Positions 1 through 64,000 of a stretch of DNA of 64,000 nt are shown in pieces. The notes beneath the pieces were generated by a model that worked only from the letters and a program-made list of their open reading frames with translations, ran no database searches and was not told where the DNA came from. Numbering within the stretch: the first letter of the stretch is position 1; every line of letters starts with the position of its first letter. A program made the position numbers and the translations under genes. The DNA is from Pedobacter sp. MC2016-24 (lineage in GTDB: Bacteria > Bacteroidota > Bacteroidia > Sphingobacteriales > Sphingobacteriaceae), in assembly GCF_015223055.1 (NCBI RefSeq), contig NZ_JADFBX010000017.1, positions 1-64,000 of the forward strand, in the 5' to 3' direction.

Positions 1-14
1 GGAATGGTGAATTC

Positions 15-2144
15 CTACCTGTCGTTGCAGTTTTGACGGGTGATGTTTACACCATTCAGTATCACATCGAATTCGGTGCGTCGATTCAATTGCTGATCTG
101 CTTCTGAACATTCTACACCATCGTAGCACCTGTTAACCAATCTGGTTTTACCGTAGTATTCTATTTTAATTCTTTCTGCCCTGATTCCTTTGGATACCAG
201 GTAAGCTTTTGCGTTGGCACCACGGTTTAGTGACAAGCGTCTGTTGTATTCTTCCGATGCACGGCTATCGCAGTGGCTCGAAGTGATGATGGTAATTTCA
301 GGATACTTTCTCATTAAGGCTGCCAACTCATCCAGTGCTGGTCTTGCATCAGGTCTGATCTCATATCTGTCCAGATCATAATAAATGTTCTTTACTGCAA
401 AGACCTTTTTTAGAGAATCACAATTGTTCAGTACATATTGTTGTGCGGTTTCTGTTTTATTTAAACGAATATCCATCCTGATTGTTGAATCCTGGGTAAT
501 GCCTAAGGAAGTTACAAATCCAAGCTGACTAACATAACCAATTTTTTGTGTTGTGGTTTCGTAGTCGGTTTCTTTTGGCAATTCCCGCTTAAATTCTCCT
601 CTGGCATTGGTTCGGATGGTATCGGTTCCATCTAAGTGCCTCATCAGGATTCGACTGCCTGGTAACGGTAGCCGCGTGCGCGCATCTGTTACTGTTCCTT
701 CCAATAAAATCCGATATGTCGCCCTTTCGAATTTATAGATGTCATCATTTCCTCTTCTGTTCGAACTGAGGAAGCCAGTTTTTCCATCATCACTTTTAAT
801 GAATCCAAAATCATCTGTAGCGGAGTTGATGGGTACACCCAGGTTTCTGGGCGTACTGATGGCTTTCATTTCTTTCAGATCAACTTCGAAGATGTCCAGC
901 CCACCTAATCCCGGATGTCCGGTTGAAGAGAAGTACAGGTTTCCATCTTTGTCTAAAAATGGGAACATCTCGTTACCTTCAGTATTGATTTTTTTGCCCA
1001 GGTTGACCGGACGGGTCCATTGTGCACTGTTTCCAGATCGTACACAATAATACAGGTCTGTTCCACCGTATCCTCCAGGCATGTCCGATGCGAAAACCAA
1101 TATCGTTCCGTCTTTGCTTAATGTTGGATGGCCAACGGCATATTCGTTACTATTCCATGGAAAAGGAGTGATGGTATTTAGATTGTTGCCACTGGCAATA
1201 AATAATTTAAGTTTATTGATGCCGTCTTTACTGGTTTGTACAGTTCCATGTTCATAATTGTTGCGGGTAAAGATGATGGATCCATCAGGAAATACAGCGG
1301 ATGTGCCCTCATGATATTTGGTGTTGATATTTCCTGGAACCGGCTTAATGTCTAATGTTTGAGATAACAAGAAGGCTAAAGTGTCTCTTTGTAAAGTAGG
1401 GTTGTACAGGCCCAGCGTTTTGCTGTCGTTACTCGTTGGCGCTGTATCATCGTCGTTAAAGCGGTAAACAATATTTTTTTTACCTCTGGCGGTATTGATC
1501 AGGCTGTCAGGATCAAGTGTCTTGATGTCATTGAGGTTTGGTACAAAATAGAGGTCGGTGAATGGTGCATTGTCCCATCCATATACCAGGCCTGTCAGTC
1601 TCGGTGTTTTTTTATTACTGCTAAATATTAGGCCATTTTTATAATATGTGGGCGCATAATCCGAACCCTGACTGTTCAAATTGGTAAACTGTAATTTCCA
1701 GTTCCCCGTGTTTTTGTTCAGGTTACTTGTTTTAGTTTTGGAAAATGAGACGGCCCTGTTATCGCCTGGCACCATAGCCAGGTATTTTCTGTACCAACCT
1801 TCAGAGCGTTCATATTGCTGCTTATTTGCAAGCGCTTCTGCATAGTACAATACCCATTTTGCCTGAAGTGGTTTTTGTTTGGTCAATTTTTCATACCAGA
1901 ATAAAGCCTCATCGTAATTTTTGATCATCTTATAGCTATAAGCAATCATTTCCAGTGCAGCTATATTATTTGAATCTGTTTTCAATACCTTTTTCAATTC
2001 TGGTATTGCAGAAATATAGTTTAAAGATGAATACTGCTCTTTTGCAGCGCTTAAATCACGATCTGTACTTTGTGCATTCGTTTTTGCAGCACAGCTCAAT
2101 AAAATGCAAATCGCTATAGAGATACGGTATATGTATAGTTTCAT
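15..2144 (-). CDS. PorE-like OmpA-family T9SS protein
   Basis: A 709-residue envelope protein. The start at 2144 puts a signal sequence at the N-terminus and leaves a 10-nt gap to the upstream gene; an open frame continues to 2204 but would add a non-signal extension inside that gene. Order: signal with a lipobox-like LLSC near residue 18, tetratricopeptide-type helices (about 30-125), a PD40-like beta-propeller (about 145-470, with DGTILVFASD and DGNLYFSS strands), a carboxypeptidase-regulatory-like beta-sandwich (about 480-560) and an OmpA C-terminal domain (about 590-700) with the NRRLSLNRG peptidoglycan-binding signature. This is the PorE architecture of the type IX secretion system, where the protein links the outer-membrane machine to peptidoglycan. 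It follows a PorP/SprF gene and a T9SS cargo gene, so it probably anchors that cargo's dedicated PorP. Role inferred from architecture and context. Confidence 0.85.
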   Translation of the reverse strand: MKLYIYRISIAICILLSCAAKTNAQSTDRDLSAAKEQYSSLNYISAIPELKKVLKTDSNNIAALEMIAYSYKMIKNYDEALFWYEKLTKQKPLQAKWVLYYAEALANKQQYERSEGWYRKYLAMVPGDNRAVSFSKTKTSNLNKNTGNWKLQFTNLNSQGSDYAPTYYKNGLIFSSNKKTPRLTGLVYGWDNAPFTDLYFVPNLNDIKTLDPDSLINTARGKKNIVYRFNDDDTAPTSNDSKTLGLYNPTLQRDTLAFLLSQTLDIKPVPGNINTKYHEGTSAVFPDGSIIFTRNNYEHGTVQTSKDGINKLKLFIASGNNLNTITPFPWNSNEYAVGHPTLSKDGTILVFASDMPGGYGGTDLYYCVRSGNSAQWTRPVNLGKKINTEGNEMFPFLDKDGNLYFSSTGHPGLGGLDIFEVDLKEMKAISTPRNLGVPINSATDDFGFIKSDDGKTGFLSSNRRGNDDIYKFERATYRILLEGTVTDARTRLPLPGSRILMRHLDGTDTIRTNARGEFKRELPKETDYETTTQKIGYVSQLGFVTSLGITQDSTIRMDIRLNKTETAQQYVLNNCDSLKKVFAVKNIYYDLDRYEIRPDARPALDELAALMRKYPEITIITSSHCDSRASEEYNRRLSLNRGANAKAYLVSKGIRAERIKIEYYGKTRLVNRCYDGVECSEADQQLNRRTEFDVILNGVNITRQNCNDR

Positions 2145-2154
2145 AATTGACGGA

Positions 2155-3087
2155 TCAGAAATATCTAGGTGAAAGTGTTTTTCCTCTTTTGGTACCAAAT
2201 TCATACCTCAACATGATCTCATGACTGCCTGAATTGAAGCTTTTTAATGCTGTGGTACTTCGGTCGTAAGCATAGCCTAACCGGATTTGTGGTGTAGCCT
2301 GAATTTCGATCATGGCTCCAATGTCTGCACTGGTCCTATATTGGGCCCCGATGCTAAACACATCTTTTATCCAAAGTGCAGCATTTAGATCTGCTTCAAG
2401 CGGCGCACCTTTTACACCTTTTACAAGTACTGAGGGTTTTATCTTAAAGTCATCATCAAGCGGTAGTACGACTCCAGAAGAGAAAAATACATGGAGCGCC
2501 TGTTTACTTCCGGCAACAACATCATTTGTAGTGTATTTTGTCAAGTTGTTTGGCATTAGATCCATAGCAGAAAGGCCGACATAGAAATCGTCGGAGTTGT
2601 AATAAACACCCGTTCCAACATTGAAAAGAAATTTCTTCACATTATCTGCGAATGCAGGATCGTAACCCTGTGTGCTGCCTAATGAGACTTCGGTAAAGTT
2701 TGCACGAAATTGACTGAAATTACCCTGGATACCGAAACTTAAGGTTCCCGTTTCCAGTCGGATCCTGTAGGCTGCACTAACTACAGCTCCATTTGTTTGT
2801 GTGATGCCAAGTTTGTCGGTAAACAACTGCAAACCTAAACCGATCTTATTATCCAAAATCGGCGCATCCATGGAGAATGTTCCGGTCTTCGGCGCACCAT
2901 CAATACCCGTCCACTGGTTTCTGAACAATGCGGTTGCTGAAAGTACGTTCCGGCTGCCCGCATAGGCCGGATTGATTGCAAGGGTATTGAACATGTATTG
3001 GGTATACATGGCGTCTTGCTGAGCCTTTACAGTACCTTGAAGTAGTATAAAGTAGGAGAATAATATAAATCCTGTTAGCCTTTTCAT
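2155..3087 (-). CDS. PorP/SprF family type IX secretion membrane protein
   Basis: A 310-residue outer-membrane beta-barrel protein. The start at 3087 gives a clean signal peptide (FILFSYFILLQGTVKAQ) followed by the family's hallmark QYMFNTLAINPAYAGSR; upstream open frame to 3324 lies inside the adhesin gene and is not expected to be translated. The start codon is one base after the stop of the upstream adhesin, so the two are translationally close. PorP/SprF proteins are needed for secretion or surface attachment of specific T9SS type B substrates, and the substrate is usually the gene next door, as here. The C-terminal half has the alternating beta-strand pattern ending in MLRYEFG. Sure of the family; the pairing with the adhesin is inference from adjacency. 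Confidence 0.93.
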   Translation of the reverse strand: MKRLTGFILFSYFILLQGTVKAQQDAMYTQYMFNTLAINPAYAGSRNVLSATALFRNQWTGIDGAPKTGTFSMDAPILDNKIGLGLQLFTDKLGITQTNGAVVSAAYRIRLETGTLSFGIQGNFSQFRANFTEVSLGSTQGYDPAFADNVKKFLFNVGTGVYYNSDDFYVGLSAMDLMPNNLTKYTTNDVVAGSKQALHVFFSSGVVLPLDDDFKIKPSVLVKGVKGAPLEADLNAALWIKDVFSIGAQYRTSADIGAMIEIQATPQIRLGYAYDRSTTALKSFNSGSHEIMLRYEFGTKRGKTLSPRYF

Positions 3088-3088
3088 C

Positions 3089-6000
3089 TTATCTGTTAAT
3101 GGTAATGTATCCAACACGTTTGTCTTTATTGTCAATGGTAATGATGTAATAATAAGTTCCGGCTGGTACATCATCTCCGATGTGAACTCCTTCCGTTGTT
3201 TTTCCGGCCCAGTTGTTTTCGTATTTAGTAACCTTGTGAATTCTATTTCCCCATCTGTTGTAAACTTCAAGTGAGATTTGTTTTCCCTGCGGATTTTCAA
3301 TGACAAAGAAATCATTGATTCCATCGTTGTTAGGGGAGAAGCCTCCGGGAATAAACAGATCAGGTGTTTTTACATTGATTGTTACTTTTCCTGGATTAGA
3401 CTGATTTCCATTGCCATCTTTAATTACATAAGTGAAATCATCAGGGCCTGTATAATCTGCATCTGGCGTATAAATGACTTCTCCTGTAACGGGATCTACA
3501 GTAACTGTACCATGTTTTGGAGGATCTGTTATGACTATGGTTGTGCCAGGTGTTTTAGTGATCGGAATAATCTGAGGCTTTCCAGATACACCAGGTACTG
3601 TAATGTCCGGGGCATTAATTGTTATTTTTGGATTGATGGTAACGGTTACTGTAATCGGATCAGATTCTGTACCGTCTGCTGTTTTTAAGGTGTAAGTGAA
3701 TATATCTGTTCCGATATAGCCGGCGACAGGCGTATAAAGAATTTCACCAGTAGGGCTAACTGTAACAGTTCCATGCGCAGGAGTAGTTTTAATGTTCACG
3801 GAAGTTCCTGTTTTACTCAAATCATTATTTTTCACGGGGATGCTTATCGGTGTGCCTTCGCGGGTTACACTGTTATCTGGTGATCCTACAGGCTTAACAG
3901 TAACGGTTACTGTAATCGGATCAGATTCTAATCCATCAGATGTTCTAAGTTTGTAAGTGTAGGTATCTATTCCAGAGAAACCAGCATTGGGTGTATAGGT
4001 TGTGGTGCCATTTGTATTTACGATTACCGCGCCATTAGTAGGGGCTGTTACTGGAATAACAGTTGTTCCTGTTTTTGAAATGTCATTGTCTTTTACAGAA
4101 ATGATAACGGGAGTTCCAACAGGAGTAGAGGCCTGATCGGAGCTTCCTGCTGGCTTGACATTTACAGTTACAATAATCGGATCTGATTCCAATCCATCTT
4201 TATTTTTTATAATATATGTAAAAGTGTCTTTTCCACTAAATCCAGTATTTGGAGTATAAGTTACTGTGCCATCTGGGTTAACAACGATTGTCCCATTTGA
4301 TGGATCCGTATTTTTGATTACTGTTGCTCCTACTTTTGAAGGATCGTTATCCAGGACATGAATGACGACTGAAGTACCTGCGGGCGTGCTGACTAGATCT
4401 GGGGCTCCTTCTGGTTTGATATTAACGGCAATAGTAACAATAGCGGTGTTTGATTCAGCTCCATAATTGTCCTTAACGGTGTATACAAATGAATCATAGC
4501 CACTGTAGCCTGAATATGGACGGTAAGTAACAATACCAGTAACTGGATCAATCACCAAAGTGCCGTGCTGAGGCTGGCTTTTAATCAGAATGCTTCCCCT
4601 ATCAATGGTGGAGTTGCCGTCTGCATCGGTATCATTATCTAAAACTGGAATAGGAATATTTGTATTGAGGTTGGTCGTAATCTTATCATCGTTAGCAACA
4701 GGACGATGGTTGACAGTAATTTGAACATCGTCAGAAAGTTCACAGCCCCCACTAGAAGTAACAGTCCATCTGAATATGTAAACGCCGCCTGTAAGATTAC
4801 TTACAGTAGCATTATAAAGTTCAGAATTGGTAAATACTGCGATATTAGGTCCTGAAACCTGTGTCCATTTCCCTGTATTTGTACCTATACTACTACCTTC
4901 GAGTTGATAGAAAGTAGTTGGTGTGGTTATATTTAGGAATCTGTCAACTCCTGCATCAGGTTGGGCAGGGGCGGCAGCGTAAGTTAAAGTAATCGATGCG
5001 GTGTTGGATATTTTTCCATAGGAATCCTTAATATTGTAAGAGCAGGACACGTTGCCGGTAAACGGAGATTCAGGAATAAATTGTACAGAACCTTGAGAAT
5101 TTAAAGAAAAAGTTCCTTTTCCAGGTATTGAATATGTATTTTGGATGCCAGGCACATTGGGGTCTAGGTCTATGGAAGCTTTGACGATAGTGGCACCAGG
5201 GTTCGTAGTTTTGTCATTTGCCGCTACGTCTATAATAGCTTGTTTACCCTGGCATAGAGTAAGCACATCATTTGCTGCAAGAGGATTGGTTAAGCCAGCA
5301 ATATTATATGCATCTATAGCTACATTTCGAATTTCGTGAAAATTGGTCTGATCACCGGTAGAAGATGCAAAACCATAACGAAGGTTTTGAGGAGCAGCCT
5401 CGCTATAATAATAATTGCTGATTACTGTTTTTGTTGTAGTAGGTATGCCCCCTTTAGTAACTCTTACCGTAATATTGTATCCGCCAGCGGGATTCGGATC
5501 TAAATCCATATATACCCGTCTGTAACCTGCATTTGTAGAATCAGGTCTTCTAGCTGCAGCATCCCCCACCAATGGAAAGCCAAAATCATCCATTTTGGCC
5601 GTAGTTAGAAACTTATAGTTGTCTGGAGTTAATGCGGTGCCATCTCCTTTACCTCTTAAAGTAATCGAACCTGGTTTTAACCCAGGAACACCGCCCTGTC
5701 TTCCCTCGACAGGATTAGAGAAGTTACCATATTCATCCAATCCGATCGATAAATAACCTTTACTAACTCCTGGGGATATTGGAGTTGTATTGGTATACTG
5801 TGCGTAGCCCAACGAACCGCCGAACCCACCGATATTAAATGGGGACGCATTCGCATCAAATAGGAAAAAACTTATTCCATCAGCTCCATTTCCTCCGTAA
5901 ATATAGTATTCAAACAATACACTTAATCCATTCGAAGATGGGAAGTTAGCTGTACTTATGGCATATCCTTTTTGGTCATTTGTATTATTTGTTAGCCTCA

Positions 6001-6223
6001 AATAGCCGTTCCCATTGGGATCAATTGGTGTTCCAAAGTGATTTGTTCCGTCAAATCCACTACCGCCAGCAGTTAAAAATGCAGATGGGGCACCGCCAAA
6101 GCTAATGCCCGGAGCTGTAGCATTTCTAAAGCTTTCAACATAGGGGAACTGAGCCGAAGCAGTTTGAACAATACCAAGCCCAATTAAGAGGAATAGTAAG
6201 AACAGGCGTAAAATTTTCATCAT
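3089..6223 (-). CDS. T9SS type B surface adhesin with lectin and tandem Ig-like repeats
   Basis: A 1044-residue secreted protein. Signal peptide is residues 1-24 (ending TASAQ). Residues about 25-310 resemble a bacterial L-type lectin domain (NGADGISFFLFD, GGSLGYAQ, LSIGLDEYGNFSNP). Then come about seven beta-sandwich modules, four of them close relatives about 85-90 residues apart (about 600-945) with the recurring pattern D-N-D/N, hG-T-V, Y-T-P-x-x-G-(F/Y)-x-G-x-D-x-F-T-Y and ESDPI-VTV. The last 95 residues are a gliding-motility-associated type B secretion domain (FIPGGFSPNNDGINDFF, EVYNRWGNRI, VPAGTYYYII). It would leave the cell through T9SS and act as a glycan-binding adhesin or matrix protein. 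First gene of the minus-strand unit with PorP/SprF and PorE-like genes. Its ligand is unknown. Confidence 0.9.
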   Translation of the reverse strand: MMKILRLFLLFLLIGLGIVQTASAQFPYVESFRNATAPGISFGGAPSAFLTAGGSGFDGTNHFGTPIDPNGNGYLRLTNNTNDQKGYAISTANFPSSNGLSVLFEYYIYGGNGADGISFFLFDANASPFNIGGFGGSLGYAQYTNTTPISPGVSKGYLSIGLDEYGNFSNPVEGRQGGVPGLKPGSITLRGKGDGTALTPDNYKFLTTAKMDDFGFPLVGDAAARRPDSTNAGYRRVYMDLDPNPAGGYNITVRVTKGGIPTTTKTVISNYYYSEAAPQNLRYGFASSTGDQTNFHEIRNVAIDAYNIAGLTNPLAANDVLTLCQGKQAIIDVAANDKTTNPGATIVKASIDLDPNVPGIQNTYSIPGKGTFSLNSQGSVQFIPESPFTGNVSCSYNIKDSYGKISNTASITLTYAAAPAQPDAGVDRFLNITTPTTFYQLEGSSIGTNTGKWTQVSGPNIAVFTNSELYNATVSNLTGGVYIFRWTVTSSGGCELSDDVQITVNHRPVANDDKITTNLNTNIPIPVLDNDTDADGNSTIDRGSILIKSQPQHGTLVIDPVTGIVTYRPYSGYSGYDSFVYTVKDNYGAESNTAIVTIAVNIKPEGAPDLVSTPAGTSVVIHVLDNDPSKVGATVIKNTDPSNGTIVVNPDGTVTYTPNTGFSGKDTFTYIIKNKDGLESDPIIVTVNVKPAGSSDQASTPVGTPVIISVKDNDISKTGTTVIPVTAPTNGAVIVNTNGTTTYTPNAGFSGIDTYTYKLRTSDGLESDPITVTVTVKPVGSPDNSVTREGTPISIPVKNNDLSKTGTSVNIKTTPAHGTVTVSPTGEILYTPVAGYIGTDIFTYTLKTADGTESDPITVTVTINPKITINAPDITVPGVSGKPQIIPITKTPGTTIVITDPPKHGTVTVDPVTGEVIYTPDADYTGPDDFTYVIKDGNGNQSNPGKVTINVKTPDLFIPGGFSPNNDGINDFFVIENPQGKQISLEVYNRWGNRIHKVTKYENNWAGKTTEGVHIGDDVPAGTYYYIITIDNKDKRVGYITINR

Positions 6224-6393
6224 AAAATTGAAATAGTAACAATAATTTATTTACCAAAAATGGAGCCACTTCACTCAAAAAACATTAGATTAAATTAATC
6301 GGTTATTTAAGTACCCAAAAGTACGATTTATAGTTAATTTTGGTTTCATAGGATTTGTATAATTGTTTTTTTCGTTAAAAAGCGTGAAAAAAA

Positions 6394-6407
6394 ATCACAA
6401 TTGTGAT
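6394..6407. promoter_or_regulatory. Perfect 14-bp palindrome, candidate operator
   Basis: ATCACAATTGTGAT reads the same on both strands and lies 170 bp upstream of the adhesin start and 264 bp upstream of the first EPS gene. The TCACA/TGTGA half sites resemble those bound by CRP/FNR-type regulators, but in the CRP site they face the other way and are separated by six bases. No transcription factor can be assigned from sequence. Confidence 0.4.
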
Positions 6408-6410
6408 AAA

Positions 6411-6440
6411 AAATATCCCCAAATATCCCCAAATATCCTC
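6411..6440 (+). repeat. Three tandem copies of a 10-bp unit
   Basis: AAATATCCCC occurs at 6411-6420 and 6421-6430 and as AAATATCCTC at 6431-6440. The spacing is about one helical turn, so three proteins could bind on one DNA face. It sits just beside the palindrome at 6394-6407 and overlaps the shared motif at 6424-6444. Confidence 0.7.
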
Positions 6441-6444
6441 GATT
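6424..6444 (+). promoter_or_regulatory. Candidate shared regulatory element, EPS copy
   Basis: This 21-bp stretch (TATCCCCAAA, then T, then ATCCTC, G, ATT) matches 19 of 21 positions of the minus-strand sequence at 26644-26664 upstream of the LruC lipoprotein gene. It points in the same direction relative to the EPS operon (227 bp before the start) as the other copy does to the LruC gene (178 bp before). A shared binding site is inferred. Confidence 0.4.
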
Positions 6445-6639
6445 GAGGTAATCGTTTAATTGTTCTTTTTAACAAACTCCTACATTTGTTCCTTTTCTTA
6501 ATTCATATTGAAGTCCATTATATTTGAGCAGGGAGAAGTGTATCTTGTTTTTTTTAGTATTTTTATCAGATCAAATTATGTAGAAACAAATTTGCCATTA
6601 TAATTGTAAGATGGTATAATATTAATACCAACCGCTTCA

Positions 6640-6647
6640 TAAATTTG
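6640..6647 (+). promoter_or_regulatory. Candidate -7 promoter element of EPS operon
   Basis: TAAATTTG fits the Bacteroidota primary-sigma -7 consensus TAnnTTTG and lies 24 bp before the ATG at 6671. No good TTTG -33 element was found at the usual spacing, so this is a tentative call. Confidence 0.4.
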
Positions 6648-6670
6648 TATTTATCTTTACAGCACTACTT

Positions 6671-7372
6671 ATGAGTAAAACAATGATCATTAAGTTAAAT
6701 TTTATTTTAATTTTACCTTTATTCCTTTTCCAGAATTTAAAAGCGCAGGACAAAGATGTCCTTGCTGATATTTCTACTTTATATGTTGAGAAGCTAATTG
6801 CGACAGCCAAAGATAATTACCCGAGGCTGAAAGCTTTTGGTACCCAGGTCAATGCGGCCAAAAGTGATCTTGCAGGAGCAAGGGCATCTTGGTTGGACCC
6901 TTTTTCTTTCCAATATGTATTTAGGTCTAATGATGCAAATACCAATGCTGTTGATATTAAAACCTCTGACATCTTGAACGGATATCAATTTGGTGTTTCC
7001 ATTAATCCAGGCTCGTTACTCGCTAAGCCAAGCCAGGTAAAAAAAGCTAAAGAACAGGTTAAACTCGCGCAGTATAACCTTGATGAATACAATCTTCAGT
7101 TGGAAGCCGAAGTTAAGAAACGATATTTTATGTATCTGCAGTGCCAAAAAATAATAACCCCTGTTAATAATGCTTTTTTAGAGGCAGAAAACAATTACAA
7201 TATATTTAAAATTAAATATCAAAAAGCTGAAACCACGCTGGAACAGTATAACAATGCTTCAACGAGTTACAATCAAGCTTATCAAGCCAAGATACAGGCA
7301 GAAATTAATTTTGTTACAGCCAAAGCTGCGTTAGAAGAATTAACTGTAAAAAAACTGGAAGAAATTAAGTAA
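6671..7372 (+). CDS. Half-size TolC-like outer-membrane efflux protein
   Basis: A 233-residue exported protein. An N-terminal signal (about residues 5-24, FILILPLFLFQNLKAQ) is followed by long amphipathic helices typical of one TolC (OEP) repeat: a helix about 35-60, a short strand region about 62-105 (FSFQYVFRSND, YQFGVSINPG) and a helical hairpin about 105-230 rich in Ala, Gln, Lys and Glu. TolC monomers normally have two such repeats and about 450 residues, so this is half size. It overlaps the next gene, a Wzz/Wzc-like protein, by the TAATG stop-start, so the two are translationally coupled. Expected role is the outer-membrane or periplasmic channel for exopolysaccharide export, in place of Wza, which is not in this window. 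A channel of six half-size units instead of three full ones is only a speculation. Confidence 0.8.
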   Translation: MSKTMIIKLNFILILPLFLFQNLKAQDKDVLADISTLYVEKLIATAKDNYPRLKAFGTQVNAAKSDLAGARASWLDPFSFQYVFRSNDANTNAVDIKTSDILNGYQFGVSINPGSLLAKPSQVKKAKEQVKLAQYNLDEYNLQLEAEVKKRYFMYLQCQKIITPVNNAFLEAENNYNIFKIKYQKAETTLEQYNNASTSYNQAYQAKIQAEINFVTAKAALEELTVKKLEEIK

Positions 7373-9522
7373 TGGAAGAGATCATTAAATTTTTAAGCCT
7401 TCTAAAAAAGTATCGTATAATCTTAATTATTATACCGGTTATCACTTTGATTATTACTTATTTTCTGGTCCGTAATCTTCCTGATTCTTATATGTCCCAG
7501 GCGCAGATTTCCACAGGAATTGTTGACGATACAAAACAAAATTTACTTGCCCAGAGCAGTCCACAGGCACAGCAGGTTGCCCAGGAGTTTAGTAACCTAA
7601 TGTCTATGATCCGGATGAAAAGAATATTGGATCAGATTTCATATCAACTGGTTATTCATGATCTCACTTCATCAAAGCCGTTCCGAAAGTTGAGTTCTCA
7701 AATTACAACACTAAGTACTGAGCAAAAAAAACATGATGTAGCTGCTTATCTGACAATGTATAATAAGCAGCTAAGTTTAAATTTATATAATTCAAAAGAA
7801 AAGATTCTTTACGACCAGATCCGCTCGATGCAATATGATAGCGATAATATTACTAATAAGCTAATGGTTTATCGATCGGGTGATTCAGATTTTATCGTTG
7901 TTCAATTTGAATCCGAAAATCCTGAGTTATCTGCATTTGTTTCGAATACGCTAGCCGCTGAATTTGTTAAATATTATTCCACTCAAGTGCGCGCAAATCA
8001 GGTTAAGACGACTAATTTCTTAAGTAATCTGCTCAATAAAAAAAGTGATACTTTAAGCAAAAGAATGGAGGAACTAAGGAACTACAAGATTAGAAATAGA
8101 GTCTTGAATCTCGATGAACAATCCAAACAACTCTATACCCGGATTATGGATTATGAGGAGAAAAAACAGGAAGCAACGCAGAACACATCTTCTTATGCCG
8201 GTGCGTTAAATGAGATTGATAATAAATTCAGCCCTGTTGACAGAAAATATATCGAAGCTACCTTATCCAAGGTTAATCAGAAAATTGTTAACACAAAAGA
8301 TGAATTGAGTGCCTTATACGATCTTTATTATAAAAATGATCTTGATGAGCGATATAAGCAATCTATTGATTCGCTACAGCAAAAATTGGGAGAGCAAATT
8401 AACAAATCAGCCGATCAGTATATAGTTAGTCCCCTCTCTACCAAGCAAGCGCTTGTAGAGGAAAAACTTGGACTAGAAGTTAAGCTTGATATCTCCAGAT
8501 ACAGCATTAATTCACTTGAGCGTGAGCTAAAGAAATTGAATGGGCAATTTGATCAGCTTGTTCCAAGAGAAGCTGAAGTTCAATCTTTTGAGATGAAATT
8601 GGATATTGCGACGAAGGAGTATTTGGATGTATTAAATAAATATAATCAAAGTAGTCTGGAATCTGATTTTGAAGTTAAGTTAAATGTTGTTCAGGCAGCA
8701 ATGCCTGGAGTAGCACAACCCTCAAAGAAAATGCTTTTAGTAATTTTGAGTGGAATTATCAGTTTAGTTTTTTGTGTCCTTGTCATCTTTGTACTATATT
8801 ACTTAAATAATAATATTATTACAGCTAAAGATTTGGCTAACACAAGTCAGTCACCGGTACTGGGATCACTGAATTATATCTCAACGGGTAAGGTCGACCT
8901 GTACAGGATTTGGAAAGATGATAATACCTCTAAAGCGGAGCGGGAATTTAAAAATGCGCTTAGGTCAATTCGGTATGAGATTGAAAATGACGTCAAAGGC
9001 AAAGTTATCGCTGTTACCAGTTTGGGTGCTAAAGAGGGTAAAAGCTTATTTTCTATAAGTCTTGCTTTTGCTTGGAAAATGACGAATCATAAAGTATTGG
9101 TTATTGATGGAAACTTCAATTCTCCTCATTTGACACCTTTAAGCAAAACTTCACCGTACTTGGAAGATTTTCTTCGAGATGGATCCGTCATGAACACAGA
9201 TGCTCAAACAAGTATAGGATTTGCATCTTTTCTCCCAAACAAAGGTGGAGATACTTCTATAATGGAATTAGCAGGGCAGGATATAATTAAAGATAGATTA
9301 GATTGGGCTAGGACAAAATTTGATATTATTATCATTGAAACGGCTCCTTTAGATGGTATTAATCAATCAAAAGAATGGTTTACCTTTTGTGACGGTATTA
9401 TCGGTGTCTTCAAATCTGGTCTGGCGATTAATTCTCAAAAGAAAATAAATATTGACTACCTGAGGGCTACCGGCTTGTTTAAAGGTTGGATATTGAATAT
9501 GACACCATCTGATTTAGAGTAA
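7372..9522 (+). CDS. Wzz/Wzc-like polysaccharide co-polymerase with degenerate kinase domain
   Basis: A 716-residue inner-membrane protein of the exopolysaccharide chain-length family. First membrane segment about residues 14-34, periplasmic region with strong coiled coil about 200-420, second membrane segment about 455-478, then a cytoplasmic P-loop domain about 540-716. Walker A is present (LGAKEGKSLF, about 550-560). The A' motif reads VIDGNFNSP where tyrosine autokinases have DxDxR, and Walker B reads IIIETAP where Asp is expected. No tyrosine cluster is found at the C-terminus. The domain may bind nucleotide but is unlikely to be an active BY-kinase, so control of chain length may not depend on tyrosine phosphorylation. 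Coupled by TAATG overlaps to the genes on both sides. Confidence 0.88.
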   Translation: MEEIIKFLSLLKKYRIILIIIPVITLIITYFLVRNLPDSYMSQAQISTGIVDDTKQNLLAQSSPQAQQVAQEFSNLMSMIRMKRILDQISYQLVIHDLTSSKPFRKLSSQITTLSTEQKKHDVAAYLTMYNKQLSLNLYNSKEKILYDQIRSMQYDSDNITNKLMVYRSGDSDFIVVQFESENPELSAFVSNTLAAEFVKYYSTQVRANQVKTTNFLSNLLNKKSDTLSKRMEELRNYKIRNRVLNLDEQSKQLYTRIMDYEEKKQEATQNTSSYAGALNEIDNKFSPVDRKYIEATLSKVNQKIVNTKDELSALYDLYYKNDLDERYKQSIDSLQQKLGEQINKSADQYIVSPLSTKQALVEEKLGLEVKLDISRYSINSLERELKKLNGQFDQLVPREAEVQSFEMKLDIATKEYLDVLNKYNQSSLESDFEVKLNVVQAAMPGVAQPSKKMLLVILSGIISLVFCVLVIFVLYYLNNNIITAKDLANTSQSPVLGSLNYISTGKVDLYRIWKDDNTSKAEREFKNALRSIRYEIENDVKGKVIAVTSLGAKEGKSLFSISLAFAWKMTNHKVLVIDGNFNSPHLTPLSKTSPYLEDFLRDGSVMNTDAQTSIGFASFLPNKGGDTSIMELAGQDIIKDRLDWARTKFDIIIIETAPLDGINQSKEWFTFCDGIIGVFKSGLAINSQKKINIDYLRATGLFKGWILNMTPSDLE

Positions 9523-10697
9523 TGGAGATTTTAAAAGCTTTCTGGCTTGCAATACAGTTTATTTTAGGTTACAATCTTTTGTTTCCAGGATTATTATATC
9601 TTTTTTGCCTTTTTTTTTCTCCAGTAAGGAAAACCATAACCAAAGAACCTGATATTATTGATTATGGCATTATAGTTACTGCCTTTCAGTATACAAATAC
9701 TTTAGTGAGCGTTATTGGTTCAATTTTAAAACTTAACTATTCTAACTATCTGATTTATATTGTAGCAGACAACTGTGATATTAGTGAATTACATTTTGAA
9801 GATCCCAGGGTGATACTGTTGCGTCCCGAAGATGTGTTAGCCAGCAATACTGCCTCCCATGCTTACGCTATTCAAAATTTTAAAAGAGCCCATGACTGTA
9901 TTACCATTGTAGATAGTGATAATCTGGTTGATCCTGAATATCTAAATCAGCTGAACATTAACTTTTCGCAAGGATTTGATGCTGTACAGGGTTTAAGAGC
10001 AGCAAAAAATCTGGATGGAAAGATTGCCTGTCTTGATGCTGCAAGAGATATTTATTATCATTTTTACGATGGGAAATTATTGTATCAATCCGGGTCGTCT
10101 GCAACTTTATCTGGTTCCGGTATGGCTTTCAGAACTAGTTTATACATTTCGTTTTTGAATACACATAAGGTTACAGGTGCTGGTTTTGACAAGGTTTTGC
10201 AGGCCTGGATTTTGCTGAACAATAAACGTATAGCCTTCAATGAACATGCTGTTGTTTTTGACGAAAAAACGGCTAAGACTGAACAATTGGTTAATCAGAG
10301 AAGCAGATGGATAAATACATGGTTTAAATATTTTAAATATGGTTTTCATATTTTGTTTAAGGGAATTTATCGATTTGATAGAAACCAGTTCATATTTGGA
10401 TTTGTTTTATTAAGACCACCGTTGTTCATTTTTCTCATACTTGCTTTAGGTTGTTTGCTTATTAACCTTTTGACAGGAAGTATAATGGCGGCAAGTTTGT
10501 GGACATTTAGTATACTGTTCTTCGTGCTTTTCTTTTTTGTTGCATTGTGGAGTTCAAATACAGATCAAAGGATTTATGCTTCACTAAAAAGCGTACCTAA
10601 ATTTATCTTCTTTCAACTTATTTCACTGACGAAAGCCTGGAAGGCAAATAAGATTTCAATATCAACAAAACATGAAGGTTATGAGAATAGAATTTGA
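9522..10697 (+). CDS. Membrane glycosyltransferase family 2 (processive type)
   Basis: A 391-residue GT2 protein with an N-terminal membrane segment (about 8-30), a cytoplasmic catalytic domain (about 40-280) and C-terminal membrane segments (about 292-345). Seen motifs are IVDSDNLVDPEY (the metal-binding DxD) and QRSRWINTWF, the Q-x-x-R-W signature of processive synthases such as cellulose, hyaluronan and NodC enzymes. It probably transfers sugars to the growing exopolysaccharide or lipid-linked repeat unit at the inner membrane; donor and linkage cannot be told. The start overlaps the previous stop by TAATG, and its 3' end overlaps a 42-codon frame by 17 bases. Confidence 0.87.
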   Translation: MEILKAFWLAIQFILGYNLLFPGLLYLFCLFFSPVRKTITKEPDIIDYGIIVTAFQYTNTLVSVIGSILKLNYSNYLIYIVADNCDISELHFEDPRVILLRPEDVLASNTASHAYAIQNFKRAHDCITIVDSDNLVDPEYLNQLNINFSQGFDAVQGLRAAKNLDGKIACLDAARDIYYHFYDGKLLYQSGSSATLSGSGMAFRTSLYISFLNTHKVTGAGFDKVLQAWILLNNKRIAFNEHAVVFDEKTAKTEQLVNQRSRWINTWFKYFKYGFHILFKGIYRFDRNQFIFGFVLLRPPLFIFLILALGCLLINLLTGSIMAASLWTFSILFFVLFFFVALWSSNTDQRIYASLKSVPKFIFFQLISLTKAWKANKISISTKHEGYENRI

Positions 10698-10809
10698 AGA
10701 CCGCGTTCAAAAACAAGAAAGGATAATCGTTAACCTTAAACGTAAAGTAGCAATAGCTTTGGTATTATTGAGTTTAACGTTTTTCTTTTTTAAAATTCTG
10801 TTTTTTTAA
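10681..10809 (+). CDS. 42-residue single-span membrane microprotein in EPS operon
   Basis: A short open frame that starts with ATG inside the end of the glycosyltransferase gene (17-base overlap, different frame) and stops in a TAATG that gives the start of the next gene. The product is a charged N-terminal half (RIEFEDRVQKQERIIVNLKRK) carrying positive residues just before a hydrophobic stretch (about 23-42) rich in Leu and Phe. This predicts a single tail-anchored inner-membrane span with the basic end in the cytoplasm. The perfect fit to the chain of overlapping starts and stops in this operon is the main support. No family was recognised. A role as a small subunit of the glycosyltransferase or the polymerase that flank it is a guess from position. 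Confidence 0.65.
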   Translation: MRIEFEDRVQKQERIIVNLKRKVAIALVLLSLTFFFFKILFF

Positions 10810-12263
10810 TGAATAAACTGTCAGAGCGGTTAAGTAGTGTCAACCCCAAAATCATGGTTGTCTTTTTTGTTATATTTTTGACATTGATGGCATCAGTTTT
10901 AGCTTTTTTAACCACATTGATGGGTGTAAAAGGCGCAATATTCTTTTTGGCTGTTACAGGTGGACCTGTTTTAATTTATTTTATCGTCAGGTATCCTAAA
11001 TTCGGTGTCATTCTTTACCTGATTATGGCTTATTTGCTAATGTATGTATTGGGTTTTGGAATAGATTTTCCTCTTGGTACGCTAATGGACGCCACTTTGG
11101 TTTTGCTTTTAATAGGCTTTCTGCTTAAGCAAAAATTTGAACCCAATTGGGAGATTTTTAAAAATGCCACTACAACCATCATATTGATATGGATCTTTTA
11201 TAACGTCCTCATGGTAATTAATCCGGCAGCGGAATCTCGCTTGGCCTGGGTATACACCATACGGTCAGTTGCGGGAGTTATGCTTTCATATTTTATTTTT
11301 AACTATCAGATCAAAACCGTGGCATTCATTCGGTTGATTATCAAATTCTGGCTTACTCTTTCAGTATTTGCCGCACTTTATGCCATCAAACAAGAATATT
11401 TTGGTTTTTTTGCCTATGAAGAACGAGCATTAAATAATGATCCCATGCTTCAGGCATTATTGTATATAGATGGACACTGGCGAAAGTCGTCTATTTTCTC
11501 AGACCCCGTTGCTTTTTCATATAATATGGTGGCCAGTGGAATTTTTTGTATTTGTATGCTTTTTGGGCCTTCAAGCAGGAATCTCAAAATTCTGTTTAGT
11601 TTAATGGCATTATTATTCTTTTTTGTAATGCTCTTTTCGGGTACGCGTGCGGCTTATGTACTTTTACCTGCAGCAATGGGATTGCTATTTATATTAAAAT
11701 TCAACCTGCGTGTTCTAATTTTTACAGGGATTTTTGCAGTTTTTATGATTGGACTGATTAATGTACCAACATCTAATTCCAATCTGGCAAGATTTCAAAC
11801 TGCATTTAGGCCAAATAATGATGCCTCTTATAATGTTAGGGTTGAAAACCAAAAGAAGATTCAACCATTTATCAGGTCTCATCCTATAGGTGGGGGCTTA
11901 GGATCCACCGGCGTATGGGGAGTTCGTTTTGCTCCATACTCTTTCCTTGCCCAATTTCCACCGGATAGTGGTTATGTAAGGGTTGCTGTGGAACTTGGTT
12001 GGGTTGGCTTATTTCTAATCTGTTGTCTGATGTTTATTGTGCTTAAAACAGGAATTAACAATTATTTTAAGATTAAAGATCCTGAACTTAAAACATACTG
12101 TCTGGCAATGGTGTTGATGATTTTCGCTATCAATATTGGTAATTTTCCGCAAGAGGCTATTGTGCAGTTCCCACTCAATGTGTTTTTTTATTTATTTATT
12201 GCCCTGATCAATGTAACCTATCGTTTGGATCAGGAGAAACAAGTTTCAAGCCCAGAGGTATGA
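10809..12263 (+). CDS. O-antigen ligase/polymerase (Wzy-like) membrane protein
   Basis: A 484-residue polytopic protein with about 11-12 hydrophobic segments spread from residue 17 to 470. The large periplasmic loop after FSGTRAAYVLLPA (about 278-290) and the RSHPIGGGLGSTG segment (about 355-368) match the Wzy_C/O-antigen ligase pattern, including the conserved Arg and Gly residues. Expected job: polymerise lipid-linked repeat units on the periplasmic face after Wzx flipping. It sits between the microprotein (TAATG overlap) and a glycosyltransferase (ATGA overlap), so it belongs to the same operon. Ligase and polymerase cannot be separated by sequence, but a polymerase fits the presence of Wzz-like and Wzx genes. 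Confidence 0.88.
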   Translation: MNKLSERLSSVNPKIMVVFFVIFLTLMASVLAFLTTLMGVKGAIFFLAVTGGPVLIYFIVRYPKFGVILYLIMAYLLMYVLGFGIDFPLGTLMDATLVLLLIGFLLKQKFEPNWEIFKNATTTIILIWIFYNVLMVINPAAESRLAWVYTIRSVAGVMLSYFIFNYQIKTVAFIRLIIKFWLTLSVFAALYAIKQEYFGFFAYEERALNNDPMLQALLYIDGHWRKSSIFSDPVAFSYNMVASGIFCICMLFGPSSRNLKILFSLMALLFFFVMLFSGTRAAYVLLPAAMGLLFILKFNLRVLIFTGIFAVFMIGLINVPTSNSNLARFQTAFRPNNDASYNVRVENQKKIQPFIRSHPIGGGLGSTGVWGVRFAPYSFLAQFPPDSGYVRVAVELGWVGLFLICCLMFIVLKTGINNYFKIKDPELKTYCLAMVLMIFAINIGNFPQEAIVQFPLNVFFYLFIALINVTYRLDQEKQVSSPEV

Positions 12264-13483
12264 TCTTAGAGAAGAAAGTGATTTTTATATTCGGAATTGC
12301 AAAATTTGACGGACAATTTGAATCTACCAGTTTCACTACAGCTAAATTTTTAGCCCGCTATAATAAAGTTTATTATATTGATTATCCTTACACGGTTAAA
12401 GATTATTTTCTTAATCGACATACTTCTGAATTTAATAAACGTAGAAAGGCATTTTTCAATTCTTCCTTATGTTTATTGGATACCGATATTGAAAACCTGA
12501 AGATTTTAATTCTTCCACCAGTATTGTCAATCAATTTTTTACCAGAGAACTGGATTTATCGTTGGTTATTAAGGAGAAGCGAAAATTTAATCATCAGGAG
12601 GTTAAAGCAGATTATGACTCGAATGAAAATAAATGAGCTTGTCTTTATAAATTCTTTTAACTTTCATTATCCGGATGTCTCTATAGCGCTAAAGCCAATA
12701 CTTTCTGTGTATCATTGCGTAGATCCATTAGTCATCGATCACGATAGAAGGCACGGGATTGTTTCAGAACACATGATTGTGAAAAATGCAGATTTGATTG
12801 TATGTACTAGTCTACAGCTCTATCGCGAGAAAAAGGCAGAAAATATCAACACCTTTTTTATACCTAATGCAGCAGATCTTGAACATAGTGTAAAAGCCAT
12901 GGATCCTTCACTTGAGGTCCACCCACTTGTGGGAGAAATTGCAGGACCGAGGGTTGGATATTTCGGTAATATAGAAAGGAGAATGGATTTTGATCTTTTA
13001 GCTAAGCTGGCTTTACTCAATCCTGCTGTGAACTTCGTTTTTGCGGGTCCAGTTTCAGAACAATACATACCAGATGGATTTCGTCAAATGGATAACGTTC
13101 ATTTTATAGGTAGAATCCCGTATGATTTAATGCCTTCTGTAATAAAAGGATTTGATGTCGCAATTATTCCATTCAAAAAAGATGAAGTTAGCGCGACTAT
13201 TTTTCCTTTGAAACTTTTTGAATACCTGGGCGCAGGCAAGCCGGTAATCGCAACAGACTTCAATCCTGACCTTAAAGTATTTACTAGAGATACAGTTTAC
13301 TATTGTAGTAGCGCTCAAGAATTTACGGGTGCCATAGCTGATTCTATAAGTCAGAACAATGATCAGGCAAAAAAAGCGAGACTTTTAGTTGCTTCGGAAA
13401 ATACCTGGGAAAAAAGACTTACAGAATTTAGTACACTTATCGCAGAATTTTATCAATATGCCTCTTCTAATAAAACGATATGA
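12260..13483 (+). CDS. GT-B glycosyltransferase (GT1/GT4-like)
   Basis: A 407-residue cytoplasmic protein with two Rossmann-like halves. The N-terminal half is the acceptor side (VIFIFGIAKFDGQFES). The C-terminal half has VGYFGNIERRMDF, VNFVFAGP, FIGRIPYDLMPSVIKGFDVAIIPF and the donor-binding FPLKLFEYLGAGKPVIATD, which is typical of TuaH-like and group 1 glycosyltransferases. It overlaps the polymerase by four bases (ATGA) and the next glycosyltransferase by four bases. It should add one sugar to the repeat unit; the sugar cannot be inferred. Confidence 0.87.
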   Translation: MILEKKVIFIFGIAKFDGQFESTSFTTAKFLARYNKVYYIDYPYTVKDYFLNRHTSEFNKRRKAFFNSSLCLLDTDIENLKILILPPVLSINFLPENWIYRWLLRRSENLIIRRLKQIMTRMKINELVFINSFNFHYPDVSIALKPILSVYHCVDPLVIDHDRRHGIVSEHMIVKNADLIVCTSLQLYREKKAENINTFFIPNAADLEHSVKAMDPSLEVHPLVGEIAGPRVGYFGNIERRMDFDLLAKLALLNPAVNFVFAGPVSEQYIPDGFRQMDNVHFIGRIPYDLMPSVIKGFDVAIIPFKKDEVSATIFPLKLFEYLGAGKPVIATDFNPDLKVFTRDTVYYCSSAQEFTGAIADSISQNNDQAKKARLLVASENTWEKRLTEFSTLIAEFYQYASSNKTI

Positions 13484-14580
13484 TAAAAGTTTTTTTTGAC
13501 CATCAAAAATTTACTACCCAAAAGTATGGTGGTATAAGCCGTTATTTTGCCAGTATTATTCAGGAAATTAAAAATGAACCTGATTTTGATTATCAATTAG
13601 GTTTATTATATTCTGATAATCATTACATTAAAGATGAATATCAAGCCTTTAATAATGCAGTTGGCCGAAAACTATCTAAAACTATTCTGGGAAAACGGAT
13701 TTATAATTTAAATGAAGCTTATTGTACTCGTCTGCTTCGTAAAAACGACTTTGATATTTTTCATCCTACTTATTATGATCCTTATTTTATAAAAGATCTT
13801 AAAAAGCCTATGGTTACTACTATTCATGATATGACATATGAACGACTGCCTGAATATTTTTGGGCAAACGATCCCCTGACTTATCAGAAGCGAATTAACA
13901 TTGAAAAGGCTGATCGTATAATAGCAATTTCTGAAACCACCAAAAATGACCTCCTTGAATTAAGTAATGTTTCTGAAGATAAAATTAGTGTTATTTACCA
14001 TGGAATTGATATTGACACACCGTTGGTATTTCAAAATATAAAAAGTTTACCTGATCAATACATATTATTTGTAGGTGATAGAAGTGGTTACAAAAATTTT
14101 TATTTATTTATTGAGGCATTTAAAGAGATCAACTTTAGATTCCCTGAAATTAAATTGGTATTAAGTGGAGGAGGGACGTTAGGAATAGCCGATCAGGAAC
14201 TGTTGATTAGAAATAAACTGACAAATAGCGTTTCGCATGTGCAGGTTACCGATGAGGAGCTTAATTTTCTTTATCAAAATGCAGTGCTTTTTGTTTATCC
14301 ATCGTTATACGAAGGCTTTGGTTTGCCAATTCTGGAAGCATTTAAAGCACGATGCCCCGTGTTGCTAAGTGACATTGACTGTTTCAAAGAGGTGGCGGGA
14401 GATGCTGCAGTGTTTTTCAGTAAACACAGTAAAGAAGATCTGATTCATCAGATTACTTCTGTTTTAATGCACTCTAATATTAGGAAAGAATTAATATCCA
14501 AGGGAGCGGAACGAATTAAATTGTTTCCGTTAGCTGATTGTATTCAGCATACGCTAAATTTGTATAAAACACTGGCTTAA
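13480..14580 (+). CDS. Glycosyltransferase family 4
   Basis: A 366-residue GT-B enzyme. The start has the mannosyltransferase-like opening with KYGGISRYFASIIQEI (about residues 14-29), then TIHDMTYERLPEYF and IIAISETTKNDLLE. The donor domain shows ILFVGDRSGYKNFYLFIEAF (about 190-210) and FVYPSLYEGFGLPILEAF (about 268-286), which contains the E-x7-E signature of retaining GT4 enzymes. Similar proteins are often annotated as mannosyltransferases, but substrate cannot be read. Overlaps by four bases upstream and by one base (TAATG) downstream. It is related to the next gene, probably by old duplication. Confidence 0.9.
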   Translation: MIKVFFDHQKFTTQKYGGISRYFASIIQEIKNEPDFDYQLGLLYSDNHYIKDEYQAFNNAVGRKLSKTILGKRIYNLNEAYCTRLLRKNDFDIFHPTYYDPYFIKDLKKPMVTTIHDMTYERLPEYFWANDPLTYQKRINIEKADRIIAISETTKNDLLELSNVSEDKISVIYHGIDIDTPLVFQNIKSLPDQYILFVGDRSGYKNFYLFIEAFKEINFRFPEIKLVLSGGGTLGIADQELLIRNKLTNSVSHVQVTDEELNFLYQNAVLFVYPSLYEGFGLPILEAFKARCPVLLSDIDCFKEVAGDAAVFFSKHSKEDLIHQITSVLMHSNIRKELISKGAERIKLFPLADCIQHTLNLYKTLA

Positions 14581-15782
14581 TGAAAATCATTATAGACGCG
14601 ATGGCTTTAGGAGCTGCTTATGCAAACCCAACAGGTAGAACAGGTGTTTTTAGAGTTGTTGATCAGTTGGTCAAAGGAATCGATGGACGCAAGAACTGCG
14701 ACCTGTCTTTGGTTGCAACCAACTTTAGTAGAGATGCGAATTCTTTTTTAAAAGAACAAAAAGATTACGACCAGCATATCGTTTATCCCACTAATAAGGA
14801 CAGACTAGTAGAGAAAGTAAGGAACAGGACTCATCAACTGAATTTGTGGCCAATAAATCGATTAGAAACTAATTTAGAAAAGCTTTTAAAAATTAGCGAT
14901 GTTTATCACTCACCTTATATGCCTATTCCAGAAGCTGTGATTAACCAACATAAAACGAAATCTTTTTTAACTGTTCACGATTTAATTCCGATTTTACATC
15001 CCGAATATTTTGAAGATAACGGAAGACCTTTGGTGGCAGTAGCTATTGAAAGCGCCATAAATGAAGGGTGGTTTTTTTGTGTTTCAAATTCAACTAAAAA
15101 TGACTTGTGTACACATTATCCTATTGATCCAAATAGGGTATTTGTTACCCATCTTGCTGCCTCAAGATCTCGGTTCCATAAAATCGATGATCAATTAAAA
15201 ATTGAAACTATAAAAGCTAAATATGGGATCGCAGAACAGCCTTATTTCTTAAGTCTTTGTACTTTAGAACCCAGGAAAAATGTCGATCAGATCATCCGTA
15301 GCTTTATTCATTTAGTGGAGCAAGAAGCAATTCATGATCTCAACCTCGTTTTAATTGGTAGTAAGGGCTGGGATTTCGACCCTATATTTTCGGCTATCAA
15401 GAATGCGAATCGTTTCAAATCCAGAATTATAGTGACTGGTTTTGTTGATGATGCCGATCTGGCCTACCTGTATAGTGGCGCATTTGGGTTTATTTATGCT
15501 TCTTTTTATGAAGGCTTTGGTTTGCCGCCATTAGAAGCTATGCAGTGTGGTTTACCAGTAGTCACCTCAAATACATCTTCTTTGCCAGAAGTAGTAGGGG
15601 AAGCTGGGATTTTAATTGATCCAAGAGATGGAACAGCTTTATCTCAACAGATGCTGAACTTATATCAGAACGAATCTTTAAGGGCTGAACTTTCAATTAA
15701 ATCAATTAAACAAGCTGAAAAATTTAGCTGGGATAATTTTGTTGAGCAAACAATTTATGGTTATCAAAAATCATTGTTGTAA
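14580..15782 (+). CDS. Glycosyltransferase family 4
   Basis: A 400-residue GT-B enzyme. Seen motifs are LTVHDLIPILHPEYF (about 137-151), CVSNSTKNDLC (about 166-176), SLCTLEPRKNVDQIIRSF (about 224-241) and the donor-site FIYASFYEGFGLPPLEAM (about 303-320) with the E-x7-E pair. It shares order and spacing with the preceding enzyme. Last glycosyltransferase of the overlapping plus-strand operon; a 32-base gap then leads to the flippase gene. Donor sugar unknown. Confidence 0.9.
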   Translation: MKIIIDAMALGAAYANPTGRTGVFRVVDQLVKGIDGRKNCDLSLVATNFSRDANSFLKEQKDYDQHIVYPTNKDRLVEKVRNRTHQLNLWPINRLETNLEKLLKISDVYHSPYMPIPEAVINQHKTKSFLTVHDLIPILHPEYFEDNGRPLVAVAIESAINEGWFFCVSNSTKNDLCTHYPIDPNRVFVTHLAASRSRFHKIDDQLKIETIKAKYGIAEQPYFLSLCTLEPRKNVDQIIRSFIHLVEQEAIHDLNLVLIGSKGWDFDPIFSAIKNANRFKSRIIVTGFVDDADLAYLYSGAFGFIYASFYEGFGLPPLEAMQCGLPVVTSNTSSLPEVVGEAGILIDPRDGTALSQQMLNLYQNESLRAELSIKSIKQAEKFSWDNFVEQTIYGYQKSLL

Positions 15783-15814
15783 ATTGATATAAAATTTTAA
15801 AAAGAATAATAAGT

Positions 15815-17251
15815 ATGAGCAATAAGCAGAAGGCATTAAACGGAGGTAAATGGATTACAATTTCTACAGTTATTTCAACAGTATGTCAGTTTCTACAGAT
15901 TGCAATCATAGCAAGATTATTGGAACCAGCTGCATTTGGTATTGTTAGTATTAGTACGATGATCATTGGCTTTTTTAGTATGTTTACTAATCTTGGTTTT
16001 AACAATTCTATTATTTATAAACAAGAGGAAGACAAGAATATCCTGTCGTCACTATATTTTCTTAACCTCTTTCTTGGTTTTTTTATTTTCGTCGTTATTT
16101 ACTTAAGCTCTCCTTTAATCGTTGACTTTTATCATGAACCTAGATTAGATCAAATTATCAAAGTTGCTTCACTTTTTTTCCTAATCGTATATTTTGGCCA
16201 GATTTATTCGATTTTGATGCAAAAGGAACTTCGTTTTAAAACCTTGGCAATAATCGATATTTCAGCCATCGTCATCGCAACAGTTGTTACTATATTGTTT
16301 GCCTATAATGGATTCAAAGAATATTCACTCATTTACGGACAGCTGATTATGCAGCTGTATAAGACACTTGCTCAGATTTTTTTTGGCAGGGACTTATTTA
16401 AAGTAAAATGGCATTTTAAATACCAGGAGGTCAAAGAACATATTCGTTTTGGAATTTATAATCTTGGTGATGGTATTGTCGGTTTTATACAAAGCAATTC
16501 TGACAATATGCTCATCGGAAGTATGTTAGGCATTAAGCTGCTTGGCTATTATACATTAGCTACCCAACTAGCTGTGTTTCCAATTAGCAGGTTAAATCCA
16601 ATTGTTTTGCAAGTTGCTTACCCGATTGTAGCGAAGATGAAAGAGGATGCGTCGGAAATGAAGAGGGCTTACATTAAAATACTTGATTTTCTAAGTTACT
16701 GTAATATTCCATTGCTGGCTGGCTTATATATTACTGCGGACAGTGTTGTCCCCTTGTTTTATGGGCCTGGCTGGGATCCTACAATTGGCCTGATAAAAAT
16801 TATGGTTATCGCTAGTGTTTTTATGTGCCTTGCACACCCATTATTTACACTCGCTTTTTCAAAAGGGAAGCCAAACCTGCTGTTTTATTTAAACATTGCT
16901 ACACTTGCCGTAAAGATCCCACTTATTTATTTCTTAGGAAAATACGCATTGGCAACTGGGGTTGCCTGGGCATTGGTATTAGCTACCTTAATTAATTTAA
17001 TTATAAATTTTGCAATGGTACAGTCGCTAATAGGTAATTTTCTTGGCGGCTTTTTCAAAAATCTCTTTAAACCAGTACTATTTAGTGTAATTATGATGTT
17101 TGGTGTGTATCTATATAAGACATTTGTAGGTCATGTAGGCGTATTTCATACCTCAATGGAGATTATTATAGGAGGTGCAATTTTTGGCGCACTTACTTTA
17201 AAATATAAACTGTCAATTTCAGAAATTAAAGCACTGAGGAAGAGTATGTGA
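15815..17251 (+). CDS. Wzx-like polysaccharide flippase (MOP superfamily)
   Basis: A 478-residue membrane protein with about 12-14 hydrophobic segments. The N-terminus KALNGGKWITISTVISTVCQ and the FGIVSISTMIIGFFSMFTNLGF stretch, here given in parts, are typical of lipopolysaccharide biosynthesis flippases of the MVF/MATE-like superfamily. It should flip lipid-linked repeat units across the inner membrane for the Wzy-like polymerase upstream. Last gene of the plus-strand EPS operon. Only 15 bases separate its stop from the stop of the convergent fucosyltransferase gene, and no clear terminator hairpin was found there. Confidence 0.9.
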   Translation: MSNKQKALNGGKWITISTVISTVCQFLQIAIIARLLEPAAFGIVSISTMIIGFFSMFTNLGFNNSIIYKQEEDKNILSSLYFLNLFLGFFIFVVIYLSSPLIVDFYHEPRLDQIIKVASLFFLIVYFGQIYSILMQKELRFKTLAIIDISAIVIATVVTILFAYNGFKEYSLIYGQLIMQLYKTLAQIFFGRDLFKVKWHFKYQEVKEHIRFGIYNLGDGIVGFIQSNSDNMLIGSMLGIKLLGYYTLATQLAVFPISRLNPIVLQVAYPIVAKMKEDASEMKRAYIKILDFLSYCNIPLLAGLYITADSVVPLFYGPGWDPTIGLIKIMVIASVFMCLAHPLFTLAFSKGKPNLLFYLNIATLAVKIPLIYFLGKYALATGVAWALVLATLINLIINFAMVQSLIGNFLGGFFKNLFKPVLFSVIMMFGVYLYKTFVGHVGVFHTSMEIIIGGAIFGALTLKYKLSISEIKALRKSM

Positions 17252-17266
17252 AATTTGAGCTGAGTC

Positions 17267-18076
17267 CTAATCTGTGACCTCTGCCCAATAAAACTTCTCT
17301 GTCATAATTCCTTTAGGATGTGATCTGCCTAGCCTAAAGCCCATCCAGTTTTTTGGTGCGATTACGTAATTGTTTTTCGGACTAAGGTATGCCGCCCACC
17401 AGGCAAAAGTACTGTTAGAGATAATAGCAATATCAGCGTGTTGTATTAGCTGGAAGTCTGTAATCTCATCATTTGAAGAAAATATATAATTGGGTTGTTT
17501 TGGAAATTCTTTTTTAACAAATTCCATGTCATCACTGACAAATATTACCTTATAGGTCTCTATGTCCGCAATTGTTTTAAGCTGGGCCTGAAAATGAGAA
17601 ACAGGTAAAGAGATATCCCTTTTTCCGTAGCTTAAATAATCTGTTCTTCTGATGTGTATGACTATAGTTTTATGGTTTTTAAAAATAGGATCAAATTTAC
17701 TGCAAAAATCTTTAAAGTATTTCTCCTTAACCTTTAAACTTATCCTACCTTTAAGCTGGTTTAGGTACCAGTCTGTTTGAAAATATCCATGATAAATGGT
17801 ATTATCTTGTGGTAAGATTTCTCTGGGCCCCACAAAATTTTGCATATATATATGTTTAAATTTTACAAATTTTACCAATAAACGGGTGAAAATCTCATAA
17901 AATCGCGTACCAGTATTAGATCCATCTGGTTCCAGATCAAAATACTTGGTGACGGATGCATGATGTGGATTCTGTAAAAAGAATAAGGTTGACCTTTTTT
18001 TTGATTTTAAATATTGATAAAATACAAACTGAAATAACTGATTTCCTAGTCGTCCTTTATATTCTACTCCTATCAT
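17267..18076 (-). CDS. Alpha-1,2-fucosyltransferase-like glycosyltransferase family 11
   Basis: A 269-residue GT11 protein. Seen motifs are YKGRLGNQLFQFVFYQYL (about 5-22), the donor-binding VIHIRRTDYL (about 140-149) and SNSTFAWWAAYLSP (about 222-235), which are the three hallmark blocks of the family. GT11 enzymes use GDP-fucose to put alpha-1,2-fucose (sometimes galactose by related members) on surface glycans. It is the last gene of a five-gene minus-strand glycosyltransferase operon and lies 10 bases after the gene upstream. No GDP-fucose synthesis genes are in this window; ManC at 59498-60589 makes the GDP-mannose precursor. Confidence 0.9.
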   Translation of the reverse strand: MIGVEYKGRLGNQLFQFVFYQYLKSKKRSTLFFLQNPHHASVTKYFDLEPDGSNTGTRFYEIFTRLLVKFVKFKHIYMQNFVGPREILPQDNTIYHGYFQTDWYLNQLKGRISLKVKEKYFKDFCSKFDPIFKNHKTIVIHIRRTDYLSYGKRDISLPVSHFQAQLKTIADIETYKVIFVSDDMEFVKKEFPKQPNYIFSSNDEITDFQLIQHADIAIISNSTFAWWAAYLSPKNNYVIAPKNWMGFRLGRSHPKGIMTEKFYWAEVTD

Positions 18077-18086
18077 AATTTCGCTG

Positions 18087-19034
18087 TTAAAAATGTGTGT
18101 TTATAAACTCCATAACCATTCCATCTGTTTTTGCATGTAAAATTTTCGCACCCGAAAATTTCGGATAAAGCTTATGATAACAACCGAAGTGGTGTTCTGG
18201 ACCTTTTCTGGATAAAATCAGGTTAACCCCACCAAAATAGCTTGCTAATGTTGCAGTACCACCATGGATAGATATAAATTTATCAGCATTCGCATAAACC
18301 ATAAGCTGCAAGTGATTAAAATTATTTGCACCCGCTTTATTTTCCTTATATAAATCCTCCATCAAAATAACCTCGGGATGATTTTTTTCTAGCCATTGAT
18401 ATTCATCCATGTCATAGATGTCACTGTTATCCATAGTGATGTTTTGAGGGCGCGGACGGTTATAAATGATTGTATAGGTGGTTTTTAATTTACTAATTAT
18501 AGCCTCTAAAATTTCAATACTGTAAAAGCTGATAGGAGGGCCATCCCACTCCATGTTATAACGGTTGGCAATGATTAGGATTGGTTTTCCATAAACATAA
18601 ATCTCATTCCGATAGTGTTCCTTTAATGGTACGGGCAGCCACTTTCGCATATCATAGTCCTGGCTATATAAAATTCTTGGCATTTCGAAATTATAATTTC
18701 CCTCATTACTTCGTGTTTTAAAGGTCTCTGAATGTTTAGGAGAAAAAAAGTAAAGTTCGTTGGTGTAAGTGGAAGCTTCTGTACTTAGCAAAGTGCCATT
18801 TTTATAGTGCCAATAAGCAAATGGCAAAGCAAATTGTAGTTCAGGCGCAAACTCTCCACTAAAAGATGTCCTTTTATATATAGGTTTGGTAATGTAATCT
18901 TTTATAAAATATTTTAGCTGTACCAGTTTGCAATAATAGGTATCTCTGTAGTAGTAGCGCACGTCTACTGGAAGCTTCCCATATTTCAAATAGACATATA
19001 AGCTAAATATTTTATTCATCAAACGTTTAAACAT
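18087..19034 (-). CDS. Unassigned protein of glycan cluster, possible glycosyltransferase
   Basis: A 315-residue soluble-looking protein with many aromatic residues and no signal peptide. I do not recognise a named family. The C-terminal third has FISIHGGTATLASYFGG (about 250-266) followed by a Gly/Pro/His-rich stretch and looks like the donor-binding half of GT-B-type enzymes or GT61-like proteins. The middle has KPILIIANRYNMEWDGPP. It sits between a GT2 gene (29-base gap) and the GT11 gene (10-base gap), which supports a role in building the same glycan. Function remains an inference from context. Confidence 0.7.
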   Translation of the reverse strand: MFKRLMNKIFSLYVYLKYGKLPVDVRYYYRDTYYCKLVQLKYFIKDYITKPIYKRTSFSGEFAPELQFALPFAYWHYKNGTLLSTEASTYTNELYFFSPKHSETFKTRSNEGNYNFEMPRILYSQDYDMRKWLPVPLKEHYRNEIYVYGKPILIIANRYNMEWDGPPISFYSIEILEAIISKLKTTYTIIYNRPRPQNITMDNSDIYDMDEYQWLEKNHPEVILMEDLYKENKAGANNFNHLQLMVYANADKFISIHGGTATLASYFGGVNLILSRKGPEHHFGCYHKLYPKFSGAKILHAKTDGMVMEFINTHF

Positions 19035-19063
19035 TCTCTTGATATATTGTGGTGATATTCCTG

Positions 19064-19954
19064 TTAAAATTTATCTGAATTTTCTCCTGCAACGTATTCC
19101 ATTATTCGTTTGGAATGCAATTTTAAGCGATACGTGAAGGACTTTAAAATACCTCCTTCAGCGGTTAGTCTTCTGGAAGAGGTATAAACCCTGGCTAGAG
19201 GAGCAGTTACCAGTTTCAGTTTGCCTTTTTTCTTTAAATTCAAAGCCATGCGACCGTCTTCCGCCTCTTCCACAAAATATTCAGAGCCAATAGCATTGTC
19301 AAATTTCCTTACTTCTTTAACTTCAAAACCACCCGTGGCACGACCGATTTCAGTGATGAAGCCCATGTTAAAACCGAGTACATTAATATACTCACGTTTA
19401 TATTTTCGAAGACGGATTAAAATTCCGGTAATTTTTTCATAAAACTTTAAGAAAAGCAAACTTTCGCCTTCAGGAGGGATAAATGAATAGCGGCCATAAA
19501 CACCCACAATTTCCTTACTTTTTTTCATAGGGGCAATCATCAAATCGATCCAGTCAGGTGGGTAAAATGTGTCTGAATCGGCACACAAATGATATTTTCC
19601 CCTGGCCATCTCAAGACCTAAAGCTCTGGCATAGGGTGTACCCTGCATTGGCTGAAGGTAATTCTTAACACCAAGCGTATCTAATACCTTTTGAGTATGA
19701 TCAGTGGAATTGTTATTAATTACAACCAATTCAGTCTTCAATTTTGTTTTGCTATTTGCTAATGAAGATAAGGTTCTGTAAATATTATTACCTTCATTCC
19801 AGGCAGGAATCATAATGGACACTTCTGGATCCTCAGATTTAAATTTACTTAAACGATTTTTTAAATCATTAATTTCATAATCAGAAAGATCGCTGAAATT
19901 CTTATTTTCATATAGATGGAGGCATATCCATTTGGGTAAGCTGAGAATTGGCAT
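19064..19954 (-). CDS. Glycosyltransferase family 2
   Basis: A 296-residue GT2 enzyme. The GT-A fold shows VSIMIPAWNEGNNIYRTL (about 40-57), ELVVINNNSTDHT (about 70-82), the LCADSDTFYPPDW metal site (DSD, about 122-134) and EAEDGRMALNLKKKGKL near 248-264, which contains the ED catalytic-base motif. No membrane span is evident, but a short amphipathic N-terminus may hold it to the membrane. Part of the minus-strand glycosyltransferase operon, 36 bases after the upstream gene. Sugar specificity unknown. Confidence 0.88.
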   Translation of the reverse strand: MPILSLPKWICLHLYENKNFSDLSDYEINDLKNRLSKFKSEDPEVSIMIPAWNEGNNIYRTLSSLANSKTKLKTELVVINNNSTDHTQKVLDTLGVKNYLQPMQGTPYARALGLEMARGKYHLCADSDTFYPPDWIDLMIAPMKKSKEIVGVYGRYSFIPPEGESLLFLKFYEKITGILIRLRKYKREYINVLGFNMGFITEIGRATGGFEVKEVRKFDNAIGSEYFVEEAEDGRMALNLKKKGKLKLVTAPLARVYTSSRRLTAEGGILKSFTYRLKLHSKRIMEYVAGENSDKF

Positions 19955-19990
19955 AGAAAAAATCTTTAATCTTATTTTGCTAACTGTACC

Positions 19991-20758
19991 CTAACGGATA
20001 AAGTCAAAGTTAAATTTTAAGTGTCTGTAAAGGTGTCTTGCCGTTTTTATAAAGAAATTATTGCTTTCTCTTAAATTGTTCCGGTGAACCGTACTTGGCT
20101 CTTCATCGGAATTTAGCTGATCAAATAATTCAGTAAAGCGAACGTAAAATAATCCTGTTCCCTTTCTTTTTAAAAAGGTCATCATCATTTTATATTCTGC
20201 CTGATCACTGTTGATTCCTTCTGTGTAGCGTCCAAATTTTTGAAGAAAAGTACTTCGTCGTAAATGCGGATGATCGCTATAGAAATAAAATTTTTTATAT
20301 CCTGTTTTAAAAATACTAAATATCATTTCAGAAAAACCGTCTCTAAATGGCTTTAGGTAGGGATATTTGAAATACGCATAAAAACGAACAATATCCAATT
20401 CGGATTTTTCATTCATAAAGCATACAGCTTGGGATAGTTTTTCAGGAAACAGTATTTTAGGAACAAAATCTTCCTGAACATACAATGTATATGAGGTTTT
20501 TACTGCATCCTGGCCTTTATTCAAATTATTGGCTAGTCCTTTATTTTTTTTTGTACTAATTAATTCAAAATGATACTCGCTTTGCCAATCCCTTAACTTT
20601 TCCAGATGTTCAGGTTTGCTACAATCGTCAGAGACGATAATATGTTCAAAATTACAATTTAACGCTTTAAATGAATCTAACAATCTCTTTAATGACAGGC
20701 TTCTATTATAGTGTGTAATGAGAAGAGTAACATCTTTGAAATAGGTAGAGTCAGGCAT
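19991..20758 (-). CDS. GT2-like glycosyltransferase, tandem paralogue A
   Basis: A 255-residue protein with a GT-A opening, LLITHYNRSLSLKRLLDSF (about 11-29) and HIIVSDDCS. The usual DxD site is replaced by LYVQEDFVPK (about 92-101). It closely resembles the next gene upstream (20844-21629): both share NNLNKGQ, TLYVQEDF, FYSDHPHLRRS or MYSDHPHLRRS, and a NSDEPST-like C-terminal block, in the same order and spacing. The pair therefore arose by tandem duplication. It likely adds a sugar to the same surface glycan as its neighbours. I cannot name the substrate. Confidence 0.82.
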   Translation of the reverse strand: MPDSTYFKDVTLLITHYNRSLSLKRLLDSFKALNCNFEHIIVSDDCSKPEHLEKLRDWQSEYHFELISTKKNKGLANNLNKGQDAVKTSYTLYVQEDFVPKILFPEKLSQAVCFMNEKSELDIVRFYAYFKYPYLKPFRDGFSEMIFSIFKTGYKKFYFYSDHPHLRRSTFLQKFGRYTEGINSDQAEYKMMMTFLKRKGTGLFYVRFTELFDQLNSDEEPSTVHRNNLRESNNFFIKTARHLYRHLKFNFDFIR

Positions 20759-20843
20759 TTTTATATAATTGAAAAAATATGTATTCGTTCACGGGTTTAA
20801 ATATATTATTTTAACTTAAGATTTTTAAAACATTTTACTCGTT

Positions 20844-21629
20844 TTAGTCTTTAAGTCGCAGTTGTACCGAATTTTTTAAGAATCTGTAAACCAGAAATCC
20901 ACTTCTCATAAATTTGATGAGCACATTGTCTTTCTCCTTCCAGGATTTACGGCCTATTGTACTTGGTTCGTCGGAATTGTTTTTCTGGTCAAATGTTTCA
21001 TTGTAGTCGTTAATGATCAAACCTTTCCCTTTCTTTTTGATATACGACAAACACATCTCAAATTCAGTTTTATCAGGTGGAATCCCCTCTGGATATTTGC
21101 CGAATTTCTCATTGAAGTTACTTCGTCTTAAGTGGGGGTGATCACTATACATATAGAATTTTAAATGATTCCAATAACTTATAGAAGATTTGAATATCAT
21201 TTGTTTAAAATCCGAGTTGTATTGATTGGTATAAGGATAAGGAAAATAGGAGTAGAATCTAATCGTATCTATGGATTGATCTGACTTTAATATTTTAAGT
21301 GCTTTATCTATGTTGATGGAAGCTGCTTTTTTTGGGATAAAATCTTCCTGAACATATAGTGTAAAGGGTTTGGTCACTGCGGCCTGACCTTTATTCAGGT
21401 TATTCCCAAGTCCTCGATTGTGCTCCGTTTTGATTAACATTATCCCATACGAACTAATAAAGCTATCCATTTTGCTTAGATGGAATGCCGAACTTCCATC
21501 ATCCGAAACAACAATTTCACCAAATTTTATACCCAGATCAGCGAAAGATTTAAGGAGCCTTTCTAACGAAGAACTTCTGTTATAAACTGTGATCAGTAAC
21601 GATATTTCTGAAAAATTAGTTAATGCCAT
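20844..21629 (-). CDS. GT2-like glycosyltransferase, tandem paralogue B
   Basis: A 261-residue paralogue of the gene at 19991-20758. Seen motifs are LLITVYNRSSSLERLLKSF, EIVVSDDGS, NNLNKGQAAV, TLYVQEDFIPK (Q-E-D in place of DxD), YMYSDHPHLRRSNF and NSDEPSTIGRKSW. It is the first gene of the minus-strand operon that runs down to the fucosyltransferase gene and is divergent from the MBOAT gene, with 147 bp between the two starts. An 85-base gap to paralogue A is the largest in the operon. Confidence 0.82.
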   Translation of the reverse strand: MALTNFSEISLLITVYNRSSSLERLLKSFADLGIKFGEIVVSDDGSSAFHLSKMDSFISSYGIMLIKTEHNRGLGNNLNKGQAAVTKPFTLYVQEDFIPKKAASINIDKALKILKSDQSIDTIRFYSYFPYPYTNQYNSDFKQMIFKSSISYWNHLKFYMYSDHPHLRRSNFNEKFGKYPEGIPPDKTEFEMCLSYIKKKGKGLIINDYNETFDQKNNSDEPSTIGRKSWKEKDNVLIKFMRSGFLVYRFLKNSVQLRLKD

Positions 21630-21751
21630 GACGTCGGTTAAAGGTATTCAAAAGTGTGGATATTCTCAAATCCATTTAAAAATATCATTGCTAATGGAAG
21701 AATTTAATATTTCATGTGTTAAGAATTTCTTAATTGATAATCATTATGTTT

Positions 21752-21759
21752 TATATTTG
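21752..21759 (+). promoter_or_regulatory. Candidate -7 promoter element of acyltransferase pair
   Basis: TATATTTG is an exact match to the Bacteroidota -7 consensus TAnnTTTG and lies 17 bp before the ATG at 21777. An ATTG at 21733-21736 is a weak -33 candidate at shorter than usual spacing. Confidence 0.45.
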
Positions 21760-21776
21760 GCTCAAATATTCAAAGT

Positions 21777-23204
21777 ATGCTGTTTAACTCCCTGGATTTC
21801 GCTTTTTTCTTTATAGTGGTGACTATAGCTTATTTCCTTTTTCCGCATAGATACAGATGGATATTACTCTTAGGGGCTAGTTGCTATTTTTACATGGCAT
21901 TTGTGCCCATATATATCTTGATTTTAGGCTTTACAATCGTCATCGATTATTTTGCTGGGATTTATATTGAGAAGTCGGAGGGGCGACGGCGAAAACTTTT
22001 ATTAATTTGCAGTTTGGTTGCCAACGTTGGCGTTCTTGTCGTTTTTAAATACTATAATTTTCTTAATGAGAGTTTAAGTTATATAATCGGTGACTTCGGC
22101 TATAAAAATCCGATTCCTTATCTCAGTATTTTACTACCTATTGGGTTGTCGTTCCATACCTTTCAGGCAATGAGTTATACGATAGAGGTTTATCGCGGAA
22201 ATCAGAAGGCCGAAAAGCATTTTGGAATTTATAGCCTTTACGTTATGTTTTATCCGCAGTTGGTTGCCGGGCCAATTGAGCGGCCTCAAAATATATTACA
22301 TCAGATGCATGAAAAACATGAATTTGAATACGCCCGCGTAGTTTCTGGCTTACAGCTCATGCTTTGGGGATTCTTTAAGAAGTTGGTCGTTGCAGATCGT
22401 TTATCTATTTACGTAAATGCTGTTTATGGCCATCCTGATCTACATAATGGCTCTACAGTGGTGATTGCTTCTTTGTTTTTTGCTATTCAGATTTATTGTG
22501 ATTTTTCCGGGTATTCGGATATAGCGATTGGTTGTGCAAGAGTTATGGGCTATGATCTGATGATCAATTTTAGAAGACCATACTTTTCTAAGTCTATTAG
22601 TGAATTCTGGGGTAGATGGCATATATCGCTTTCAACATGGTTTAGGGATTACCTTTATATACCCCTAGGTGGTAACCGTGTTGCCCGTCAGCGGGTGTAC
22701 CTCAATTTAATGATTGTTTTTATTGTTAGTGGGATATGGCATGGTGCGAACTATACTTTTATCATTTGGGGGCTTCTCCACGGATTTTATTCTCTTTCGG
22801 GAATGATTCTTAAACCATATCGGGAGAAACTGGTAGAAAAGATAAAAATTAATTCGCACATATTAAACGTGCTAAATATAGTTTTAACAATATTACTTGT
22901 CACTTTCGCCTGGATATTCTTTAGAGCGGCAACCCTTGGCGATGCCTGGTCGCTCATACGTAACTTAAAATCGTTTGGCGAGAAACCTTTTGTAGGTGAT
23001 GGAATTAGTAACATGGCTCATAGTATCTTAGCTATAGTTTTGTTGTTTATCGTGGAATATAAAATGGAATATATAACAGATAAGTTTAATTTCTTCAGTC
23101 ATAAACTAGCATGGGTAAGGTGGAGCGCAGTAATTATAGCTTTATTTATCATCATGCTGTTTGGCGTGTTTAGTGGTGGGCAGTTTATTTATTTCCAATT
23201 TTAA
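21777..23204 (+). CDS. MBOAT-family O-acyltransferase (AlgI-like)
   Basis: A 475-residue polytopic membrane protein of the membrane-bound O-acyltransferase family. The start MLFNSLDFAFF is characteristic. Seen motifs are FVVAGP-like QLVAGPIERPQNIL (about 161-174), SEFWGRWHISLSTWFRDYLY (about 279-298) and GIWHGANYTFIIWGLLHG (about 321-338), which carries the conserved catalytic His. These enzymes pass acyl groups across the inner membrane to polysaccharides (as in alginate acetylation by AlgI) or to teichoic acids. The next gene, four bases downstream, encodes an SGNH-like protein that would be its periplasmic partner. O-acetylation of the exopolysaccharide made by the neighbouring genes is the likely task. 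Confidence 0.92.
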   Translation: MLFNSLDFAFFFIVVTIAYFLFPHRYRWILLLGASCYFYMAFVPIYILILGFTIVIDYFAGIYIEKSEGRRRKLLLICSLVANVGVLVVFKYYNFLNESLSYIIGDFGYKNPIPYLSILLPIGLSFHTFQAMSYTIEVYRGNQKAEKHFGIYSLYVMFYPQLVAGPIERPQNILHQMHEKHEFEYARVVSGLQLMLWGFFKKLVVADRLSIYVNAVYGHPDLHNGSTVVIASLFFAIQIYCDFSGYSDIAIGCARVMGYDLMINFRRPYFSKSISEFWGRWHISLSTWFRDYLYIPLGGNRVARQRVYLNLMIVFIVSGIWHGANYTFIIWGLLHGFYSLSGMILKPYREKLVEKIKINSHILNVLNIVLTILLVTFAWIFFRAATLGDAWSLIRNLKSFGEKPFVGDGISNMAHSILAIVLLFIVEYKMEYITDKFNFFSHKLAWVRWSAVIIALFIIMLFGVFSGGQFIYFQF

Positions 23205-23208
23205 TCAG

Positions 23209-24153
23209 ATGAAACCAGATATCATCATATTTTTAAAGCGTATAGTACTGTTCATGCTATTATTCATTGCTGCAGACCAGGCTTTGGGTTTTTTACTTGA
23301 GCACATTTACTTCAACCAAGAAAAAGGACAATTTGCACAAACTACTTATTCGGTTGATCGTACCCACGAAGATATTTTGGTCTTTGGGAGTTCAAGGGCG
23401 GTCAGACATTATTCTCCAGCGATACTTAGCAAAGCTTTTAATATGTCATGCTATAACGTAGGAAGAGATGCGCAAATGATCCCTTATTATACGGCAATTC
23501 AGGATGTTATTTTTAACAGGTACAAGCCAAAAATGATTTTACTGGACGTCAACTCCTGGGAGTTAGCCCCTGGAGAGAGTAAATATGAGAAACTATCTAT
23601 TTTGCTTCCATATTGCAGGGAGCATCCTGAATTAGTGAAGTACATTAATCAAAGTAGCAAATGGGAGAAAATTAAGATGCTTTCAAGAACATATCCATAT
23701 AATTCGAGCTTGTTTATCTTGGGTTACAATTACCTGTTTGCAAATCGAATCCCGGCAGACGACCATGGTTATGCACCTTTAATTGGTGAAATGACTGATG
23801 CCATGTTGGAAGATCATAAGCGTCGTATGGCATCGGGTGAAGAGGCTAAAAATGACAACAGCAGAGATATAGATGAAAAATCTTTGGCATATTATGAGCA
23901 ATTTTTAGCTAAAACGGCTAGCTCCGGCATTAAAACATACGTGATTATCTCACCTAAGATTTTGAATGAAAATTTAAACTATCGAGTTGAAAAACTGATT
24001 GAAATCGCCGGTAGATTTAAGAATGTGAAATTTATTAATTTCTCCAATGACCCTCGCTACAATTATAGGTATGAAAAGTTTGCTGATGTTTTTCATCTAA
24101 ATAAACAAGGCGCTGAAGAGTTTACCAACGATTTAATTCCTTTATTGAAATAG
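23209..24153 (+). CDS. Membrane-anchored SGNH-hydrolase-like partner of MBOAT
   Basis: A 314-residue protein. The ATG at 23209, four bases after the MBOAT stop, gives an N-terminal membrane anchor (about residues 5-32); a TTG-initiated upstream extension would lie within the MBOAT gene. Block I of the SGNH fold is seen as LVFGSSRAVRHYSP (about 57-70, nucleophile Ser in GSS) and a block-V-like DVFHLNKQGAEEF lies near the C-terminus (about 292-304). Such proteins work like AlgJ or AlgX, taking the acyl group delivered by MBOAT and moving it to the glycan in the periplasm. Family assignment by motif; acyl donor and acceptor unknown. Confidence 0.75.
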   Translation: MKPDIIIFLKRIVLFMLLFIAADQALGFLLEHIYFNQEKGQFAQTTYSVDRTHEDILVFGSSRAVRHYSPAILSKAFNMSCYNVGRDAQMIPYYTAIQDVIFNRYKPKMILLDVNSWELAPGESKYEKLSILLPYCREHPELVKYINQSSKWEKIKMLSRTYPYNSSLFILGYNYLFANRIPADDHGYAPLIGEMTDAMLEDHKRRMASGEEAKNDNSRDIDEKSLAYYEQFLAKTASSGIKTYVIISPKILNENLNYRVEKLIEIAGRFKNVKFINFSNDPRYNYRYEKFADVFHLNKQGAEEFTNDLIPLLK

Positions 24154-24308
24154 ATTACATTGTTGGTTTATTGTTGTTACGTAATCAATTGTTTCTTATA
24201 TCAGCAAATATTATTCTGCACCAGATTCTTTAATATTTCTTTATCATTCAAACTTCGTTAATTGATCGAGAAAACAATACGCTAAAAAGAATTAAAGGGC
24301 TCGATAAT

Positions 24309-24350
24309 AAAAATGCCCCCAGAAAGTGACTAACTTTTGGGAGCATTTTT
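24309..24350. terminator. Bidirectional hairpin terminator
   Basis: AAAAATGC...AAAGT at 24309-24327 pairs with ACTTTTGGGAGCATTTTT at 24333-24350, with one mismatch and one bulge and a five-base loop. It lies between the convergent acyltransferase unit and the LruC gene. A T run follows on the plus strand, and the left arm gives a T run on the minus strand. Confidence 0.8.
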
Positions 24351-24366
24351 AAAGAGTGAAAAAAAT

Positions 24367-26466
24367 CTACTTTATTGCGTAAACCAATGAAGAATTTGTA
24401 TTTGTTGAATCATTATACCAGCTTTTATTAACAGCACCACCTGATTGGGCCCACTTATCAAAGCTTGTATATGCATTTAAAATCGATGCCCCCTCAATAG
24501 GGTATGCGAAATTTGCTATCGGGAGTTCTAAAGCCCATGGTAAGAGACTTTCAGTACGATAGTAAAGTCCAGACGAAGGTTTAGAACGGTCATCAACTGT
24601 TCCAAATAAGCTGGCGTTTACAAGATTTGTTGGTGTTTTTCCGTACAGATGTGTTTCATATCCGCGACCGTAACCATTGGATTCATTCCAAATAAACGGA
24701 TTGTATGTTCCTACGCCGAAATCGTTGATGTTTGGACCATCAACTACTGAAAAACTCACGCTTAATTTAACTACAGGTGACGTCGCTTTTGCTGGATCGG
24801 TATTTCCTGTCAATTGTAAATCTTTACTATTATTGAATAGGATCAGAACTGCACTGTCTTGTTGAGATTCAAAAGACATGCCCGCACTGGCGGTTATTAT
24901 TTTCGCTTTAGCTGCAGCAAGAGGGAATTGAACTGCAGCTCCGTTTTTGAAATCGGCACCAGATGCAATCAAACTATATTCTGCATCAACTTGTGCAACG
25001 ATATTTTTTGCGTTGGTGGAAACCAGGTAACGATATCCGATAACAATATCATTTAAATCATAGTCGCCTTTAGATGGCCAGTTGTCTTCAAAAGCAGCGG
25101 TGGAACCACCTTTGATATAGTTCACTGAATAGTTTTTGAAAGCAAGAGCTGGATCAGTAGGGTAGTCGTCTTCAGTGTCATTTACACCATCTCCATCTGT
25201 ATCTTTAATCACCACCGGAGGTGTTCCATTTCCTGTAGAAATACAACCATCAGCAGCAATGTAAGCTTCACAGCCTTTTTTTGCCGGGGCGATAAAGAAT
25301 CCAGCCGGAATATCCTGATCTGTACATAACTCAATGTTACCAGAGAATACTTGACGGTTAGAAGATTGCTTTGCATCCAATATCGCATTTTGATCAATTT
25401 TACCCGTTACTTTAAATAAAGATGTTGCTCCAGAACCGTTTATTCCGCCACGTGCGGCATTCATATCATTTGTTTGGAACATAGCACCACTTAGACCATT
25501 ACCTATCATATTGATTCTACCAGAGCTATTCAAGACTACATTATTCGAAACTTGTACATAGCTATAGTTATTCAAAACTTTGTCTAATTGTGCATCTGTC
25601 AATAACAGTTTACAGTAGTTGTTTACAGTACCCGAACCGTTGATCTGAAGAAAGTTGATGTTACTTGTTCCATTATTGGTTAAAGTTCCGTTTACATCTA
25701 TCTTACCAGTTATGTTTAATGTGCCATTATTGATAATTTCCTCATTAGATTTAAGTTCTAAATTTGAAAAAATCACCGTTGTGTTTGATCCAATAATAAT
25801 ATTTAATCCCGTGTGGTTGTAAGTCTGTATGTTAATTTTTTTTCCGGGAGCATTAATTTTTAACGTACCTCCAGGGTTAGCATTGACATTAATTGTTGCG
25901 TCATTTGCCGAGGTATAGCAAATAACTTGTTTGGAATTAAAATTTATATCTGAACCTGTTATCGAAGCTTGGCAATCAGGTTCTGCTGCCGGCGTCGCTG
26001 CTAACTCGGCAGTTACGGATTTGCTTTTATCAGAAGAATGAGCAGAAGCACTTTTTGTCAAACCGCTACTTCCAAAGTTTAGGTCAATATGATTTGATGT
26101 AAGCATTACTCTCTCGGAAATCTTAGTTCCATCTGGAGCTGATTTCACTACGTAAATGCTAGATGCAGATGTTGGAATGGTAATTTTCGTATTAAATGCA
26201 TTTAATGGTGTAGCAGAGCCTTTTGATAAAATTTCTCCACCTTGATCCGGATTTCCTAAATAAATTGATATAACCTGGATAAGGTTTTGAAATTTTGAAT
26301 CTGATATTCCAATAGTAAATTTAACCTCATTTGAGGTATTCCATTTAAAACTACCTGGAACCGTTAGATCATTAATATTAGTGACTTGTTTACCATCGTT
26401 TGCATTGTCTTTTTTACAAGAGATAATAGCAATAGCCAAAACTATAGGAAGTAATTTTATTCTCAT
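24367..26466 (-). CDS. LruC-domain surface lipoprotein
   Basis: A 699-residue lipoprotein. The signal ends in the lipobox IISC followed by KKDN, with Lys/Asp residues that in Bacteroidota favour surface export. Residues about 175-365 form a Gly/Asn-rich stretch with a regular beta-helix look (repeated LNITGK, GTLTNNG, GSGTVNNY). A calcium-binding-like DTDGDGVNDTEDDYPTDP segment (about 417-434) opens the LruC domain (about 435-699), with DLNDIVIGYRY and a conserved SGLYYRTESLLPWALELP region. LruC proteins are surface proteins of unknown function found in Bacteroidota and Leptospira. Its promoter region carries a 21-bp element shared with the EPS operon. A role in cell-surface or matrix structure is an inference. 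Confidence 0.85.
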   Translation of the reverse strand: MRIKLLPIVLAIAIISCKKDNANDGKQVTNINDLTVPGSFKWNTSNEVKFTIGISDSKFQNLIQVISIYLGNPDQGGEILSKGSATPLNAFNTKITIPTSASSIYVVKSAPDGTKISERVMLTSNHIDLNFGSSGLTKSASAHSSDKSKSVTAELAATPAAEPDCQASITGSDINFNSKQVICYTSANDATINVNANPGGTLKINAPGKKINIQTYNHTGLNIIIGSNTTVIFSNLELKSNEEIINNGTLNITGKIDVNGTLTNNGTSNINFLQINGSGTVNNYCKLLLTDAQLDKVLNNYSYVQVSNNVVLNSSGRINMIGNGLSGAMFQTNDMNAARGGINGSGATSLFKVTGKIDQNAILDAKQSSNRQVFSGNIELCTDQDIPAGFFIAPAKKGCEAYIAADGCISTGNGTPPVVIKDTDGDGVNDTEDDYPTDPALAFKNYSVNYIKGGSTAAFEDNWPSKGDYDLNDIVIGYRYLVSTNAKNIVAQVDAEYSLIASGADFKNGAAVQFPLAAAKAKIITASAGMSFESQQDSAVLILFNNSKDLQLTGNTDPAKATSPVVKLSVSFSVVDGPNINDFGVGTYNPFIWNESNGYGRGYETHLYGKTPTNLVNASLFGTVDDRSKPSSGLYYRTESLLPWALELPIANFAYPIEGASILNAYTSFDKWAQSGGAVNKSWYNDSTNTNSSLVYAIK

Positions 26467-26643
26467 TGATTCTACTTTTTTCTTTTGTTAAAAGCAAAAT
26501 TTATTCCTTAATGGCTGTTTTGTTCTATACTTGTTTCTTTTTTGTTAATAATCAAGCCTTTGAATAATCGTTAAAGTTAACCTGATAATAAGGTAACTCC
26601 AACGATGAAAAATAATAAAATAAAATGGGGATTAGGTTTCCCA

Positions 26644-26664
26644 AATTGAGGATTTTTGGGGATA
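26644..26664 (-). promoter_or_regulatory. Candidate shared regulatory element, LruC copy
   Basis: Read on the minus strand this is TATCCCCAAA, then A, then ATCCTC, A, ATT. It matches the plus-strand element at 6424-6444 at 19 of 21 positions and lies 178 bp before the LruC start, just past the end of the HATPase gene. It could bind the same regulator as the EPS copy. Confidence 0.4.
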
Positions 26665-26671
26665 ATTTTCT

Positions 26672-27199
26672 CTATATATTAAGATTGACAATATATCTGT
26701 TCTCCTTTGCCTCAGGATCATATTGATAAATAAAGCTGTCTGAAGCGATCGTTATGATATAAAATCCAAAATGTTCTGGCATATGCTCAATGTCAAAGCC
26801 TTCCTTGTGCGGATTTAAAAACTTGAATTTATACCTGTCGAGGGGTTGGATATGGTGGTTGTTTTCCTCAGAAAAGCTGATCTTTAAAATTTTATCTACT
26901 TCTTCAAAAGGAATTTGCTGACTACTTGCGCTGAATTCGATCTGCAAACCTTTTTCAAATTTCTGAATACTCAAAGAAGGTTGATCTATTACCAGTTTTA
27001 TCTGCGAGCCCTGATCAGCTGAATGTTTAATGGAATTGGTAATTAACTCCACCAAAATCATTTTGATTTTTTGCTGGTGGGCAATATCCAGCATCTTGTG
27101 ATCCAATATTTTCGCCAATACCATTTTGATAAAGCTGAAAATATCATCAGGATGCTGAGGAGTTTCTAGTTCTAATATAATTGGAAATGATTTGTTCAT
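26672..27199 (-). CDS. HATPase-fold anti-sigma-factor-like protein
   Basis: A 175-residue protein with a GHKL ATPase look, similar to RsbW-type serine kinases. The N box is seen as VELITNSIKHS (about 50-60) and a G2-like HFGFYIITIASDSF lies near 143-156. The expected G1 box DxGxG between them is absent; the stretch IEFSASSQQIPFEEVDKIL is in its place. It could be a divergent kinase or a binding-only switch protein. Last gene of a four-gene minus-strand unit: its ATG directly follows the stop of the STAS gene. It should bind the STAS protein; the target sigma factor or output protein is not evident here. Confidence 0.78.
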   Translation of the reverse strand: MNKSFPIILELETPQHPDDIFSFIKMVLAKILDHKMLDIAHQQKIKMILVELITNSIKHSADQGSQIKLVIDQPSLSIQKFEKGLQIEFSASSQQIPFEEVDKILKISFSEENNHHIQPLDRYKFKFLNPHKEGFDIEHMPEHFGFYIITIASDSFIYQYDPEAKENRYIVNLNI

Positions 27200-27535
27200 T
27201 TAAAATTCCGTCAAAGCTGTTTCTAGGGTATCTTTTACTACAAATATTTTGTCTAGCCTGGTCAATTGAAAAAGATTTTCAATATCGTTATTCATTTCAA
27301 CCAACACCAATTTACCATTCAGTGGAAGCAGACTTTTTAATATGGCGACAAGGGCGCCTAAAAAAGAGCTATCAACATATTCTACATTTGCAAAAGAAAT
27401 AATTAATTTTCGTTCGCCCGCACTGATTTCCTGTAAAACCAGTTCTTTGAATTGTTCTGATTTAGATAAGTTTGCTTCCGCATCCTCAATGGTAATTAAA
27501 AGTATTTCCTTAATTTTCTGTTTATTTATGTTCAT
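27200..27535 (-). CDS. STAS-domain anti-sigma-factor antagonist
   Basis: A 111-residue single STAS domain. The phosphorylation-site region reads VEYVDSSFLGALVA (about 51-64), with the conserved Asp-Ser-Ser of SpoIIAA/RsbV-type antagonists. It is placed between a receiver-PP2C protein (four-base overlap) and an HATPase protein (no gap), so all three should form a partner switch: the kinase phosphorylates the Ser and the phosphatase removes the phosphate. The target process is not shown by sequence; EPS genes on both sides suggest surface glycan output. Confidence 0.88.
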   Translation of the reverse strand: MNINKQKIKEILLITIEDAEANLSKSEQFKELVLQEISAGERKLIISFANVEYVDSSFLGALVAILKSLLPLNGKLVLVEMNNDIENLFQLTRLDKIFVVKDTLETALTEF

Positions 27536-28662
27536 CGTTTAACTCTGTTTAAGATGATAATGCTGCAATCATCAACCTGCGAGGTATGTTTGTTAAATAA
27601 GTTGTTTTTTATGTCTAAAGTGGTTTTTCCACTTTTCTTTAATTTGTAAAGTTTTTCTTTTAGGATATTCAGATCTGATTTTTTAGCTCCATTTACTTCA
27701 AAGTCAATCATTCCATCTGAAATCAAATATAACTCTTCGTTTTCATTTAATTCAATTTCTATTTCATTAAAACTGCTTTCCTCAGAGAATCCAAGCAGGA
27801 TTCCATCCGATTGGTAGCTGATTAATTCAGTTCCACCTTGTTCGTATTTTAACAAGGGTAAATCACCCGCGCCGGCGTAATAAACTTTAATTTCCGTATC
27901 GTCAATTAAAAGGATACTTAAAGTAGAGAATATGTCACCCAAAATCTCATCGGAATGAATAACTCTATTCAATTTACTTAAAATTTCGGAGAGCGAGAAA
28001 TTGCCATCATAAACACAGAGCCGGATGGCAGACCTGATGTAGCTTAAAAAACTGAACGAGAAAAACCAGGCACCCCACTTTTTACCCATGACATCGCCGA
28101 GAATTACAAAGGTATGTCGATCGTTAATCTGGATAAAGTCGATAAAATCACCGCCAGGTTGATTTTGATAACTTTGATTAAAATAATGAATAGAGAAGTT
28201 TTTCAGCAAGGGTGCCCGTTTAGGCGTATTCCTCAAATTCAGCTTCTCTGCAATGCCTTTAATTTCACTTAGGGAGCGTTCATAGTGCTCCCTGACAGAT
28301 TGCATCAGATTATCAATCTTAGAGAGGATGTGTGCCGATGGCGTTCCTTTACTGATGTAGTCGATTGCCTTCAAATCCAGTCCTTGCTGGATATAACTTT
28401 CGTCGTTAACCGCGGTTAAAAATAAAAATGGAATGTTTTTAAAGTGATCATGCTCCAACAACCTTTTCCTGAAATCAAATCCATTTTTAATGGGCATTTG
28501 ATAGTCGGAAATAATCAGATCAGGGACTTCAGTCATTAGAAATTGTTCAGCTTCATCTACAGACAAAGCAATTTTGCAGCTGTAGCCGTTACTTGTCAAT
28601 AGCCTTTCAAAAAGCTTTAACTGTACAATGTCATCATCTACCAGTAGAATTTTCCTATTCAT
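27532..28662 (-). CDS. Response regulator with PP2C-type phosphatase output (RsbU/SpoIIE-like)
   Basis: A 376-residue protein. Residues about 1-125 are a receiver domain with the acidic pocket LVDDD (5-9), the phosphoacceptor Asp in LIISDYQMP (about 54), Thr in FLFLTAV and Lys in DYISKGTP. A short linker helix leads to a PPM/PP2C serine phosphatase domain (about 170-376) with metal-site residues in VILGDVMGKKWGAW, YLISDGMID and VDDCSIIIL. It should dephosphorylate the STAS protein encoded next, under control of a histidine kinase acting on its receiver. No histidine kinase is found nearby. Overlaps the upstream membrane-protein gene by eight bases and the STAS gene by four. Confidence 0.9.
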   Translation of the reverse strand: MNRKILLVDDDIVQLKLFERLLTSNGYSCKIALSVDEAEQFLMTEVPDLIISDYQMPIKNGFDFRKRLLEHDHFKNIPFLFLTAVNDESYIQQGLDLKAIDYISKGTPSAHILSKIDNLMQSVREHYERSLSEIKGIAEKLNLRNTPKRAPLLKNFSIHYFNQSYQNQPGGDFIDFIQINDRHTFVILGDVMGKKWGAWFFSFSFLSYIRSAIRLCVYDGNFSLSEILSKLNRVIHSDEILGDIFSTLSILLIDDTEIKVYYAGAGDLPLLKYEQGGTELISYQSDGILLGFSEESSFNEIEIELNENEELYLISDGMIDFEVNGAKKSDLNILKEKLYKLKKSGKTTLDIKNNLFNKHTSQVDDCSIIILNRVKR

Positions 28663-29197
28663 TTGACTTTAAGCTAGCTATTGGTTTGATGATGATATAA
28701 ATTCCGGTCGCAATGATGATCAGTGAAATTAAGTCCATTAAGGTGACACCATCGTCTGGATTGAAATTGAAAATTGTAAACATTTCAAAATAGGGTGGTG
28801 CCGGCATAATGATCATGGCAAAACCCAGTGTCACAAACAGAAAACCTATAATTATTTTAACAATGTTAGAAAATAAGCGATCAAAACGTAATTTACGTGT
28901 TTGTTTGGAATCAATATAATTGGTGTTCAGCAGCATTTCAAGTTTGTCCAGCTGCTCTAATTTATTCAGTTCAGACAGCGAAACTTCCTTCAATTCCTTC
29001 ACAAGGTCCTTACTGCTTAATTTCTGGTCTATAGCAGTATTGATCTTCGTCTTTATACCTTTGATGTTCTCTGTATTCAGGTCGCTATGGTCCAGTAGTG
29101 CCAGAAATTCATTGAGTTTAAGAATCAATTCCTCATCCTTGGCACCAAGTGCTTCAAAACTTTTTAAATCCTGAATAACTTTATTTTTATCGCTCAA
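28655..29197 (-). CDS. Two-span membrane protein with coiled-coil N-terminus
   Basis: A 180-residue protein that I do not assign to a family. Residues about 1-100 are highly charged and helical, rich in Lys, Glu and Leu with heptad-like spacing. Two membrane segments follow (about 111-132, KIIIGFLFVTLGFAMIIMP, and about 152-172, MDLISLIIIATGIYIIIKP), joined by a short loop. It is the first gene of the partner-switch unit and overlaps the receiver-PP2C gene by eight bases. It might tether or sense signals for the switch; this is inferred from the overlap only. Confidence 0.75.
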   Translation of the reverse strand: MSDKNKVIQDLKSFEALGAKDEELILKLNEFLALLDHSDLNTENIKGIKTKINTAIDQKLSSKDLVKELKEVSLSELNKLEQLDKLEMLLNTNYIDSKQTRKLRFDRLFSNIVKIIIGFLFVTLGFAMIIMPAPPYFEMFTIFNFNPDDGVTLMDLISLIIIATGIYIIIKPIASLKSNE

Positions 29198-29223
29198 AAT
29201 AGGATTGTTGATTAATACACTGC

Positions 29224-29279
29224 TAATTTAATATATTGTTTAATATTTTGCGTTATATATCAAACAATATATTAAATTA
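29224..29279. repeat. Perfect 18-bp inverted repeat
   Basis: Arms at 29224-29241 and 29262-29279 (right arm AAACAATATATTAAATTA) are perfectly complementary, with a 20-base loop. It lies between the end of the aminotransferase gene and the start of the partner-switch unit, both on the minus strand. The stem is almost all A and T and lacks a following T run, so it is a weak candidate for an intrinsic terminator. An operator for the partner-switch unit is equally possible. Confidence 0.75.
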
Positions 29280-29291
29280 ACTTAGCATTTA

Positions 29292-30380
29292 TCAATCAAA
29301 TTTGTTCAGTATTTCGGCTACCTGTTTAATTTGATCAGTACTGTGCGCAAAGGAGCAAGGTAAGCTCAAAGTAGTTTCATGAATCAGAGATGAGATCGGA
29401 AAACTCATTTGGTTCATTTGTTTCAAGGCTTTCTGATGATGAGGCGGCACGGGATAGTGAATTTCTGTACCGATCTGGTGTTTCTGGAGGTAAGCTTTTA
29501 AACGATCGCGCTCAGGGTGCCTGATGTTATAAATGTGGTAGACGTGTTCGAAATTATTTACAACTACAGGTTTAATAAATTGATCACTCAAAGTCTGCTG
29601 ATAAATACTCGCCAATGCCTGCTTATGGGCGTTGATCTGATTTAAAAAAGGAAGTTTGATCCTCAGAAAAGCGGCCTGTAATTCATCTAACCTCGAATTA
29701 TAGCCAACAACACTATTGTGGTATTTTTTCTCAGAACCATAATTTCTAAGTTGCTTTAATAAAATATAGTCTTCTTCCTTTTTGCAAATTACAGCGCCGG
29801 CGTCGCCCATGGCGCCAAGGTTTTTAGTGGGATAAAAACTAAATGCCGAGAAATCACCAAAAGTACCAGCCAGTTTGCCTTTGTAACTGGCACCATGCGC
29901 TTGGGCACAATCTTCAATTAGTTTCAGTTTGTAGCGTGCTGCGAGATCCAGGATGGGGGCCATGTCGCAACACTGCCCGTATAAATGAACAACCATAATT
30001 GCTTTTGTACGCGGGGTTATGGCCAGCTCAATTTTTTTAGGATCTATGTTATAAGTATGTATATCCGGCTCCACAAACACAGGGACCAAATCACAATGCA
30101 AGATAGCCAGTATCGTTGCAATATAGGTATTGGATGGAACAATAACTTCGTCACCTTTTTCCAATGCACAGCATCTCAATGATAAAATGAGCGCGTCCAG
30201 TCCATTGGCAACGCCAACTACATATTTTTCATGATGATAAAGACCAAATTCCTGTTCAAATTGTGCCACTTCATCGCCAAGGATATACCAGCCCTTATCT
30301 AAAAAGTCGCTGAATTTTTGTTTTAAAAGTGCTTCAAAAGGTTTGTTGAGCGTCTTTAGATTTTCATATTGGATTTCCAT
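29292..30380 (-). CDS. fdtB: PLP-dependent sugar aminotransferase (DegT/DnrJ/EryC1, FdtB-like)
   Basis: A 362-residue aminotransferase. Start chosen at 30380 (MEIQYENLKTLNKPF), which overlaps the upstream gene by 17 bases; a longer frame to 30443 would lie inside that gene. Seen are VGVANGLDALILSLR (about 55-69), GDEVIVPSNTYIATILAI, IEDCAQAHGASYKG (with the PLP-stacking Asp region) and the PLP-binding Lys in FSFYPTKNLGAMGDAG (about 182-197). With the neighbouring 3,4-ketoisomerase it should make a dTDP-3-amino-3,6-dideoxyhexose from dTDP-4-keto-6-deoxyglucose. RmlA/RmlB genes and an FdtC acetyltransferase are not in this window. Family certain, FdtB call from the pairing. Confidence 0.85.
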   Translation of the reverse strand: MEIQYENLKTLNKPFEALLKQKFSDFLDKGWYILGDEVAQFEQEFGLYHHEKYVVGVANGLDALILSLRCCALEKGDEVIVPSNTYIATILAILHCDLVPVFVEPDIHTYNIDPKKIELAITPRTKAIMVVHLYGQCCDMAPILDLAARYKLKLIEDCAQAHGASYKGKLAGTFGDFSAFSFYPTKNLGAMGDAGAVICKKEEDYILLKQLRNYGSEKKYHNSVVGYNSRLDELQAAFLRIKLPFLNQINAHKQALASIYQQTLSDQFIKPVVVNNFEHVYHIYNIRHPERDRLKAYLQKHQIGTEIHYPVPPHHQKALKQMNQMSFPISSLIHETTLSLPCSFAHSTDQIKQVAEILNKFD

Positions 30381-30738
30381 AAGGCTCATAGATGTAATCT
30401 TTAGGGTCAAATGCTGTTGATGCCAATACCAATAAAATGGCATCTGGAGAAAAATTATGCATGACGTGCCAGTCTTCAGGATTCAGGATCAGACATTTTT
30501 CCGGACTGTCTAATGTAAACAGTTCAATCTTTTCGCCATCGTTATTGGTGATTTGGCAAGAACCATGTATACATATTGCGGCCTGGTGCGTGTTGTGGTG
30601 TCTGTGTCCACCGCGGTCAGAATCGTCAACTGCATAAATGTAAAACAAGCGTTTGATTTCGAAATCAACTACGCGGTCAAGTACGGTTAAAATACCCCTA
30701 GTATCTTTAAAGGTTTTGAGATTAATAATGTGGGCCAT
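30364..30738 (-). CDS. fdtA: dTDP-sugar 3,4-ketoisomerase (FdtA/QdtA-like cupin)
   Basis: A 124-residue cupin of the WxcM/FdtA type. Seen are KTFKDTRGILTVLD (about 8-21), the active-site block RGGHRHHNTHQAAICIHGSC (about 42-61) with its His cluster, and NPEDWHVMHNFSPDAILLVL (about 86-105). Members turn dTDP-4-keto-6-deoxyglucose into the 3-keto isomer, as galacto (FdtA) or gluco (QdtA) product; the two cannot be told apart by eye. The product is the substrate for the aminotransferase whose start overlaps this gene's end. The amino sugar would feed the surface glycan built by the nearby glycosyltransferases. Confidence 0.85.
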   Translation of the reverse strand: MAHIINLKTFKDTRGILTVLDRVVDFEIKRLFYIYAVDDSDRGGHRHHNTHQAAICIHGSCQITNNDGEKIELFTLDSPEKCLILNPEDWHVMHNFSPDAILLVLASTAFDPKDYIYEPYGNPI

Positions 30739-30911
30739 GCAAAGAAATAAAGCTTTTATATTTGGGGCTGATTGGACAAAACTAAGATATTTTTCAATCA
30801 GGTGTCTGTATCTTTAAATATAAATGAAAATATTAGACAAAACATGAATAATTATATATGCTGATGAAAATTGAATATAAAATGGATAGAATAATTACTT
30901 TTACGTAAATA

Positions 30912-31835
30912 ATGAAAACTGTTTCCATAATTACCGTAAATTTTAATCAACCTGAAGTAACTATTGATTTTCTTAAGTCGGTAAAGTCCAATCTCTTGTC
31001 GCCCGGAGTAGAGGTTGTGTTGGTTGACAATGGGAGTGAGGTATTTCACGAAGCTGAATTTAAATCGGTCTATCCGGAATTAATTTATATCAGATCGGAA
31101 AAAAATCTGGGCTTTGCCGGAGGAAACAATCTGGCACTTGAAGCAGCAAAAGGCGATTATTTACTTTTTTTGAATAATGATACTGAAGTTACTGCTAACC
31201 TGTGCGAAGTCTTGACTTCAGCCCTGGATGATGATCCGCAAATTGGTATCATTTCGCCCATGTTACTTTATTTTGATCAGCCTGACCTTGTTCAGTACGC
31301 AGGTTTTAGTCCCATGAATTATTTAACCGGACGCAACAAAGACCTTGGTCGCTTGCAACAGGATCATGGGCAGTACAATGAGGTGAGTATGGAGACGGGC
31401 TATTGTCATGGTGCAGCAATGATGTGTCGTAGCGCAGATCTGGAAGAAATTGGCCGGATGTCTGATGCCTTTTTTTTATATTATGAAGAGCTCGACTGGT
31501 GTGAGCATTTTAAGCGTGCAGGAAAAAAAATCTGGTTTACCGGAAAAACCAGGGTTTATCATAAAGAATCAATTTCAGTCGGCAAAGAAAGTCCGATCAA
31601 AACATATTTCATGACCAGGAACAGGATGCTTTTCATTCGACGCAACTCAAATCTGGTCAACACCCTTGCTTTTAGTATCTATTTTATTTTCATAGCAAGC
31701 ACCAAGCAAGTATTGACCTATGTGGTTAAAGGTAGAATTGATTTAGCCAAATGGGTATTAAAAGGAGTATGGTGGAATTTGACTCATTCCAAAAACAGTA
31801 AAAACCTGGGTTTTAAAATACAAAATAGATCATGA
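30912..31835 (+). CDS. Glycosyltransferase family 2 (rhamnosyltransferase-like)
   Basis: A 307-residue GT2 enzyme. The opening VSIITVNFNQPEVTIDFL (about 4-21), EVVLVDNGS, EKNLGFAGGNNLALEAAKGD (about 64-83) and the metal site LLFLNNDTEVT (about 85-95) are typical of WbbL/rhamnosyltransferase-like enzymes. The catalytic region has MMCRSADLEEIG and YYEELDWCEHFKRAGKKI. A hydrophobic segment near 250-268 may hold it to the membrane. It overlaps the next GT2 gene by four bases and starts 173 bases from the divergent FdtA gene. Acceptor and sugar are unknown. Confidence 0.9.
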   Translation: MKTVSIITVNFNQPEVTIDFLKSVKSNLLSPGVEVVLVDNGSEVFHEAEFKSVYPELIYIRSEKNLGFAGGNNLALEAAKGDYLLFLNNDTEVTANLCEVLTSALDDDPQIGIISPMLLYFDQPDLVQYAGFSPMNYLTGRNKDLGRLQQDHGQYNEVSMETGYCHGAAMMCRSADLEEIGRMSDAFFLYYEELDWCEHFKRAGKKIWFTGKTRVYHKESISVGKESPIKTYFMTRNRMLFIRRNSNLVNTLAFSIYFIFIASTKQVLTYVVKGRIDLAKWVLKGVWWNLTHSKNSKNLGFKIQNRS

Positions 31836-32998
31836 TTATTGCTTTATGGATTTGCCTTTTTGTGGTGGTGTATACCTTTGTTGGGTATGGCTTTGTTCTT
31901 TTTGTATTGATCAGGATAAAACGCCTGTTCAAACAACCTAAAGTATTCCAGTCCGCCACTGATTTGCCTACTGTTTCATTAATTATTGCAGCTTATAACG
32001 AAGCGGATCTAATTGCGGCTAAAATTGAAAACAGTTTATCGTTGGATTATCCCAAAGATAAGATCCAGTATATTTTTGTGACTGACGGTTCTACTGACGA
32101 TACCGCTAAAATTATAGGGCAATATGCTCAAATTACGCTCCTGAATGAAAATATCCGTTCAGGAAAAATGGCCGCTATCAAGCGGGCTATACCATTTGTG
32201 AAAGGGGAGATTATGATTTTTTCTGACGCAAACACGTTTTTAAATGAGGTAGCGATCAAAGAACTGGTTAAACATTACCAGAATGGACAAGTTGGGGCTG
32301 TTGCGGGAGAGAAAAGAGTTTTTATACCTGAAAAAGCAGATGCGAGTTCGGCTGGAGAAGGCTTTTACTGGAAATACGAGTCTTTGTTGAAAAAGTGGGA
32401 TTACGAATTGTACTCAAATGTAGGCGCTGCAGGAGAATTGTTCAGCATTCGCACTGCACTGTACCAGCCTGTTGAGTCAGATACCATTATCGATGACCAT
32501 ATGATCGCCATGCGCATCGCCGAGCAAGGTTATATCATCGCTTATGAACCTATGGCTTATGCAATGGAAACGGCATCAGCGAATACGGCTGAAGAGCTGA
32601 AACGTAAAATTCGGATTGCTGCAGGTGGAATCCAATCTATTTTGAGGTTGAAAAAAGCGGCCAATCCGTTCAATTATCCTTTGCTTACTTTTCAATACCT
32701 GAGCCATAGGGTATTGAGGTGGACAGTAACGCCTTTTTTGATGGTAGTCGTATTTGTACTTAACATCCTGATTGTGGCAAAATATGATATTTTATTTTAC
32801 CAGCTGATGTTGGCTGCCCAGATCTTATTCTATGGCTTAAGTTTAGCCGGTTTGGTTTTTGAACAGCGAAATATCCGCATCAAACCCTTTTTTATACCTT
32901 ACTATTTTTGCCTGATGAATTATGCTGTGGTTGCGGGAATGATTCGCTATGCTCGGAAGAACCAAAGCGCCGCCTGGGAGAAGTCTAAACGGAAGTAG
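31832..32998 (+). CDS. Membrane glycosyltransferase family 2
   Basis: A 388-residue enzyme with an N-terminal membrane segment (about 3-25), a GT-A catalytic domain (about 45-280) and two or three C-terminal spans (about 295-375). Seen are SLIIAAYNEADLIAAKI (about 49-65), FVTDGSTDDT, MIFSDANTFLN (metal site DAN, about 128-138) and the IDDHMIAMRIAEQGYIIAYE block (catalytic DD, about 221-240), followed by KRKIRIAAGG in the place of QxxRW. It resembles family-2 synthases of exopolysaccharides. Four-base overlap with the gene upstream. A weak hairpin at 33003-33033 follows it. Confidence 0.88.
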   Translation: MIIALWICLFVVVYTFVGYGFVLFVLIRIKRLFKQPKVFQSATDLPTVSLIIAAYNEADLIAAKIENSLSLDYPKDKIQYIFVTDGSTDDTAKIIGQYAQITLLNENIRSGKMAAIKRAIPFVKGEIMIFSDANTFLNEVAIKELVKHYQNGQVGAVAGEKRVFIPEKADASSAGEGFYWKYESLLKKWDYELYSNVGAAGELFSIRTALYQPVESDTIIDDHMIAMRIAEQGYIIAYEPMAYAMETASANTAEELKRKIRIAAGGIQSILRLKKAANPFNYPLLTFQYLSHRVLRWTVTPFLMVVVFVLNILIVAKYDILFYQLMLAAQILFYGLSLAGLVFEQRNIRIKPFFIPYYFCLMNYAVVAGMIRYARKNQSAAWEKSKRK

Positions 32999-33002
32999 TT
33001 GG

Positions 33003-33033
33003 GCAAACCCCAGCTTATGGAGCTGAAGTTTGC
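33003..33033. terminator. Possible weak hairpin between convergent genes
   Basis: GCAAAC (33003-33008) and AGCT (33012-33015) pair with AGCT (33021-33024) and GTTTGC (33028-33033) around a small internal loop. There is no T run directly after it, so its role in termination is uncertain. Confidence 0.3.
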
Positions 33034-33051
33034 TGACTGATGGGTTGAGGA

Positions 33052-33237
33052 TTATTTCTTTTCCGGTGGAGTAGAAACAATTTCGCCAAATTCATTAACC
33101 CAAGCCATCATGCTTTCCAGGTCACCGCCAGATGAATTCTGCTGACGCTCTGCTTTACGTTGTTCTTTATCTTCTTTTTTCTTTTGTCTGTTTTTTTCCA
33201 ATTGCTTCTTCATGAAGGTAGCTTGAGATTTAGCCAT
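33052..33237 (-). CDS. Small basic conserved protein of Bacteroidota (61 residues)
   Basis: A 61-residue protein. The first 35 residues are very rich in Lys, Glu, Arg and Gln (helix-forming, MKKQLEKNRQKKKEDKEQRK), and the C-terminal part is SMMAWVNEFGEIVSTPP. This design (MAKSQ-T-x-K start, basic helix, then MMAxVxExGxIxxTPP) recurs in Bacteroidota and is often found beside or fused near cold-shock genes, by my recollection. Function is unknown; nucleic-acid binding is a guess from charge. It has an unusually long upstream leader (see 33238-33446). Confidence 0.8.
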   Translation of the reverse strand: MAKSQATFMKKQLEKNRQKKKEDKEQRKAERQQNSSGGDLESMMAWVNEFGEIVSTPPEKK

Positions 33238-33549
33238 AAATTCAGTGTTTTAGTTAAAAAATAACTCTTCTCCAGTATACCTGTTGCCTCAGCTGCTTGA
33301 TTTACAGTGGCAGGGGCTTAAAATAATTTAATTCTCGGGCGGCAACGGGGCAGCAACCAGGAGAAATTGAAACCCAATCAAAGGACTTGATTGGCAAGTA
33401 AATTATAGAGAAATAGTAAAATGATATCCCGTTTTGTGCAAATATACTAAATTTAAACGAATAAACATTGTTTTTTCAGGAGTATTGATTGGCCACTTTG
33501 AAAGCTGGCTAAGCGGATGCTTGGTTTGTGTATTATTCTCCTGAACAGT
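33238..33549 (-). promoter_or_regulatory. Promoter and long structured leader of small basic gene
   Basis: A 312-bp gap between two minus-strand genes. Read on the minus strand, TATATTTG at 33439-33446 is an exact -7 match, which would give a leader of about 195 bases before the ATG at 33237. The leader contains a perfect 8-bp hairpin (33374-33381 with 33387-33394) and a possible long-range pairing of 33280-33288 with 33341-33349 within a GC-richer patch. Long folded leaders are common on cold-shock-type genes. The remaining bases up to 33549 show nothing clear. Confidence 0.45.
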
Positions 33550-34122
33550 TTAATCCTTACTGAGCGTAGCTCTGTAAACAAAAATTAAACCTGCGATGGG
33601 AATTGTTTTTGTTGGGATGTTTCTCACCTTTCCGGTTAAGGTGTATCTCAGGTTCTTCTGTACAAGCAATTTACTCAGGTCTCCGTCTGTATCAATTTTA
33701 AAATTGAGTACTTTAACTTTGCTTTCAGGGTTGTCGATAATCGAGCCTAGTACAGCGGCTTGTGTGGTGTCTGTACTGCTGCTAATCTTAAGTGATATTT
33801 TTTCAATAAATGAGAAGTCACTAACCTTATCTGATGTATCAGGGATTAAAAGTGTGAGCGAGGCAATCTTGATTTTTTTGAGGTCGGCACTATTGAATCC
33901 TTGTGCATCATAATTTATAATTGAATCCACATTTATAGTTGCCAATAGTTCTGTGAATTTAACGCCTTCTCTCGTTGTTGATATGGACGGAATAGGAAAG
34001 GCAAGTAAACCAGGATTAATGATTACGTCTCTCTGTATCGACTCTGAAAACTTGCTGCAAGAACATAAAACAAGTAGGGCAAGTGTAACAAGGATCAGGG
34101 GTGTAGATACTTTGAATTTCAT
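33550..34122 (-). CDS. Hypothetical lipoprotein (190 residues)
   Basis: A signal peptide with the lipobox LCSC followed by SKFSES marks this as a lipoprotein. The mature part alternates short beta-strands (VDSIINYDAQGF, KIKIASLTLLIPD, FIEKISLKISSS, VKVLNFKIDTDGDLSKLL, YTLTGKVRNIPTKTIPI) and looks like a single beta-sandwich. I do not recognise the family. It is apparently a single-gene unit with a candidate promoter at 34158-34165. Function not inferred. Confidence 0.75.
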   Translation of the reverse strand: MKFKVSTPLILVTLALLVLCSCSKFSESIQRDVIINPGLLAFPIPSISTTREGVKFTELLATINVDSIINYDAQGFNSADLKKIKIASLTLLIPDTSDKVSDFSFIEKISLKISSSTDTTQAAVLGSIIDNPESKVKVLNFKIDTDGDLSKLLVQKNLRYTLTGKVRNIPTKTIPIAGLIFVYRATLSKD

Positions 34123-34157
34123 AGGAATAATATTGCCTGTTGTGTTTTACAAATATT

Positions 34158-34165
34158 CAAAATTA
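34158..34165 (-). promoter_or_regulatory. Candidate -7 promoter element of lipoprotein gene
   Basis: On the minus strand TAATTTTG is an exact match to TAnnTTTG and lies 36 bp before the ATG at 34122. No convincing -33 element was found. Confidence 0.4.
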
Positions 34166-34366
34166 TATCCGCATTACCAATGTTGTCTCCCTATGCTACT
34201 CAAGAGGTATTCCGGGTTTTTACTGCTAACTTCTCATTTGTTTGGCAATATATCCCAGCCGAATTTTGTTTTGTCTTGATATATATCACGCTTATTATTA
34301 GTTGTTTTATGTGCATATAGGTAGACATTAACTTAATATAGTTCATTTAGTTGGTGCCTTTTTACA

Positions 34367-34394
34367 TTAAAAACACAGAATAAAATTCTGTGTT
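34367..34394 (-). terminator. Hairpin terminator after small hypothetical gene
   Basis: AACACAGAAT (34372-34381) and ATTCTGTGTT (34385-34394) form a perfect 10-bp stem with a three-base loop. On the minus strand a short T run follows directly (34367-34371 region), as expected for the end of the gene at 34442-34693. Confidence 0.65.
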
Positions 34395-34441
34395 CAGTTT
34401 TAAGTAATTGTATACTAGTCTTTTATAGTGTTCTTGTATAG

Positions 34442-34693
34442 CTAGTATTGTTGCCTTTTATAAGCCTCAGAAAAATCAGCTCTCATGCCTTTAAACCTAT
34501 CCACAACTGTAGCTATAAAAGCTTCGTCGATGATTTGAAAGATCTCATTTACGCCTCCGCCAGTTAGGTCAAGCTCTGATAATTTGTAGCTCTGCTCTAA
34601 TGTCCCCTGTTCAAATTTGATGATGTATTTCTGGTTCATATTGAATAAAGTGATCTTGCAATCGGGATGTGGTAGTTCTGCTATTACTCTCAT
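34442..34693 (-). CDS. Hypothetical protein (83 residues)
   Basis: An 83-residue cytoplasmic-looking protein starting MRVIAELPHPDCKITLF, with a predicted beta-rich N-terminal part (KYIIKFEQG, EQSYKLSELDL) and a helical C-terminus (EIFQIIDEAFIATVVDRFKGM). It resembles an uncharacterised Bacteroidota family that I can recall only by its opening. It stands between hairpin terminators on both sides and so is probably transcribed alone. Function unknown. Confidence 0.75.
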   Translation of the reverse strand: MRVIAELPHPDCKITLFNMNQKYIIKFEQGTLEQSYKLSELDLTGGGVNEIFQIIDEAFIATVVDRFKGMRADFSEAYKRQQY

Positions 34694-34704
34694 AATGATT
34701 TGTA

Positions 34705-34738
34705 TTAAAAAGCCGCCTTCAGAAATTAAAGGCGGCTT
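34705..34738 (-). terminator. Hairpin terminator of S46 peptidase-side intergenic region
   Basis: AAGCCGCCTT (34710-34719) pairs perfectly with AAGGCGGCTT (34729-34738) around a nine-base loop. On the minus strand the stem is followed by TTTTTAAT. It lies after the stop of the peptidase gene's upstream-lying neighbour order: the peptidase gene (34756-36936) ends just before it on the minus strand, so it is that gene's terminator. Confidence 0.85.
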
Positions 34739-34755
34739 ATATAGTGATTGATAAA

Positions 34756-36936
34756 TTATATTTTTACGCCCATTTCTTTTAGCAGAAAATCGGCCTTGTC
34801 AATTTTGGAAGCTACCCAAAGCACATACCTGATGTCAACTCCGATGGATCTGCTATAGCTTTCGTTCCATGCATAATCATTAATGGTTGCGCCATAAGCA
34901 CGGTCAAAATTTACGCCGATTAATTCTCCGTAAGCGTTCATGATCGGCGATCCAGAATTGCCTCCGGTGGTATCCATGTTGTATAAAAATGCAACCGGCA
35001 CATCTTTCAGGTCTTTCTTTTCAAATGAGCCGAAGTCTTTTGCCTGCCAAAGTGCTTTGATCTGTGCAGGATAGTCAAATTCCGGATTGCCTAGGCTGCC
35101 TTTTTCCAGAATGCCTTTGATAGTAGTATAAGGTCGCATGTAATTGGCATCGGCCGGCCAATAACCTCTAACATAACCATAGGTTAACCTTAGCGTGCTG
35201 TTGGCATCCGGGATAAAATCCTTTTTAAGGAATTTCTCCTTTACGTTTACATAATCGCCCATGAGTTTGTTCAAAATACCTTCTCTACGGTCTTTTTCGG
35301 GTTTAAGTTCGTTAATTTGTTGCGCGATCTCCGTCTCAAATTTCAACAGGCCGTCGTTGTAGGCGTTTAAAGCTTTAGGAGATTTCAGCAATGTGCCGAA
35401 TACATAACTGCTGTCTTTCAGCTTAGTCAGCCCAAATGTATTGTCTATATAGGCTTCAATTACCGATTCGCTGCTGGCTGCTTTACTGCTGATCTTATTT
35501 ACCGCGTTTACCTGTTGGTTGGATGGGAATGATGATGCGTCCGTCAGCATTCTTTTGAAAATCTTCCGATCGGCATCAATATCGTATGACTCATATGCTC
35601 CAGAAAGAAATTGTTTTAATTTTGGTAAATTCTGACTGAAAAACGCCTCTTTCTGCGCTTCAGGCTGGGCATTAAGCGCGGCTTTAAAAACGTTAATGTT
35701 TCTGGAAACACTCAGCAGACTGGTTGAGTTGTAAATCTGAGTCAACCACAAATCTCTTTTGGCATCTCCGTTTATGAGCTTATATAAATTGTCAATATCG
35801 CTCATCAAATTGCCATATTTAGCTTTTATATCTACATTTCCATTGATGAAACTTGCCAGATCAGCATCTTCTGCTTTCTTTTTTGAAATCAGGTCAATCC
35901 CCTGTAAGCCTTGTAGTTTGCCGCGGTAGTTTTTCATCACGTTCGCATTTCTCTTAATGCGTGTAGCTAACTTAATTTCTGTGGCCTTATCTTTTTTGCC
36001 TGCGTTTTCCATTGTCGTGTTCTGAAAGTCATATAGATCAGATACATATGGAAGTACGAATTGCTGTTGGTATTCAATGAACTGTGCCGGCCTGTGACGG
36101 AAAGTTCTGCCAGGATAACCGAGGATAAAGACGAAGTCTTCTTCATTGGTGCCATTAGGATTTACTTTCAGGAACTTTTTCGGGGTGTAGGGCACGTTCT
36201 TTTTAGAATATTTGGCCGGACTGCCATCTGGTGCCACGTAAGCACGCATGAATGAGAAGTCGCCCGTATGACGTGGCCAAACCCAGTTGTCTGTTTCGCC
36301 TCCATATTCTCCGATTTGTCTGTTAGGAACGTATACTAGCCTAACATCTTGTATGGTTTTATATCTGAATAGTACATAGGTTTTGCCAATAAACATTTCT
36401 GATACTTCAGCCTGTATGCTTGGATCTTTTTGTTCTGCTTCCTTTGCAATGTTTTTCATCGCATCATTGATGAGTTTTAAGCGGGAGGATGGATCTGTGA
36501 TTTGTGCAACTGCGCCAAGAATTCGATCCGACACATCTTCATAACTATCAGTAATTCGACAGGTTAATCCTTTTGCCTCAATTTCTTGTTCACGTTGTTT
36601 GGCTACAAAACCGTTGGTTAAGTAATCGTGTTCCGGTGTACTTGCTTGTTGCACCGCACTAAAAGCGCAGTGATGATTGGTAATGATCAGGCCTTCATTG
36701 GAAATGAATGAGCCAGTACAGCCACCAACATTTACCAGGGCGTCAACCAGGCTGATGCCATTGGGATTGTATATTTCGTTCTGGTTGATTTTAAGTCCGG
36801 CTTTTTTCAAATCCAGCTTATGGATTTCGCTTAATGGGAACATGCCTTCTTCCCAGGGTTTGTATCCGGATTGCAGGATGCCTACCGTTAGCAGCGAGCA
36901 TGTCAATAAAGAAGTAATTAAGGTTTTTTTATTCAT
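34756..36936 (-). CDS. S46 family dipeptidyl-peptidase, DPP11-like
   Basis: A 726-residue periplasmic or surface peptidase with an N-terminal signal (about 1-22). The chymotrypsin-like domain has the catalytic His in LIITNHHCAF (about 83-92), a catalytic-Asp region in GGETDNWVWPRHTGDFSF (about 215-232) and the Ser in TTGGNSGSPIMNAYG (about 653-667). The residue 18 positions after that Ser is Arg (VNFDRAYG). In the P. gingivalis enzymes this position is Arg673 in DPP11 (Asp/Glu at P1) and Gly in DPP7 (hydrophobic P1), so acidic specificity is predicted. The helical domain between the two halves caps the site. It releases N-terminal dipeptides for nutrition. A good -7 element lies at 37012-37019. 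Confidence 0.93.
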   Translation of the reverse strand: MNKKTLITSLLTCSLLTVGILQSGYKPWEEGMFPLSEIHKLDLKKAGLKINQNEIYNPNGISLVDALVNVGGCTGSFISNEGLIITNHHCAFSAVQQASTPEHDYLTNGFVAKQREQEIEAKGLTCRITDSYEDVSDRILGAVAQITDPSSRLKLINDAMKNIAKEAEQKDPSIQAEVSEMFIGKTYVLFRYKTIQDVRLVYVPNRQIGEYGGETDNWVWPRHTGDFSFMRAYVAPDGSPAKYSKKNVPYTPKKFLKVNPNGTNEEDFVFILGYPGRTFRHRPAQFIEYQQQFVLPYVSDLYDFQNTTMENAGKKDKATEIKLATRIKRNANVMKNYRGKLQGLQGIDLISKKKAEDADLASFINGNVDIKAKYGNLMSDIDNLYKLINGDAKRDLWLTQIYNSTSLLSVSRNINVFKAALNAQPEAQKEAFFSQNLPKLKQFLSGAYESYDIDADRKIFKRMLTDASSFPSNQQVNAVNKISSKAASSESVIEAYIDNTFGLTKLKDSSYVFGTLLKSPKALNAYNDGLLKFETEIAQQINELKPEKDRREGILNKLMGDYVNVKEKFLKKDFIPDANSTLRLTYGYVRGYWPADANYMRPYTTIKGILEKGSLGNPEFDYPAQIKALWQAKDFGSFEKKDLKDVPVAFLYNMDTTGGNSGSPIMNAYGELIGVNFDRAYGATINDYAWNESYSRSIGVDIRYVLWVASKIDKADFLLKEMGVKI

Positions 36937-37011
36937 TTGTGATGGTATTAATGTTAACAGTCAGTTCTCTTTTTTACCCCTATTATGGTTAATAATTATG
37001 GTACAAAAAGC

Positions 37012-37019
37012 CAAATTTA
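37012..37019 (-). promoter_or_regulatory. Candidate -7 promoter element of S46 peptidase gene
   Basis: On the minus strand TAAATTTG matches TAnnTTTG exactly, 76 bp before the ATG at 36936. A GTTG at shorter than usual spacing is the only -33 candidate. Confidence 0.4.
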
Positions 37020-37178
37020 ACCAATTATTCTCCTCAACATAATTTAATTGGGTATTTGATTGATTACTATTGTTGCCGGATATTAAAGTTTGTGTTAGAA
37101 TGCCGGATTTTAAACCGGTAGGGACAAGTGATGGTTCTCGTTTGGTATGAGTCTACGGTAAGACTAGGTTGAAACCAT

Positions 37179-37249
37179 GGTGAGTCCACCTTTTTTCTGA
37201 GAAAACGTGGACTCACCGTGGACTCACTGTGGACTCACCGTGGACTCAC
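37179..37249. repeat. Four tandem 11-bp repeats with an inverted copy
   Basis: The unit CGTGGACTCAC occurs at 37206-37216, 37217-37227 and 37239-37249, and as TGTGGACTCAC at 37228-37238. An inverted copy, GTGAGTCCAC, lies at 37180-37189, so the first units could fold into a hairpin across 16 bases. An imperfect further copy (ATGAGTCTAC) lies near 37147-37156. Purpose unknown. Confidence 0.9.
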
Positions 37250-37347
37250 TATGAACAAATTCAGATCACTATACACGCTTTTCTAAATTCAAATGGCACA
37301 ATTATTCATTTAACTTTTGTAATATTGTGTCAAACACAACAATTGTA

Positions 37348-37824
37348 ATGGCAGAAGATTTAATTATCCATACGAATATATCTAAAGAAGCCCAATACCA
37401 GTCGCTTATCCCGCAAATAGCCGCTTTGATTTCAGGTGAAGAAGACCAGATTGCTAATCTTGCCAATATAGCTGCCGCTTTAAAGGAGCAATTTAATTGG
37501 TTTTGGGTAGGATTTTATTTGGTTAAAAATGATGAGCTGGTGCTTGGTCCTTTTCAAGGGCCGGTAGCTTGCACCCGTATAAAAAAGGGAAAAGGCGTTT
37601 GTGGGACTTCCTGGGCTCAAAACGAAGTGTTGATTGTGCCTGATGTGGATCAGTTTCCCGGACATATTGCCTGTGCATCGGCTTCCAGGTCAGAAATTGT
37701 ACTGCCACTTTATCGGGCTGGAGTGATTGTTGGTGTTTTAGATGTTGACAGTGAATATCTTGCTCATTTTGATGAGGTTGATGCTAACTACTTAAAGGAA
37801 ATAATAAGTTTGCTGAATGCGTAA
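37348..37824 (+). CDS. msrC: Free methionine-(R)-sulfoxide reductase (GAF domain)
   Basis: A 158-residue single GAF-domain protein. The ATG at 37348 (MAEDLIIHTN) is preferred over an in-frame GTG at 37327. Three cysteines at 75, 85 and 109 (VACTRI, GVCGTSW, HIACAS) have the same spacing (10 and 24) as Cys84, Cys94 and Cys118 of the E. coli free-methionine sulfoxide reductase. It reduces free methionine-R-sulfoxide with electrons from thioredoxin, protecting against oxidative damage. Cytosolic. The stop overlaps the start of the DNA glycosylase gene by eight bases, so the two are coupled. The cluster of 11-bp repeats lies about 100 bp upstream. Confidence 0.93.
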   Translation: MAEDLIIHTNISKEAQYQSLIPQIAALISGEEDQIANLANIAAALKEQFNWFWVGFYLVKNDELVLGPFQGPVACTRIKKGKGVCGTSWAQNEVLIVPDVDQFPGHIACASASRSEIVLPLYRAGVIVGVLDVDSEYLAHFDEVDANYLKEIISLLNA

Positions 37825-38422
37825 ATTGCCTTTGTCTTTTTATCATCAGGAGGATGTTAACCAGCTTGCGAGGCAATTATTGGGGAAGCATCTTTATACA
37901 TTGATTGAGGGTGAACTTACGGGTGGCATTATCGTAGAAACTGAAGCTTACAATGGCATAACAGATAAAGCTTCTCACGCTTATGGCGGTCGTTTTACTG
38001 ACCGGACTAAAGTGATGTATGAAAGCGGTGGATTGTCTTACGTTTACCTTTGCTACGGGATTCATCATTTATTTAATGTGGTTACTGGAGTAGAAGGTAC
38101 ACCTCAGGCGGTGTTGATTAGGGGCCTTGAACCCATAGAAGGGCTCGACATAATGTTGAGAAGGCGCAATATGCCTGCACTAAAGCCTAATCTTACTGCG
38201 GGGCCTGGCGCGCTTGCGAAAGCTTTAGGAATTGACCGGGCCTTGAATGCCAAAGATCTGATGGGTGAAGAAATCTGGATAGCAGACGCAGGTTTATCGT
38301 ACACCCGGGAGGAAATTGTAGCCTCGCCTCGGGTTGGGGTTGATTATGCTGGTGATCATGCCTTGTTGCCCTGGCGCTACTACGTTAAAGGCAATCGCTT
38401 TGTCAGCAAGCCAAATACTTAG
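37817..38422 (+). CDS. mpg: DNA-3-methyladenine glycosylase (AAG/MPG type)
   Basis: A 201-residue base-excision repair enzyme of the alkyladenine glycosylase family. Seen are QLARQLLGKHLY (about 15-26), the catalytic Glu in GGIIVETEAYNG (about 35-46), SHAYGGRFTDRTKVMYESGG (about 54-73), YVYLCYGIHHLFNVV (about 76-90) and GPGALAKALGID (about 129-140). It removes 3-methyladenine, hypoxanthine and related lesions. Length fits the bacterial family. It overlaps the msrC gene by eight bases. Confidence 0.95.
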   Translation: MRKLPLSFYHQEDVNQLARQLLGKHLYTLIEGELTGGIIVETEAYNGITDKASHAYGGRFTDRTKVMYESGGLSYVYLCYGIHHLFNVVTGVEGTPQAVLIRGLEPIEGLDIMLRRRNMPALKPNLTAGPGALAKALGIDRALNAKDLMGEEIWIADAGLSYTREEIVASPRVGVDYAGDHALLPWRYYVKGNRFVSKPNT

Positions 38423-38484
38423 TTGTGGATAACAATCGTTGTCGTTAATTTAATTATCAGCCTTTTTTATTGATATTTGATTCG

Positions 38485-39771
38485 ATGAATTTTGAAAACT
38501 CTTTAGCATTCGCACAAAGTTTGGATCAGGTTGATCCACTTCGTGAATTGAGAAACGATTTCTTGTTTCCACAGCAAAATGGAAAGCCTTTTATATATCT
38601 GTGTGGTAATTCTTTAGGTCTGCAACCTAAAGCAGCACGTGAAGTTTTGGATCAGCAGTTAACCAACTGGCAGAATCTGGCGGTAGAGGGTTGGTTTGAA
38701 GGCGATACCCCCTGGATGTTTTATCATAAGGAACTGAAAAAACAAATGTCACAGCTTGTAGGTGCCAGTGCCTTGGAAGTATGTCCAATGAATACATTGA
38801 CCGTAAACCTGCATTTGCTGATGGTTAGTTTTTATAAGCCAAATGCCGGTCGGTTCAAAATTATTATGGAGGCAGGAGCTTTTCCATCTGATCAGTATGC
38901 CATTGAAAGTCAGGTCAGATTTCACGGCTATGATCCAGCTACGGCAATTATTGAAGTTGCCCCTCAGCCTGGTGAATATACACTGAAAACAACAGAGATC
39001 ATTGCTCAAATTAAGGAACATGGAGATGAAATTGCTTTGGTGCTTTTTGGTGGGGTTAATTATTTTACCGGGCAATGGTTCGATATGCCTGCAATCACTA
39101 AAGCCGGACATGAGGTTGGTGCAGTTGTAGGATTTGATCTGGCGCATGCCGCTGGAAATGTTCCGGTAAAGCTGCACGATTGGGATATCGATTTTGCTTG
39201 CTGGTGCTCTTATAAATACCAGAATTCAGGTCCCGGCGGTATCAGTGGTATTTTTGTACATGAAAAGCATTTTAAAGATACTACATTGAATCGTTTTGCC
39301 GGCTGGTGGGGTTATCAGGAACAACAGCGTTTTAAAATGGAAAAAGGTTTTGTACCCGAAGCGGGTGCAGACGGCTGGCAGGTGAGCTGCACCCAGGTTA
39401 TGCCAATGGCTTTGTATTATGCTTCCTTGCAAAGCTTTGAAAAGGCAGGCTTCATCAATCCACTTCGTGTTAAAAGTGAGACTTTAACTGCTTATTTGTT
39501 TTACATTATAGATGAGGTAAATAAGTCTCTGGGAATTGAGCAATACAAAATCATCACACCCCGGACAACCAATGACCGTGGTGCACAGGTTTCCATTATT
39601 GCGGCAAAACAGGGAAAGCATATTTTTGAGAAATTAGTAGAAAATAATGTGCTGGGCGACTGGCGCGAACCCAATGTGATTCGTTTGAGTCCGGTACCTT
39701 TGTACAATTCATATGAAGATGTTTTCAAAACCGGAGAATTGTTATTGAGTATCAGTAAGGAAATTTTGTAA
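38485..39771 (+). CDS. kynU: Kynureninase
   Basis: A 428-residue PLP enzyme of the aminotransferase class V fold. The ATG at 38485 is preferred over an in-frame TTG at 38470. Seen are YLCGNSLGLQPKAAREVLD (about 33-51), EVCPMNTLTVNLHLLMVSF (about 92-110), VVGFDLAHAAGNVPVKLHDW (Asp for PLP N1, about 216-235) and the PLP Lys in WCSYKYQNSGPGGISG (about 242-257). It cleaves L-kynurenine and 3-hydroxykynurenine to anthranilate or 3-hydroxyanthranilate and alanine, for tryptophan breakdown or NAD synthesis. No other kynurenine-pathway gene is near. One base separates it from the bestrophin gene. Confidence 0.95.
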   Translation: MNFENSLAFAQSLDQVDPLRELRNDFLFPQQNGKPFIYLCGNSLGLQPKAAREVLDQQLTNWQNLAVEGWFEGDTPWMFYHKELKKQMSQLVGASALEVCPMNTLTVNLHLLMVSFYKPNAGRFKIIMEAGAFPSDQYAIESQVRFHGYDPATAIIEVAPQPGEYTLKTTEIIAQIKEHGDEIALVLFGGVNYFTGQWFDMPAITKAGHEVGAVVGFDLAHAAGNVPVKLHDWDIDFACWCSYKYQNSGPGGISGIFVHEKHFKDTTLNRFAGWWGYQEQQRFKMEKGFVPEAGADGWQVSCTQVMPMALYYASLQSFEKAGFINPLRVKSETLTAYLFYIIDEVNKSLGIEQYKIITPRTTNDRGAQVSIIAAKQGKHIFEKLVENNVLGDWREPNVIRLSPVPLYNSYEDVFKTGELLLSISKEIL

Positions 39772-39772
39772 T

Positions 39773-40633
39773 ATGATCAATTATAATCCTAAAGATTGGG
39801 TAACCTTCATCTTTCATGTCCATAAAGCGGATACCATTCGGACTTTATGGCCCTTGATGGTTAGTGTAGCGATATTTTCCGGTCTCATTGCATTTTTAGA
39901 ACTGAATTACCTGAAACTTGCGGAGACGGTATATGTAAAGAATATCGGGATGATGCACAATTTGCTGGGTTTCGTAATTTCGATGCTGTTGGTGTTCAGG
40001 ACAAATACTTCCTATGACCGTTGGTGGGAAGGACGCAGACTTTTAGGCGCCCTGACTAATGTTAGCCGTAATTTTGCCATTAAAATCAAATCGCTTAAGC
40101 TGAGCAAGACACATGAAGAGTTTTTTGACTATGCCATTCCTAAATATGCATTTGCCTTAAAGGAACATTTGCGGGAAAAGCAATATTTTGGGAAAAACAG
40201 CCTTTTAATTGAAGTAGATGGAGGTAAACACATTCCCAATCAGGTAGCTACCAGTATTTCTTCCAGGGTGTTTGATTTGCAGGCCAATGGAGAGATCAGT
40301 AGCGAGCAACTGATTATTTTGAATGGTGATGTACAGCAGTTGACGGAAATTTGTGGCGGCTGCGAGCGCATTAAGAAAACACCTATTCCTTATTCATACA
40401 GTGCTTTCATCAAAAAGTTTATTTTTATTTATGTGATCACCCTTCCTTTTGGCTGGGTGTTTAGTCTGGGTTATTTTGTAGTACCAATTGTTCCTTTCAT
40501 CTTGTATGTTTTGGCCAGTCTGGAGTTGATTGCAGAAGAAATTGAAAATCCCTTTGGCGAAGATGCAAATGATTTACCGGTGGATGAAATTTGCAATAAC
40601 ATTGAAAAGCACGTAGGGGAGATTTTAAAATAA
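39773..40633 (+). CDS. Bestrophin-family ion channel (UPF0187)
   Basis: A 286-residue membrane protein. Seen are the early segment TIRTLWPLMVSVAIFSGLIAF (split here at about 21-41), LGFVISMLLVFRTNTSYDRW (about 65-84), WEGRRLLGALTNVSRNFAIK and PYSYSAFIKKFIFIYVITLP (about 205-224), ending with ENPFGEDANDLPVDEIC, the Asp/Glu-rich tail typical of bestrophin homologues. Bacterial members form pentameric ion channels. Gaps to the kynU and HDAC-like genes are one and zero bases, so all three are likely cotranscribed. Ion and physiological role are not shown. Confidence 0.92.
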   Translation: MINYNPKDWVTFIFHVHKADTIRTLWPLMVSVAIFSGLIAFLELNYLKLAETVYVKNIGMMHNLLGFVISMLLVFRTNTSYDRWWEGRRLLGALTNVSRNFAIKIKSLKLSKTHEEFFDYAIPKYAFALKEHLREKQYFGKNSLLIEVDGGKHIPNQVATSISSRVFDLQANGEISSEQLIILNGDVQQLTEICGGCERIKKTPIPYSYSAFIKKFIFIYVITLPFGWVFSLGYFVVPIVPFILYVLASLELIAEEIENPFGEDANDLPVDEICNNIEKHVGEILK

Positions 40634-41533
40634 ATGGTTAAAATAGCCTGGCATCCCATATTTGCACATCCTTTACCAGAGGGACATCGTTTCCCAATGT
40701 TAAAGTATGAGTTGATTCCCGAGCAGTTGATGCACGAAGGTGTGATTACGGCGGATCACCTGTTTGCGCCTGGCTTGCTGGATGAAGAAATCATTTTGTT
40801 GTCGCATCAGGAAGCTTACTGGACTCAGTTGAGGGATTTAACGCTTCCCGCCAGCGCACAGCGGAGAATTGGCTTTCCATTAAATGCGAGGCTACTGGAG
40901 CGTGAAGTCCGGATTGCAAAAGGAACGATAGATGGCGCACTATATGCGCAAAGGTATGGAATTGCCTTCAATGTGGCTGGTGGTACACATCATGCGGGAA
41001 GCAATTGGGGTGAAGGTTTTTGTTTGTTAAATGATCAGGCCATTGCTGCTAATTATTTATTAAATAAAGGGTTGGCTAGCAAGATCTTAATTATAGATTT
41101 AGATGTACACCAGGGTAATGGCACAGCAGAGATCTTTGAAAACAACGATCGGGTATTTACTTTTTCCATGCATGGCGATAAGAATTTCCCGTTTAGGAAA
41201 GAGCAGAGCAGTCTGGATATTGCCTTGCCAGACGGAACAGATGACATTGGTTTTTTAAATCAGCTGAGCGCAACTTTACCCTTACTGTTGGCGCAGCAAC
41301 CCGATTTTGTATTTTATCTTTCCGGTGTTGACGTACTGGAAACTGATAAATTGGGGAAATTGGCTTTAAGTAAAGCCGGATGTAAAGAAAGGGACAACAT
41401 GGTATTGCAATTTTGCAAAGACAATAATTTACCTGTACAAGTTAGTATGGGGGGTGGGTATTCTCCGGAAATACGAGATATTGTAGATGCGCATTGCAAT
41501 ACATTTAAGATTGGTTTAGATATTTTTAGTTAA
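40634..41533 (+). CDS. Histone-deacetylase-family zinc amidohydrolase
   Basis: A 299-residue protein of the arginase/HDAC fold. Seen are HPLPEGHRFPMLKYEL (about 11-26), the active-site His pair in VAGGTHHAGSNWGEGFCLLN (about 114-133), the zinc ligands in IIDLDVHQGNGTAEIF (about 152-167), SMHGDKNFPF and FYLSGVDVLETDKLGKLALS (third zinc ligand Asp, about 222-241). Bacterial homologues (AcuC, HDLP and acetylpolyamine amidohydrolases) deacetylate proteins or small amines. Its substrate is not known. It directly follows the bestrophin gene and precedes topB by two bases. Confidence 0.9.
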   Translation: MVKIAWHPIFAHPLPEGHRFPMLKYELIPEQLMHEGVITADHLFAPGLLDEEIILLSHQEAYWTQLRDLTLPASAQRRIGFPLNARLLEREVRIAKGTIDGALYAQRYGIAFNVAGGTHHAGSNWGEGFCLLNDQAIAANYLLNKGLASKILIIDLDVHQGNGTAEIFENNDRVFTFSMHGDKNFPFRKEQSSLDIALPDGTDDIGFLNQLSATLPLLLAQQPDFVFYLSGVDVLETDKLGKLALSKAGCKERDNMVLQFCKDNNLPVQVSMGGGYSPEIRDIVDAHCNTFKIGLDIFS

Positions 41534-41535
41534 TT

Positions 41536-43389
41536 ATGAAAATTGTTATTGCAGAGAAACCTTCAGTGGGACGTGAGTTGGCCAAGGTATTCGGTGCTAC
41601 AACTAAGAAAGATGGATATATTGAGGGTAAAGGTTATTCTTTTACCTGGGCTTTCGGGCATTTGTTACAATTGGCGCCTCCTCAGGAATATGGTTTTATC
41701 GGTTGGCGGAGGCAGCATTTACCTATGTTGCCGAAAAAGTTTAAACTGGCTATCCGTAAGATTAAAACTAAAGACGGCCTGGTTGAAGATCCGGGTGTGC
41801 GGAAGCAATTGGACATCATTAAGAAATTATTTGATGAGGCTACTGAAATCATTGTGGCAACGGATGCCGGGCGCGAGGGTGAGCTTATTTTTCGTTACAT
41901 TTATTATTTTCTAAAATGTAAAAAGCCATTTAAGCGGCTTTGGATTTCTTCGCAGACTGATGAAGCCATCAAAGAAGGCTTTAGAAATTTAAAGCCAGGT
42001 ACAGATTACGATACGCTGTTCAATTCGGCACATTGCCGTTCGGAGTCAGACTGGCTGGTTGGCATGAATGCCACGCAAGCTTTGAGTATTTCTGCGGGGA
42101 ACCGTTCTGTGCTGTCGCTTGGTCGCGTGCAAACACCTACGCTCGCCATGATCTGTTCCCGTTACCTGGAAATCAAGAATTTCGTACCGCAGTTGTACTA
42201 TCAGCTGGCCATCCAGCTGGATAAAGACGGACAGCTTTTTAAAGCGATTTCTGTCAACAATTTTGATAAGAAGGAAGAAGCGGAGGAAGTTTTTGCGAAG
42301 ATCATGGATGTGGCATCAGGCACACCAAATGGCGGGAAAATTGTAGGCGTTGAGGCTAAACCAAGAAAGGAACCACCGCCCTTATTACATGATTTAAGTA
42401 GTCTGCAGCAGGAAGCAAATAAACGCAAAGGCTTTACAGCCGACCAGACTTTGAACTTACTACAAAATCTCTACGAGCGCAAATTGGTTACTTATCCACG
42501 TACTGGAAGCCGTTATATTGGTGATGATGTGTTTGCAGGAGTTCCAAATCTGATCGCGCAATTGAAGGTACATCCGGATTTTGGGAAGCAGGCTGAGTTT
42601 TTGACAACAATTGCTTTAAACAAAAGAAGTGTGAATGCCAAAAAGGTTACTGATCACCATGCTGTATTGCCTACTGGCGAAACTCCTTACCAGTTAAGTA
42701 GCGACCAGCAAGCTGTTTACGATATGGTAGTTGGACGAATGCTTGAGGCTTTTCATCAGGAGTGTATTAAGGAAATTACCAAAATATCGGTAGAAGCAGG
42801 CTCTTTATTTGTTGCCAATGGTACGGTAATCCGTTCTGCAGGATGGCGGTCGGTTTTCAATGAGACCGATGACGAGAAAAAAGATGAAGAGAATCCGGCT
42901 TTGCCGAAAGTTAAGAAAGGTGAAGAATTGCCCATTCCGAACAAAGCTTTACTGGAAAAACAAACCAAACCAAAAGCGATGTACAACGAGGCTTCTTTAC
43001 TAAAAGCACTCGAAACCTCTGGAAAGGATATTGAAGATGAAGAATTGCGTTATGCGATGAAAGACAGTGGTTTGGGTACTCCGGCAACCCGGGCGGCGAT
43101 TATTGAAACCCTCATCAGCAGGGAATATATTGCCAGGGAAAAGCGAAACCTGGTACCTACACAAAAAGGGCTTGCGGTGTATGACGTGGTGAAAGACCAT
43201 AAAATCGCCCAGGCAGAATTGACCGGACAATGGGAAAAAAGATTGGAAGAGATTCGTTCCGGAGCTTCAGTCGCAGAATTTAAGGCGGAAATTACAGATT
43301 ATACACGGGCCATAACAAATGAACTGTTACAGGCAGGAAGTGGTTTAGCTGAAAAATTTGTTGCACCTGCAGTGCAAAAGGTAGAGTAA
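41536..43389 (+). CDS. topB: DNA topoisomerase III
   Basis: A 617-residue type IA topoisomerase. The TOPRIM domain opens with VIAEKPSVGRELAKVFGA (about 4-21) and has the acidic triad region ATDAGREGELIFRY (about 112-125). Further blocks are SLGRVQTPTLAMI (about 195-207) and the catalytic Tyr in LVTYPRTGSRYIGDD (about 317-331), with DSGLGTPATRAAIIETLISR (about 511-530). It relaxes and decatenates DNA through a transient 5'-phosphotyrosine bond. It has no C-terminal zinc ribbons, unlike TopA, and ends shortly after the last core domain. The gene begins two bases after the HDAC-like gene; a RecQ partner is encoded at 61661. Confidence 0.95.
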   Translation: MKIVIAEKPSVGRELAKVFGATTKKDGYIEGKGYSFTWAFGHLLQLAPPQEYGFIGWRRQHLPMLPKKFKLAIRKIKTKDGLVEDPGVRKQLDIIKKLFDEATEIIVATDAGREGELIFRYIYYFLKCKKPFKRLWISSQTDEAIKEGFRNLKPGTDYDTLFNSAHCRSESDWLVGMNATQALSISAGNRSVLSLGRVQTPTLAMICSRYLEIKNFVPQLYYQLAIQLDKDGQLFKAISVNNFDKKEEAEEVFAKIMDVASGTPNGGKIVGVEAKPRKEPPPLLHDLSSLQQEANKRKGFTADQTLNLLQNLYERKLVTYPRTGSRYIGDDVFAGVPNLIAQLKVHPDFGKQAEFLTTIALNKRSVNAKKVTDHHAVLPTGETPYQLSSDQQAVYDMVVGRMLEAFHQECIKEITKISVEAGSLFVANGTVIRSAGWRSVFNETDDEKKDEENPALPKVKKGEELPIPNKALLEKQTKPKAMYNEASLLKALETSGKDIEDEELRYAMKDSGLGTPATRAAIIETLISREYIAREKRNLVPTQKGLAVYDVVKDHKIAQAELTGQWEKRLEEIRSGASVAEFKAEITDYTRAITNELLQAGSGLAEKFVAPAVQKVE

Positions 43390-43406
43390 TAAATATTAAA
43401 ATTTTT

Positions 43407-44498
43407 ATGAGGGTATTGATGTATTTTCTTGGCGTTCTGTTTGTCGTTATTCCATTACTTACTTTTTGGGTATTGAGCTTTGACGTATTTGGTGGTTTAG
43501 CCAGCGGAGCACGGTTGAGCAGGATTCAGAAGCTACCGAATTACAAGGATGGTAGTTTGCAAAATTTATCGCCAACCCCGATGAAACCGGATGATGTAAG
43601 CTATTGGGATATGATTGCGGGAATGTTAAAGGGAAATCCCAATGGCGCGCCTGTCAAACCACTTCCACACGTACAGCCAGATTTTTCTGATACCAATACT
43701 GTTAAAGTCATTTGGTTTGGCCACTCTTCTTACTATTTACAAATAGATGGTATCAAAATATTGGTAGACCCGGTTTTTAGTCAGCGGCCTTCTCCGTTTT
43801 CTTTTTTGGGAACCAGGCAGTTTCCAGGAACTGATTTTGTAAAAGCAGAGGACTTTCCTGATCTTGATATCGTGCTGATCACCCATGATCATTACGACCA
43901 TTTGGATTACCAGACCATATTAAAGCTACAACAAAAAACCGGAAAGTTTGTGACTTCGCTTGGTGTAGGTGCTCATTTGAATAAGTGGGGCATTCCGGAC
44001 CGTCAAATTAAGGAATTGGCCTGGAACGAGGCAATTCAGCTATTGGGTTTGAAATTTACGGCCTTGCCGGCCAGACATTTTACAGGCCGGGCTTTTAAAA
44101 GAAACCAAACGTTATGGTCTGCTTTTGTATTGGAGGGTAAGGAAAATAAGCTATATCTTGGCGGCGACTCGGGTTATGATACGCATTTTAAGAAAGCCGG
44201 CGATCAGTATGGACCGTTTGATCTGGCCATATTGGAATGCGGGCAGTACAATGCCTATTGGCCATTGATCCATATGTTTCCGGAACAGACTGTTCAGGCT
44301 GCAAAGGATTTAAAAGCGAAAGTATTGTTTCCGGTACATTGGGGTAAGTTTAAACTGGCAATGCACGATTGGAACGAACCGATCATTAGGGCAACCCGGC
44401 AGGCAAAGCTGGATCAGGTCGCTGTCACAACGCCCATCATGGGCGAATCTGTGATTGTTGACACCAGCTATCCTTCAAAAACCTGGTGGTTCGATTAG
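43407..44498 (+). CDS. Metallo-beta-lactamase-fold hydrolase (NAPE-PLD/UlaG-like)
   Basis: A 363-residue protein with an N-terminal membrane segment (about 2-26) that may be a signal anchor. The metallo-hydrolase core has VIWFGHSSYYLQIDGIKILV (about 104-123), the metal-binding LITHDHYDHLDY (HxHxDH, about 152-163), PARHFTGRAF, GGDSGYDTHF (Asp bridging the metals) and LFPVHWGKFKLA (about 309-320). It belongs with NAPE-PLD-like and UlaG-like hydrolases of phosphodiester or lactone bonds, which would act on the outer side of the inner membrane here. Substrate unknown. It starts 17 bases after topB. Confidence 0.9.
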   Translation: MRVLMYFLGVLFVVIPLLTFWVLSFDVFGGLASGARLSRIQKLPNYKDGSLQNLSPTPMKPDDVSYWDMIAGMLKGNPNGAPVKPLPHVQPDFSDTNTVKVIWFGHSSYYLQIDGIKILVDPVFSQRPSPFSFLGTRQFPGTDFVKAEDFPDLDIVLITHDHYDHLDYQTILKLQQKTGKFVTSLGVGAHLNKWGIPDRQIKELAWNEAIQLLGLKFTALPARHFTGRAFKRNQTLWSAFVLEGKENKLYLGGDSGYDTHFKKAGDQYGPFDLAILECGQYNAYWPLIHMFPEQTVQAAKDLKAKVLFPVHWGKFKLAMHDWNEPIIRATRQAKLDQVAVTTPIMGESVIVDTSYPSKTWWFD

Positions 44499-44549
44499 AT
44501 AAACAAATGCATACGAAATGGTGTTGTTAGTAAAATCAAATAAACGATT

Positions 44550-44927
44550 ATGAAAACAGACTTTGTAGAAATATTTCAAACCATAAGGGCTGCTTTACAG
44601 CCTTACGCAACTTTAGGATTCGACAATAGGATAAACAGTGAAGATACTTATGACCTTTGGAGTAATAAGAACGTGGAAATAGAAGGGAAAAAAAGGAATG
44701 AGGTTTATTTTGCTGCAGTCATGATTCATAAAGGTCATGTTGGTTTTTATTTTATGCCCGTGTATGCTGAACCTGAAATGAAAAAGATATTTGACCCGGC
44801 GTTATTGAAGTTATTGAAAGGTAAATCATGTTTTCACATTAAAAAGCTGGATGATACATTGCTTTCTCAAATAGAAGAAGCATTGGCCAATGGCTTTAAA
44901 CTGTATAAGGAGCGGGGTTGGGTATAG
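44550..44927 (+). CDS. DUF1801-like protein
   Basis: A 125-residue protein of the YdhG/DUF1801 type: an N-terminal helix, the beta-strand VYFAAVMIHKGHVGFYFMPV (about 51-70), then MKKIFDPALLKLLKGKSCFHIKKLDD, given here in order at about 75-102, and a closing helix. DUF1801 proteins have a ferredoxin-like fold of unknown function. The gene's last 10 bases overlap the start of the next gene. Confidence 0.75.
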   Translation: MKTDFVEIFQTIRAALQPYATLGFDNRINSEDTYDLWSNKNVEIEGKKRNEVYFAAVMIHKGHVGFYFMPVYAEPEMKKIFDPALLKLLKGKSCFHIKKLDDTLLSQIEEALANGFKLYKERGWV

Positions 44928-45715
44928 CAAAAAATTGGCAGGAACAGGTTGTTTATGAACTGACTGAGCAAGGGTTTGAGCTGGAACGCCTGGCGCACGA
45001 CCGTTTTGATCTGTTATTTTGCAATCGACAATTGATTTTAAACCTGGTACCTTTAATCAATGATTATAGTCCTGAACATTTGCTTGAAATCCAAACGCTT
45101 TACCAAAATCAGGGCGTTTACCTGCTTCAACTGTGGGAAGATGTGTGGCAGGTTAGGAAAACACAGGTATTGGGAAGGATGAATGCTATTTTAGGTTTAA
45201 ACCGTCGAATGCATGGCCGCAAAGGTGTAGTGCTTAAACTTAATCAAAAACAGGCAGATGATTTTCTAACCATGAACCACATTCAGGCTTCTGCAAAATC
45301 AAAATATAAATTTGGTTTATTCATTGATGAAGAACTGGTTGCTGTGGCGTGTTTTAGCGGTCTCAGACCGATGAAACATATTGCGCCAGATTACAAGTCT
45401 ATCGAATTGATCCGCTTTGCAACTTTAATCGGCATTACGGTTACCGGTGGATTTAGTAAATTGCTAAAACATCTGATCAGGCTTGCCGGGCCGGATGACG
45501 TGATGAGCTATGCAGACAGGGACTGGTCGCTGGGCCAGGCTTATGACCTTGGTGGTTTTAAGCTGGTTGACACCAGTCCGCCTGCCGAAATCTGGATTTC
45601 AACAACACATTTAACCAGGTATTTTGTGCATCGCCGGCCTGTAGCAACTGAAACAGACACGACTTACCTAAAAATATTTAATACAGGAAATCTAAAATAC
45701 ATCTTATACTTGTAA
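44918..45715 (+). CDS. Phage/homing-endonuclease-type nuclease-GNAT-like protein
   Basis: A 265-residue protein. No ATG is available near the start; TTG at 44918 is chosen, inside the end of the DUF1801 gene. Residues about 1-95 look like a Vsr/PD-(D/E)xK-type half: HDRFDLLFCNRQLILNLVP, then VYLLQLWEDVWQVRKTQVLG, where phage proteins have a similar E-D-x-W segment. Residues about 120-255 carry the second half seen in those phage proteins: FLTMNHIQASAKSKYKFGLF, ELIRFATL, VTGGFSKLLKHLI, MSYADRDWSLGQAYDLGGF. I recall this layout from phage and homing-endonuclease-associated proteins. Here it lies between housekeeping genes, ending exactly where miaA begins. Nuclease activity is not shown. Confidence 0.65.
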   Translation: MGIAKNWQEQVVYELTEQGFELERLAHDRFDLLFCNRQLILNLVPLINDYSPEHLLEIQTLYQNQGVYLLQLWEDVWQVRKTQVLGRMNAILGLNRRMHGRKGVVLKLNQKQADDFLTMNHIQASAKSKYKFGLFIDEELVAVACFSGLRPMKHIAPDYKSIELIRFATLIGITVTGGFSKLLKHLIRLAGPDDVMSYADRDWSLGQAYDLGGFKLVDTSPPAEIWISTTHLTRYFVHRRPVATETDTTYLKIFNTGNLKYILYL

Positions 45716-46648
45716 ATGCAACATTATCCCTTATTCGTGCTATTGGGGCCCACTGCTTCTGGTAAAACAAAACTGGCTGTAGCGCTTGCCGAAATTTTGG
45801 ATGCGGAAATTCTCAGCGCAGACAGCAGGCAGGTATTCAGGGGCATGGACATCGGTACTGGAAAAGACCTTGCTGAATACCAGATCCAGGGTAAACAAAT
45901 TCCTTATCATTTGATTGACATTAAAGATGCCGGGGAAAAATACAATGTAAACGAATTTAAAGATGATTTTTACCTGGCTTTTGATGGAATTACACAAAGG
46001 AATAAATTAGCCTTGCTCTGCGGTGGTACGGGGATGTATATTCATGCACTCCTGCAGGATCATAGTTATACCGCAATTCCAGCCAACGAAATACTCAGAC
46101 CCGAACTAGAACTTCTGGAGACTGATTTGCTTCATCGCAGGCTGATGGCTTATCGTTTGGAACTGCGGAGTCAGGCTGATTTTTCGTCCCGGAAACGGGT
46201 AATTCGCGCTATTGAAATTGCAGAATACTTGCAGCATCATGAACTGATCGTACCAGAAAGACCTTTAATGCGGCCATTTGTTGTTGGTTTAACCTCAGAC
46301 GTAGTGCTTAGGCGTAAAAGAATTGTAGATCGGTTGGAACTGCGCTTAAAAGGGGGGATGATTGAAGAAGTGCAATCGCTGCTGGCTCGGGGATTGAGTA
46401 AAGATATGCTTAACTTTTACGGACTGGAATATAAACTGATCGGCGCTTACCTTTTTGGTGAAATAGATTATGGAATGCTTAAAGAGCGCTTAGAGATAGA
46501 GATTCGACAATTTGCTAAAAGACAAATGACCTTTTTCAGGAAAATGGAAAAGGATGGTGTGCGCATCCATTGGTTTAATACAGACGAGAATTCCGATGAG
46601 TTATTGTTGTCTGTGCTTAACTTGTACCGTCAGCAATTTAATTTGTAG
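45716..46648 (+). CDS. miaA: tRNA dimethylallyltransferase
   Basis: A 310-residue enzyme that attaches the dimethylallyl group to A37 of tRNAs reading UNN codons. Seen are the P loop LGPTASGKTKLAVALA (about 9-24), EILSADSRQVFRGMDIGTGK (about 32-51), PYHLIDIKDAGEKYNVNEF (about 62-80) and GGTGMYIHALLQ (about 103-114), with RKRVIRAIEIAEYL (about 163-176) and a C-terminal FYGLEYKLIGAYLFGE. Length is normal. The ATG directly follows the stop of the upstream gene. Together with the genes before it, it may share a transcript. Confidence 0.96.
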   Translation: MQHYPLFVLLGPTASGKTKLAVALAEILDAEILSADSRQVFRGMDIGTGKDLAEYQIQGKQIPYHLIDIKDAGEKYNVNEFKDDFYLAFDGITQRNKLALLCGGTGMYIHALLQDHSYTAIPANEILRPELELLETDLLHRRLMAYRLELRSQADFSSRKRVIRAIEIAEYLQHHELIVPERPLMRPFVVGLTSDVVLRRKRIVDRLELRLKGGMIEEVQSLLARGLSKDMLNFYGLEYKLIGAYLFGEIDYGMLKERLEIEIRQFAKRQMTFFRKMEKDGVRIHWFNTDENSDELLLSVLNLYRQQFNL

Positions 46649-46697
46649 CACAGGTTTAAAAGGAGTGGCATGAGGTTTGTTTATTCACCTATATAAA

Positions 46698-47204
46698 ATG
46701 AAACATACCATGAAAAGAGCAACGAAAATCCTGGCTTCTGCAGTAGCTGTAGCAGCTTTATTTATGACCACAAGTGCTAGTGCACAGACAAAACTGGGTA
46801 TCGGATTAAACCTTGGCGTGCCAACAAGTGACGGATATAGTTTTGCAGTTGGGGGAGACGCAAGGGTACAATTTGATGTCTCTAAACAAGTTTCCATCCC
46901 GGTAACTACTGGATATACCCACTTTATTGGTAAAGACAATGTACCTGATTATGGTTACATCCCTTTGAAAACTGGTGTCAAAGTATTTTTTGACCAAACT
47001 GGATCTGGTTTATATGGTTTAGGTGAAATTGGTGCTGCGTTTGGCGTATCAAGTGGAGCCGGAACTTCCTTTTTGTATTCTCCTGCTTTAGGTTATTCCT
47101 GGAGTAATGGATTAGATTTGGGCGTAAAATACGAGGGACTATCCAAAAATAGCATAAACACCGGACAGGTTGCTTTGCGCCTGGCATACGGGTTTAAATT
47201 GTAG
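46698..47204 (+). CDS. Small outer-membrane beta-barrel protein, paralogue 1
   Basis: A 168-residue exported protein. The ATG at 46698 is listed; an inner ATG at 46710 gives a start that aligns better with its paralogue at 47342. The signal peptide ends in TSASAQ. The mature part has eight or so alternating amphipathic strands, with LGIGLNLGVPTSDGYSFAVG and a final VALRLAYGFKL, typical of OmpW/OprF-like small barrels in Bacteroidota. It shares plan and C-terminus (ALRLAYxFKL) with the next gene. Its role (porin, stress or structural) is unknown. A strong terminator follows at 47222-47260. Confidence 0.85.
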   Translation: MKHTMKRATKILASAVAVAALFMTTSASAQTKLGIGLNLGVPTSDGYSFAVGGDARVQFDVSKQVSIPVTTGYTHFIGKDNVPDYGYIPLKTGVKVFFDQTGSGLYGLGEIGAAFGVSSGAGTSFLYSPALGYSWSNGLDLGVKYEGLSKNSINTGQVALRLAYGFKL

Positions 47205-47221
47205 TGCTGTAAAATACACTT

Positions 47222-47260
47222 AAAAGCCTTTTAACACTGATCTGTTAAAAGGCTTTTTTA
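47222..47260 (+). terminator. Strong hairpin terminator
   Basis: A perfect 15-bp stem, AAAAGCCTTTTAACA (47222-47236) and its complement (47243-47257), with a six-base loop and a T run after it. It ends the transcript of barrel paralogue 1. Confidence 0.9.
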
Positions 47261-47341
47261 TTTAAATGATTTTTCAGAAAACCGCAATGCAAATTAATTA
47301 CGTATATAGAGAACAAACAACATCAACTTAAAACAAATATT

Positions 47342-47869
47342 ATGAAAAGAGTTACTAAATTATTCACTTTCACTGCGTTACTTATGGGTACTTTCGTTGC
47401 CGCAAATGCACAAATGACCGATGTAAGTAGAGGGGTTAGACTGGGTATCGGCCTCAACGGTGGGATTACTGAGAAAAATTCACCATTTAAAAATGGATAT
47501 GGTGCCGACTTAAGACTGGATTTCCAGTTGATGAAAAATGTAGCCATTACGGCTACAGGTGGTTACACACGACTGACCCGCGAAAACGGTGGCGATGATT
47601 ATGATTTTATTCCAGCTAAAGGCGGTATCAAGGTATATCCTTTAACTGCAACGGGTTTTTACGCATTGGGCGAGATTGGTGCAGGCTTCGGGATAAAAAA
47701 AGATTCTAAAACCTCATTGTTGTGGTCTGGCGGAATTGGCTACGAATGGATCAAAGGCTTAGACATCAGTACAAGATATGAAGCCTATAGTCAGGATAGT
47801 GCTTCAAGTACTTATGTCCCTTATAATGGTCAGTTTGCCTTGCGCCTGGCTTATGCCTTTAAATTGTAG
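47342..47869 (+). CDS. Small outer-membrane beta-barrel protein, paralogue 2
   Basis: A 175-residue paralogue of the preceding gene. It has a signal peptide (MKRVTKLFTFTALLMGTF, cleavage after ANAQ) and strands LGIGLNGGITEKN, VAITATGGYTRL, KVYPLTATGFYALGEIG and the ending ALRLAYAFKL. The tandem pair probably arose by duplication, and each copy has its own terminator, so they can be expressed at different times. No enzyme motif is seen. Confidence 0.88.
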   Translation: MKRVTKLFTFTALLMGTFVAANAQMTDVSRGVRLGIGLNGGITEKNSPFKNGYGADLRLDFQLMKNVAITATGGYTRLTRENGGDDYDFIPAKGGIKVYPLTATGFYALGEIGAGFGIKKDSKTSLLWSGGIGYEWIKGLDISTRYEAYSQDSASSTYVPYNGQFALRLAYAFKL

Positions 47870-47893
47870 GCTTGTAAATCAGATAATTTCGTT

Positions 47894-47924
47894 AAAGCCC
47901 TTGATTTTTTCAAGGGCTTTTTTA
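47894..47924 (+). terminator. Hairpin terminator
   Basis: AAAGCCCTTG (47894-47903) pairs with CAAGGGCTTT (47911-47920) over a seven-base loop, followed by TTTT. It ends the transcript of barrel paralogue 2. Confidence 0.85.
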
Positions 47925-47968
47925 GTTATTTAAAATTAAAATGCTATTTTAACCAAAAATAAGAGAGC

Positions 47969-48502
47969 ATGAGGAATTACTTGGCAGTCGTGTTGGTTGC
48001 AGGCCTAATTTCTTGCAACAATACCGATCAAAAGGCAGCAGGAAATTTGGAGAAAGACAGCACTTCGAAGGTTGATGTAAAAGGCCAGGCAGTAGCATTG
48101 AAGGACAGCAACGTTCAGGCAATCTATGATGGCTACATCACATTGAAAAATGCATTGGTGCAAACCAAATATGAAGATGCGCAGCAGGCAGCTGCAAAAT
48201 TGAAATCAGCACTGGCAACTTTTAAAGGTTGCGAAAGTACTGCGCTGACTGCTGAAAAGATTGCGGTAGCGAAAGACATTGCAGCGCAGCGTAAAGATTT
48301 TACATCGCTGAGCGCGGACCTGATTGCCATGTTTAAACATGCTGATATGGAAAAGGGATCTATTTATGTACAGCATTGTCCTATGGCCAATAAAGGCGAT
48401 GGCGGCGATTGGCTGGCTTCAGAAAAGAACATTCAGAATCCTTACTACGGAAGTGAGATGATGGAATGTGGTGCAGTGGTTGATGAAATTAAAAATAAGT
48501 AA
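47969..48502 (+). CDS. DUF3347-domain lipoprotein
   Basis: A 177-residue lipoprotein with the lipobox LISC followed by NNTDQK. The mature part is a four-helix DUF3347 domain (about 45-125) followed by YVQHCPMANKGDGGDWLASE and NPYYGSEMMECGAV (about 131-168), which match the Cys/Met/His tail of this family. The same tail is found in CusB-like efflux adaptors and in periplasmic copper proteins, so metal binding (copper or silver) is likely but inferred. No metal exporter lies beside it. Cellular role is unknown. Confidence 0.88.
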   Translation: MRNYLAVVLVAGLISCNNTDQKAAGNLEKDSTSKVDVKGQAVALKDSNVQAIYDGYITLKNALVQTKYEDAQQAAAKLKSALATFKGCESTALTAEKIAVAKDIAAQRKDFTSLSADLIAMFKHADMEKGSIYVQHCPMANKGDGGDWLASEKNIQNPYYGSEMMECGAVVDEIKNK

Positions 48503-48587
48503 GATTCTTACTTAGTGTTGACCCACATTTAATAATAATTTAACAGCTTTGTTATAGTTAGCTAAAGGCTAATCGATTTGGATTAGT

Positions 48588-48595
48588 TAAGTTTG
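48588..48595 (+). promoter_or_regulatory. Candidate -7 promoter element of citrate synthase gene
   Basis: TAAGTTTG matches TAnnTTTG exactly and lies 24 bp before the ATG at 48619. A TTTG at 48577-48580 is too close to be a normal -33 element. Confidence 0.4.
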
Positions 48596-48618
48596 TTTTT
48601 ATAAATTCAAGAATATAT

Positions 48619-49905
48619 ATGTCAGATATTGCAAAAATTGAGATTGATGGAAAAGTGTATGAATTCCCCGTTATCACAGGAACCGAAGGGGAGAAGGCTA
48701 TTGATATTTCTAAACTTAGAGATTTAACCGGCCACATAACTTTAGATTTTGGGTATAAGAATACAGGTTCTACAAAAAGTGCAATAACTTTTTTGGATGG
48801 TGAACTTGGTATATTGAAATACCGTGGTTATCCAATTGAGGTACTGGCTGAAAAATCAACCTTTTTAGAAGTAGCGTATCTGCTGATCTATGGTAATTTG
48901 CCAACTCAACAGGAGTTGAATGATTTCCAGACAGGAATTAGCCGCCATACACTGATTCATGAGGACATGAAGAAGTTCCTGGATGGTTATCCATCTAAAT
49001 CGCATCCAATGGCTCAGTTGTCATCATTGGTATGCTCCTTGTCTACTTTCTATCCAGAGTCACTGAATGCGAATTCATCGCCTGAAACGATGGATCTGAC
49101 GATGATTAAATTGCTGGCAAAATTCCCGACAATCGTTTCTTTCATTTATAAAAAATCTTTAGGGCATCCACTGATCTACCCTAAAAATAAATACGACTAC
49201 GTAAGCAATTTCTTAAATATGATCTTCGGTCAGCGTACTGAGGAAATTGAAATTGATCCGGTTGTGGTTAGTGCAATGAATACGCTGTTGATTCTTCATG
49301 CTGATCATGAGCAAAACTGCTCGGCTTCTACGGTGAGAATGGTAGGTTCTTCGGATTGTAACCTATATGCTTCTGTTTCTGCAGGTATTGATGCTTTATG
49401 GGGCCCGCTACATGGTGGTGCAAACCAGGCTGTAATTGAAATGCTGGAATTGATTAAAGAAGATGGTGGCGATACAGAAAAATGGATCAATAAGGCAAAA
49501 GATAAAAATGATCCTTTCCGTATGATGGGTTTTGGACACAGGGTTTACAAAAACTTTGATCCAAGAGCTAAGATCATCAAGAAAGCCTGCGATGATATCC
49601 TGGAAAAGTTAGGTATCAATGATCCTGTTCTGGAAATTGCTAAAAAACTGGAAGAAGCTGCATTAAGTGATCCATATTTTGTTGAACGTAAGCTGTATCC
49701 AAATGTTGACTTCTATTCTGGAATCATTTACAGAGCTTTAGGTTTCCCTACAGATATGTTTACTGTACTGTTTGCCTTGGGCCGTTTACCTGGATGGATT
49801 GCACAATGGAAAGAAATGCATGAAAACAAAGAACCAATCGGTCGCCCACGTCAGATTTACGTTGGTGAGACAAATCGTGACTTTGTTCCAATAGAGAAAA
49901 GATAA
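48619..49905 (+). CDS. gltA: Citrate synthase
   Basis: A 428-residue citrate synthase of the type II bacterial kind, with an N-terminal beta domain (IAKIEIDGKVYEFPVITGT) before the catalytic fold. Seen are the active-site His in WGPLHGGANQAVIEML (about 259-274), FGHRVYKNFDPRAKI (second His, about 305-319) and the Asp in LYPNVDFYSGIIYRALG (about 354-370). It makes citrate from oxaloacetate and acetyl-CoA in the TCA cycle. Single-gene unit with a strong terminator at 49945-49979. Confidence 0.97.
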   Translation: MSDIAKIEIDGKVYEFPVITGTEGEKAIDISKLRDLTGHITLDFGYKNTGSTKSAITFLDGELGILKYRGYPIEVLAEKSTFLEVAYLLIYGNLPTQQELNDFQTGISRHTLIHEDMKKFLDGYPSKSHPMAQLSSLVCSLSTFYPESLNANSSPETMDLTMIKLLAKFPTIVSFIYKKSLGHPLIYPKNKYDYVSNFLNMIFGQRTEEIEIDPVVVSAMNTLLILHADHEQNCSASTVRMVGSSDCNLYASVSAGIDALWGPLHGGANQAVIEMLELIKEDGGDTEKWINKAKDKNDPFRMMGFGHRVYKNFDPRAKIIKKACDDILEKLGINDPVLEIAKKLEEAALSDPYFVERKLYPNVDFYSGIIYRALGFPTDMFTVLFALGRLPGWIAQWKEMHENKEPIGRPRQIYVGETNRDFVPIEKR

Positions 49906-49944
49906 TCGAAGTTTCATCCCAATAGGCGGATCATTCATAGACAT

Positions 49945-49979
49945 AAAAAAACCGTTCAGATTATCTGAACGGTTTTTTT
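49945..49979. terminator. Bidirectional hairpin terminator
   Basis: A perfect 16-bp stem (49945-49960 and 49964-49979) with a three-base loop. The A-rich left end and T-rich right end suit both the citrate synthase gene and the convergent symporter gene. Confidence 0.92.
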
Positions 49980-50000
49980 ATGGGGTATAAGACCAGGGAA

Positions 50001-51386
50001 TTAATGGTTAATCGCGTTGATCGCCTCTTCCTCTGTTTTGGTATGTTTATGCTTGAACATCACCGCAAATACAACAGTGATCACCAATGCGTATATGGTA
50101 AAAGAAAGCCAGATGTGGTGCCAGTCTTTAACATCCAGCGCACGGCTCAAATGACCGTCTGCAAGTACACTGATTCCTTTATTATTTAAAAAACTAAGTA
50201 AATGCTGATTCTGCACATCTGTTTTTGCGTAAGTCGCCAGACTTTGGATATCGCTGTACGATTGGGTAAAGTATTTATCGATCATCCAGCCAGAAACCAA
50301 ACTGCCAAATACCGCCCCAAATCCATTCGTTACCATCATAAACATCCCTTGCGCTGAAGAGCGCGTTTTTGGAGTTGTAGCAGTTTCTACAAACAGAGAG
50401 CCAGAAATATTGAAAAAATCAAATGCCATACCGTACACGATGCAAGACATGACAATCATCCATAGGTTTCCGGCGGGATCGCCATAGGCAAAAAAGCCAA
50501 AACGCAATACCCAGGCAAACATGGCAATTACGATTACCTTTTTAATACCGAATTGTTTCAGGAAAAATGGAATGGCCAGGATAAACAGGGTTTCAGAAAC
50601 CTGGGAAATGGACATGATGATGGTTGAATACTTGATGACAAATGATTCTGCATAGGTTGGGAATAATTTAAATTCATCTAAAAATACATCGCCATATGCA
50701 TTGGTAAGCTGTAATGCTCCGCCCAGAAACATCGAAAATATAAAAAACAAAGCCATTTTGTAGTCGGCGAACAATTTAAAGGCTTCCAGTCCCAGTGCCT
50801 GTGCAAAAGTCTTTTTCTCGCCGATCAGTTTTTCAGGCTTACATTTTGGAAGTGTGAAAGCATAAAGTCCCAGGGCAAGTGCAGCGATACCAGCGATATA
50901 AAACTGGTAGGCGGTAGCCTTATTGCCGGTTAAGTTGGTTGTCCACATGGCGACGATAAAACCAATGGTTCCCCATACACGTATGGGTGGAAAACTCTTA
51001 ATGATGTCTAATTTATTAAGCTTGAGGGTTGTATATGAAATGGAATTGCTGAGTGAAATGGTCGGCATGTAAAAGCACATGGCCACCAGCATTACCCAGA
51101 AAAAGGAATGTGGGTTGTCTACCTGCGGTAAATAAAATAGTACCATGGCATACAGGATATGGAGGATACCATACAATACTTCAGCATTCACCCATTTGTC
51201 CGCGATGATTCCGCTCAGGGTTGGCATAACCAGTGAAGCAAAGCCCATTGTAGCAAATATGGCCCCGAATTGCGTTCCGTCCCATTGTTTTGTACCGAAC
51301 CAGTAATTTGCTATTGTAATAAGCCAGGCACCCCAAACAAAGAACTGCATAAAGCTCATCAGGGTTAAGCGAAACTTAACATTCAT
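50001..51386 (-). CDS. Nucleoside:proton symporter (NupG-type MFS)
   Basis: A 461-residue membrane protein with about 12 spans. Seen are the opening FRLTLMSFMQFFVWGAWLIT (about 5-24), FATMGFASLVMPTLSGIIAD (about 44-63), VWGTIGFIVAMW (about 147-158) and the C-terminal domain after a long soluble insert (about 370-425). The match to the Nuc_H_symport family (NupG, XapB) is clear. It imports nucleosides with protons, supplying salvage pathways. Convergent with gltA across a terminator. No nucleoside-utilising gene is directly beside it. Confidence 0.92.
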   Translation of the reverse strand: MNVKFRLTLMSFMQFFVWGAWLITIANYWFGTKQWDGTQFGAIFATMGFASLVMPTLSGIIADKWVNAEVLYGILHILYAMVLFYLPQVDNPHSFFWVMLVAMCFYMPTISLSNSISYTTLKLNKLDIIKSFPPIRVWGTIGFIVAMWTTNLTGNKATAYQFYIAGIAALALGLYAFTLPKCKPEKLIGEKKTFAQALGLEAFKLFADYKMALFFIFSMFLGGALQLTNAYGDVFLDEFKLFPTYAESFVIKYSTIIMSISQVSETLFILAIPFFLKQFGIKKVIVIAMFAWVLRFGFFAYGDPAGNLWMIVMSCIVYGMAFDFFNISGSLFVETATTPKTRSSAQGMFMMVTNGFGAVFGSLVSGWMIDKYFTQSYSDIQSLATYAKTDVQNQHLLSFLNNKGISVLADGHLSRALDVKDWHHIWLSFTIYALVITVVFAVMFKHKHTKTEEEAINAINH

Positions 51387-51499
51387 AATAAGTTTAGTTT
51401 GATTTTGAATTAATGATTGAATATAAAACTATTTTGTCTGTAACAACCATTAACAAGTATAAAATATCGAATTTTTATAAAACAATAGTGGATGTGCTG

Positions 51500-52105
51500 T
51501 TATGATGAATTTCTTTTATTCAGTTCGTCGCGTATTCTGGCAGCTTTTTCATAAGCTTCTTCGGCAATTGCTTCCTGCAGCTTTTGATTAAGTTCTTCTG
51601 TACTCATCGACTTGTAACCTGAAGAGATGGAAAGGTCTTCCGTTCCTTGCTCTTTCGGCATACCGTCAATATTTTCCAGGAACAGAAAGTCATTACCTTC
51701 AATCACAATGCCTGCAGAGGACAAGATGAATTCGTAAGTGTAAATGCTTGCGTTGAAACGGACCGCAAGTGCGATTGCATCAGATGTTCTGGCATCAATC
51801 TCCTGTACGGTCTCCCCGTCGGTGCAGATTAATTTAGCAAAGAAAACACCTTCTACTAAATTGTAGATCAGGATTTCCTGGATCTGAATGTTATACGTTT
51901 GGGCAAACGTTTTAAATAAATCGTGCGTCAATGGCCTGCTTGGGGTCATCTTCTCGATTTCGATGGCAATTGCCTGGGCTTCAAACGCACCAATGATGAT
52001 TGGCAAACGTCTCCTACCATTTACTTCTCCAAGTACCAGTGCGTAAGCGCCAGATTGGGTTTGGCTATATGATAAACCAACGATGTCTAGTTTTACTTTT
52101 TTCAT
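51500..52105 (-). CDS. Bifunctional nuclease (DUF151) with C-terminal UVR domain
   Basis: A 201-residue protein. Residues about 1-140 are the BFN/DUF151 fold (VKLDIVGLSYSQTQSGAYAL, LPIIIGAFEAQAIAIEIE, SRPLTHDLF, IDARTSDAIALAVRF), found in plants and bacteria and reported to have RNase and DNase activity. The last 40 residues are a UVR motif (STEELNQKLQEAIAEEAYEKAARIRDELN, given as start and end), as in UvrB and UvrC. Such fusions are common in Bacteroidota. Its job is not established; a role in DNA or RNA quality control is inferred. Confidence 0.9.
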   Translation of the reverse strand: MKKVKLDIVGLSYSQTQSGAYALVLGEVNGRRRLPIIIGAFEAQAIAIEIEKMTPSRPLTHDLFKTFAQTYNIQIQEILIYNLVEGVFFAKLICTDGETVQEIDARTSDAIALAVRFNASIYTYEFILSSAGIVIEGNDFLFLENIDGMPKEQGTEDLSISSGYKSMSTEELNQKLQEAIAEEAYEKAARIRDELNKRNSS

Positions 52106-52115
52106 ATGAAGTAAT

Positions 52116-52148
52116 AGTAGCCGGTATGCTTTTAAAATACCGGCTGCT
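52116..52148 (-). terminator. Hairpin after electron-transfer genes
   Basis: A 12-bp stem with one wobble pair (AGTAGCCGGTAT at 52116-52127 with 52137-52148) and a nine-base loop lies just after the etfA stop on the minus strand. The T run is weak, so it may be a partial terminator that lets some readthrough into the nuclease gene. Confidence 0.5.
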
Positions 52149-52154
52149 ATTTAA

Positions 52155-53126
52155 TTAACCTTTATGTGCTTTTAATGCTTCAATTAATTTTGGAACAACT
52201 TCAAATGCATCCCCAACAATGCCGTAATCAGCTACTTTGAAGAAAGGAGCTTCCGGGTCTTTGTTAATCACCACGATTACTTTCGAAGAACTGACACCTG
52301 CCAAATGCTGGATCGCACCAGAAATACCGATAGCGATGTACAGATTCGGACTGATTGCAATACCAGTCTGCCCAACGTGCTCAGAATGTGGTCTCCAATC
52401 GGCATCAGATACGGGTTTAGAACAAGCTGTAGCTGCACCTAAAAGGCCAGCAAGCTCTTCAATCATTCCCCAGTTTTCAGGCCCTTTCAAGCCTCTTCCT
52501 GCAGAAACCACCAATTCGGCGTCAGGTAAAGATATTTTATTGGTTGCCCTTACAATTTCCTTAACAATAGCAGTTAGATCTGTGGGTTTAATTTCCGGAC
52601 TAAAAGTCTCAACTGAAGCTTCAGCAGGATTTTCTTTTACTCCAAAAGCATTTGGATTTAAAGCAATCACCTTGATCGCCGAGGTCAATTCCGTAATGGC
52701 AAATGCTTTACCTGAAAAAGCCGTTTTCTTAACCAGGAATTTTCCGCCCTCAAGCTGTGGCATTTCTACTGCACCATCTACTAGCCCAGCCTTAAGTTTT
52801 ACTGCAATTCGTGGCGCTAAACCTTTTCCTGAGAAGGAGTTAGATAATACAATCACATCAGCACTTTCTTTTTCTGCTGCCGCTGCAATAACTGCAGCAT
52901 AAGCCTGGTTTACAAAGTTTTTCAATTGTTCGTTAGCAACATTTAAAACTTTAGAAGCGCCGTACTGACCAAGCTCTTTTAAGGATTGCTCATCAACATT
53001 GCCAATGGAGATGGCAGTTAGGTTACTATTTTGTTTATCTGCAATGGCTTTTGCATAAGAAACCGCTTCAAAAACAGATTTCTTAAACTTGCCATCTACC
53101 TGCTCTACATATACTAAAACTGACAT
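52155..53126 (-). CDS. etfA: Electron transfer flavoprotein, alpha subunit
   Basis: A 323-residue FAD-binding subunit. Seen are the N-terminal ETF domain (VLVYVEQVDGKFKKSVFEAV), then the FAD-binding C-terminal domain: VVSAGRGLKGPENWGMIEEL (about 202-221), ACSKPVSDADWRPHSEHVGQ (about 231-250) and YIAIGISGAIQHLAGVSSSK (about 259-278). With EtfB it shuttles electrons from acyl-CoA dehydrogenases to the respiratory chain. It follows etfB by 38 bases, so the two form an operon. Length is normal. Confidence 0.95.
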   Translation of the reverse strand: MSVLVYVEQVDGKFKKSVFEAVSYAKAIADKQNSNLTAISIGNVDEQSLKELGQYGASKVLNVANEQLKNFVNQAYAAVIAAAAEKESADVIVLSNSFSGKGLAPRIAVKLKAGLVDGAVEMPQLEGGKFLVKKTAFSGKAFAITELTSAIKVIALNPNAFGVKENPAEASVETFSPEIKPTDLTAIVKEIVRATNKISLPDAELVVSAGRGLKGPENWGMIEELAGLLGAATACSKPVSDADWRPHSEHVGQTGIAISPNLYIAIGISGAIQHLAGVSSSKVIVVINKDPEAPFFKVADYGIVGDAFEVVPKLIEALKAHKG

Positions 53127-53164
53127 AAGATCTTTATTAAATGAATTTTAATTGTGAAATAGGA

Positions 53165-53902
53165 TTAGATCACTTTCGCTTCCTGGTGCAACAGATCGAT
53201 TAATTTGGCAGCATCTTCTGCCGGGATCAATTTAACCGCGCCTCTGGGTGCAGGTGTTTCAAACTGCTGAACACTGCTTAACTGTGCTATTTCTTTGGCT
53301 TCAACAACCTGCAGTGGCTTGGTACGTGCAGACATAATTCCACGCATGTTCGGGATTTTAGGCTCTGCAGTTCCTTCAGCACAACTGGCTATAAATTTGC
53401 CGGTTACGGTGATTATTTCTTTTCCTCCTTCAATTTCACGATCGATCGTTGCTGTCGTACCATCAAAATCTAATTTCTTAATGATAGAGATAGAAGGGAT
53501 ATCTAAAAATTCGCCCACCATCGCAGCAACCTGTGACCCATTGTAGTCAATAGATTCACGGCCACACAGGATGATGTCAAAATCTGCAGTTTTTGCATAT
53601 TCTGCAATCTGATATGCTGTAAAATAAGCATCTCTGGGTAAAGCATTGATTCTGACCGCATCATCAGCACCTATAGCAAGCGCTTTTCTGATGGTTGGTT
53701 CTGTGCTGCTCTCTCCAACATTAACTACGGTAACTGTTCCTTTACCGCCTTCACAAAGTTCAATGGCTCTGGATAAGGCTATTTCATCATAAGGATTAAC
53801 AATAAACTGAACTCCTGATGTATTGAATTGGGTATTATCATTCGTAAAGGTTATTTTTGTTGTTGTGTCGGGCACATTACTGATACAAACTAATATTTTC
53901 AT
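53165..53902 (-). CDS. etfB: Electron transfer flavoprotein, beta subunit
   Basis: A 245-residue subunit that binds AMP. Seen are MKILVCISNVPDTTTKI, VQFIVNPYDEIALSRAIEL (about 31-49), ALAIGADDAVRI (about 73-84), LCGRESIDYNGSQVAAMVGE (about 109-128) and the C-terminal AEDAAKLIDLLHQ. It precedes etfA by 38 bases and forms a heterodimer with it. No electron donor dehydrogenase lies beside the pair. Confidence 0.94.
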   Translation of the reverse strand: MKILVCISNVPDTTTKITFTNDNTQFNTSGVQFIVNPYDEIALSRAIELCEGGKGTVTVVNVGESSTEPTIRKALAIGADDAVRINALPRDAYFTAYQIAEYAKTADFDIILCGRESIDYNGSQVAAMVGEFLDIPSISIIKKLDFDGTTATIDREIEGGKEIITVTGKFIASCAEGTAEPKIPNMRGIMSARTKPLQVVEAKEIAQLSSVQQFETPAPRGAVKLIPAEDAAKLIDLLHQEAKVI

Positions 53903-53989
53903 ATTTATAAATTTGTTTTTAAAGGTGATGAAGCTGTTTAGCTACAAATAGTCTTTTTGCAAATCTAATTAAAAAAGCAGGGATTTAAA

Positions 53990-54325
53990 ATGCAAAGTAC
54001 GCGATTAGCGAAGTTATTAGAGTTTTTAGAGAGCGATCCGAATGATCCGTTCGTATTGTATGCATTGGCAACAGAATACAACAATGCAAATGACCCAAAA
54101 ATGGCATTTGGTTATTATTTGAAGCTTGTTGATGAACATCCGGATTATGTGGGTACCTATTACCATCTGGGTAAATTGTACGAAAAGACGGATCAGAAAG
54201 AAGCCGCATTGGAAATTTACCAGAAAGGTATGACTGTGGCAAGAAACAAACGGGATATGCACGCGTTTTCTGAGCTGCAGGGCGCTTATAATACTGCAGC
54301 AGGATTAGATTATGAGGACGATTAA
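53990..54325 (+). CDS. Tetratricopeptide repeat protein (111 residues)
   Basis: A 111-residue protein made of about three TPR-like helix pairs: DPFVLYALATEYNNANDPKM, FGYYLKLVDEHPDYVGTYYH, LGKLYEKTDQKEAALEIYQ and a closing helix. No signal peptide, so cytoplasmic. TPR proteins of this size are scaffolds for protein contacts. It starts 88 bases from the divergent etfB gene. Partner unknown; the next gene is a chromate transporter, 11 bases away. Confidence 0.8.
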   Translation: MQSTRLAKLLEFLESDPNDPFVLYALATEYNNANDPKMAFGYYLKLVDEHPDYVGTYYHLGKLYEKTDQKEAALEIYQKGMTVARNKRDMHAFSELQGAYNTAAGLDYEDD

Positions 54326-54336
54326 CTGAAGGTCGC

Positions 54337-55536
54337 GTGAGCAAAAGGAATTTGTTATTTATCAGGGATGTGTTCCTGTTTACATTCACTGCTTTTGGTG
54401 GCGCTCAGGCACATTTGGCACTGCTGCTTAAATATTTTGTCAAGCAGAATAAATTTGTCACTGAAGAAGAATTACTGGAGCTCAATGCGCTTGCACAGGT
54501 GCTCCCAGGGCCTGCTTCTACCCAAACCCTTGTTGGTATCGGTTATAAGGTAGGGGGCTTAAAGCTGGCCATCGTCACTTTTCTAATTTGGATTTTACCT
54601 TCAGCAGCATTGATGACCTTCGCAGCGGTCACCTTTGCCAAAGTTGATCAGAAGGAAAAATTTGTAGAGATCCTTAAATATGTTCAGCCAATCGCTTTGG
54701 GGATCGTGGCGTTTGGCGCCTTCAATTTGGCCAGGCGTGTATTGGTTACGCAATTGACCGTTTTTTTGGCCGTTGCTGCTGTAATTGTAACCCTGGTGCT
54801 TCGAAATGCTTACGTGTTTCCGATGGCCATTTTGCTGGGCGGGATAATTTCTTCAGCTATTGGTACACCTAAAGAAGAAAGTGACATCCGGGTTAAGTTG
54901 TTCTCGAACATCAATCCCAAAAAGCTGATTTATTTTTTTGGCGTTTTGCTTTTCCTGGCTTTACTCGGCGCAATTATCAATAGAACATCGCCATTTAGTT
55001 TGCCCATCAGGTTGTTTGAAAATTTCTACAGGAACGGGATTGTCATTTTTGGTGGGGGGCAGGTATTGGTTCCGCTCATGTTTACCGAGTTTGTTGAAAT
55101 GAAACATTACCTGAGCTCCTCGGGCTTTCTTTCTGGTTTCGCATTACAACAGGCCTTACCCGGACCAACGTTTTCGTTTACCAGTTATCTTGGGGCACTA
55201 AGTATGCGTAATTTTGGGTATGGACTTACCGGTCAGATCCTTGGTGGTGTAGTTGGTGTAATCGGCATCAATTTGCCTGGCTTAATCCTGGTCTTGTTCA
55301 TCGTTCCTTTTTGGGAAGACCTCAAGAAAATCACCCGCATTAAATATTCTTTAACAGGTATAAATGCTGTTAGTGTTGGCTTTATCATTGCTGCATTTAT
55401 ACTCCTGGTGATTCCCGTTGGTTTAAATATACTTTCCATGTGCATCATGGTCGTTACTTTTCTGGTCTTAAATTATACCAGAATCAGTACGCCCCTGATT
55501 GTACTTGCAGGCATCCTCATCGGTTATTTTTTATAG
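54337..55536 (+). CDS. chrA: Chromate transporter (two CHR domains)
   Basis: A 399-residue membrane protein. The start is a GTG at 54337 (MSKRNLLFIRDVFLF); no ATG is nearer. Two homologous halves are seen: TFTAFGGAQAHLALL (about 13-27) with QVLPGPASTQTLVGIG (about 54-69) in the first, and IFGGGQVLVPLMFTEFV (about 236-252) with QQALPGPTFSFTSYLG (about 270-285) in the second. This is the long-chain CHR family that exports chromate, often regulated with sulphate transport. Resistance to chromate is inferred from the family. Its stop is one base from the convergent dnaB stop. Confidence 0.9.
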   Translation: MSKRNLLFIRDVFLFTFTAFGGAQAHLALLLKYFVKQNKFVTEEELLELNALAQVLPGPASTQTLVGIGYKVGGLKLAIVTFLIWILPSAALMTFAAVTFAKVDQKEKFVEILKYVQPIALGIVAFGAFNLARRVLVTQLTVFLAVAAVIVTLVLRNAYVFPMAILLGGIISSAIGTPKEESDIRVKLFSNINPKKLIYFFGVLLFLALLGAIINRTSPFSLPIRLFENFYRNGIVIFGGGQVLVPLMFTEFVEMKHYLSSSGFLSGFALQQALPGPTFSFTSYLGALSMRNFGYGLTGQILGGVVGVIGINLPGLILVLFIVPFWEDLKKITRIKYSLTGINAVSVGFIIAAFILLVIPVGLNILSMCIMVVTFLVLNYTRISTPLIVLAGILIGYFL

Positions 55537-55537
55537 C

Positions 55538-57109
55538 TTAAAAAGGAGCATCGTCATCGTGCATGTCGTCCATGCGCGATGGCTTAATGATCACATTTCC
55601 TGCAGGTCTGTCAAAATCCTGTGAAGGCTGCATACCGGCACTCGGACTATCCATCGAGAATGAGGTCGGTGCAGAGAAGCTTTCTTCAAGATCCGCAAAT
55701 TTCACGTATTTACCGATAAAGCGAAGTGGTACGATACCGGTTTCACCATTCCTGTGTTTCGCAATGATAACCTCACCAACTCCCGCTTGTGAGCGCCCTT
55801 GCTCATCTTCTGTGATCCCATAGTATTCTGGTCGGTATAAAAAGAGTACCATATCCGCATCCTGCTCAATAGATCCCGATTCCCTCAAATCCGAGAGCAT
55901 TGGTCTTTTTCCGTTTACACCCGGTCTGCTCTCTACCGCACGACTCAGCTGCGATAGCGCCAGAACAGGTACATTCAGTTCTTTAGCTACCGATTTTAGT
56001 GCCCTTGAAATACTACCGATTTCCTGTTCACGGTTACCGCCACCACTTTGTCCCTCACCTTTACCATGCATCAACTGCAAATAATCGATGATGATCAATT
56101 GAATGTCGTATTGTGACTTTAACCTCCTGCATTTTGCACGGAATTCAAATATATTCAAAGCAGGAGTGTCGTCAATCAACAAAGGGGCTTCGGTCAGGGT
56201 TCCGATTTTAGAATGTAACTGTTGCCATTCCCACTCGGCCAGGTTTCCTTTACGGATTTTCTCCTGTTCGATTTCGGTTTCACCAGAGATGAGACGATTT
56301 ACCAATTGAACAGAGGACATCTCCAGGGAGAAAACCACCACTGGTCGTTTAAATTGTACAGATGCATTACGCGCGCAGGTTAACACAAAGGCTGTTTTAC
56401 CCATCGCCGGACGTGCCGCAATAATCACCAGATCTGAAGGTTGCCATCCACCGGTAATCCGGTCCAGATCCGTAAATCCAGAAGGTACACCAGTTAAACC
56501 ATCACTTTTACTACGCAGTTCTTCCAGGGTTGCAAGAGATTGCTTCACAATCTCATCCATTTTCTGGGTATCTCTTCTCAAGTTGTTTTGCGCAATGTCA
56601 AACAAGCCTTTTTCTGCTTGATCCAGCAAATCGAAGATATCTGTGGTATCTTCATAAGCGTTTTGTATGATCTCCGAAGAGATGCGGATCAACTCACGCT
56701 GGATGTATTTTTGAGAGATAATCCTGGCATGAAATTCAATGTTAGCGGCAGAAGCCACACGGTTAGTCAGGTTGGTAATGTAATAAGCACCACCAACCAT
56801 TTCCAACAGACCTAATGTACGCAGTTCTGAGGTTACAGTTAAAATGTCGACAGGTTTAGATTTTTCAAATAAGCCCTGTATGGCCTCAAAAATCTTTTTA
56901 TGGGCCTCATGATAAAAAACATCAGGCTTTAAAATATCGATTACAGTAGACAGTGCGTCTTTTTCAAGCATCAATGCGCCTAAAACAGCTTCTTCAAGAT
57001 CCACAGCCTGTGGAGGTATTTTTCCCAGGGCAGTCATTGAATTACTGAGTCTGTTTTTCCTTGCCGTGAAATTTGATTTATCTTGTCCTTGCGTCTGATC
57101 GTTATTCAT
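55538..57109 (-). CDS. dnaB: Replicative DNA helicase
   Basis: A 523-residue helicase. The ATG at 57109 (MNNDQTQGQD) is taken over an in-frame upstream codon at 57127. N-terminal primase-binding domain (about 30-180, PPQAVDLEEAVLGALMLEKD), linker, and RecA-like core with Walker A in IIAARPAMGKTAFVLTCARN (about 229-248), Walker B-like IQLIIIDYLQLMHGKG (about 333-348) and LSQLSRAVESRPG. A serine/glycine-rich tail follows. No intein is present; the size is normal. The last 35 residues are an unstructured tail. It unwinds DNA at the replication fork. Confidence 0.97.
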   Translation of the reverse strand: MNNDQTQGQDKSNFTARKNRLSNSMTALGKIPPQAVDLEEAVLGALMLEKDALSTVIDILKPDVFYHEAHKKIFEAIQGLFEKSKPVDILTVTSELRTLGLLEMVGGAYYITNLTNRVASAANIEFHARIISQKYIQRELIRISSEIIQNAYEDTTDIFDLLDQAEKGLFDIAQNNLRRDTQKMDEIVKQSLATLEELRSKSDGLTGVPSGFTDLDRITGGWQPSDLVIIAARPAMGKTAFVLTCARNASVQFKRPVVVFSLEMSSVQLVNRLISGETEIEQEKIRKGNLAEWEWQQLHSKIGTLTEAPLLIDDTPALNIFEFRAKCRRLKSQYDIQLIIIDYLQLMHGKGEGQSGGGNREQEIGSISRALKSVAKELNVPVLALSQLSRAVESRPGVNGKRPMLSDLRESGSIEQDADMVLFLYRPEYYGITEDEQGRSQAGVGEVIIAKHRNGETGIVPLRFIGKYVKFADLEESFSAPTSFSMDSPSAGMQPSQDFDRPAGNVIIKPSRMDDMHDDDAPF

Positions 57110-57350
57110 AAGTACAAAAATATACAAAAAATAAGTGCTTAGTGTAATTCTTTATACACATTTACCAATTCAAAATGTGACCGTAGCACGGCCATTTTGG
57201 CAACACATCGCGTATTGCTAACAAGAGGATGTTGAAAACCAGGGCGCTAAACCCGGTACAATGCCCGATGCAGACTTTGAATTTGCTGCTAAAAAGGATG
57301 CGGTTAATCGCTTTATTTGCGCTATTTTTGCGTTTTATATATTTATTGAA

Positions 57351-58115
57351 ATGGAAAACCACAGAAGGTCTGCCAGACCTAAAGAAAATAATGAGTTTAT
57401 ATTTGGTATACGTGCTGTTATCGAGGCGATTAAAGCTGGTAAGGATATTGAAAGTATTTACATTCAACGTGGCTTAACCGGTGAGATTATACTGGAATTG
57501 AAAGCTTTACTGAAAGATGTGGATGCCCCGGTTCATCATGTTCCGGTAGAGAAATTGAACCGGATGACCCAAAAAAATCATCAGGGTGTAATTGCAGTTA
57601 TTTCTGCCATCACTTTCCAAAAAATAGAAGACATCATTCCTTTGGTTTATGAAAAAGGAGAGACGCCATTGGTGTTGATCCTGGACGGGATTACCGACGT
57701 TAGAAATATGGGGGCTATTGCAAGGACAGCTGCTTGTGCCGGCGTTCATGCGATTATTGTGCCGACAAAGAATTCCGCTCAGATCAATGCGGATGCCATT
57801 AAAACCTCAGCAGGTGCTTTATTTAGTATACCGGTTTGCAGGCACCATAATTTGCACAAAGTTGCTTTGTATTTACAGGAGTGCGGTTTGCAAATTGTAG
57901 CTTGTACAGAGAAAACTGAGGACTTGATTTATGCGCCGGATTATACAGCGCCGACAGCAATTGTCATGGGGGCGGAAGATGAAGGAATTTCTAATGACAT
58001 TATGAGAATGGCCAATCACCTGGCAAAAATACCAATGATTGGAGAAATCAGTTCCCTGAACGTGTCCGTTTCAGCTGGTATCATTCTTTACGAAGCAATC
58101 AGACAGCGACAATAG
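57351..58115 (+). CDS. rlmB: 23S rRNA 2'-O-methyltransferase (RlmB/TrmH family)
   Basis: A 254-residue SpoU/TrmH-family methyltransferase. The ATG at 57351 (MENHRRSARPKENN) is chosen over an open frame that reaches back to 57261 without typical protein character. Seen are EFIFGIRAVIEAIKAGKDIE (about 15-34, the RNA-binding domain) and the knot domain motifs LDGITDVRNMGAIARTAAC (about 111-129), IVMGAEDEGIS (about 204-214) and SLNVSVSAGIILYEAIRQ (about 237-254). It methylates the 2'-OH of a guanosine in 23S rRNA (G2251 in E. coli). A 22-base gap precedes the convergent Hsp70-like gene. Confidence 0.93.
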   Translation: MENHRRSARPKENNEFIFGIRAVIEAIKAGKDIESIYIQRGLTGEIILELKALLKDVDAPVHHVPVEKLNRMTQKNHQGVIAVISAITFQKIEDIIPLVYEKGETPLVLILDGITDVRNMGAIARTAACAGVHAIIVPTKNSAQINADAIKTSAGALFSIPVCRHHNLHKVALYLQECGLQIVACTEKTEDLIYAPDYTAPTAIVMGAEDEGISNDIMRMANHLAKIPMIGEISSLNVSVSAGIILYEAIRQRQ

Positions 58116-58137
58116 TCGCCGCTGATTGTTGCTTATT

Positions 58138-59409
58138 TTAATTGTCTTCAAATAAATATCCGCTGTACGCCAGTCCTTTAGCAACACTGATAAAGTTGTC
58201 GCCGGCATGTATCGGAACATTTGGAAATTTAGTTTCAAACATGGTTTTTACCGCAGATACCATAGAGGTTCCACCGGTTAAAAACAAACTGTCGATTTCT
58301 TCGATATTGATTTTATTGGCCGATAAAAAGGTATCCAGGTAGACGCTGATTTTATTCATGTCTTTTTGGATCAGTTCATTGTATTGTGCTATGGATATGT
58401 TTTCATCAATGTCAATCTCCATTTTTGAATAGTAAAAGCGGGTGGTTTCTTGTTTAGATAACTCAATTTTTGCTTTCTCTATGGATTGAAAAACCGAGTA
58501 GCCAAGGTTGTGATCGGTCAGCGTAATCAGATTTTTAAACAATCGATCCTGTTTGGCATAATGGTAATAGGTTTGCAGGTCATTTTTAACTTTTTGTCCG
58601 TTAAAAAAGTTCATCTGTTCCCAAGAACAAATGTTCGCAAATAAAGACACGGGAACTTTAAGCATTTTTCCCGGTGCCGCCTCATACATCGTATTTTTTC
58701 CAAAATATGGAGTGCCCTTGTCCCACATAAATGCAGAATCGAAGCTATCACCGCCAATGTAAATACCGCCTGTTGCCAGGATATCTTTTCGGCGGTCTTT
58801 GCTGCCAATTTTAGCAGGATCCAGTTCCAGATACGTAAAATCGGTTGTACCACCCCCTAAGTCGGCTACCAGCACGCGCTCTTTCTTAGCAATGGTTTTT
58901 TCATAGGCGAATGCCGCACCGATTGGCTCAAATTGAAAGCGGACTTCTGTAAAACCCGCATCTTCAGCTGCCTTGTTTAAGCGTTTTTGAGCTAAAGCAT
59001 CTTTAGTCGCATTGTCATCATCAAAAAACACAGGTCGGCCGATAACTGCCTTTCTACAGTCTACACCGGTAATCTGATCGGCTTTCATTTTAAGTTCTTT
59101 TAAAATTAAGGTGACCAGGTCTGAGGCATTGTATCTTTTGTTGTGTATCCGAGTCTCTATAAAACTGCTCCGCGGTAAAATGCGTTTTATCGATTTCATG
59201 AAACGTCCTTTCATACCATCGCTGATATAGGCATCAATGGCATCATTTCCAACTACATATTTTAAAGGTTCTGTAGTACTTTGTTCAATTTGAAAATATA
59301 GAATAGAGGGAACAATAACAGTATCTATGATTTCTTTTTTCTCTTCATCATAGATGGATAGGGCAGAATTGGTTGTTCCAAAGTCAATTCCATATAAAAA
59401 CTTACTCAT
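58138..59409 (-). CDS. Hsp70-like actin-fold ATPase without substrate-binding domain
   Basis: A 423-residue actin-superfamily ATPase. Seen are the phosphate-1 loop GIDFGTTNSALSIYD (about 7-21), phosphate-2 LVADLGGGTTDFTYLEL (about 204-220) and adenosine loop SLFLTGGTSMVSAVKTMF (about 385-402). It ends near the adenosine loop, so there is no DnaK-type C-terminal peptide-binding domain; YegD-like proteins have the same shape. Its client and function are unknown. Followed by a strong terminator on the upstream side at 59434-59477 that ends the manC transcript. Confidence 0.87.
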   Translation of the reverse strand: MSKFLYGIDFGTTNSALSIYDEEKKEIIDTVIVPSILYFQIEQSTTEPLKYVVGNDAIDAYISDGMKGRFMKSIKRILPRSSFIETRIHNKRYNASDLVTLILKELKMKADQITGVDCRKAVIGRPVFFDDDNATKDALAQKRLNKAAEDAGFTEVRFQFEPIGAAFAYEKTIAKKERVLVADLGGGTTDFTYLELDPAKIGSKDRRKDILATGGIYIGGDSFDSAFMWDKGTPYFGKNTMYEAAPGKMLKVPVSLFANICSWEQMNFFNGQKVKNDLQTYYHYAKQDRLFKNLITLTDHNLGYSVFQSIEKAKIELSKQETTRFYYSKMEIDIDENISIAQYNELIQKDMNKISVYLDTFLSANKINIEEIDSLFLTGGTSMVSAVKTMFETKFPNVPIHAGDNFISVAKGLAYSGYLFEDN

Positions 59410-59433
59410 TTAACGGGCAGTATTGAAAGGTTA

Positions 59434-59477
59434 TAAAAAAACACATCCGGACCAGGTTTTTACCCGGTTCGGATGTG
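59434..59477 (-). terminator. Hairpin terminator of manC
   Basis: A 15-bp stem with one wobble and one mismatch (59442-59456 with 59463-59477) is followed on the minus strand by TTTTTTT (59435-59441). It lies directly after the manC stop at 59498. Confidence 0.85.
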
Positions 59478-59497
59478 CGTAATCGTGTGTGATAAAA

Positions 59498-60589
59498 TTA
59501 AATGAATTTAGTTCCGAATTTGGCTTTTACATCGGCCACAATTTGTTTAATGCTTTGTTCTTCTGTTCTAGGACAAATGAGCAGGGTATTGTTCGATTCC
59601 ACCACGATGTAATCATGTAAACCTTGCAGGATGACCAGTTTATCGTGCGGAACATTAACCATGCAATTCGACGAATCAAACATCATCACCTGCTTAGCTG
59701 GTATAACCGCGTTCCCAACGTAATCGTGTTCTGCAATGTCGTAAATGGAAGCCCAGGTTCCTAAATCAGACCAACCGAAATCGGCAGGAAGCACATAAAC
59801 GTTATCCGCCTTTTCCATAATGCCAAAGTCAATCGAGATATTGGTACACTGCTGGTAAGCATTGCCAATAAATTCGGTCTCAGCATTGGTATTAAAGATT
59901 GCGCTGCCCTGAGAAAAGATCTCATGCATTTCCGGCAGGTGTTTGGAGAAAGCTTTATTGATGGATTCGGCCGACCAGATAAAGATTCCGGCATTCCATA
60001 AGAAGTCGCCGCTTTGCAGGAAAGATTTGGCAAGATCAAGGTTTGGTTTCTCCGTGAATATCTTCACTTTATGGATCTGATCGTCTGTTTCTAAAGTATT
60101 GTCTACATATTGAATATATCCGTAACCGGTGTCAGGGCGGCTTGGCTTGATACCCAGCGTGATTAAGCAGTCATTTTCTGAAGCTGCTTTCAGCGATTGC
60201 TCGATAGCGGCAACAAAGGCGTCTTGATTGGTGATGGTATGATCGGATGGCGCAACTACAATGGTTGCATTTGGATTAAGATTGGCAATTTTCATCGACC
60301 CGTAAGAAATACATGGGGCTGTATTGCGCATAATAGGTTCAGCAAGAATCTGGTTATCGGCCAGCTCAGGCAATTGCTCCTTGATGATGTCGATGTAAAT
60401 TTCATTGGTCACCACAAAAATATTCTCCGGTGGGCATATTTTTAGAAAACGGTCGTAAGTGCTTTGAATCAAAGTTTTTCCTACACCAAAGAAATCGATA
60501 AACTGTTTAGGAAATTCTGTTCTGCTCACTGGCCAGAAGCGGCTGCCGACACCGCCGGCCATGATTAATGCGTAATTGTTTTTGTTCAT
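59498..60589 (-). CDS. manC: Mannose-1-phosphate guanylyltransferase
   Basis: A 363-residue nucleotidyltransferase. The ATG at 60589 (MNKNNYALIMAGG) is chosen; a frame reaching to 60664 runs into the kdsD gene. Seen are YALIMAGGVGSRFWPVSRTE (about 6-25, GTP-binding), FPKQFIDFFG, ILAEPIMRNTAPCISYGSMK (about 86-105), VAPSDHTI and FTEKPNLDLAKSFL (about 175-188). It lacks the isomerase domain seen in longer ManC proteins. It makes GDP-mannose from mannose-1-phosphate for surface glycans and GDP-fucose. It follows kdsD by 16 bases on the same strand. Confidence 0.95.
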   Translation of the reverse strand: MNKNNYALIMAGGVGSRFWPVSRTEFPKQFIDFFGVGKTLIQSTYDRFLKICPPENIFVVTNEIYIDIIKEQLPELADNQILAEPIMRNTAPCISYGSMKIANLNPNATIVVAPSDHTITNQDAFVAAIEQSLKAASENDCLITLGIKPSRPDTGYGYIQYVDNTLETDDQIHKVKIFTEKPNLDLAKSFLQSGDFLWNAGIFIWSAESINKAFSKHLPEMHEIFSQGSAIFNTNAETEFIGNAYQQCTNISIDFGIMEKADNVYVLPADFGWSDLGTWASIYDIAEHDYVGNAVIPAKQVMMFDSSNCMVNVPHDKLVILQGLHDYIVVESNNTLLICPRTEEQSIKQIVADVKAKFGTKFI

Positions 60590-60605
60590 GTTGTTTAGAA
60601 AGCGG

Positions 60606-61571
60606 TTATATAATACCTTCCTGAAGAAGGTCATGTAAATGAATGATACCGAAATAGGTACCATTGTCTGTGACTAGTAATTGCGTAATGTTATTTTCCT
60701 TAATGATTTCAAGTGCGTGCAAAGCAAGTACATCTTTTTCAATCAGCTTGGGCTTGGTATTCATCAGATCTCGCGCTTTAATATTGGTTAAATCGGAATG
60801 TTTTTCCAGCATTCTCCTGATGTCCCCATCGGTCACAATGCCTTGAATCAAATCATCCTCAATAACAACAACAGCGCCCAAACGGTTTTTACTAATTTCG
60901 ATAATCACATCTTTTACGGCAGCATCGGGATGTATGCTTGGCTTTTCGTTTTTAATTGCCAGATCGGAACTTTTCAGGTAGAGCCTTTTACCTAAAGCTC
61001 CTCCGGGATGGTAGCGGGCAAAATCCTGCTCGTTAAAATTACGGGCATTCAGCAGGCAGATCGCCAGGGCATCACCCATGGCAAGTTGCGCTGTTGTACT
61101 TGTGGTTGGGGCAAGGTTATGCGGACAAGCCTCTTTTTCTACTGAAGTGTTTAAAATGAAATCGGCCTGTAAGGCTAAATCTGAATCCAATCGGCCAACC
61201 ATGCCAATCATGAGGTTTCCGGATTGTTTCAATAGGGGTGCCAGTACTTTAATTTCCGGGGTGTTTCCACTCTTGGAAATGCAGATGACAATGTCATCTT
61301 TCTGTATCATTCCCAGGTCGCCATGCACCGCATCAGCGGCATGCATAAATATAGATGGCGTACCGGTTGAGTTGAAAGTTGCAACAATTTTTTGAGCGAT
61401 AATTGCGCTTTTTCCAATTCCGGTGACAATAACTCTTCCTTTACTCTCGATAATTAAGGTGATGATGTCTACAAAATCATCGTTTATATTTTTAATTAAG
61501 CCTAAAATAGCCTGCGATTCGAGCTGTAACGTGCTCACTGCGTCCTCGATAATAGATTTTTTACTTTTCAA
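60606..61571 (-). CDS. kdsD: D-arabinose 5-phosphate isomerase (KdsD/KpsF)
   Basis: A 321-residue enzyme. The start is a TTG at 61571 (then KSKKSIIEDA), because no ATG lies in frame near it; the next codon candidate, a GTG at 61538, would cut into the conserved first helix. SIS sugar isomerase domain (about 30-170): VTGIGKSAIIAQKIVATFNS, SKSGNTPEI and CPHNLAPTTSTTAQLAMGDA. Two CBS domains follow (about 200-320). It converts ribulose-5-phosphate to arabinose-5-phosphate, the precursor of Kdo for the lipopolysaccharide core. Sits before manC (16-base gap). kdsA begins at 63864, beyond recQ. Confidence 0.94.
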   Translation of the reverse strand: MKSKKSIIEDAVSTLQLESQAILGLIKNINDDFVDIITLIIESKGRVIVTGIGKSAIIAQKIVATFNSTGTPSIFMHAADAVHGDLGMIQKDDIVICISKSGNTPEIKVLAPLLKQSGNLMIGMVGRLDSDLALQADFILNTSVEKEACPHNLAPTTSTTAQLAMGDALAICLLNARNFNEQDFARYHPGGALGKRLYLKSSDLAIKNEKPSIHPDAAVKDVIIEISKNRLGAVVVIEDDLIQGIVTDGDIRRMLEKHSDLTNIKARDLMNTKPKLIEKDVLALHALEIIKENNITQLLVTDNGTYFGIIHLHDLLQEGII

Positions 61572-61596
61572 ACAGAATTAATTAGTATATTGATGC

Positions 61597-61626
61597 TTTG
61601 AATTAGTGCAAAATTATGTTATTTTG
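61597..61626 (+). promoter_or_regulatory. Candidate promoter of recQ
   Basis: TTTG at 61597-61600 is followed after 19 bases by TATTTTG at 61620-61626, close to the Bacteroidota consensus TTTG-N17-19-TAnnTTTG but one base short in the -7 box. The recQ ATG follows at 61661. Confidence 0.4.
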
Positions 61627-61660
61627 AAGTAAATATAGCACTGAATATTTTATACACGAA

Positions 61661-63850
61661 ATGGATGTGAAAAAGTCGTTGTTTGACAACTTACAAACCT
61701 TTTTTGGTTTTGACAATTTTAAGGGTGATCAGGAATCGATTATAACCAATGTTCTGGAAAAAAAGAACACGTTTGTAATTATGCCTACCGGTGGTGGAAA
61801 ATCCATATGTTACCAATTGCCCGCATTGATGAATGAGGGTACCGCAATCGTTATTTCTCCGTTAATCGCGCTGATGAAAAATCAGGTCGATCAGCTGAGG
61901 GCTTTTGGCGGTAGCGATAGTATCGCACATTTTTTAAACTCGTCTTTAAATAAGACGGAGATCACGCAGGTGAAGAGCGATTTGTTGAGCGGACAAACCA
62001 AGTTATTGTATGTTGCGCCTGAATCACTTTCCAAACAGGACAATATCGATTTTCTAAAATTGATCAAGATTTCTTTTGTTGCGGTTGATGAAGCGCATTG
62101 TATCTCTGAATGGGGACATGACTTCCGGCCGGAATACCGTAAGATCAGACAGGTCATTACTGGTCTTGGTGAGGGTATTCCAATTATTGCTTTAACCGCA
62201 ACCGCTACACCTAAAGTGCAGCAGGACATCATCAAAAACCTCCAGATGTCTGACGCCACCTTGTTTAAGTCTTCATTTAACAGGCCAAACCTGTTTTATG
62301 AAATCAGACCTAAGCGTGATGTACTGAAAGAAATCATCCGATACATTAAATACAATACTGGTAAGTCAGGAATCATTTATTGCTTAAGCCGTAAAAAGGT
62401 AGAGGAAGTAGCTGAATCTTTGAACCTGAACGGTATAAAAGCATTGCCATATCACGCTGGCCTGGAACCAAAAGTACGGGCTGACACACAAGATAAGTTC
62501 CTGATGGAAGATGTAGAAGTGATTGTGGCTACTATTGCTTTCGGAATGGGAATCGACAAACCGGATGTACGTTTCGTCATCCACCACGACATTCCGAAAA
62601 GTATGGAAGGCTATTATCAGGAAACCGGACGTGCCGGAAGAGATGGTGGTGAAGGAGTTTGTATTGCATTTTATGCGCAAAAAGACGTAGATAAGCTGGC
62701 TAAATTCATGAAGGACAAGCCAGTTTCTGAACGCGAGATTGGCACCCAGATTTTAAAAGAAGTAATTGATTATGCAGAATCTGGCGTATGCCGGAGGAAA
62801 CAGATCTTACACTATTTTGGTGAGAACTTCAATGAAACGGGATGTAACTGCATGTGCGACAATTGCAAAAAGCCTAAAAAACATTTTGAAGCTGAGGAAT
62901 CGCTGCTGGTGCTGTTAAAATTGATTAAAAACATTGGTGAGAAGTTTGACGATACCCACATCATCAATGTGGTTATGGGACTGGAAACTGCGCAAACAAT
63001 CGCTTATGAGCATAGTAAGCTGGCTGAATTTGGTATTGGGGCAGTTGAAGGTGAAAATTACTGGAAATCCCTGGTCAGACAAGCCGTATTGAATAATTTC
63101 CTTTCTAAGGATATAGACAATTATGGTTTACTCAGACTGACAAATTCTGGCCGCGATTTCATCGAAAATCCATATGGCCTGAAGTTTATTCTGAACGAAC
63201 CGATAGAAAACGCAGCGGATGATGATGAAGATGATGTAAAACACGGCTCCGGTACATTGGATACACAGTTATTACAATTGTTAAAAGACCTGCGTAAGAA
63301 AATAGCCAAGCAAAAAAATGTTCCGCCATTTGTGGTGTTTCAAGATCCTTCACTGGAAGAAATGTGTACGCATTATCCGATTGCCATGGATGAATTGAAA
63401 CAGATCTCCGGCGTTGGTAATGGAAAAGCATTGAAATTTGGTGCACCGTTCTTAGAATTGATCAAAAAGTACGTCGAAGACAATGATGTGGAACGTCCGA
63501 TCGATCTGATCATCAAAACACAGGCAAATAAGTCACAGTTAAAGGTTTCCATCATTCAAAATATTGATCGTAAGATTGGTCTGGAAGATATTGCCCGTTC
63601 AAAAGGGATTACCTACGACGATATACTTAAAGAAATTGAAGCCATTGTAAATTCGGGTACGAAGCTCAATTTAAGTTATTTTGTGGACGAGGTGATTGAC
63701 GAAGACCGCCAGGATGAAGTATTCGATTACTTCCAGTCTGCAGAAAATGACTCAATAGATGAAGCGCTTAGGGAATTGGGCGAAACAGATTATTCAAGAG
63801 AAGAGATTCAATTGATGCGTATTAAATTTATGTCTGAATTAGGCAATTAA
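61661..63850 (+). CDS. recQ: RecQ-family ATP-dependent DNA helicase
   Basis: A 729-residue superfamily 2 helicase. Seen are FFGFDNFKGDQESIITNVL (about 13-31), Walker A in VIMPTGGGKSICYQLPA (about 39-55), DEAH box in VAVDEAHCISEWGHDFRPEY (about 140-159), ALTATATPKV (motif III), and motifs IV-VI with ATIAFGMGIDKPDVRFVIH and ETGRAGRDG. The RQC zinc site is CRRKQILHYFGE with CNCMCDNCKK (about 372-406). A HRDC domain (about 525-610, LLQLLKDLRKKIAKQKNVPP, then a helix with YPIAMDELKQISGVG) and an extra C-terminal region (about 620-729) follow. It resolves recombination and fork structures and acts with TopB (41536). Confidence 0.95.
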   Translation: MDVKKSLFDNLQTFFGFDNFKGDQESIITNVLEKKNTFVIMPTGGGKSICYQLPALMNEGTAIVISPLIALMKNQVDQLRAFGGSDSIAHFLNSSLNKTEITQVKSDLLSGQTKLLYVAPESLSKQDNIDFLKLIKISFVAVDEAHCISEWGHDFRPEYRKIRQVITGLGEGIPIIALTATATPKVQQDIIKNLQMSDATLFKSSFNRPNLFYEIRPKRDVLKEIIRYIKYNTGKSGIIYCLSRKKVEEVAESLNLNGIKALPYHAGLEPKVRADTQDKFLMEDVEVIVATIAFGMGIDKPDVRFVIHHDIPKSMEGYYQETGRAGRDGGEGVCIAFYAQKDVDKLAKFMKDKPVSEREIGTQILKEVIDYAESGVCRRKQILHYFGENFNETGCNCMCDNCKKPKKHFEAEESLLVLLKLIKNIGEKFDDTHIINVVMGLETAQTIAYEHSKLAEFGIGAVEGENYWKSLVRQAVLNNFLSKDIDNYGLLRLTNSGRDFIENPYGLKFILNEPIENAADDDEDDVKHGSGTLDTQLLQLLKDLRKKIAKQKNVPPFVVFQDPSLEEMCTHYPIAMDELKQISGVGNGKALKFGAPFLELIKKYVEDNDVERPIDLIIKTQANKSQLKVSIIQNIDRKIGLEDIARSKGITYDDILKEIEAIVNSGTKLNLSYFVDEVIDEDRQDEVFDYFQSAENDSIDEALRELGETDYSREEIQLMRIKFMSELGN

Positions 63851-63863
63851 CAGAAAATCAAGA

Positions 63864-64000
63864 ATGATTAATTTACATCTGGAACAACTTAAACACCAGC
63901 AGTCGGGCAATTTCTTTTTAATGGCCGGACCTTGCGCCATTGAAGGCGAGGAAATCGCACTTAGAATAGCCGAAAAAATAGTTAAAATCACTGATAAATT
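63864..64000 (+). CDS. kdsA: 3-deoxy-D-manno-octulosonate 8-phosphate synthase, 5' part
   Basis: The frame from ATG at 63864 to the window edge gives 45 residues that open with MINLHLEQLKHQQSGNFFL and continue with LMAGPCAIEGEEIALRIAEK. GPCxIE followed by EEIALRIAE is the start of the KdsA aldolase fold. It condenses arabinose-5-phosphate with phosphoenolpyruvate to Kdo-8-phosphate, using the product of KdsD encoded at 60606-61571. The gene lies 13 bases after recQ. The rest is outside the window. Confidence 0.9.
   Translation, partial: MINLHLEQLKHQQSGNFFLMAGPCAIEGEEIALRIAEKIVKITDK

Follow-up and report, generated by a model that had tools for sequence, protein, structure and literature searches.

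Mom enzymes modify the N6 of adenine in DNA (PMC7824862), and to our knowledge the known members act on DNA, not on RNA. MiaA-type enzymes are dimethylallyltransferases that prenylate adenine N6 of A37 in tRNA. In phages, the Hef-like and EDxHD homing endonucleases of PHROG 3339 and PHROG 559 have a Vsr-like domain followed by a Mom-like domain. In jumbo phages, Mom domains are fused to REase-fold nucleases, and these fusions have been proposed to shield the DNA of the phage, with other DNA as the target of the nuclease (PMC7824862). A Vsr-like domain may also serve without nuclease function, as in FASTKD4 (RAP domain), where the catalytically inactive domain serves RNA binding (PMC11879112).

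Here we describe a gene of Pedobacter sp. MC2016-24, located in a stretch of 64,000 nucleotides (the window), whose product has the same order of Vsr-like and Mom-like domains. Unlike the phage Hef-like proteins, the chromosomal protein is without their N-terminal 200-300 residues and their nuclease active site, falls in a separate clade, and is fixed beside a second, divergent miaA gene, which we call miaA2. The EDxHD homing endonucleases have an extra DNA-binding region and a sporadic mobile occurrence, and neither is found for the Mom-like protein. Like phage Mu Mom, the protein has a GNAT fold with the invariant Mom residues, but it scores below the Pfam cut-off for that family, is fused to a dead nuclease domain, and is partnered with MiaA2. 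FASTKD4, a eukaryotic mitochondrial protein without a Mom-like domain, is like it in mode only.

Results

The Mom-like gene is an open reading frame at 44918-45715 (+ strand) of the window, which encodes 265 amino acids from a TTG start. The start is 10 bp inside the preceding 125-residue gene (44550-44927, + strand), and the stop codon (45713-45715) is followed at once by the ATG of miaA at 45716, as the preliminary description had it. The four motifs that were quoted there, LWEDVW, FLTMNHIQ, GGFSKLLKHLI and YADRDWSLG, are all present in the protein, which has a net charge near neutral (+2) and a pI of 8.4. The neighbours in the window, read from their translations, are a topoisomerase, a metal-dependent hydrolase, miaA, outer-membrane proteins and citrate synthase. 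No phage genes were seen among them, consistent with the earlier remark that there is no prophage around, and a prophage remnant was rejected on the basis of stable synteny and the lack of phage neighbours. Two similar 175-residue outer-membrane-type proteins are encoded in tandem downstream of miaA2, at 46677-47204 and 47342-47869.

The reading frame is a real gene and not a chance ORF. It is present in a single copy with no internal stop in all 36 Pedobacter genomes of one draw (35 relatives and the organism's own), and it was found again in every genome of the genus in a second draw. Homologues in Pedobacter are recognisable down to 37-45% identity, and some, not all, of the other genera of the family also have the gene. 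Many relatives likewise have a TTG or GTG start and overlap the gene upstream.

The gene is syntenic in every Pedobacter locus examined, and the order is a metal-hydrolase or topoisomerase gene, a DUF1801-like gene, the Mom-like gene and miaA. The DUF1801-like gene is the 125-residue upstream neighbour, which has weak similarity to PF08818 (19.9 bits, below the 27.2 cut-off). It precedes the Mom-like gene in nearly all Pedobacter loci and is absent from that place in other genera, and thus it is probably not part of the module. Outside Pedobacter, only the pairing of the Mom-like gene with miaA2 persists; this is the sole recurrent neighbour pair beyond single genera, and no other neighbour of MiaA2 is conserved beyond that range. 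An oxidoreductase-like gene (as at L055 2072-3244, - strand) is found near the pair in 15 of the examined loci, mostly of genus g25. In this genus it separates the Mom-like gene from miaA2 and has their orientation. In members of family f30 (L155 4640-5530, L156 4600-5445), about 25 additional residues are inserted between the two central strands of the Mom-like domain, and in L156 the gene does not adjoin miaA2.

The full-length protein was modelled with a pLDDT of 94.9. The top Foldseek match in the PDB is phage Mu Mom (8bv8, 1.5e-7), in keeping with the GNAT-like second domain that had been anticipated, and VIA aligned the same structure with Z = 13.7 over 158 residues, the longest alignment among the matches listed. 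The sequence profiles agree, as hhalign against the Mom family gave 95% and 3.6e-8, and PHROG 1384 (Mom-like DNA modification proteins) matched residues 105-264 with 8.4e-7. The Pfam Mom family, PF25680, scored 15.4 bits, under its gathering cut-off of 27.1, and NCBIfam also gave only a sub-threshold match, so automatic annotation would not name this protein. Sequence searches of the PDB returned nothing meaningful, whether the query was the protein or a profile of it; only the fold comparison was informative.

The invariant residues of the Mom alignment are H58, E108, L109, R111 and D149. Their equivalents are H121 (codon 45278-45280, + strand), E163, L164 and R166 in the stretch E163-L164-I165-R166 (45404-45415, + strand; Mom E108-L109-N110-R111), and D200 (45515-45517, + strand). 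Among 57 chromosomal homologues, H121 and D200 are kept in 57, E163 and L164 in 56, and R166 in 54. The H121 column is also His in 8 of 8 phage homologues, while that of D200 is Asp in 5, Asn in 2 and Ser in 1. Mom S124, whose mutant S124A is inactive according to the title of PDB entry 8bv8, aligns ambiguously, with S180 in one alignment and with G178 in another. The predicted structure and the alignments together show that the C-terminal half (residues 104-265 plus stop, 45227-45715, + strand) is a Mom-type GNAT domain that retains the invariant Mom residues.

The N-terminal domain (residues 1-103, 44918-45226, + strand, including at its start the 10 bp shared with the preceding gene) has a Vsr/EDxHD fold. 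When the N-terminal 104 residues were modelled alone, the best VIA match was 3r3p, the catalytic domain of the EDxHD/Vsr-type homing nuclease I-Bth0305I, with Z = 10.0, 90 of 98 residues aligned, and 2.5 Å. The proposal of a Vsr-like nuclease half is thus borne out as far as the fold is concerned. The catalytic residues tell otherwise. The catalytic E, D, E and H are kept in 6-8 of 8 phage homologues (for the phage Hef-like proteins, D in 8, E in 7 and H in 7 of 8) and are lost in the chromosomal family, where most members have L, I, V or S in place of the D, and the E and H columns hold unrelated residues in nearly all. The conservation of catalytic residues, which the preliminary description had proposed as a check, is not found for the nuclease. 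The mean pairwise identity within the genus is 26% for residues 1-65 versus 50% for residues 104-226. From these alignments, the domain is shown to have kept the fold of a nuclease and to have lost its active site.

The layout had been likened to that of phage homing-type proteins, and it is indeed found in the phage Hef-like homing endonucleases. Residues 56-230 correspond to the C-terminal part of these enzymes (PHROG 3339, 6.1e-42; PHROG 559, 2.8e-29), hhalign against the phage Hef-like proteins gave 8e-56, and the best matches in BFVD, which are predicted structures, are phage endonuclease-like proteins with TM 0.85. These relatives are widespread, with 380 phage records. The identity to them is about 30-34% over residues 50-262, and most of them are 460-540 residues long, compared with about 265 for the chromosomal protein. 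We chose to root the tree of the Mom-like proteins on the phage sequences; in it, the chromosomal homologues form a clade apart from every phage homologue sampled (support 100).

A plasmid search gave one weak match only. A single viral contig, IMG/VR 2634166314_000002 (L292 1-1789), a predicted provirus, has both the Mom-like gene and miaA2. The two genes overlap there, near the contig end and beside a tyrosine-integrase-like gene, and they could be either flanking host DNA or a mobile cassette. A phage origin of the cassette was rejected, as both genes are on only this one viral contig, near the provirus end and possibly in host flank.

The adjoining gene had been named miaA. It does belong to the MiaA family, but it is not the canonical gene. 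The window gene (45716-46648, + strand) is a divergent second paralogue, and the canonical copy of the same genome is on contig C23 (G000:C23). The canonical MiaA proteins, of C23 and of related genera without the Mom-like gene, are only about 32% identical to the MiaA2 of the window, and MiaA2 forms a deep clade separate from them (support 100) and is not their orthologue. MiaA2 scores 174.8 bits with TIGR00174 (tRNA A37 dimethylallyltransferase), above the cut-off of 148.65, and it keeps the catalytic motifs, namely the P-loop GPTASGKT, ADSRQ, GGTG and KRQMTxFRK. It differs from the canonical enzyme by IGTGKD for IGTAKP, GLEYK for VGY, and a KMEKDG insert. The scores with which MiaA2 was called split cleanly, at least 170 bits against at most 133 bits. 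By this measure it is present in 74 of 395 Bacteroidia genomes, nearly all of which have canonical MiaA too.

In this one draw of 395 Bacteroidia genomes, whose taxa are given as codes, the Mom-like gene is present in 44. MiaA2 was found in 42 of these 44 carriers versus 32 of the 351 non-carriers (Fisher 8e-34, without phylogenetic correction), so that 2 genomes have the Mom-like gene alone and 32 have MiaA2 alone. The pair is within 1.3 kb in 30 of the 42 genomes, always on the same strand and always with the Mom-like gene upstream, and the synteny with miaA in relatives, which had been proposed as a check, is thus seen, with miaA2 as the partner. In the other 12, the two genes are on different contigs. 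Seven families that are variable for both genes are fully concordant, and two families have a lone Mom-like carrier without MiaA2. A mirror-tree comparison of the two proteins gave r = 0.84, and 0 of 2000 permutations were as high. With either gene, one genome of family 1 (G087) is nearest to members of family 11, as would follow from a joint transfer of the two. In family f84, MiaA2 is universal, and the Mom-like gene is confined to one genus; there the Mom-like gene is closest to an f12 lineage while MiaA2 is native. Apparently these lineages had MiaA2 first and gained the Mom-like gene later, at an unlinked site. The gene counts and trees show that the Mom-like gene is co-inherited with the second, divergent MiaA paralogue. 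In a literature search of partial coverage, with the main Mom papers outside it, no description of the pair was found.

A gene of the MiaE type (PF06175) is present in the organism's own genome (G000:C1:968417-968983) and in 279 of the 395 Bacteroidia genomes, above the expectation from its usual proteobacterial association. A link of the Mom-like gene to this tRNA hydroxylase was rejected, as MiaE occurs in 32 of 44 genomes with and 247 of 351 genomes without the Mom-like gene (Fisher p 0.86).

Discussion

The explanation that we favour, with moderate confidence, is that the dead-nuclease Mom-type protein and MiaA2 constitute a nucleic-acid modification module, most likely for tRNA. Action of both proteins on one RNA pool would best account for the inheritance of a Mom-type enzyme together with a second MiaA. 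In this mechanism, the dead nuclease domain would be a platform for nucleic-acid binding, by analogy with FASTKD4. The Mom-type domain would transfer an acyl-type group, and its acceptor would be a base of an RNA, most likely adenine of a tRNA; MiaA2 would prenylate adenine N6 in the same pool. The two-gene module would then sit on top of canonical MiaA. Several observations weigh against this explanation: the known Mom enzymes act on DNA, protein N-acetyltransferases score as high as Mom in VIA with the full-length model (Z 14.6 versus 13.7), the equivalents of Mom S124 and Y159 are less clear, the net charge of the protein is near neutral, and each of the two genes also occurs without the other. 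More tentatively, we suggest that the two proteins might jointly make an unknown hypermodified adenosine in the tRNA or other RNA of Bacteroidia.

Could the protein instead modify DNA bases, as Mu Mom does? It would then mark the bacterial chromosome, for epigenetic purposes or self-protection, and MiaA2 would act on DNA or be linked indirectly. The closest characterised fold relative does act on DNA, and for the REase-Mom fusions a role in protecting phage DNA has been proposed (PMC7824862). However, the partner with which the gene is co-inherited is a paralogue of MiaA, a type of enzyme that modifies RNA, neither a restriction partner nor a matching defence model was seen, and the nuclease half is dead. 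We regard this as unlikely. We think it equally doubtful that the Mom-like domain serves MiaA2 as a regulatory or accessory subunit, one that binds or presents the RNA and is not itself a transferase. Such a subunit would fit the strict co-occurrence, the gene order and the co-evolution, and the column of Mom Y159 is Tyr in only 30 of 57 chromosomal homologues. However, H, E, R and D of the predicted active site are invariant or nearly so, beyond what a scaffold needs, and D200 is stricter in the chromosomal family than in the phage proteins.

It is more improbable still that the protein is an N-acetyltransferase of the RimI/Naa type, with MiaA2 or a ribosomal protein, for example, as the substrate. 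VIA with the full-length model gave Z up to 14.6 for GNATs of this type, RimI and Naa50, but over shorter alignments than that with Mom, which is also the top Foldseek match. In addition, the sequence profiles link the protein to Mom and not to RimI, and the fusion is to a domain of a nucleic-acid-binding type. An active domesticated nuclease or an anti-phage defence protein is very improbable in spite of the Vsr/EDxHD fold and the homing-endonuclease relatives, since the catalytic D, E and H columns are lost in the chromosomal members, no PADLOC defence model matched the protein at E 1, there is no defence context, and, unlike typical defence genes, this one has stable synteny and is present in every member of the genus.

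The earlier suggestion of a domesticated nuclease or defence protein thus stands in its first word. Judged from its sequence, the Mom-like protein is chromosomally domesticated and not an active nuclease. The simplest history that we can infer begins with the capture of a phage-type protein, which shed the N-terminal extension together with the nuclease site and spread alongside miaA2. A family of mobile phage proteins would thereby have given rise to a fixed gene of the cell, with the nuclease function lost and the modifying domain kept. The inheritance of this gene follows that of a second MiaA and no defence gene.

If the proposed modification module is correct, it would mark the first instance in which a cell uses a Mom-type enzyme on RNA. 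The enzyme would derive from a phage homing endonuclease, with the nuclease domain turned into a platform for RNA binding. The link to MiaA2 gives a specific partner and a substrate class to an otherwise unannotated protein family, and it suggests that a nucleic-acid modification, so far not sought, is present in the many Bacteroidia that have two miaA genes.
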